From a virus, in the IMG/VR virus record IMGVR_UViG_3300037584_002726, positions 1 to 20,383 of that record: a stretch of 20,383 nt of DNA; one strand, given 5' to 3'. Each line of letters begins with the position of its first letter. Within the stretch, counting starts at the first letter, position 1. Both the position numbers and the translations under genes were made by a program. The notes beneath the pieces are model-generated. The model did no database searches and had not been told where the DNA came from. It saw only the letters and a list, made by a program, of their open reading frames with translations. Below, piece by piece: positions 1 through 20,383 of this stretch.

Positions 1-1762
1 CCATTGTTTCTTTTAAGATTTCAGCCCATTCATTAGCAATATCTTCTTTGACTAAAAGAATCAATTCGTCATGCACGGCTGCTGCAATCTTTACCTTATC
101 TTCCCCTATATCTTTGACTTTGGCCCATAAGTTACCCAATGCACATTTTAATATTGCAGCACCAGCACCTTGAATCGGAGTATTACATCTAACAGTAGTC
201 CTATTAAGATCGCCTTTCAAAAACCTACGCATATTAGATACTGGAACTCTAGTCTCAGCCCATTCATCATTTTCTGTGGCTCGTGACGTATAGTTCATCT
301 CCTGCTGCCAATCTCGAATACCGTTATATGTAGTAAGCCAGTTATCACGAATCTCAATAGCCTGTTGCTGTGACATAACCACACCGCTACTACCAGCATA
401 TTTTCTAAGACCATCTGCTCCTGCACCATACAACAGACCGAAGTTTGCAGATTTGGCTATCTGTCTATCGCATCCCATTTGATTAGCGGTATAGTCGTGC
501 AAATCTTCACCTCTTCTAAATGCAGCAGTCATATTCTTATCTCTAGCTAACGCAGCAGCCAATCTAAGTTCCATCTGCGAAAAGTCAGCGTCAACTATTT
601 TCCAACCTTCGGGTGCTTGAACACATTGCCTGAACTCTGAATCTCTGGGTATCTGCTGATTATTAGGTTTGATACTGGACATCCTGCCTGTATCCGCACC
701 AAGTTGCATATAAGATGCTCTAACGAATCCATCATCAGACATTTTATCCTGTATGCTTTCTATCATCTGTCTACGTTTCTCTCTACGTTTCCAAGTCATA
801 AGTGTTTGGATCGTTGGTGAATCAGCAGCACAATTTTTCAAAGCATCTTTAGCAACACTAGGTTTACCATCACCATTTACAGGAGTGTAACCAAGAACTA
901 ATTCAAGTTTTTCTAATAATTGCTTAGAGCTTTTAATATTAAATCCTGCATATTTTTTAGTACCTAATCTGACTGAACCTTCGTCTTTAGCACGAAGATT
1001 AAACGAACCATCATCATTTCGTGGTAACTTCTTGCCTTCTGGTAAATCATTATCAAGTTCTCTGATAAATTCATTACCTAACTCTTTAATGTCATCTTCG
1101 TAATCAACACGACATTGTTGTAGCTCTTCACGATTCCAGGGAAGTCCTGTCCTCCACATCTGAGCCATAGCTGGAAGTGCTCTGCACTCTAAGGTATATG
1201 CCCTATCTAACTTTGCAGTTCGTATTTTCTGATCTAATACCTGATCTAGTTCAAGTAGTACTTCAATGTCTTTGGCAGCATATATAAGTTGTTCTTTAGA
1301 TAAAGTTTCTGCACCCCAATCTGACTTCTGCTGTTCTTTGGATACATCCATGTTTAGCTGTCTTTTAGCTAGTGCATCTAATCCATGTTTAGTCTGCGGA
1401 ATACCATTAGTTAGTAATCTGCTGGCTAACATACTGCACCTAACAAAACCATTAGGATGTATGCCATGTTCCTGCAACCAACCTAAATCAAACACTGCGT
1501 TGTGAGCTAACCAAAACCTGTTGGTACAACTGAAAAAGTCTTCTACATAGTTCCAATCATTTTTCTCTAATTCAAAGCAGTCTATAACTACGATGGTTCG
1601 TGAAGAATAACACCCCAACTGTAATAGTCTGAGCTTACCTTCTTCTGGTTGTAACTGTAATGTTTCTGTATCGAACGCAATACTGTGTGCTGTGTGTAAT
1701 CTTTTAAGTTCCTCTATCCCGTAATAGACAGAGTATTCTTGTTTGGTCATTGTTGAGGTCAT
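1..1762 (-). CDS. polA: Family A DNA polymerase (PolA-like), C-terminus cut by window edge
   Basis: Replicative phage DNA polymerase of the E. coli Pol I family with 3'-5' proofreading; 587 residues are visible. The exonuclease domain shows DTE at residues 31-33 (Exo I), LAHNAVFDLGWL (Exo II) and YAAKD (Exo III). The polymerase domain shows motif A DFSQMELR with the metal-binding Asp at about 393, the O-helix R..AKSANFGLLYGAG with Phe at about 441, and motif C VHDEL with His at about 564. There is no 5'-3' exonuclease domain, as is usual in phage polymerases. The gene runs off the left edge shortly after motif C, so probably only a few tens of residues are missing. The start at 1762 has a weak AGG about 12 nt upstream; an in-frame ATG at 1750 is the alternative. 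A minus-strand promoter candidate lies just upstream. The O-helix Phe corresponds to E. coli Phe762. Confidence 0.96.
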   Translation of the reverse strand, partial: MTSTMTKQEYSVYYGIEELKRLHTAHSIAFDTETLQLQPEEGKLRLLQLGCYSSRTIVVIDCFELEKNDWNYVEDFFSCTNRFWLAHNAVFDLGWLQEHGIHPNGFVRCSMLASRLLTNGIPQTKHGLDALAKRQLNMDVSKEQQKSDWGAETLSKEQLIYAAKDIEVLLELDQVLDQKIRTAKLDRAYTLECRALPAMAQMWRTGLPWNREELQQCRVDYEDDIKELGNEFIRELDNDLPEGKKLPRNDDGSFNLRAKDEGSVRLGTKKYAGFNIKSSKQLLEKLELVLGYTPVNGDGKPSVAKDALKNCAADSPTIQTLMTWKRREKRRQMIESIQDKMSDDGFVRASYMQLGADTGRMSSIKPNNQQIPRDSEFRQCVQAPEGWKIVDADFSQMELRLAAALARDKNMTAAFRRGEDLHDYTANQMGCDRQIAKSANFGLLYGAGADGLRKYAGSSGVVMSQQQAIEIRDNWLTTYNGIRDWQQEMNYTSRATENDEWAETRVPVSNMRRFLKGDLNRTTVRCNTPIQGAGAAILKCALGNLWAKVKDIGEDKVKIAAAVHDELILLVKEDIANEWAEILKETM

Positions 1763-1789
1763 AAGGTGAACCTAAATATATGCTCTATT

Positions 1790-1818
1790 ACTGTAGCACA
1801 TTAGTTTAGTTTGTCCAA
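1790..1818 (-). promoter_or_regulatory. Candidate sigma70-type promoter for the DNA polymerase
   Basis: Read on the minus strand: TTGGAC (1813-1818), a 17-nt spacer, then TACAGT (1790-1795). It lies 28 nt upstream of the polymerase start. Its -35 overlaps the last codons of the preceding 83-aa gene. The stretch around the -10 (TGTGCTACAGTAATAG) resembles that of the promoter before the ssDNA-binding-like gene (TGTACTACAATAG), which suggests a shared promoter class. Confidence 0.5.
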
Positions 1819-2057
1819 TATCTTATCTTCTTCTTAAGAACCTGTACATTCAAAGGAGTGAAGATGGAAACGTCTAATCCATAACAAACAGCCTGTAGGA
1901 CCTGACTATGGAAATAATCTGGATCGTGATACTCAACCTGATTAACTTTTACAGGTTTTGCTTCTTCGTCATATTCGGTGTATCTAACCGTGGCTAACGG
2001 TCCATCTTTTACTTTTTTCATAGGGTAAACGTACACTTGTATTACTCTGTCCTTCAA
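1806..2057 (-). CDS. Hypothetical protein, 83 aa, TTG start
   Basis: I do not recognise this protein. It is 83 residues, soluble in appearance, with a Tyr/Val-rich N-terminal half (IQVYVYPMKKV) and a C-terminal LKKKIRYW. The start codon would be TTG at 2057, only 3 nt after the primase-helicase stop. A GGGGGGAA purine run about 9 nt upstream serves as a strong ribosome binding site and supports this start over the internal ATG at residue 13. Its position between primase-helicase and polymerase, in the same direction and with almost no gap, makes it part of the replication operon. A role in replication is inferred from position only. Confidence 0.75.
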   Translation of the reverse strand: MKDRVIQVYVYPMKKVKDGPLATVRYTEYDEEAKPVKVNQVEYHDPDYFHSQVLQAVCYGLDVSIFTPLNVQVLKKKIRYWTN

Positions 2058-2060
2058 ATT

Positions 2061-4493
2061 CTATTCCCCCCAAAATTTTTCGTTTTCCTCTATATACCCA
2101 CGGGGGTCTGTGTATAAACCCTCTTCCGTTCCAGTGGAGTCGCTTTCAACAACAATCGGTTTTGTATAAACCTCCTCTTTGTATAAACCTCCATCCGATC
2201 CAGAGGTTTTTACAAAACTAGGGTTTTTACAAAAGTCATTGTTCTTCAAATCCGTTCCAATATCTACATTATTAGGTTTATACACATCATTTCGGGGTAT
2301 ATCACGCGTGAGGGACGTAAAAGACTTTGGTAATTCCTTACCTACTGCTTTATAAAATTTGGATGGTCTACCTCCTTTACTTTTTATTTTTGGAACGTCT
2401 ACTTCTTCAATTAATTTCTGATCTTCCAACTTATTAACGCTGTACACTATGGCCCGTTTCCTATGAGAACCACCTACTGTATCGTGTTCAACCAAATCTT
2501 TTACGCACCAAGCTTTAGGTTCTGCTCTCATCAAACGCAATATATCCAAAGTATGTTTGTTTGGAGTGTCCACAATAACTTCTTCTGTACGGTCTGGTGC
2601 AGGGCTTATAGAGTACGAGTAATCAGGTAATAGGGTAAATATCATACGAAGCCCTTCACGGTCCTCTCTGGACTTCTCAACGCTAACTAATCTGCTATTT
2701 GCTGTAAGACCCATCTCAGCAGCATCATTCATAGACAACTTACGCATATTCCATGTCTCATCTACTGCATTTTTAATCGCAGTAGTACCCCTAAACTTAC
2801 CTTCTTTGGTGTTGTGATGAATAATAACTATCGAACAAGCTGGAAAGTCCTGTCCATTACGTCTAACAAGTTTCTTGATAGGTAACGCATACTCTCTCCT
2901 GTTTTCCTCATAAGGGTTACTGTCATTACAGCCATCCAAACTATCAATAATTATCAGATCATACGCATACTTATTCTGCATCTTCTTAAATCTGCTATAC
3001 CACTGCATATCCCACTCAGTAATAACCCTGACATTTTTATCACAGCCAATCAATTTCATCTGTCTACGCAATATCCTCTCGTTCTGATCCCCATTCAACC
3101 AAAGAACCTTACCAGTTGGTACGTTTACTAATCCCCCATAAACATTAAAAGCTTTACCGTGTCCAATATGCTTGGCTATTGTCTGACACATAGCAGTCTT
3201 ACCAGTACCACCATCTGCATGAACCAACAAAGTCCACGGTTTAGGTAACAACCCAGGAATTAGATACTCAAAAGGTGTGTCATCCAACTCATCAGGAGTC
3301 AGAGGTTTCTGTCCCTTAGTCCTGTTAAACATTTCATGGGTATCAACCAACCTTTCAATTTCAGCAGCATTACCTCTCTTAGCCTCAATAGCTAATTTAT
3401 GGACCGCCTGATTATGCAACGCAGGGTTTTCATTCTTAGGGTCATTGTCAATCTCGATATATCGCTGTATAAGATCTTCACCATCCAGTATCTCTTCCTT
3501 ATAACGAAGTGGGATAGCCTCCACATCTTCAATTAATTTATCTAACCCAACCTGTTTAAATCTCTTTCTATCTGGATCGACCTTATCTGCCAACTCAATA
3601 AGGTGAGACATATTGTATCTCGCACCATCATTCCTCCATGTTGCATACCATCTAGCAGCACAAGGATCTAAACCATCTTCCCAACAATGTTCATAATCAG
3701 GATCTCTTCTACTCCATTCAGTCCATAACTCTAAACCTTCTATACCAGGTAACTCATTGTTTATCATTGCCCCTATCTCCCACCAGTAATGCTCATGGTT
3801 TGGGCCTTTATATCCAATAACACTCAAGCAACCACTAATAATCGCAACCCTCTCTTCTTTGGTACGCTTACTCCACCTGTTATCCACATATTTAATATCA
3901 ACATCCTGATTATTTTTCTTATACTGATCCTTCATACGAGACAGCAACCATTCTGGAGCGTCTGGTACAGCAAATAAATCACCTTCTAATTTATATTTAC
4001 CTTTACCAACACCATCTTTGTAATACTCACCAGCTATAACACCCTGTCCTCCCCACAAAACTTCCCAACCTTCCTGTCCAGCAGCAGTCTGACTTATAGA
4101 TGCAACCTCAGTCACAAGATCCTGCGGAACTCTAAATAAGAACTTTGCAGCATTTTTACGAAGCGAAGTAACCTTTGGAGCGTTCTTTAACTCCTTACCC
4201 CATTTCTTCTCAATAACACCTAAGTTTCTATCCACATCAAATATCACAAGACCATCTGACTTCTGACCTGTAAATACACCAATAGCTTTGAACTTATCAG
4301 GCTCTCTTTCAATCATCAGAGCCGAGTCATTTACTGTAAGTTCTTCTTTCCATGCTCTACCAAACGGTACTTTTCCATCAGAATATCTATCTGGACTTGC
4401 TTCGTTACGCTTTGGTAACAAAACTCCCTGTGCATATATTGGACAAGTCAACCAGCTTAACGGAATTTCTGGAACGAAACTTTTTCCACTCAT
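2061..4493 (-). CDS. Primase-helicase: prim-pol-like domain, PriCT-2-like linker, RecA-type ATPase
   Basis: An 810-aa protein expected to prime and unwind DNA at the phage fork. Residues about 10-185 look like an archaeo-eukaryotic (prim-pol) primase: GLVIFDVDRN carries the DxD metal motif (Asp86, Asp88), and WEVLWGGQGVIAG (about 143-155) matches the third motif region. Residues about 210-305 (YWWEIGAMI...LWTEWSRRDPDYEHCW) match the PriCT-2 pattern. The RecA-like ATPase has Walker A ADGGTGKT (426-433), Walker B DLIIID (512-517) and IIHHNTKEGKFRGT (557-570), like AAA_25/RepA-type helicases. The tail (about 645-715) looks like a winged helix. The His normally seen in prim-pol motif II is not evident in TSLRKNAAKFLFRVP, so primase activity is less certain than ATPase activity. 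ATG at 4493 has AGAGGT about 13 nt upstream. Confidence 0.9.
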   Translation of the reverse strand: MSGKSFVPEIPLSWLTCPIYAQGVLLPKRNEASPDRYSDGKVPFGRAWKEELTVNDSALMIEREPDKFKAIGVFTGQKSDGLVIFDVDRNLGVIEKKWGKELKNAPKVTSLRKNAAKFLFRVPQDLVTEVASISQTAAGQEGWEVLWGGQGVIAGEYYKDGVGKGKYKLEGDLFAVPDAPEWLLSRMKDQYKKNNQDVDIKYVDNRWSKRTKEERVAIISGCLSVIGYKGPNHEHYWWEIGAMINNELPGIEGLELWTEWSRRDPDYEHCWEDGLDPCAARWYATWRNDGARYNMSHLIELADKVDPDRKRFKQVGLDKLIEDVEAIPLRYKEEILDGEDLIQRYIEIDNDPKNENPALHNQAVHKLAIEAKRGNAAEIERLVDTHEMFNRTKGQKPLTPDELDDTPFEYLIPGLLPKPWTLLVHADGGTGKTAMCQTIAKHIGHGKAFNVYGGLVNVPTGKVLWLNGDQNERILRRQMKLIGCDKNVRVITEWDMQWYSRFKKMQNKYAYDLIIIDSLDGCNDSNPYEENRREYALPIKKLVRRNGQDFPACSIVIIHHNTKEGKFRGTTAIKNAVDETWNMRKLSMNDAAEMGLTANSRLVSVEKSREDREGLRMIFTLLPDYSYSISPAPDRTEEVIVDTPNKHTLDILRLMRAEPKAWCVKDLVEHDTVGGSHRKRAIVYSVNKLEDQKLIEEVDVPKIKSKGGRPSKFYKAVGKELPKSFTSLTRDIPRNDVYKPNNVDIGTDLKNNDFCKNPSFVKTSGSDGGLYKEEVYTKPIVVESDSTGTEEGLYTDPRGYIEENEKFWGE

Positions 4494-4527
4494 GTGTTAC
4501 AATACCTCTTGTAGACTATATGTTTAA

Positions 4528-4560
4528 ACCCTCAAGAATCTCCACTCTTGGGGGTTTTTT
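4528..4560 (+). terminator. Hairpin plus T-run in the divergent control region
   Basis: AACCCTCAAGA pairs with TCTTGGGGGTT (11 bp with one G-U pair, 8-nt loop), and a run of T follows on the plus strand, so it reads as a plus-strand intrinsic terminator. No plus-strand gene lies upstream for it to terminate. Read as minus-strand RNA, the same hairpin would sit at the very 5' end of the primase-helicase mRNA made from the promoter at 4562-4590. It may therefore be a 5' stabilising hairpin, or an insulator against plus-strand transcription. Confidence 0.6.
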
Positions 4561-4561
4561 T

Positions 4562-4590
4562 ATTATATAGCATTGACATTAGTTTGTCGA
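4562..4590 (-). promoter_or_regulatory. Sigma70-type promoter for primase-helicase
   Basis: On the minus strand: TCGACA (4585-4590), a 17-nt spacer, then a perfect TATAAT (4562-4567). Transcription would begin near 4555, about 60 nt before the primase-helicase ATG, so the leader would start with the 4528-4560 hairpin. It overlaps the oppositely directed promoter at 4573-4601 by 18 bp. Confidence 0.65.
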
Positions 4591-4601
4591 TGTACTACAA
4601 T
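4573..4601 (+). promoter_or_regulatory. Sigma70-type promoter for the ssDNA-binding-like gene
   Basis: A perfect TTGACA (4573-4578), a 17-nt spacer and TACAAT (4596-4601), 37 nt before the ATG at 4639. The -10 lies in TACTACAATAGTA, a short inverted repeat (TACTA/TAGTA). It interleaves with the minus-strand promoter at 4562-4590. Confidence 0.7.
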
Positions 4602-4638
4602 AGTAAGGCAACTTAGGCTACATTAGCCAACACGCATT

Positions 4639-5244
4639 ATGCCTTTCATTTCAGCAAAAGCCAGAGAAGATGCTGCCTCATCAGGTAGTACAAAAGACGG
4701 CTACTTAAACCCTTCTAGCATAAAAAGCGGACAAAAAGTTCGTTTTACTTTATTAGCTGAAGAGCCTTTCATGTTCTACGAACTATGGGGCAATGACGTT
4801 AATGATCCCCAAAAAAGAAAGCCTTTCAGGTTTCTAGAAGATCCAACTCCAGAGGATATATCTGTAAAACTTGGTAACACTTTCGTCAGATCTCTCAGCA
4901 GAGATGGCAAAGCTAACGAACCAAGCAGGATAGCACACGCAGTCCCTATCTATAACTATGATTTGGAACGTGTACAAGTATTCTCATGGACACAAAAAAC
5001 CATTACACAGGCACTAGATAACATAAGTCAATTAGAAGATTATTCTGATTCCATGACTGAATGTGATTTCTACCTATCTCGTGATGGTGAAGGTACAGAT
5101 ACACGCTATACCGTACAGGCTGCCCCAAAGAAAAAAGCAATGGCAAAAACTGTTGACGAAGAATGGGATGCAGTACAGGACGAAGGTTTTGATTTATCAA
5201 GGCTGGTAGACGGTGGAGATCCATTCAAAGAATCGGAGGAATAA
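4639..5244 (+). CDS. Putative single-stranded DNA-binding protein
   Basis: A 201-aa protein, most likely a phage ssDNA-binding protein that coats displaced strands during replication and recombination. The call rests on a beta-rich N-terminal half with basic and aromatic residues (SGQKVRFTLL, FMFYELWG, IYNYDLERVQVFSWTQ), an Ala/Lys stretch (APKKKAMAK, about 161-169) and a strongly acidic tail that ends DPFKESEE. An acidic C-terminus is typical of proteins that recruit replication partners in this way. It has its own promoter and its own terminator, consistent with a need for high output. It sits between primase-helicase and the exonuclease. There is no canonical OB-fold signature that I can see by eye, so the assignment is by general character and context. 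Confidence 0.6.
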   Translation: MPFISAKAREDAASSGSTKDGYLNPSSIKSGQKVRFTLLAEEPFMFYELWGNDVNDPQKRKPFRFLEDPTPEDISVKLGNTFVRSLSRDGKANEPSRIAHAVPIYNYDLERVQVFSWTQKTITQALDNISQLEDYSDSMTECDFYLSRDGEGTDTRYTVQAAPKKKAMAKTVDEEWDAVQDEGFDLSRLVDGGDPFKESEE

Positions 5245-5258
5245 ACCGCCATTCATAG

Positions 5259-5282
5259 GAGGGTCTAACGACCCTCTTTTTT
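5259..5282 (+). terminator. Intrinsic terminator after the ssDNA-binding-like gene
   Basis: A perfect 7-bp stem GAGGGTC/GACCCTC with a TAAC tetraloop, followed at once by six T, 15 nt after the stop codon at 5244. Confidence 0.88.
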
Positions 5283-5408
5283 ATATTTGTTACATAATAT
5301 AAACATTGGATTTTTCAGTTATCATGCACTTTTTTAATGCTATTTAAAATGTATAACAATGTTAAACACGTTACTGTAGCTAGAATATTACTATTTATTT
5401 TTAACAAT

Positions 5409-5606
5409 ATGCGAAGAAAGAATGACTTTTCGTATGTGCCTTTAGAGAACTATTTACCAACTTTGGGAAAAAAGATAAAAAAGGCATATATCCGTGATTT
5501 TGGAGTAGAACCCCCAACTCATATTCATCCTATTAGTGGATCGGGTAAAGATATGTCTCCATGTTATTACCCAAAACCCTGGCTAAAATCTCAACTTGGG
5601 TTATAG
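5409..5606 (+). CDS. Small hypothetical protein, 65 aa
   Basis: I do not recognise this protein with confidence. From the ATG at 5409 it gives 65 residues with a basic middle (LGKKIKKAYIRDFGVEPP) and a C-terminal CYYPKPWL. The arrangement of a G-K-x-I-x-K-A-Y helix, then G-x-E-P-P, then an aromatic-Pro-x-x-W/L strand loosely recalls the DNA-binding modules in phage antirepressor-like proteins; this is a weak resemblance only. Longer starts at 5337 or 5349 are possible but would add a hydrophobic N-terminus, and no start has a ribosome binding site. It lies between the ssDNA-binding-like gene and the exonuclease, in the same direction. Confidence 0.5.
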   Translation: MRRKNDFSYVPLENYLPTLGKKIKKAYIRDFGVEPPTHIHPISGSGKDMSPCYYPKPWLKSQLGL

Positions 5607-5611
5607 TAATT

Positions 5612-6457
5612 ATGGGATCGTGTATTTATTATCCATTCATGGGAACGCTAGACAAACAAAACGCACTAGCGGAACTACGCAAATGGACTCTCATCCAGGA
5701 TAATAGTGGACCGCACAGAGTCTACCGAGACAAAGAAAATAATGTATATCATTCAGTTACCCATATATTAAAAGAAACCGCAGCCCAACACACTAAAGAT
5801 GCACTTGAAAAATGGCTTCAAAGGTCAGATTCTATTTTGGAGCGTGACATTGCTTGCGAAAGAGGTCGCCTCGCACATAGCCACGCAGAATTTATCCTCA
5901 AACTCGCGGCCAAATTTGCAAGGCAAAACGCAAACAAACGCGGAATATGGAGGACTGGATCGGATGGATTGGAACGCTGTCCGAAAAAAGTCACGCAATG
6001 GGGCTTACAAAAAGCAGCCGAATCCGCACCGCGTGTTAGCTGGAGTGCGTCAGGCTACGCAAGAGGTCTACGATCATTCATCCTGGATCGTGTAACCGCC
6101 ATTCATGCCGTAGAATTTAGCGTATATAAAAAAGGATATGGATTTGCTGGCACAGCAGATGCCCTACTGGATATTGATGGTGACGGCCCATTCATAGTAG
6201 ATTGGAAAACCGCAAAAGAAGCCAGGTCAGATGACATGATAGAACAATTCTGTCATCAGCTTGGAGCGTATAGTATCGGTCTCGAAAGTCTCACGGGTAT
6301 AAAACCCAAATATGGTGCAGTTGTGGTAGCTCGCAGAAGTGGCAAACCACAAATAAAACTCCTGAACAGTTTGGAACTGTCAGGAGCAAAATACGATTTT
6401 CTAAATAGAGTGGATCGTTATAATAAGAACTTAGTTAAAGAAGTCTCGGTAATCTAA
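5612..6457 (+). CDS. PD-(D/E)XK exonuclease, RecB/Cas4/MGME1-like
   Basis: A 281-aa nuclease likely to resect DNA ends during phage recombination or degrade host DNA. The PD-(D/E)XK core is clear: AVEFSVY (Glu168), GTADALLDI (Asp183), FIVDWKTAK (Asp197, Lys199) and the helical QLGAY (Gln216, Tyr220) typical of RecB-family nucleases. Upstream, ACERGRLAHSHAEF supplies the RG...H...E element of this family. The start is uncertain: the frame is open back to 5561, which would overlap the previous gene by 46 nt. ATG at 5612 avoids that overlap, and 5639 is also possible. None has a clear Shine-Dalgarno. The gene is more GC-rich than its neighbours. Its last 27 nt overlap a convergent minus-strand gene. 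It carries four TGGATCG/GGGATCG sites on its coding strand. Confidence 0.88.
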   Translation: MGSCIYYPFMGTLDKQNALAELRKWTLIQDNSGPHRVYRDKENNVYHSVTHILKETAAQHTKDALEKWLQRSDSILERDIACERGRLAHSHAEFILKLAAKFARQNANKRGIWRTGSDGLERCPKKVTQWGLQKAAESAPRVSWSASGYARGLRSFILDRVTAIHAVEFSVYKKGYGFAGTADALLDIDGDGPFIVDWKTAKEARSDDMIEQFCHQLGAYSIGLESLTGIKPKYGAVVVARRSGKPQIKLLNSLELSGAKYDFLNRVDRYNKNLVKEVSVI

Positions 6458-6604
6458 AATCTTTTTCCAAACTTTTTTATGTAAAGCTTTACCATCTTTA
6501 GTAAAGTGTTTTTTATGTTCAGTAAAATATTCAGGTACTACCATCATTAAGTAGCTTATTTCCATAGCCTCAAAGGCAGGAGGTTGTTTTGGATCGCTAG
6601 TCAT
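6431..6604 (-). CDS. Small hypothetical protein, 57 aa, last gene of the minus-strand operon
   Basis: A 57-aa reading frame starting MTSDPKQPPAFEAMEI and ending KKILDYRDFFN. The middle HKKHFTKDGKALHKKVWKK is strongly basic, unlike the acidic genes upstream. It starts with a classic ATGA overlap with the preceding gene's TGA, which strongly supports it despite its size. Its 3' end overlaps the convergent exonuclease gene by 27 nt. Function is not recognised. Confidence 0.7.
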   Translation of the reverse strand: MTSDPKQPPAFEAMEISYLMMVVPEYFTEHKKHFTKDGKALHKKVWKKILDYRDFFN

Positions 6605-6783
6605 TGGCATAAATCCTCAAATCGTTTGTTAGTTTCTTTTAAAATATATGGAAGTGTACCTTCTTCATGTTTCCAGCACATTTCATTTAGCTGATCTTCT
6701 GTAAGATCATTTTTCACTCGATATTCTTCCCATACAGTATCGTGTATGGATTCGAGTAAGGAATCGTTTTGTGAATTACTCAT
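6601..6783 (-). CDS. Small acidic hypothetical protein, 60 aa
   Basis: Sixty residues from ATG 6783 (MSNSQNDSLLESIHD) to FEDLCQ, rich in Glu and predicted to be helical. The frame stays open upstream, but the start at 6783 fits because it overlaps the preceding stop by only 8 nt, as elsewhere in this operon. Function is not recognised. It is tenth of eleven genes in the operon and is coupled to the next gene by an ATGA overlap. Confidence 0.7.
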   Translation of the reverse strand: MSNSQNDSLLESIHDTVWEEYRVKNDLTEDQLNEMCWKHEEGTLPYILKETNKRFEDLCQ

Positions 6784-7039
6784 AATCAGTAGGCTCGTAA
6801 TCATCTTCAGCATTGGATCGTAAAATATCACCAATATGGTCATATTCTGTTAGGTAGTCTTTAACTTCCTGATCGCTACAAGAACATATATAATTTTCCA
6901 GTAGGTTGTCCAACGTATCAGACTCACTAGAATTTTTTAGTTCTTTTTCTACAGTCTCCTGTAGATGTTGGTGCATATATTCCCTGAGAGTATCAATGTC
7001 TATTATCTCGCAGGGATTAACCTCTGGATCGAACGTCAT
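6776..7039 (-). CDS. Acidic hypothetical protein, 87 aa
   Basis: A strongly acidic protein (MTFDPEVNPCEIIDIDTLRE...DDYEPTDYE) with a Cys pair, ICSCS, near residue 53 and a predicted helical middle. The start overlaps the stop of the upstream gene as ATGA (7036-7039), indicating translational coupling. Many small acidic phage proteins act as inhibitors or DNA mimics of host factors, but nothing in this sequence shows that. No family is recognised. Confidence 0.75.
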   Translation of the reverse strand: MTFDPEVNPCEIIDIDTLREYMHQHLQETVEKELKNSSESDTLDNLLENYICSCSDQEVKDYLTEYDHIGDILRSNAEDDYEPTDYE

Positions 7040-7476
7040 TTGGCTAAATCCTCAATATTTTTTTGAATATCTTCTGAAAAATAAGGGTCAATGTAGTTTT
7101 CTAATGCAGTTACATAATCTTGCATAATTTCAAGATCTCTTTCTGTAAGTTCTTCTGCACCAAAGGAATCCAACAAAGTCGCACTTTCTAGAGCGGTTTG
7201 GTGTACTAAATCCTTGCCAATATCTTGTATAGCTTTTTGAATCTTTTCTAGATCATTTGCTAAGTCAGCTTCATACGCTACTCCTTCGAGAACGTAATAC
7301 ATATGATTCTCGGCCACCTTTAATTTTCTTAAGTATTTATCTTGAAGTAAGTCTCTTATGTAAGTTAAATCCTTTTTTAATTCAGGATGTTCGTGAAGCA
7401 TAGGAAAAGTATCTTCCCAGTTAGAGATAACTGTATTGATAGTTCTTATTGCTAAATGTTGTTTAGAGGTCATCAT
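7036..7476 (-). CDS. Hypothetical helical protein, 146 aa
   Basis: The longest product of the small-gene operon, almost entirely helical and acidic (MMTSKQHLAIRTINTVISNWEDTF...). The frame is open to 7509, which would add a Lys/Arg-rich leader (KKQKKKRRTK). That leader is the out-of-frame shadow of the upstream gene's acidic tail. The start at 7476 (or 7473) is chosen because GAGGAGGA lies about 7 nt upstream, giving one of the best ribosome binding sites in the operon. It overlaps the upstream gene by 14 nt. Function is not recognised. Confidence 0.75.
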   Translation of the reverse strand: MMTSKQHLAIRTINTVISNWEDTFPMLHEHPELKKDLTYIRDLLQDKYLRKLKVAENHMYYVLEGVAYEADLANDLEKIQKAIQDIGKDLVHQTALESATLLDSFGAEELTERDLEIMQDYVTALENYIDPYFSEDIQKNIEDLAK

Positions 7477-7633
7477 CTTCGTCCTCCTCTTCTTCTTCTG
7501 TTTCTTCATTCTCTTCTTTTTCTAATTCATCTAAGTAATTTTCAATAACAGCACAATAAGGAATATGGTTTAAAAATTCTTTCTCACCATCTGACCAAGT
7601 AACTTGAATTGTCCAATGTTCTATCTTTTTCAT
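7463..7633 (-). CDS. Small hypothetical protein, 56 aa, with a poly-acidic tail
   Basis: Fifty-six residues: MKKIEHWTIQVTWSDGEKEF..., a beta-rich head, then an extreme acidic tail (EEEEEDEDDDL at the end). The start is an ATGA overlap with the previous gene, with GAGGAGGT just upstream. The DNA coding for the acidic tail (GAAGAAGAGGAGGA) also supplies the Shine-Dalgarno of the next gene. Function is not recognised. The head motif resembles its operon neighbour at 7885-8046 (MKYTIQNYVISVQW), hinting at a related fold. Confidence 0.7.
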   Translation of the reverse strand: MKKIEHWTIQVTWSDGEKEFLNHIPYCAVIENYLDELEKEENEETEEEEEDEDDDL

Positions 7634-7884
7634 TTAGATACCTCCTCAAAGTCACATTGGCTATCATCACCATATTCAGTACCTAGGTAGGTAATTTTAT
7701 AATTACCTTTTTCAGCCATCCAGTCACTAAGATTACCAGATATAGGTTTAGGAACATCTTCATCAGATAATGGTACTTCACTAGAAAGAAGTCTTGCTTC
7801 ATCTTCTGTAAGCTCAACTTCACTTTCAATTAAGAAACGTCTTGTGTCTGTAGAAGTTTCTTCAAACTTGTAATTAAATTTCAT
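7630..7884 (-). CDS. Acidic hypothetical protein, 84 aa
   Basis: An acidic protein: MKFNYKFEETSTDTRRFLIESEVELTEDEARLL... with a C-terminal ITYLGTEYGDDSQCDFEEVSK. The alternating pattern suggests beta strands followed by a short helix. The start has a strong AGGAGGT about 6 nt upstream and directly follows the stop of the preceding gene (TAAATG). It is coupled downstream by ATGA. Function is not recognised. Confidence 0.78.
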   Translation of the reverse strand: MKFNYKFEETSTDTRRFLIESEVELTEDEARLLSSEVPLSDEDVPKPISGNLSDWMAEKGNYKITYLGTEYGDDSQCDFEEVSK

Positions 7885-8046
7885 TTAAATACCTCCTTCA
7901 ATAGTGTTTCTTTCATGTTCAATACTTGATAACCACTTATCAAAATCTTGACGTAAGCTATCAGGCATATTGTTATGTAAAGTCTGTAGTTTTGGATTGT
8001 TATTCCATTGCACAGAGATAACATAGTTTTGAATTGTGTATTTCAT
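7885..8046 (-). CDS. Small hypothetical protein, 53 aa
   Basis: Fifty-three residues starting MKYTIQNYVISVQWNNNPKL and ending NTIEGGI. It starts with an ATGA overlap with the HTH protein upstream, and its stop abuts the next ATG. Its last codons (GGAGGT) form the next gene's Shine-Dalgarno. This tight packing supports a real gene despite its size. Function is not recognised. Confidence 0.7.
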   Translation of the reverse strand: MKYTIQNYVISVQWNNNPKLQTLHNNMPDSLRQDFDKWLSSIEHERNTIEGGI

Positions 8047-8387
8047 AATTTTTTAAAACGAGTTGATAATTGTGACCATATTTGAATAGTTGATAAATAC
8101 TTTGTTTCGTCTTTATCAATCAATATGGCATCCTGGGCTATATCCCACACTTGATCTAAAACCTTTTTGCTTTTATCAATACGTGTTGGATCGCCTGATT
8201 TTTCCTGTTCCCATTCGTATTCCCTCAAAGCATCAGCAAAATACCTGTAAGCAGTACTTTCAGGTATCTTGTGATCTACTACAAGAATGTCAACAATATC
8301 TTTTCTTTGTAGTTGCTCATCAGGTTTTTTATCTTCATTAGAAACAAGAAACTTTTGTATGAAGTCGATTGCTTTTTTCTTATCCAT
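8043..8387 (-). CDS. Small helix-turn-helix-like protein, 114 aa
   Basis: A 114-aa protein whose middle, RKDIVDILVVDHKIPESTAYRYFADAL (about residues 28-54), reads as a helix-turn-helix with the recognition-helix pattern STAYRYF. A charged helical tail follows. The neighbouring upstream gene carries a related module (STAYLYC), so the two may be paralogues. It is probably a DNA-binding regulator or a small terminase-like DNA binder; the fold is an inference from pattern. It overlaps the upstream gene by 8 nt and the downstream gene by 4 nt. There is no clear ribosome binding site at ATG 8387, so it may depend on coupling. Confidence 0.65.
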   Translation of the reverse strand: MDKKKAIDFIQKFLVSNEDKKPDEQLQRKDIVDILVVDHKIPESTAYRYFADALREYEWEQEKSGDPTRIDKSKKVLDQVWDIAQDAILIDKDETKYLSTIQIWSQLSTRFKKL

Positions 8388-8574
8388 ATCGTTTAAAGTC
8401 GAAATATGAACAATATAAATAAGCAGTGGAATGTTTAAGATTAAATTTTTTAATTATGTCCTTAAGAACATCCGTTTTGCAAATAGGTAAATGAGATCCA
8501 TCAAAATTAGATAACTGTTTATCTTTTTCAAGTAAATCAGCTATATAGTCTAAAATAATTTGTTTATTCTGCAT
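8380..8574 (-). CDS. Small helix-turn-helix-like protein, 64 aa
   Basis: Sixty-four residues, with KTDVLKDIIKKFNLKHSTAYLYCSYFDF at about 33-60. This matches the spacing and the STAY-x-Y core of the next protein's putative helix-turn-helix. It lacks the charged C-terminal tail of its neighbour. A GGGAG element 8 nt before ATG 8574 is a good ribosome binding site. It overlaps the previous gene by 11 nt. Possible roles are a transcription regulator or a heterodimer partner of the 114-aa protein. Confidence 0.65.
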   Translation of the reverse strand: MQNKQIILDYIADLLEKDKQLSNFDGSHLPICKTDVLKDIIKKFNLKHSTAYLYCSYFDFKRYG

Positions 8575-8755
8575 TTTTTAACTCCCTTAGAAAATTAGCG
8601 TATTTAATAAAAATTTTGTTAAAGGATTTAAGCAGTATATCCTTATTATCTGGATCGGCTTTTCTATAGCAGACAGTGAGAGATTGAACAAAACCCCCAC
8701 CATATTTATTCATATTGAATAGTGCTATTGAAATTTGCTTTTCACTAAGATTCAT
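8564..8755 (-). CDS. Conserved small phage protein of unknown function, 63 aa
   Basis: Sixty-three residues starting MNLSEKQISIALFNMNKYGGGFVQSL. This N-terminal pattern (EKQIS.ALF.MNK.GGGFV..L...) is one I recognise as recurring in small proteins of many aquatic phages, without a known function. It looks wholly helical apart from the Gly-rich turn. A GAGGAGG element about 12 nt upstream lies in the previous gene, which it overlaps by 11 nt. Confidence 0.72.
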   Translation of the reverse strand: MNLSEKQISIALFNMNKYGGGFVQSLTVCYRKADPDNKDILLKSFNKIFIKYANFLRELKNAE

Positions 8756-9068
8756 ACTCTTTTGTATCCTCCTCTATCTGTTGGATCGTGGCTTCTTTCC
8801 AAAACCCTGAGCTTTTTGTAGAAATAATGTCATCATCTTCTATGCCACATTCAACAGCAAATAACTCCGCATATTCCACGGATTTACTGTCAAAATATTG
8901 AGCAGTACGTTCAACATTCAGGCAGTAACGATCTTCTGCTGTCCAACAATCAAAGACATATGATCTAGCAGAATCTAAGGAATCTGCTTCAACCTCATAT
9001 TCTTCGATCATTGTGTTGTGGGTCGTAATCTTATAAAGCTTTTTAGGCTTTGACTTTTTTTCATTCAT
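8745..9068 (-). CDS. Acidic hypothetical protein, 107 aa, first gene of the minus-strand operon
   Basis: A 107-aa protein: a basic start (MNEKKSKPKKLYKITTH), then a beta-strand/helix pattern IEEYEVEADSLDSARSYVFDCW, then an acidic C-terminus. The section YEVEADSLDSARSYV resembles the small beta-alpha modules seen in many phage hypotheticals, but I assign no function. It is the promoter-proximal gene of the eleven-gene run; a divergent promoter candidate lies 35 nt upstream. No ribosome binding site is evident at ATG 9068. Confidence 0.75.
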   Translation of the reverse strand: MNEKKSKPKKLYKITTHNTMIEEYEVEADSLDSARSYVFDCWTAEDRYCLNVERTAQYFDSKSVEYAELFAVECGIEDDDIISTKSSGFWKEATIQQIEEDTKEYES

Positions 9069-9102
9069 AATGTGTGGTTAATGAATAAGGTTTACAATTA
9101 CA

Positions 9103-9131
9103 ATATTACATTAATCGCGTTTAATATGCAA
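9103..9131 (-). promoter_or_regulatory. Candidate promoter for the minus-strand small-gene operon
   Basis: On the minus strand: TTGCAT (9126-9131), a 17-nt spacer, TAATAT (9103-9108), about 35 nt before the ATG at 9068. It faces away from the plus-strand promoter at 9177-9205, and the AATTCTCA repeats lie between them. Confidence 0.5.
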
Positions 9132-9137
9132 TATGAA

Positions 9138-9172
9138 AATTCTCATTCATTAATTCTCAGTAAGAATTCTCA
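9138..9172. repeat. Three AATTCTCA repeats, operator-like
   Basis: AATTCTCA occurs at 9138-9145, 9152-9159 and 9165-9172, spaced 14 and 13 nt. The second and third also form inverted repeats with the complementary AGAATT: AATTCT-CAGTA-AGAATT and AATTCT-C-AGAATT. They lie between two divergent promoters, as operators of a phage repressor would. No repressor gene of known type is adjacent, although the HTH-like proteins at 8043-8574 are candidates. Confidence 0.6.
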
Positions 9173-9176
9173 GAAT

Positions 9177-9205
9177 TTGACATTCATAGCTGACTAGGTT
9201 ATACC
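9177..9205 (+). promoter_or_regulatory. Candidate sigma70 promoter for the AT-rich plus-strand block
   Basis: A perfect TTGACA (9177-9182), a 17-nt spacer and TATACC (9200-9205), 26 nt before the ATG at 9232. The -35 starts 4 nt after the last AATTCTCA repeat, so a bound regulator could block or contact RNA polymerase. Confidence 0.6.
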
Positions 9206-9231
9206 TGGATCGTAAAATTTTTTCATTCATC

Positions 9232-9420
9232 ATGGCCTCGGACATTCATAAACTATTATCAGCTAAAAAGGTAGATCTTACTGTAGCTGATACGTTTTTT
9301 ATATTACTTATTCTTCAGAAAGTTTCAATAAATTATCATAATATTTTTTCAGAAAATATCTCTGCTAGATCGCAGAAACTAATTAATAAAATATTAAATA
9401 ATATAGATAGTAAAAATTAA
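9232..9420 (+). CDS. Small hypothetical protein, 62 aa
   Basis: Sixty-two residues: MASDIHKLLSAKKVDLTVADTFFILLILQKVSINYHN... with a short hydrophobic stretch (FFILLILQKV) that is probably an amphipathic or buried helix rather than a full membrane span. It directly follows a good promoter, and its codons are very AT-rich like the rest of this block. Function is not recognised. There is no clear ribosome binding site before ATG 9232. Confidence 0.55.
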   Translation: MASDIHKLLSAKKVDLTVADTFFILLILQKVSINYHNIFSENISARSQKLINKILNNIDSKN

Positions 9421-9423
9421 ACA

Positions 9424-9452
9424 TTGATTTTATTACAATAGTACTTTATTAT
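9424..9452 (+). promoter_or_regulatory. Candidate promoter for the DUF932 gene
   Basis: TTGATT (9424-9429), a 17-nt spacer, TATTAT (9447-9452), 28 nt before ATG 9481. A TTACAATAGTA element in the spacer resembles the -10 boxes of other promoters in the window. Confidence 0.45.
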
Positions 9453-9480
9453 ATAAAAGTAATTTACTTATTCAACATCC

Positions 9481-10560
9481 ATGAATTATTATCAACCTAA
9501 TTTAGTCAACACACTATATAGTGCAGATTCAAACAATCCTTTATTAATTGAAAATCATTATAAAGATAGGCATAATTTTAAATCTATAGGTAATGAGGAT
9601 ATATGCGGAAAATCTATAGATAAGAATGTTTCTATAAGAGACGCATTTATAAATACTGGAGCGTTAAATGCACCCGTTGAAGAAATCCCATTTATTAAAA
9701 ATTCTTTTGGTGATGAAATAGCACTTAAGGACCATAAAGCGATTGTTGATTCTGTAACTGGAAAATGTATGTCAGTTATGAAAAAATCTTATGAAGTGCA
9801 AGACAATGAGCCAATTTGTAGGATTTTCGAAGAAAATCAAAAAGACTTGCAATTAGAATATATTACCTTATTTAATGATAATGGTTGTATTTTTGTAAGT
9901 GGCGGTATTAAAGATGCTGACTTAGAAGTAACAAAAGATGATACAATCCGTAGGAGACTTTGTTTAATCAATAGTTATACAGGACAATATAGTTTTAAGC
10001 TTGTACTCATTGACTATAGGCTTTTTTGTTTTAACCAGCTTGGAAGAATTAACCGCTCAAAAAATAAATTAACTTTCAGACATTCAAAAGGGATTAATAA
10101 TTATACAAAACAGTTACCAGAGTTTATTAAATATCAACGTGAAGATCTAACAAATTCTATAGAGGAATTAAGAGCTATGGTACGTGTTTCTTATAAAACT
10201 AGAGAAGAATCTATGAGCGTTTTAAAAACACTCTCTAAACAAATGTTAGCGGATAAGTTAATCGGAAAGGTTAAGGATAAAGAAACTAAAGAATATAGGG
10301 CAAAAGATTTTGAAAAGGATCTGAATAAAGAATGGCAAGATATAAAAACTAATTTTTATAAAGAAACAAATAATTTTGAAATAGCTCCAAATTTATATCA
10401 AATGTTCAACGCATTAAACCATCAACAAACACATTGCGAACAATCTGTAAAAGATGATATTAAAGGAGCCAGAGTTAGACTTGAAAGTTTAGTTAGTGGA
10501 AAATGTGGCAATAGAGTTGATTTAATAAGAAAAGAATGTCTAAAATTAACTACTGTATAG
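9481..10560 (+). CDS. DUF932-family phage/plasmid protein
   Basis: A 359-aa protein of the DUF932 family, found in phages and plasmids and often placed among early or anti-defence genes; its biochemical role is not known to me. The diagnostic region is AIVDSVTGKCMSVMKKSYEVQDNEPICRIFEEN (about residues 86-118), matching the family pattern of a 'V.D..TG..L.VV...Y..VQN.E.F..' core. RRRLCLINSYTGQYSFKLVLIDYRLFCFNQLG (about 157-188) matches the later conserved block that ends in a Cys/Asn-rich motif. The C-terminal half is Lys-rich and helical. Base use is strongly AT-rich, unlike the terminase and exonuclease genes. It has its own promoter candidate and a terminator after it. Confidence 0.82.
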   Translation: MNYYQPNLVNTLYSADSNNPLLIENHYKDRHNFKSIGNEDICGKSIDKNVSIRDAFINTGALNAPVEEIPFIKNSFGDEIALKDHKAIVDSVTGKCMSVMKKSYEVQDNEPICRIFEENQKDLQLEYITLFNDNGCIFVSGGIKDADLEVTKDDTIRRRLCLINSYTGQYSFKLVLIDYRLFCFNQLGRINRSKNKLTFRHSKGINNYTKQLPEFIKYQREDLTNSIEELRAMVRVSYKTREESMSVLKTLSKQMLADKLIGKVKDKETKEYRAKDFEKDLNKEWQDIKTNFYKETNNFEIAPNLYQMFNALNHQQTHCEQSVKDDIKGARVRLESLVSGKCGNRVDLIRKECLKLTTV

Positions 10561-10579
10561 CATAAATTAAAAAGTTTAC

Positions 10580-10610
10580 AGCTCCTGAAATTTTATTTAG
10601 GGGCTTTTTT
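10580..10610 (+). terminator. Intrinsic terminator after the DUF932 gene
   Basis: AGCTCCT pairs with AGGGGCT (one G-U pair). The loop can extend the stem by AAAT/ATTT around a bulged G. A run of T follows. It lies 20 nt after the stop codon. Confidence 0.75.
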
Positions 10611-10869
10611 AATGTGATATTTTAGTAATTTTTTATTAGGGTTTAGGTACTATCACACATGAAAAATTTAAAAATGTTGCTGTCTTATTTGTGAGATTGT
10701 CTAGTTGTGGTAAGGGTTTTTAGATTCTTACTTATTCTTATTGTGAGATTGTAGGGTAAAAAATAGCTATTTTTAAGGGTTTTTTTGAGGATAAATTAAT
10801 CTATTAAAGTACTACACAACATATAAAAATTATGGTAAAATGGATTGTAAGCTAAATTATTTATTTCTT
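10611..10869. repeat. Non-coding leader with a 12-bp direct repeat and a 16-bp palindrome
   Basis: This stretch between the DUF932 terminator and the ArdA-like gene holds no convincing gene. It contains TTGTGAGATTGT exactly repeated at 10689-10700 and 10741-10752, the perfect palindrome AAAAATAGCTATTTTT at 10759-10774, and a TACTACA box at 10810-10816. These look like regulator binding sites for the gene downstream. No promoter with good -35 and -10 spacing stands out. Confidence 0.5.
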
Positions 10870-11430
10870 ATGACTACCCAAACCAAAGAAATTAACAAAC
10901 CTATTGGACTAGGTTATTCTGAAAATTATCCTTGTATTTGTATTCAAGATTATGAAACAAATAAATGGCAATGGTTTAATGTTTATGAGATTTTTCAGAA
11001 TTCAAACGATTTAGAAGAATTTCAAAAACACATGACTAAAGCCAGAAAATCAGTCTGTATAGATGAATGGTTTTATTCTGATTGTCTTTATTTAAATTCT
11101 ATTTATTCTGAACATATTAGTGATGAAACTTTATTTGAATATTTAGAAAGTTTAGAAGATGCTATTTCAGACGGACATTCTGTTTCTTTACATGAAGAAT
11201 TTATTAGCGCTTTAGGTAGTGAATACTTCGGAATGTTGAATGATATGTATTATGGAGAATTTGATAACACCAAAGAGTTTGCTGAACATCACATCGAAGA
11301 AACTGAAGACTTAGATTCTATTCCTTGGATAATTAGATCTAATATTGATTATTCTAATGTTTGGTATGATCTCCAAGATGATTACATCGAAATAGAAGCA
11401 GATAGATCTAATTACTTCTTTAGAAGATAA
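10870..11430 (+). CDS. ardA: ArdA-like antirestriction protein
   Basis: A 186-aa acidic protein resembling ArdA, the DNA mimic that binds type I restriction-modification complexes and blocks them. The C-terminal part carries the typical ArdA run: YYGEFDNTKEFAEHH, then EETEDLDSIPWIIRSNIDYSNVWYDLQDDYIEI, comparable to the family's 'G.y.S.edFAe....e.g.l..iP..l..yiDye..a.dL...y' layout. Asp and Glu residues spread along the whole length fit DNA mimicry. The frame is open to an ATG at 10840, which would add ten residues including a hydrophobic LNYLFL. The start at 10870 gives an N-terminus closer to family members, but neither start has a Shine-Dalgarno. It is AT-rich like its neighbours, and it is followed closely by a 24-codon membrane peptide. 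Confidence 0.72.
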   Translation: MTTQTKEINKPIGLGYSENYPCICIQDYETNKWQWFNVYEIFQNSNDLEEFQKHMTKARKSVCIDEWFYSDCLYLNSIYSEHISDETLFEYLESLEDAISDGHSVSLHEEFISALGSEYFGMLNDMYYGEFDNTKEFAEHHIEETEDLDSIPWIIRSNIDYSNVWYDLQDDYIEIEADRSNYFFRR

Positions 11431-11451
11431 AACTACATCAGGAATTAAAAA

Positions 11452-11526
11452 ATGACAACTTTTATTATTTGGATTTGTATTACTACCCTTTTGTATATCT
11501 TTTTAAAAAACATTAGAGCTTATTAA
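11452..11526 (+). CDS. Single-span membrane peptide, 24 aa
   Basis: A 24-residue peptide, MTTFIIWICITTLLYIFLKNIRAY, almost all of which is one hydrophobic membrane span with a positively charged end (KNIR). It starts 21 nt after the ArdA-like gene, and an AGGA element 8-9 nt upstream acts as a plausible ribosome binding site. Such minute membrane peptides in phages can affect the host membrane or serve as toxins, but nothing here shows which. Confidence 0.45.
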   Translation: MTTFIIWICITTLLYIFLKNIRAY

Positions 11527-11563
11527 TTCTATTTATTCCCTTTTCCCATTGCTACTCTGTAAC

Positions 11564-11767
11564 ATGACTAAATCAAACCAGGACCGCAAACGCTACCCAC
11601 TAGCAACAAGTAATAATCTTAATATGGTCCGTATTGCTACGGGTTTGTTCTTTTCAGTAACTTCTTTTCTTATTGCATCCCATCTGACAGACTCCCCACA
11701 ATTTCGAGAGTGTATGGAAGATCCCACAGTAAACAACAATTATTGTACTAAAAAGTTTCTAGGCTAG
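11564..11767 (+). CDS. Small membrane-anchored protein, 67 aa
   Basis: A 67-aa protein with a polar, basic N-terminus (MTKSNQDRKRYPLATSNN), one hydrophobic span (MVRIATGLFFSVTSFLIA, about 21-38) and a C-terminal tail with two Cys (REC...NYC) about a dozen residues apart, which could form a disulfide if exported. The frame is open to 11549, but the start at 11564 gives a more usual N-terminus. It ends the plus-strand block and is followed directly by a strong terminator. Its base composition is less AT-rich than the ArdA-like gene. Function is not recognised. Confidence 0.6.
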   Translation: MTKSNQDRKRYPLATSNNLNMVRIATGLFFSVTSFLIASHLTDSPQFRECMEDPTVNNNYCTKKFLG

Positions 11768-11780
11768 ATCCCACAACCCG

Positions 11781-11804
11781 CCCTGCTATCTCGCAGGGTT
11801 TTTT
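11781..11804 (+). terminator. Intrinsic terminator closing the AT-rich plus-strand block
   Basis: CCCTGC-TATCTC-GCAGGG, a perfect 6-bp stem with a 6-nt loop, then six T, 13 nt after the stop at 11767. Confidence 0.88.
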
Positions 11805-11820
11805 ATTACCTGATTACTAG

Positions 11821-11836
11821 TGTATCAAATGATACA
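11821..11836. repeat. Inverted repeat TGTATCA-AA-TGATACA
   Basis: A perfect 7-bp inverted repeat with a 2-nt centre and no T-run, so it is more like a dimeric regulator site than a terminator. It lies in the gap between the terminator at 11804 and the end of terS. Confidence 0.45.
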
Positions 11837-11909
11837 TAGGGGGCAGGGTCAAAAATTTTCCCGAACCACATAGGAATACAGGGAACTTACTGATAAATCA
11901 TAAATTAAA

Positions 11910-11950
11910 GACTAAAATACTACAATATAATAATACTACAATATTACAAT
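11910..11950. repeat. TACTACAATAT boxes and left copy of the terS-flanking repeat
   Basis: ATACTACAATAT occurs at 11917-11928 and 11933-11944, followed by ATTACAATAG. The first lies within GACTAAAATACTACA (11910-11924), a 15-bp sequence repeated exactly at 12410-12424 on the other side of terS. Confidence 0.6.
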
Positions 11951-11958
11951 AGTGTCAA

Positions 11959-12408
11959 CTACTTTTGCTTCGCTTCTACCTGAATCGATAGCTGTGGAGT
12001 GTTAAGATTGATTGTTTCCTCACTCTCTCCTAGTACTTTACCAAGTGAATCCAATATCTGAGCAGCCGTCTGCAACTGACCTTTACGCACAGCCTGTTCA
12101 AAAAGCCTCATCCTCATCCCCTGGAGTCGTGAAATCATCTTCTCTCTATCCTTCTCCCAATCCTCATCGTTCCATTGCTTAACTTTCTTCCAATCGGTCC
12201 ACGCTGTATCTATCCCGATCTGCTCCCTGGATGCGTGCTCATGTACCAACTGCCTCGTAGTCTTACCTGTTAATTGCTTCGAGTACAATCTTTGCCTTCT
12301 CGCCTCAATAACTGCATCGGGCTGCCTTCTTCCACACACCCTTCCATCTTGCCTGGCTCGTGCGGATGTGAATTGACCATCTGGATTACGAAGAATAGAA
12401 TCAGTCAC
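11959..12408 (-). CDS. terS: Putative terminase small subunit
   Basis: A 149-aa protein, probably the DNA-recognition subunit of the packaging motor. It has a basic N-terminal part with a likely helix-turn-helix (RQRLYSKQLTGKTTRQLVHEHASREQIGIDTAWTDWKKVKQW, about 38-79), then a long charged helical segment (DREKMISRLQGMRMRLFEQAVRKGQLQTAAQILDSLGKVLG) suited to oligomerisation, and a short beta tail (PQLSIQVEAKQK) like those that contact TerL or portal in other small terminases. The assignment rests on this architecture and its position beside terL. Unusually, it is divergent from terL and sits alone on the minus strand. It is more GC-rich than the block to its left. A 15-bp direct repeat brackets it. 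Confidence 0.7.
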   Translation of the reverse strand: MTDSILRNPDGQFTSARARQDGRVCGRRQPDAVIEARRQRLYSKQLTGKTTRQLVHEHASREQIGIDTAWTDWKKVKQWNDEDWEKDREKMISRLQGMRMRLFEQAVRKGQLQTAAQILDSLGKVLGESEETINLNTPQLSIQVEAKQK

Positions 12409-12409
12409 G

Positions 12410-12424
12410 GACTAAAATACTACA
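12410..12424. repeat. Right copy of the terS-flanking direct repeat
   Basis: GACTAAAATACTACA, identical to 11910-11924 and exactly 500 bp from it, in the same orientation. TATAAT follows at 12425-12430, as a close equivalent does at the left copy. Confidence 0.6.
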
Positions 12425-12478
12425 TATAATTGAATAATAACCCTAAAAACACCATTTAGTCGATAAAAAATCAAAATT

Positions 12479-12507
12479 TTGTCAAAATTAAAGCTATTCT
12501 GTAGTAC
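12479..12507 (+). promoter_or_regulatory. Weak promoter candidate abutting the terL start
   Basis: TTGTCA (12479-12484), a 17-nt spacer, TAGTAC (12502-12507), ending directly at the terL ATG. If used as drawn, it would start transcription inside the gene, so it may serve a downstream start or be chance. TerL has no Shine-Dalgarno. Confidence 0.2.
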
Positions 12508-13764
12508 ATGAGCGTAAACGCACCCGAAAAACTATCACTCCGTTGGGCACAGGGGGAGGTGTTCAACGCAAAAAACCGATTTAGAGTCTTGGTTGCTGGC
12601 AGAAGATTCGGAAAATCCTATTTATCCTGCATCGAACTCCTCAAAGCTGCAATAGACCGCCCTGGTGAAACCTACTTCTACTGTGCCCCAACCTATCGCA
12701 TGGCAAAAGACATCGCCTGGAAAGAAATCAAAAAACTCATCCCACCCCAATGGATTCACGCAAAAAACGAAACCGACCTAAAAATCGAGTTAATTAATGG
12801 ATCGCTAATCGAACTCAAGGGAACGGAAAACGCAACCACCCTGCGTGGCCGAAGCCTCGCTGGAGTAGTACTTGACGAAGCAGCCTTCATGGATTCCGAT
12901 GTCTGGTTTCAAGTAATCAGACCAGCCCTCGCAGACAAACAAGGCTGGGCACTCTTCATATCCACACCAGACGGCACAGCTTCATGGTTCTACGATTTAT
13001 GGTGTTACGTTCCAGAGGATGAAAGCGGAGATTGGAAACGCTGGAGCTTCACCACCATAGACGGGGGTAACGTACCAGCCGAAGAAGTTGAAGCAGCAAA
13101 ATCCCAACTCGACACCAGAACATTCAAGCAGGAGTTCGAGGCAAGTTTCGAGAATCTCACAGGTCTTGTTGCAGTCTCATTTTCAGATTCCAACATTTCT
13201 ACCGAAGCCGAGGATATAAACATCGCCCCACTCCTCCTGGGAGTCGATTTTAACGTAGACCCACTCTGCGGAATCTGTGCTGTCCGCCACCGTGACATCC
13301 TCTACGTCTTTGATGAAATAATAATGACGGGCGGAGCAACAACTTGGGATTTCGCAGAAGAAATTACAAACAGATATGGTGTGGAACGCAGAGTAATAGC
13401 TTGCCCAGACCCCACGGGTGCTGCCCGAAAAACATCAGGAGTCGGATCAACAGACCACAGCATCCTACGCAGAAGCGGATTTACTGTGTCATCTCCCAGA
13501 TCCCCCTGGAAAATCCGCGACAAAGTAACAGCAGTAAATACTGCACTATATGATGCAATGGGCGAACGCAGAACTTTGATTCATCCCCGATGCAAAGAAT
13601 TAATAAAATCCCTACGCACCCTGACATACGCACCGAATACAGGTATGCCTAACAAAAACCTCGGAGTAGACCACGCTTTCGATGCTTTCGGCTACCTCTG
13701 CCTACAACAATTCAACCTTGCAAAACCAGAGACACTGGGCCAAACTTCGTTTAGAATATACTAA
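12508..13764 (+). CDS. terL: Terminase large subunit
   Basis: The 418-aa ATPase-nuclease that drives DNA into the prohead and cuts the concatemer. The ATPase domain shows Walker A VAGRRFGKSY (29-38), Walker B GVVLDEAAF (119-127, catalytic Glu124) and the coupling motif FISTPDG (150-156). The RNase H-like nuclease domain shows LGVDFNVDP (244-252, Asp247), FDE (268-270) and the C-terminal GVDHAFDAFGYL with its acidic pair. The length is typical of the family. Codon use is GC-richer than in the accessory block to the left and the structural genes to the right. There is no ribosome binding site at ATG 12508, but the N-terminal sequence fits the family. The gene diverges from terS across a 99-nt AT-rich gap. 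Confidence 0.95.
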   Translation: MSVNAPEKLSLRWAQGEVFNAKNRFRVLVAGRRFGKSYLSCIELLKAAIDRPGETYFYCAPTYRMAKDIAWKEIKKLIPPQWIHAKNETDLKIELINGSLIELKGTENATTLRGRSLAGVVLDEAAFMDSDVWFQVIRPALADKQGWALFISTPDGTASWFYDLWCYVPEDESGDWKRWSFTTIDGGNVPAEEVEAAKSQLDTRTFKQEFEASFENLTGLVAVSFSDSNISTEAEDINIAPLLLGVDFNVDPLCGICAVRHRDILYVFDEIIMTGGATTWDFAEEITNRYGVERRVIACPDPTGAARKTSGVGSTDHSILRRSGFTVSSPRSPWKIRDKVTAVNTALYDAMGERRTLIHPRCKELIKSLRTLTYAPNTGMPNKNLGVDHAFDAFGYLCLQQFNLAKPETLGQTSFRIY

Positions 13765-13780
13765 GATACCCTTTTTGCTT

Positions 13781-13864
13781 ATGGCCTACGGAATGTCCAC
13801 AACCAAGAAAAAGAAAAAGAAGAAAAAAGGAGGTAAAAAACGTGGCGAATGTACCTGTAAATAA
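13781..13864 (+). CDS. Tiny poly-lysine peptide, 27 aa
   Basis: Twenty-seven residues: MAYGMSTT, eight consecutive Lys, then GGKKRGECTCK. It starts 16 nt after terL. Half its residues are basic. It overlaps the next gene by 23 nt, and its Gly-Gly codons (GGAGGT) form that gene's Shine-Dalgarno. It could be a real basic peptide like its neighbours or mainly a translated leader; I favour a real but low-certainty gene. Confidence 0.35.
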   Translation: MAYGMSTTKKKKKKKKGGKKRGECTCK

Positions 13865-14009
13865 AGCGTTATATTCTAGGGTAAAGTCAGAAGCTAAACG
13901 TAAATTTAAAGTTTACCCTTCTGCTTACGCTAATGCTTGGCTGGTACGAGAGTACAAAAAGCGTGGCGGTACATATCGTACAGAGGCAAAGAAACGTGGC
14001 AAGAAGTAG
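13842..14009 (+). CDS. Small basic conserved phage protein, 55 aa, GTG start
   Basis: Fifty-five residues with 17 Lys/Arg and 3 acidic residues: MANVPVNKALYSRVKSEAKR followed by KFKVYPSAYANAWLVREYKKRGGTYR. I recognise the segment KF.VYPSAYAN.W.V.EYK.RGG.Y as a widespread small conserved element in phages and large DNA viruses, of unknown function. The GTG start at 13842 is strongly supported by AGGAGGT 7 nt upstream. The gene's 3' end overlaps the next gene by 14 nt. Its position between terminase and portal and its high charge suggest a virion or DNA-binding role; this is inference. Confidence 0.8.
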   Translation: MANVPVNKALYSRVKSEAKRKFKVYPSAYANAWLVREYKKRGGTYRTEAKKRGKK

Positions 14010-14250
14010 TGGTGGTCTAACCCGTTGGTTCAAGGAAAAATGGGTAGATGTCAAAACTGGCAAACCTTGTGGACGCTCCAAAGGCGAAAAACGAGGCTAC
14101 CCTGCCTGTAGACCGAGTAAACGTGTCTCAAGTAAGACACCTAAGACTGCCTCAGAAATGTCAAGTAGTGAAAAAGCACGTTTTAAACGCGAAAAAACAG
14201 GTAGCAAGAAGATAACATATCAACATAGACGAAAAAAGAAGAAAAAATAA
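13996..14250 (+). CDS. Small basic conserved protein with WVDVKTGKPCGR...YPACRP motif, 84 aa
   Basis: An 84-aa, very basic protein: MARSSGGLTRWFKEKWVDV, then KTGKPCGR, then GYPACRP, and a tail ending in Lys-rich HRRKKKKK. The G-L-x-R-W-F-x-E-x-W-V-D-V ... C-G-R ... Y-P-x-C-R-P layout is one I recognise from small proteins of phages and giant viruses, of unknown function. The two Cys may bind metal or form a disulfide. The start is GTG at 13996, with GAGG about 10 nt upstream; the longer frame from 13933 is the shadow of the previous gene. It overlaps that gene by 14 nt. Confidence 0.78.
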   Translation: MARSSGGLTRWFKEKWVDVKTGKPCGRSKGEKRGYPACRPSKRVSSKTPKTASEMSSSEKARFKREKTGSKKITYQHRRKKKKK

Positions 14251-14284
14251 GTGAAAATCACATATTTAACGGTAAAATAGTGTT

Positions 14285-14434
14285 ATGAAACTAACTACTC
14301 GTCAAAAAAATAAGCTCAAAGAACATTCAGAGCACCATAGTCCTGCACACATGGAATTTATGAAAAGACGTATGAGAGCAGGAGACACCTTTACTCAAGC
14401 TCATAAAAAAGCACAAGCGAAGGTAGGAAAGTAA
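14285..14434 (+). CDS. Small His/Lys-rich conserved phage protein, 49 aa
   Basis: Forty-nine residues: MKLTTRQKNKLKEHSEHHSP followed by AHMEFMKRRMRAGDTFTQAHKKAQAKVGK. The pattern LT.RQK..L..HS.HHS..HM..M...M..G..F..AH..A...VGK is typical of a small conserved protein near phage packaging genes; its role is unknown. The stop overlaps the next start as TAATG. It is predicted to be two helices with a His-rich turn. Confidence 0.75.
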   Translation: MKLTTRQKNKLKEHSEHHSPAHMEFMKRRMRAGDTFTQAHKKAQAKVGK

Positions 14435-14703
14435 TGCCACGCAAAAAAGGAGTCAGTTTATCAGTTGGGAGAGGGGAAAAGTCCAAGAAAGGAGGACTGA
14501 CTGCTAAAGGACGAGCAAAATATAACAGAGCTACAGGGAGTAATTTACAAGCACCAGTAACAGGAAAGGTCAAGCCTGGCAGTAAGGCAGCTAAAAGACG
14601 AGCATCTTTTTGTGCAAGAATGAAAGGAGTTAAAGGTCCAATGAAAGATAGTAAAGGCAGACCCACTAGAAAAGCATTAGCATTAAAAAGATGGAGGTGT
14701 TGA
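14434..14703 (+). CDS. Small basic protein, DUF6321-like, 89 aa
   Basis: Eighty-nine residues with the conserved run KKGGLTAKGRAKYNRATGSN, then GSKAAKRRASFCARMKGVKGP, then GRPTRKALALKRWRC. I associate this with the DUF6321 family of small basic phage and cellular proteins, of unknown function. Lys, Arg and Gly dominate and the predicted charge is strongly positive. Translation starts by TAATG overlap with the previous gene. Its last codons (TGGAGG) provide the portal gene's ribosome binding site. It is the last of five tiny basic genes between terL and portal. Confidence 0.82.
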   Translation: MPRKKGVSLSVGRGEKSKKGGLTAKGRAKYNRATGSNLQAPVTGKVKPGSKAAKRRASFCARMKGVKGPMKDSKGRPTRKALALKRWRC

Positions 14704-14704
14704 C

Positions 14705-16147
14705 ATGACTTATGCTGTTCCTGGTCCAATTAGAACCAACATAGTTTCTTCTACTTCAGCAGGAGGAGATGATAGTCCTTTTACTCGTACCAGAGCAGTG
14801 CTGGACATGATGAAAGGATGGGAAATAATGAAAGCTGTTACTGAAGGTACAGATTACCTCAGACAAAATAGTGAAGCATTTTTACCCTTAGAGCCAAGAG
14901 AAGATTTAGATGCTTACCTCGCAAGAGTAAATAGAGCAGTATTTAGTCCTTTTACACAAAGATTGATAAGAGCAGCTACAGGATTAGTGCTTCGTAAACC
15001 AATAACATTAACAGGCGATCCATACTGGACTGAAATGTTCAAAATGGATGTTGACGGCTGTAAGTCAGATTTAGATGAATATGCAAGAAGAATATTAATG
15101 TGTTCATTAACTTACGGTCAAAGTCATATTCTTGTAGATTATCCTGCACCATCTGGAGCAAGAAGTTTAGCGGAAGAAAGAGCACAAGATCGTAGACCAT
15201 ATTGGATAGAAGTTGATCCAACAAATCTCTATGGTTGGCGATTAGATCGTGAATCTAATTATGGTAATTTAATTCAGGCAAGAATCGCGGAAAAAGCAGT
15301 ATTACCAAGTGGTCAGTTTGGTGAAAAGGTATTCGATCAGATTAGAGTAATTGAACCAGGAAGATACAGAGTATTTCGTAAAAAAGAACAACTAGAGGAA
15401 ATGTATGATGTTTCTGATAACAGTTCTGTAGGTGAATTTGAAGTGGCTACTACTGATAAAGACTATAGACAAGTTGAATCTGGTAGTTTTTCTCTTGGTG
15501 AAATACCTTTAGTTACTATTTATTCTGGAAAAACAGATAATTTAGTAAGCAAACCACCTTTATTAGACATTGCATATTTAAATCTTGCACATTTTCAAAG
15601 ACAAGCTGATTTAATTCATAGTTTGCACGTTGCATCTCAACCCATGTTAGTAATGGAAGGATATGATGATCAAACTAAAGATCTTGCTATTTCTGTTAAT
15701 TATGCAATGGCAACTCAACCTGGTAACAAAGTTTATTATGTAGAACCAGCTAGTAGTGCTTTTGATGCTCAATCAGCAGAAATAAAAGAGTTACAAATGC
15801 AAATGGCTACTTTAGGTATCAGTACATTATCACAACAGAAATTCGTAGCCGAATCAGCAGATGCTAGAAGACTGGACCGAGTAGATACCAATTCTATGTT
15901 GGCGATGGTTTCTATGGAATTAGAACAAAAACTTCAAAAGGCTTTCAACCTCTCGGCTGAGTATGTTGGAATCGAACCACCAGAAGTAAAAATTAGTAGA
16001 GACTTTGATATTGAAAGATTAATTGGGCAGGATATTACAGCTTTAACTTCCTTATTTGATCAACAAGTCATTGATAGAGAAGAATTTAGAGATATTTTGG
16101 TACAAGGTGAAGTGTTACCTAATGCTAATGAGGCCAAACCTGAATAA
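14705..16147 (+). CDS. Portal protein (DUF4055-like)
   Basis: A 480-aa protein that should form the dodecameric portal ring at the capsid vertex through which DNA passes. It matches the DUF4055 type of phage portal: MKGWEIMKAVTEGTDYLRQNSEAFLP near the start, FSPFTQRLIRAATGLVLRKPI (about 80-100), the alpha/beta core with YGQSHILVDYPAP, IPLVTIYSGKTDN (about 265-277), and a helical C-terminal part with TLGISTLSQQKF and DARRLDRVDTNSML. Its position downstream of terL and upstream of scaffold and capsid agrees. ATG 14705 has GGAGGT 7 nt upstream. The stop at 16147 is followed, in the same frame and after only 11 sense codons, by the next gene. Confidence 0.88.
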   Translation: MTYAVPGPIRTNIVSSTSAGGDDSPFTRTRAVLDMMKGWEIMKAVTEGTDYLRQNSEAFLPLEPREDLDAYLARVNRAVFSPFTQRLIRAATGLVLRKPITLTGDPYWTEMFKMDVDGCKSDLDEYARRILMCSLTYGQSHILVDYPAPSGARSLAEERAQDRRPYWIEVDPTNLYGWRLDRESNYGNLIQARIAEKAVLPSGQFGEKVFDQIRVIEPGRYRVFRKKEQLEEMYDVSDNSSVGEFEVATTDKDYRQVESGSFSLGEIPLVTIYSGKTDNLVSKPPLLDIAYLNLAHFQRQADLIHSLHVASQPMLVMEGYDDQTKDLAISVNYAMATQPGNKVYYVEPASSAFDAQSAEIKELQMQMATLGISTLSQQKFVAESADARRLDRVDTNSMLAMVSMELEQKLQKAFNLSAEYVGIEPPEVKISRDFDIERLIGQDITALTSLFDQQVIDREEFRDILVQGEVLPNANEAKPE

Positions 16148-16180
16148 GCTGCTAGAATATTAGATAAGTACTTTAAAACT

Positions 16181-16348
16181 ATGGCTAAATCTCTAGATAA
16201 GGTTCTTCAATCTGACGGATCTTATAAGTGGGAACTTGTTGAACACACTTCTGAATCAGTAGTAGAACAAGTTAAAAAACCTACTAAAAAAGTAGTAAAA
16301 GTTAAACCCACTACCTCTCAAACAACAACTACAACAACAAAAGAATAA
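16181..16348 (+). CDS. Small Thr/Lys-rich protein, 55 aa
   Basis: Fifty-five residues: MAKSLDKVLQSDGSYKWELV, then EHTSESVVEQVKKPTKKVVK, then a low-complexity tail VKPTTSQTTTTTTKE. It lies between portal and scaffold with 33 and 3 nt gaps. It is in the same frame as the portal with a single stop between them. There is no strong ribosome binding site. The function is not recognised; small genes at this place are sometimes head decoration or scaffold accessories, but I have no sequence evidence for that. Confidence 0.65.
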   Translation: MAKSLDKVLQSDGSYKWELVEHTSESVVEQVKKPTKKVVKVKPTTSQTTTTTTKE

Positions 16349-16351
16349 TTT

Positions 16352-17074
16352 ATGGCAATCGAAGAAAAAGTAATTCAGCCTGAGTCTGTGACCAACGCTG
16401 AACAGCCCGTGGCTGAAACTCCTTCACAACCACAAGCACCAAATCTTGATTCTGTAAAAGCAGAATATGAGGCACAAATAGCTGCTGTTCGTAAAGAAGC
16501 GGCTGAAGCACAAGAGAAATTTCAAGGCATCAAAGGTAAATTAGATGATGTCTATAAACAAAGAGAAGAAAAAAGAACTAAAGAATTAGAGGATCAAGGT
16601 CAATGGAAAACTCTTTGGGAAGAAGCAAATAAAACTGCCCAGGAAAAGGAACAAAAAATAATGACCTTATCACAACAGTTAGAAGAAATGAAAACTTCTA
16701 ATGAGGTTGCCTCTACTAAAACAACAGCACTTGCAGCTATCAGTAATCTTGGGGCTATAAATGCAGAACAAACTTTGTCATTGTTACAAGGAAAGTTACA
16801 AAAGAACGCTGACGGTAAAGTCGTTGTTCTTAATGGTGGAGTAGAACAGGATCTTAATGCTTATCTCAGTAGTCTCAAAAATCCTGGTAGTGGTTGGGAA
16901 CATCATTTTAAACCAAGTTCTGCTGCTGGTATGGGTGCAAAACCAAGCCCAACAGCTAATACTGGTACTGGTCAGGCTAATCCTTGGAAAACGGGCAATC
17001 TCACTCAACAAATGATACTATTAGAGCAAGACCCACAGCTTGCAGCCGTGCTCAAGCAAGAGGCACAAAAATAG
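16352..17074 (+). CDS. Putative capsid scaffold protein
   Basis: A 240-aa protein with the usual scaffold make-up: a disordered Gln/Pro N-terminus (about 1-35), a long charged coiled coil (YEAQIAAVRKEAAEAQEKF... to SQQLEEMKTSNE, about 40-118) and a Gly/Ser/Pro-rich linker. The last segment (TGNLTQQMILLEQDPQLAAVLKQEAQK) is a helix of the kind that binds the capsid protein. It lies directly before the major capsid gene, the standard place. No protease motif is seen. Confidence 0.82.
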   Translation: MAIEEKVIQPESVTNAEQPVAETPSQPQAPNLDSVKAEYEAQIAAVRKEAAEAQEKFQGIKGKLDDVYKQREEKRTKELEDQGQWKTLWEEANKTAQEKEQKIMTLSQQLEEMKTSNEVASTKTTALAAISNLGAINAEQTLSLLQGKLQKNADGKVVVLNGGVEQDLNAYLSSLKNPGSGWEHHFKPSSAAGMGAKPSPTANTGTGQANPWKTGNLTQQMILLEQDPQLAAVLKQEAQK

Positions 17075-17114
17075 TTAGTTTCCGTGAAACTAATCCCCTT
17101 GTCCGTGACTAGGG
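17075..17114 (+). promoter_or_regulatory. Two tandem hairpins with CGT loops ahead of the capsid gene
   Basis: TTAGTTTC-CGT-GAAACTAA (17075-17093) is a perfect 8-bp stem. CCCTTGTC-CGT-GACTAGGG (17096-17114) is a second stem with one mismatch. Both share the loop context TCCGTGA. Neither has a following T-run, so they are not standard terminators. They may protect or help process the capsid mRNA. Confidence 0.6.
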
Positions 17115-17143
17115 TATCGCAAAAGTTTTAAAGGTAAATCTGA

Positions 17144-18223
17144 ATGGCTGCTCCGTTTCAGAATTATTCTGGCGGTGTCCTATTAGCGGACATCGTTAAG
17201 AGAAATAATCTTAGTGCCTACGTTTCCGAAGCTATAAAAGAGCGTAGTGCATTTATCAAATCTGGTGCTGTTGTGCGTAACGCACTTCTTGATGCATCAG
17301 AAGGTGGAACAAGAATCCAAGTTCCAGAGTTCAACCCAATCTCTCCAACTGAAGAAATTTTAGATGGAACAGCAACTTGGGGTACATCTAACAATGGTTT
17401 CCTAACACCACAGAAAATCGGTACAGGAACACAAATTGCAACTATCTGTCATAGAGGTTTTGCATATGCTGTTGATGATGTAGCTGTATTGGCTGCTGGT
17501 GAAGATCCAATGGGTCATATCAGAAACCAAATTGCAGATGCTATCAACAAATTAAACTCAGTAAGATTGTTTAACCATCTTCAAGGATTATTTGCATCTG
17601 CTCTTTCTGCTAATCACTTAGATTTAGCAAAAGCTGGTACTGGTGCTGCTGAAGCTAACTTCTTAACTGCGTCAGCAGTTGCAAGAGGTAGATCACTTCT
17701 TGGAGAAAGAGGAGAAGAACTAGATACAATCGTAGTTCACCCATCTGTTGCTTACTACCTATATCAGGTTGGTATGTTGACATTCTCTACTTCTGCATTA
17801 TCAACTGGAACTGGCATCCAATGGGGTGGCGGTGGTGTTGGTATTTCTGAAAGAAGTATCGGTCAGTTCGCAGGTATGAATGTTGTTATTGACTCACAAG
17901 TTAATACAAACCCTCCTGGTGCATCTGGTCATCAAACTGAGTTCTTCTGCTACTTAATTAAGTCAGGCACAATTCTTGAAGGACAGCAATCACCTCTAGG
18001 TATTGAGTCAGACAGAAACATTCTTTCTAAGCAAGATGTTATGTCTGTTGACTACCATAGTGCTTATCATGTTATGGGTACTAAATGGGTAGATGCTGGC
18101 GATAACCCAACAAATGCTCAGTTAGCTACAGGTAACAAGTGGGCATTAACATACGATGCAGATTTAGTTCCAATCGTACGCTTAGTTGTTAACTCACCTC
18201 TTGATACTTCTAATATCGCTTAG
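17144..18223 (+). CDS. Major capsid protein
   Basis: A 359-aa capsid protein, probably of HK97 fold. It shows the usual N-terminal layout (LLADIVKRNNLSAYVSEAIKERSAFIKSGAVVRNALL, then a GTRIQVPEFNPI strand). A central helical spine follows (DPMGHIRNQIADAINKLNSVRLFNHLQGLF), then ELDTIVVHPSVAYYLYQVGML. It ends in a beta-rich domain with FAGMNVVIDSQV and the typical VDYHSAYHVMGTKWVD. Position after the scaffold agrees. AAAGG lies about 9 nt before ATG 17144. A terminator follows, as expected for a highly expressed gene. Codon use is even and not AT-extreme. Confidence 0.9.
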   Translation: MAAPFQNYSGGVLLADIVKRNNLSAYVSEAIKERSAFIKSGAVVRNALLDASEGGTRIQVPEFNPISPTEEILDGTATWGTSNNGFLTPQKIGTGTQIATICHRGFAYAVDDVAVLAAGEDPMGHIRNQIADAINKLNSVRLFNHLQGLFASALSANHLDLAKAGTGAAEANFLTASAVARGRSLLGERGEELDTIVVHPSVAYYLYQVGMLTFSTSALSTGTGIQWGGGGVGISERSIGQFAGMNVVIDSQVNTNPPGASGHQTEFFCYLIKSGTILEGQQSPLGIESDRNILSKQDVMSVDYHSAYHVMGTKWVDAGDNPTNAQLATGNKWALTYDADLVPIVRLVVNSPLDTSNIA

Positions 18224-18246
18224 TAGTATTATTTCGGTAATGAATA

Positions 18247-18276
18247 AACCTCATCAAATATTGGTGGGGTTTTTTC
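18247..18276 (+). terminator. Intrinsic terminator after the capsid gene
   Basis: AACCTCATCAA pairs with TTGGTGGGGTT (11 bp, two G-U pairs, ATA loop), followed by a T-run. It lies 23 nt after the capsid stop. Confidence 0.85.
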
Positions 18277-18289
18277 TTTACGCTACAAT
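18261..18289 (+). promoter_or_regulatory. Weak promoter candidate restarting transcription for the connector genes
   Basis: TTGGTG (18261-18266), a 17-nt spacer, TACAAT (18284-18289), 23 nt before the GTG start. The -10 lies in GCTACAATAAAA, like other boxes in the window. The -35 is poor and lies in the terminator stem. Confidence 0.3.
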
Positions 18290-18311
18290 AAAACTAAATT
18301 ACTTTTTGATC

Positions 18312-18842
18312 GTGGCTGCCACTATAGACGCAACAATAAAAGGAGCTAATGCTAATAGTTACGTTACTCTTTCTGAATCTAATGACTATTTTGATACTTC
18401 TCCCGATTCTTCTACTTGGACTAACAAAAGTGACGATCAAAAGAAAAGATCATTAATATCAGCGACAAGATGGATTGATACTTTAGTGTTTTATGGAGAT
18501 AGATGTGATTCAGGACAGGCATTAAAGTTTCCAAGAAATAATTATCAGGTTGATGGAGTAGAACTTGCTTGTTCTACAATTCCTCAGAATATTAAATATG
18601 CACAGTTTGAATTAGCAAGAGCATTAGTAAATGATCCTGATGCGATGACAGGAAATGTAGGAACTAGCGGAAATATTGCTGAAGCAAAACTAGGTGATCT
18701 ACAGGTTAAATACAACAACGAAAGTCAGGGAACTGGTTCTGTAAATAATATCTTAGACGTTTATCCCTGGCTACAAAGTTATCTTGGTGCTTACATTTTA
18801 GGCGGTGCTGGTAGTTTTCAGATGAGAGTGGTGAGAGGATAA
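18312..18842 (+). CDS. Head-tail adaptor (DnaT-like domain), GTG start
   Basis: A 176-aa connector protein that would bind below the portal. The pattern ANANSYVTLSESNDYFDTSP...W...DDQKKRSLISATRWIDTLVFYGDRCDSGQALKFPR is typical of the phage adaptor family often labelled 'DnaT-like ssDNA-binding', which by position forms the head-tail adaptor ring. The frame is open to 18186, but that would run over the terminator and capsid 3' end. GTG at 18312 fits the family N-terminus (AATIDATIKGANANSYVTL). No clear ribosome binding site is seen. It is followed at once by the next connector gene. Confidence 0.8.
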   Translation: MAATIDATIKGANANSYVTLSESNDYFDTSPDSSTWTNKSDDQKKRSLISATRWIDTLVFYGDRCDSGQALKFPRNNYQVDGVELACSTIPQNIKYAQFELARALVNDPDAMTGNVGTSGNIAEAKLGDLQVKYNNESQGTGSVNNILDVYPWLQSYLGAYILGGAGSFQMRVVRG

Positions 18843-18843
18843 T

Positions 18844-19221
18844 ATGTCACTTATAGATAGCACTTTTAAAACCTTACCCGAACAGATACTTAATCAATTC
18901 GGCATAGATGTAACTTACATAAAGACAGCAACGACCCAAACTTACAATGCCTCCACAAGTCAAGTGAGTGGATCGGACACAAATGTATCAATGAAAGCTG
19001 TTATCACAAGTGTTACAGCCACAGAGTTTCAATCAAACTCCCAAACCACAGATGTACAGATAATATTCGGTAACAAAGAACTAGGTGATTATTTTCCCAA
19101 CAGTAGAGATCGCATACAATACACAGAATCAGGAACAACTAGAGTGGCAAGAATAGTAGATGTAAAAACACAACGAGGAGACTCCCCTATCCTCCACACT
19201 GTTTTGGGGCGACCACAATAA
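18844..19221 (+). CDS. Putative head closure / neck protein, 125 aa
   Basis: A 125-aa beta-rich protein (DVTYIKTATTQTYNAST...VSMKAVITSV...VQIIFGNKEL...RDRIQYTESGTTRVARIVDVKTQRGDSPILHTVLGRPQ). Small beta-barrel proteins of this size between adaptor and tail-completion genes usually act as the head-closure stopper, and the sequence fits that fold pattern. The assignment is mainly by position. GAGAGGAT lies just before ATG 18844, and the stop overlaps the next ATG (TAATG). Confidence 0.65.
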   Translation: MSLIDSTFKTLPEQILNQFGIDVTYIKTATTQTYNASTSQVSGSDTNVSMKAVITSVTATEFQSNSQTTDVQIIFGNKELGDYFPNSRDRIQYTESGTTRVARIVDVKTQRGDSPILHTVLGRPQ

Positions 19222-19787
19222 TGGCTAGAAACGAAATACCAAAACTAATAGCTCGTATAAAAGTTGTATCAGAAACAATCAGTTACACCGCCCCTGCCCG
19301 TGCTACCGAAAAAGTGGTAAAAACACTTCAGGATATAGGACCAAGATGGACAGGACTTTACTCAAATTCTCATGTTATAGATGCTAAACAGTTTGGTTTG
19401 TTAGCTGTTGGAAGCGGACAACAAGGGAATCCAAGTCCTATTGTATTTAATGGACGACCTTCAAGAACTTCAGTAAAAAAGGTACTTGCCACAGGAAAGT
19501 CTGTATTTTTAATTGGTAACGATGCTCCCTATGCAAACCAAGCAACAGACCTAGAACCTTTCAGACCTTTAAGTAATAAAGATCTCGATCTTCCACTAAA
19601 AGCTCAAATATTTGGTGAAAGAAAGGATCGCAGAGGTCTTGTAAAAACTGATCTTGAGGGTCTTACTGGCGGACCAAATAGTGCAACTGCTCCCTTAGAT
19701 TGGTTTACAGATTATGCCCAAAAAGGAGGTAAGATGCAAAAAGAAGTAGAGACTACCTTTGCCAATATTTTTAATAAATTAAGATGA
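19221..19787 (+). CDS. Putative tail completion / neck protein, 188 aa (HK97 gp10-type place)
   Basis: A 188-aa protein that begins with helices (MARNEIPKLIARIKVVSETISYTAPARATEKVVKTLQDIGPRWTGLYSNSHVID). A beta-rich core follows (FLIGNDAPYANQATDLEP), and it ends in a helix (KMQKEVETTFANIFNKLR). The helix, then 'G.W.G.l..S......', then 'N...YA..le.G.'-like core, then final helix is the layout of HK97 gp10-type tail-completion proteins. It is longer than most members because of an inserted region around 120-150. It overlaps both neighbours by 1-4 nt (TAATG, ATGA). Confidence 0.72.
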   Translation: MARNEIPKLIARIKVVSETISYTAPARATEKVVKTLQDIGPRWTGLYSNSHVIDAKQFGLLAVGSGQQGNPSPIVFNGRPSRTSVKKVLATGKSVFLIGNDAPYANQATDLEPFRPLSNKDLDLPLKAQIFGERKDRRGLVKTDLEGLTGGPNSATAPLDWFTDYAQKGGKMQKEVETTFANIFNKLR

Positions 19788-20236
19788 ATTATCAAACTAT
19801 CAGATCAGCTATCGAAACCCCGTTCCAAACTAATTATGGAGCGTTAAGTCCTGCTGTACCTATATTCTTTGATAATTTTTATAACGTATTAGCAGATAGT
19901 GTAGATGAGTTCATTCATGTAAACTTGAAATTTGGATTTACAACTGAATCTGCATTAACAACCTCACATGACCATATTCGAGGAGTGATAATTGTGAGGA
20001 TTTGCACAGAGAAAAATAAGGGATCGGCTAGGAATCAGACATTGGCAGGAACAGCATTTACAACTTTAAATTCTATAAATGAGACAGCTAAGACAAGTAG
20101 CGGAGTTTACATTCGTTTAGGTCAAATTGACGGACCAGGTTTTACAACAGTTGAAGGTGGACAGGAATCTAGAAAAGGTTTGTATCCTTTCTTCGTTTCA
20201 AGACTAGAAACAAATTTTCAGGCACAATTAATTTAA
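19784..20236 (+). CDS. Putative tail terminator (DUF4128-like)
   Basis: A 150-aa protein like the DUF4128 tail terminators, which cap the tail tube and join it to the neck. It has a helix at the start (TIRSAIETPFQTNY), FIHVNLKFGFTTESAL, then GVIIVRICTEKNKGSARNQTLAGTAFTTLNS, the alpha/beta arrangement typical of this fold. Starts by ATGA overlap with the previous gene. It is followed by a non-coding gap and the tail tube gene, as expected. Confidence 0.78.
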   Translation: MNYQTIRSAIETPFQTNYGALSPAVPIFFDNFYNVLADSVDEFIHVNLKFGFTTESALTTSHDHIRGVIIVRICTEKNKGSARNQTLAGTAFTTLNSINETAKTSSGVYIRLGQIDGPGFTTVEGGQESRKGLYPFFVSRLETNFQAQLI

Positions 20237-20274
20237 CTTATTGAATCTTTACTATGATTCACGCTATCCTATAG

Positions 20275-20298
20275 ACATATCGGGTAGTACCCGTATGT
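20275..20298 (+). promoter_or_regulatory. Hairpin ahead of the tail tube gene
   Basis: ACATA-T-CGGGT-AGT-ACCCG-TATGT, two 5-bp stems with one bulged T and a 3-nt loop. No T-run follows. It lies 22 nt before ATG 20321, in a position similar to that of the twin hairpins before the capsid gene. Confidence 0.5.
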
Positions 20299-20320
20299 TC
20301 AAACCTTAGAATTATTAAAC

Positions 20321-20383
20321 ATGGCTACAGTTCTATCGGGTACTTCAGGAGCTTTATTTTATTCTCCTGCTGGTACAAGCGTA
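20321..20383 (+). CDS. Major tail (tube) protein, N-terminus only
   Basis: Only 21 codons are visible: MATVLSGTSGALFYSPAGTS, then V. The start 'MA.vL.G..G.l.y.p.G.' is typical of phage tail tube proteins. The position right after the tail terminator supports this. No Shine-Dalgarno is obvious before ATG 20321. The rest lies outside the window. Confidence 0.6.
   Translation, partial: MATVLSGTSGALFYSPAGTSV

Follow-up and report, generated by a model that had tools for sequence, protein, structure and literature searches.

Small basic proteins encoded between the terminase and portal genes of a marine phage, split forms of a modular protein and candidate constituents of the phage-head interior

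The internal protein (IP) family of phage T4 carries an N-terminal capsid-targeting sequence that is removed by the prohead protease. IPI, IPII and IPIII are small, belong to the prohead core and are retained in the mature head (PMC9026906). In T4-like cyanophages, the protein T4-GC119 (P-SSM2 gp114, S-SCSM1 QFG06285, S-CREM2 gp137) is encoded beside the terminase genes, and Pfam assigns its C-terminal domain to DUF6321. In the literature searched, DUF6321 is named by no paper and DUF5872, the second family that concerns us here, by a single one, on an algal giant virus.

Here, we analyze five small ORFs lying between terL and the portal gene in a 20,383-nt stretch of viral DNA (IMG/VR record IMGVR_UViG_3300037584_002726, positions 1 to 20,383, hereafter the window), relate three of them to modules of T4-GC119, and weigh what these proteins may do in the phage head.

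Table 1. ORF1–ORF5 and the two genes that flank them, in window coordinates.
Feature	Position	Strand	Details
terL, terminase large subunit (context)	12508..13764	+	phrog_2 E 2.3e-46, Pfam Terminase_6N
ORF1, lysine-rich micro-ORF, C-terminal CTCK	13781..13864	+	27 aa, ATG, pI 10.3; least certain
ORF2, 'VYPSAYAN' module = DUF5872 N-terminal half, Cys-less class	13842..14009	+	55 aa, GTG, pI 10.6
ORF3, 'WVDVKTGKPCGR...YPACRP' module = DUF5872 C-terminal half, two conserved Cys	13996..14250	+	84 aa, GTG, pI 11.0
ORF4, rich in histidine and lysine	14285..14434	+	49 aa, ATG, pI 10.8; phrog_31838
ORF5, DUF6321, predicted three-helix domain, conserved Cys at end	14434..14703	+	89 aa, ATG, pI 12.0
Portal protein (context)	14705..16147	+	phrog_145 E 1e-102

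An earlier note on this DNA had described five small, strongly basic genes at this place, and their coordinates, lengths and basicity are correct (pI 10.3–12.0, net charge +9 to +26), as are the flanks it named, which profile matches identify as terL (phrog_2) and portal (phrog_145); GTG starts number two rather than three, those of ORF2 and ORF3. Overlaps of 23 nt (ORF1/ORF2), 14 nt (ORF2/ORF3) and 1 nt (ORF4/ORF5) join the ORFs, and the portal ATG at 14705 follows one base after ORF5. A near-perfect Shine-Dalgarno sequence (AAGGAGGT) stands upstream of ORF2 only; one was looked for at ORF1 and none is visible. The neighboring gene products (TerL, portal, a 240-aa putative scaffold at 16352–17074 and the major capsid protein, MCP) are all acidic, and among the 143 window frames of at least 45 aa the highest net charges per residue belong to ORF5, ORF3 and ORF2, with ORF4 less extreme at about rank 9. 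Elsewhere the window encodes a DUF932 protein (9481–10560, plus strand) and a large AAA_25 ATPase (2061–4493, minus strand) that weakly matches a primase C-terminal domain. Setting aside a virus fragment from a single cell, the sequenced isolate with the closest portal is cyanophage S-2L, at 36.5% identity; PurZ, MazZ and DatZ are encoded in its record.

ORF2 to ORF5 are real, conserved coding genes, with median dN/dS values against relatives of 0.056, 0.094, 0.070 and 0.149, respectively. The order terL-ORF2-ORF3-ORF4-ORF5-portal, whose conservation the earlier note had proposed to check, is kept without exception in the 102 related contigs with all six genes, which fall into 83 groups at 95% DNA identity; this count describes conservation of order and not natural frequency since the contigs were retrieved by similarity to the ORFs. 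In 72 loci of this set a major tail protein gene lies between ORF3 and ORF4, as at L461:3954-4370 (phrog_10528, E 2.8e-24); the window has none there, and its short ORF3–ORF4 gap is found in 6 of the 102. Many relatives carry extra tiny lysine-rich ORFs at the cluster, such as L461:4370-4492 (~40 aa) and L016:1857-1955 (~33 aa), for which family matches were not found. The weakest case among the five is ORF1, which matched no family in Pfam or PHROGs. Of 160 distinct upstream regions, 128 carry a similar lysine-run micro-ORF, mostly ending in CxC, and as the lysine run of ORF1 contains the Shine-Dalgarno sequence of ORF2, some of this conservation could serve ORF2 translation.

Profile searches placed four of the ORFs in families. 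ORF5 matches DUF6321 (PF19846) over profile positions 2–72 of 72 at 98.4 bits (cut-off 28.5), and ORF4 matches phrog_31838 (E 3.9e-14). ORF2 and ORF3 match consecutive parts of one family, DUF5872 (PF19197), at positions 1–48 (40.8 bits) and 52–114 (56.8 bits), each against a cut-off of 27.5. While the DUF5872 profile implies one polypeptide, the window holds its halves in two overlapping ORFs in different frames, and the halves are separate in most relatives. The motifs of these proteins had been read as having no known role; this is right as to role, but three of the proteins already belong to Pfam families and ORF4 to a PHROG family. The earlier reading had missed that DUF5872 is divided between ORF2 and ORF3 and that, together with ORF5, these two appear as modules of one protein elsewhere.

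That protein is T4-GC119. Its members in P-SSM2, S-B43 and S-SCSM1 contain an ORF3-like stretch followed by an ORF2-like stretch, ahead of the C-terminal domain homologous to ORF5. Pfam DUF5872 misses most T4-GC119 proteins, so the link of ORF2 and ORF3 to T4-GC119 rests on profile comparison. With models built solely from microgene relatives, the ORF2 family matched its T4-GC119 stretch with a probability of 99.4 (E 3e-21) and the ORF3 family with 97.3 (E 2e-11), and the negative controls, crossed ORF2/ORF3 pairs and ORF4, gave no match. As the stretches had been chosen by motif, what the comparison tests is agreement of the profile around the motifs. Matches of our broadened models (O2b, O3b), which include T4-GC119 sequences, would be circular here and are excluded as evidence. 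Profile-to-sequence comparison detected the ORF2-like module strongly in L363 (E 1.3e-19), where it shares one ORF with DUF6321, and the ORF3 module modestly, at best at E 1.6e-4. DUF5872 and DUF6321 also occur in one ORF, both over their curated cut-offs, in L288 and in a 601-aa protein (L277/L278/L381). On these comparisons, the split and fused forms are homologous, and the relatives of ORF3, ORF2 and ORF5 appear to be domains of one protein in T4-like cyanophages. Like the window, T4-GC119 has ORF3-, ORF2- and ORF5-like modules encoded beside terminase; unlike the separate genes of the window, it is one chain of about 230–650 aa with extra domains, and its ORF2-like module keeps two cysteines that the window ORF2 is without. 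Two proteins of this type carry DUF192 or DUF5661, one each (L303:770-2455 and L348:4770-6506, respectively). No fused relative of ORF4 was found and it has no match within T4-GC119, and we dropped it as a part of that protein.

The gene group is widespread among marine phages. At least 522 records of sequenced phages contain DUF6321, most of them from phages of Synechococcus, Prochlorococcus and SAR11. The Prochlorococcus podovirus P-SCSP2 (11658–12636) encodes stand-alone relatives of ORF2, ORF4, ORF3 and ORF5, likewise separate genes in one cluster among head genes, but its cluster lies between scaffold and MCP rather than between terL and portal, and its order is ORF2-x-ORF4-ORF3-ORF5 rather than ORF2-ORF3-ORF4-ORF5. 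DUF6321 directly follows MCP in P-SCSP1a, genes of the family come after portal in L479 and L482, and in P-HM1 and S-CREM2 the gene stands between the terminase subunits. In two different phages, a gene for a GroES-like co-chaperonin stands close to DUF6321 (L479:6612-7046; DSL-LC05, OR003940, 29730–29978). The window arrangement recurs in a Prochlorococcus single-cell contig (L461) and in a contig from a bin assigned to SAR202 (L460). Prochlorococcus is a plausible host, but phage DNA of other origin can end up in single-cell contigs and bins. ORF5 alone retrieved 26 genome contigs of bacteria or archaea, and a scan of these with the broadened ORF2 and ORF3 models showed that 13 also held ORF2- and ORF3-like ORFs.

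Structure prediction with AlphaFold2 suggests that ORF5 folds confidently into a three-helix domain (pLDDT 85.5, pTM 0.65), while the ORF3 prediction was too poor for use (pLDDT 66, pTM 0.36). The predicted ORF5 fold has no match in the PDB, and a PDB sequence search with ORF3 and ORF5 returned none either. Against BFVD, the good matches to the ORF5 fold were mostly proteins named DUF6321, and the S-SCSM1 virion protein was among the matches (E 2.5e-3). The three module families also share a pattern of paired cysteines. Where both positions are aligned, ORF2 relatives have both cysteines (47) or neither (129, the class of the window ORF2), with no mixed case; both are present in 260 of 264 distinct ORF3 relatives; and 249 distinct DUF6321 members have both, with 51 lacking the first where the second column is unaligned, all of these being counts that ignore kinship and do not represent independent events. 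As the pairs are kept or lost as a unit, they probably form a disulfide or a metal site within each module.

Evidence on location comes from relatives. The DUF6321 protein of S-SCSM1 is placed in the virion by its GenBank label, 'virion protein'; in the published study of this phage, mass spectrometry of particles purified on CsCl identified 45 virion proteins (PMC9602691). ORF137 of S-CREM2 (108049–109521), in which DUF6321 scores 40.8 bits, is listed in the virion table of that phage on 4 unique peptides, at a coverage of 4.1%, and the authors allow co-purification for some detected proteins (PMC10665884). The adjoining gene product, gp136 (L486:2302-3015), is lysine-rich and also virion-listed, with 8 unique peptides (PMC10665884). 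For stand-alone members, no virion data were found in the literature searched, and no relatives were found in Syn5 (all), PSS2 (first half) or P-SSP7 (nearly all), so the virion data of these phages could not be used.

Fusions to proteases connect the modules with the prohead. L386 and L390 each encode a Peptidase_S78 domain (43.5 and 44.3 bits, respectively, against a cut-off of 21) with DUF6321 immediately after it, and in L386 this gene comes after a portal-like gene. The 601-aa protein begins with a head maturation protease (phrog_9427, E 5e-49; Pfam S78 slightly under its cut-off, 20.8 vs 21) followed by DUF6321 and both DUF5872 halves. Prohead proteases act within the prohead, and a domain fused to one would therefore enter it. 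These fusions share DUF6321 with the window, and L277/L278 add both DUF5872 halves, but in them DUF6321 is internal and without both conserved cysteines, whereas the window ORF5 is a separate protein. A weak match of L404 to Gp23 (major capsid) was set aside, as it fell under the cut-off and the ORF is not capsid-like.

As the modules are pieces of one virion-carried protein that is sometimes attached to a protease, we favor, at somewhat better than an even chance, the reading that ORF2, ORF3 and ORF5 encode small basic proteins of the phage-head interior, partnered by the product of ORF4 and perhaps that of ORF1. The genes sit in the packaging and head gene cluster. Their products would be recruited into the prohead alongside scaffold, protease and portal, as the fusions suggest, and may remain in the mature particle; there, the positive charge could lie against packaged DNA or acidic inner proteins and the cysteine pairs, where present, would stabilize the modules. 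ORF2, ORF3 and ORF5 would then be the unlinked form of a modular protein that is one chain in T4-GC119 and protease-attached in other phages. The likeness to T4 IPI, IPII and IPIII is a proposed analogy, with sequence relation looked at via Pfam and PHROGs, and the T4 proteins are poorly conserved whereas the window modules are strongly conserved. The earlier note had offered two pictures of these genes. That of internal virion proteins, its added idea of ejection with the DNA apart, gains support from the DUF6321 relatives reported in two virion studies and from the modules fused to prohead protease, which make the window's own proteins candidates for this role. That of chromatin-like DNA condensers is a putative role based on charge; none of the five ORFs has a Pfam match to an HU, HMG, histone, protamine-like or other DNA-binding family, and we dropped a histone- or HU-like identity on that ground.

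Other roles can be set against the same observations. Basic DNA-binding proteins that aid terminase loading or cutting, present in the infected cell and not in the particle, would explain the strong positive charge as well as the position, which is beside terL in the window and flanked by the terminase subunits in P-HM1 and S-CREM2; we nevertheless think such packaging accessories unlikely, given the DUF6321 proteins reported in virions, the fusion with prohead protease and the P-SCSP2 genes, which lie far from terL. Alternatively, the head might be mere transport for proteins that take over a newly infected cell, as T4 internal proteins do (PMC9026906). Small size and modularity would fit such ejected proteins, but their strong conservation over unrelated hosts (Prochlorococcus, Synechococcus, SAR11, Rhodobacteraceae) is unlike that of host-specific effectors and leaves this role rather improbable. 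A similarly low probability attaches to small structural proteins that fasten the head shell, portal or neck through their cysteine pairs. The conserved pairs, the nearby portal and MCP genes and the major tail protein gene within the cluster of most relatives are what one would expect of fasteners, yet extreme positive charge is unusual among shell proteins and P-SCSP1u, which encodes DUF6321, has a shell that by cryo-EM consists of the major capsid protein alone, with no decoration protein (PMC10575957). The same structure, which cannot show interior presence, disfavors an icosahedral decoration protein.

A different question is whether ORF2 and ORF3 are one gene, expressed by programmed frameshifting as a single DUF5872 protein. 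Their match to consecutive halves of the family, the short overlap and 13 loci with both halves in one ORF speak for it. Their frame relation varies, with offset 1 in 157 relatives and offset 2 in 33; their spacing ranges from overlap to hundreds of bases; two other genes separate the halves in P-SCSP2; and T4-GC119 has them in reverse order. In view of the changing frame offset and spacing and of the reversed order, we reject programmed frameshifting as highly improbable.

Beyond the head-interior reading itself, a broader and more tentative idea, possible but less likely than not, is that DUF6321 is a head-interior docking domain common to unrelated tailed phages, a natural tag for cargo loading. 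Of 310 distinct members, 222 have the domain at the extreme C terminus, running up to the stop codon. Its cargo, fused or supplied as separate microproteins, would be the DUF5872 modules, DUF192, DUF5661, the protease and possibly AAA and ferritin/Dps-like proteins. The last two come from the BFVD search, in which DUF6321-like structures were also seen in proteins named AAA and ferritin/Dps, and this could instead mean a more general role.

Linking DUF6321 and DUF5872 to the prohead and virion gives both families a testable role. The contrast between split and fused forms, from microgenes through the T4-GC119 chain to the protease fusions, makes protein loading into the heads of marine phages directly testable.
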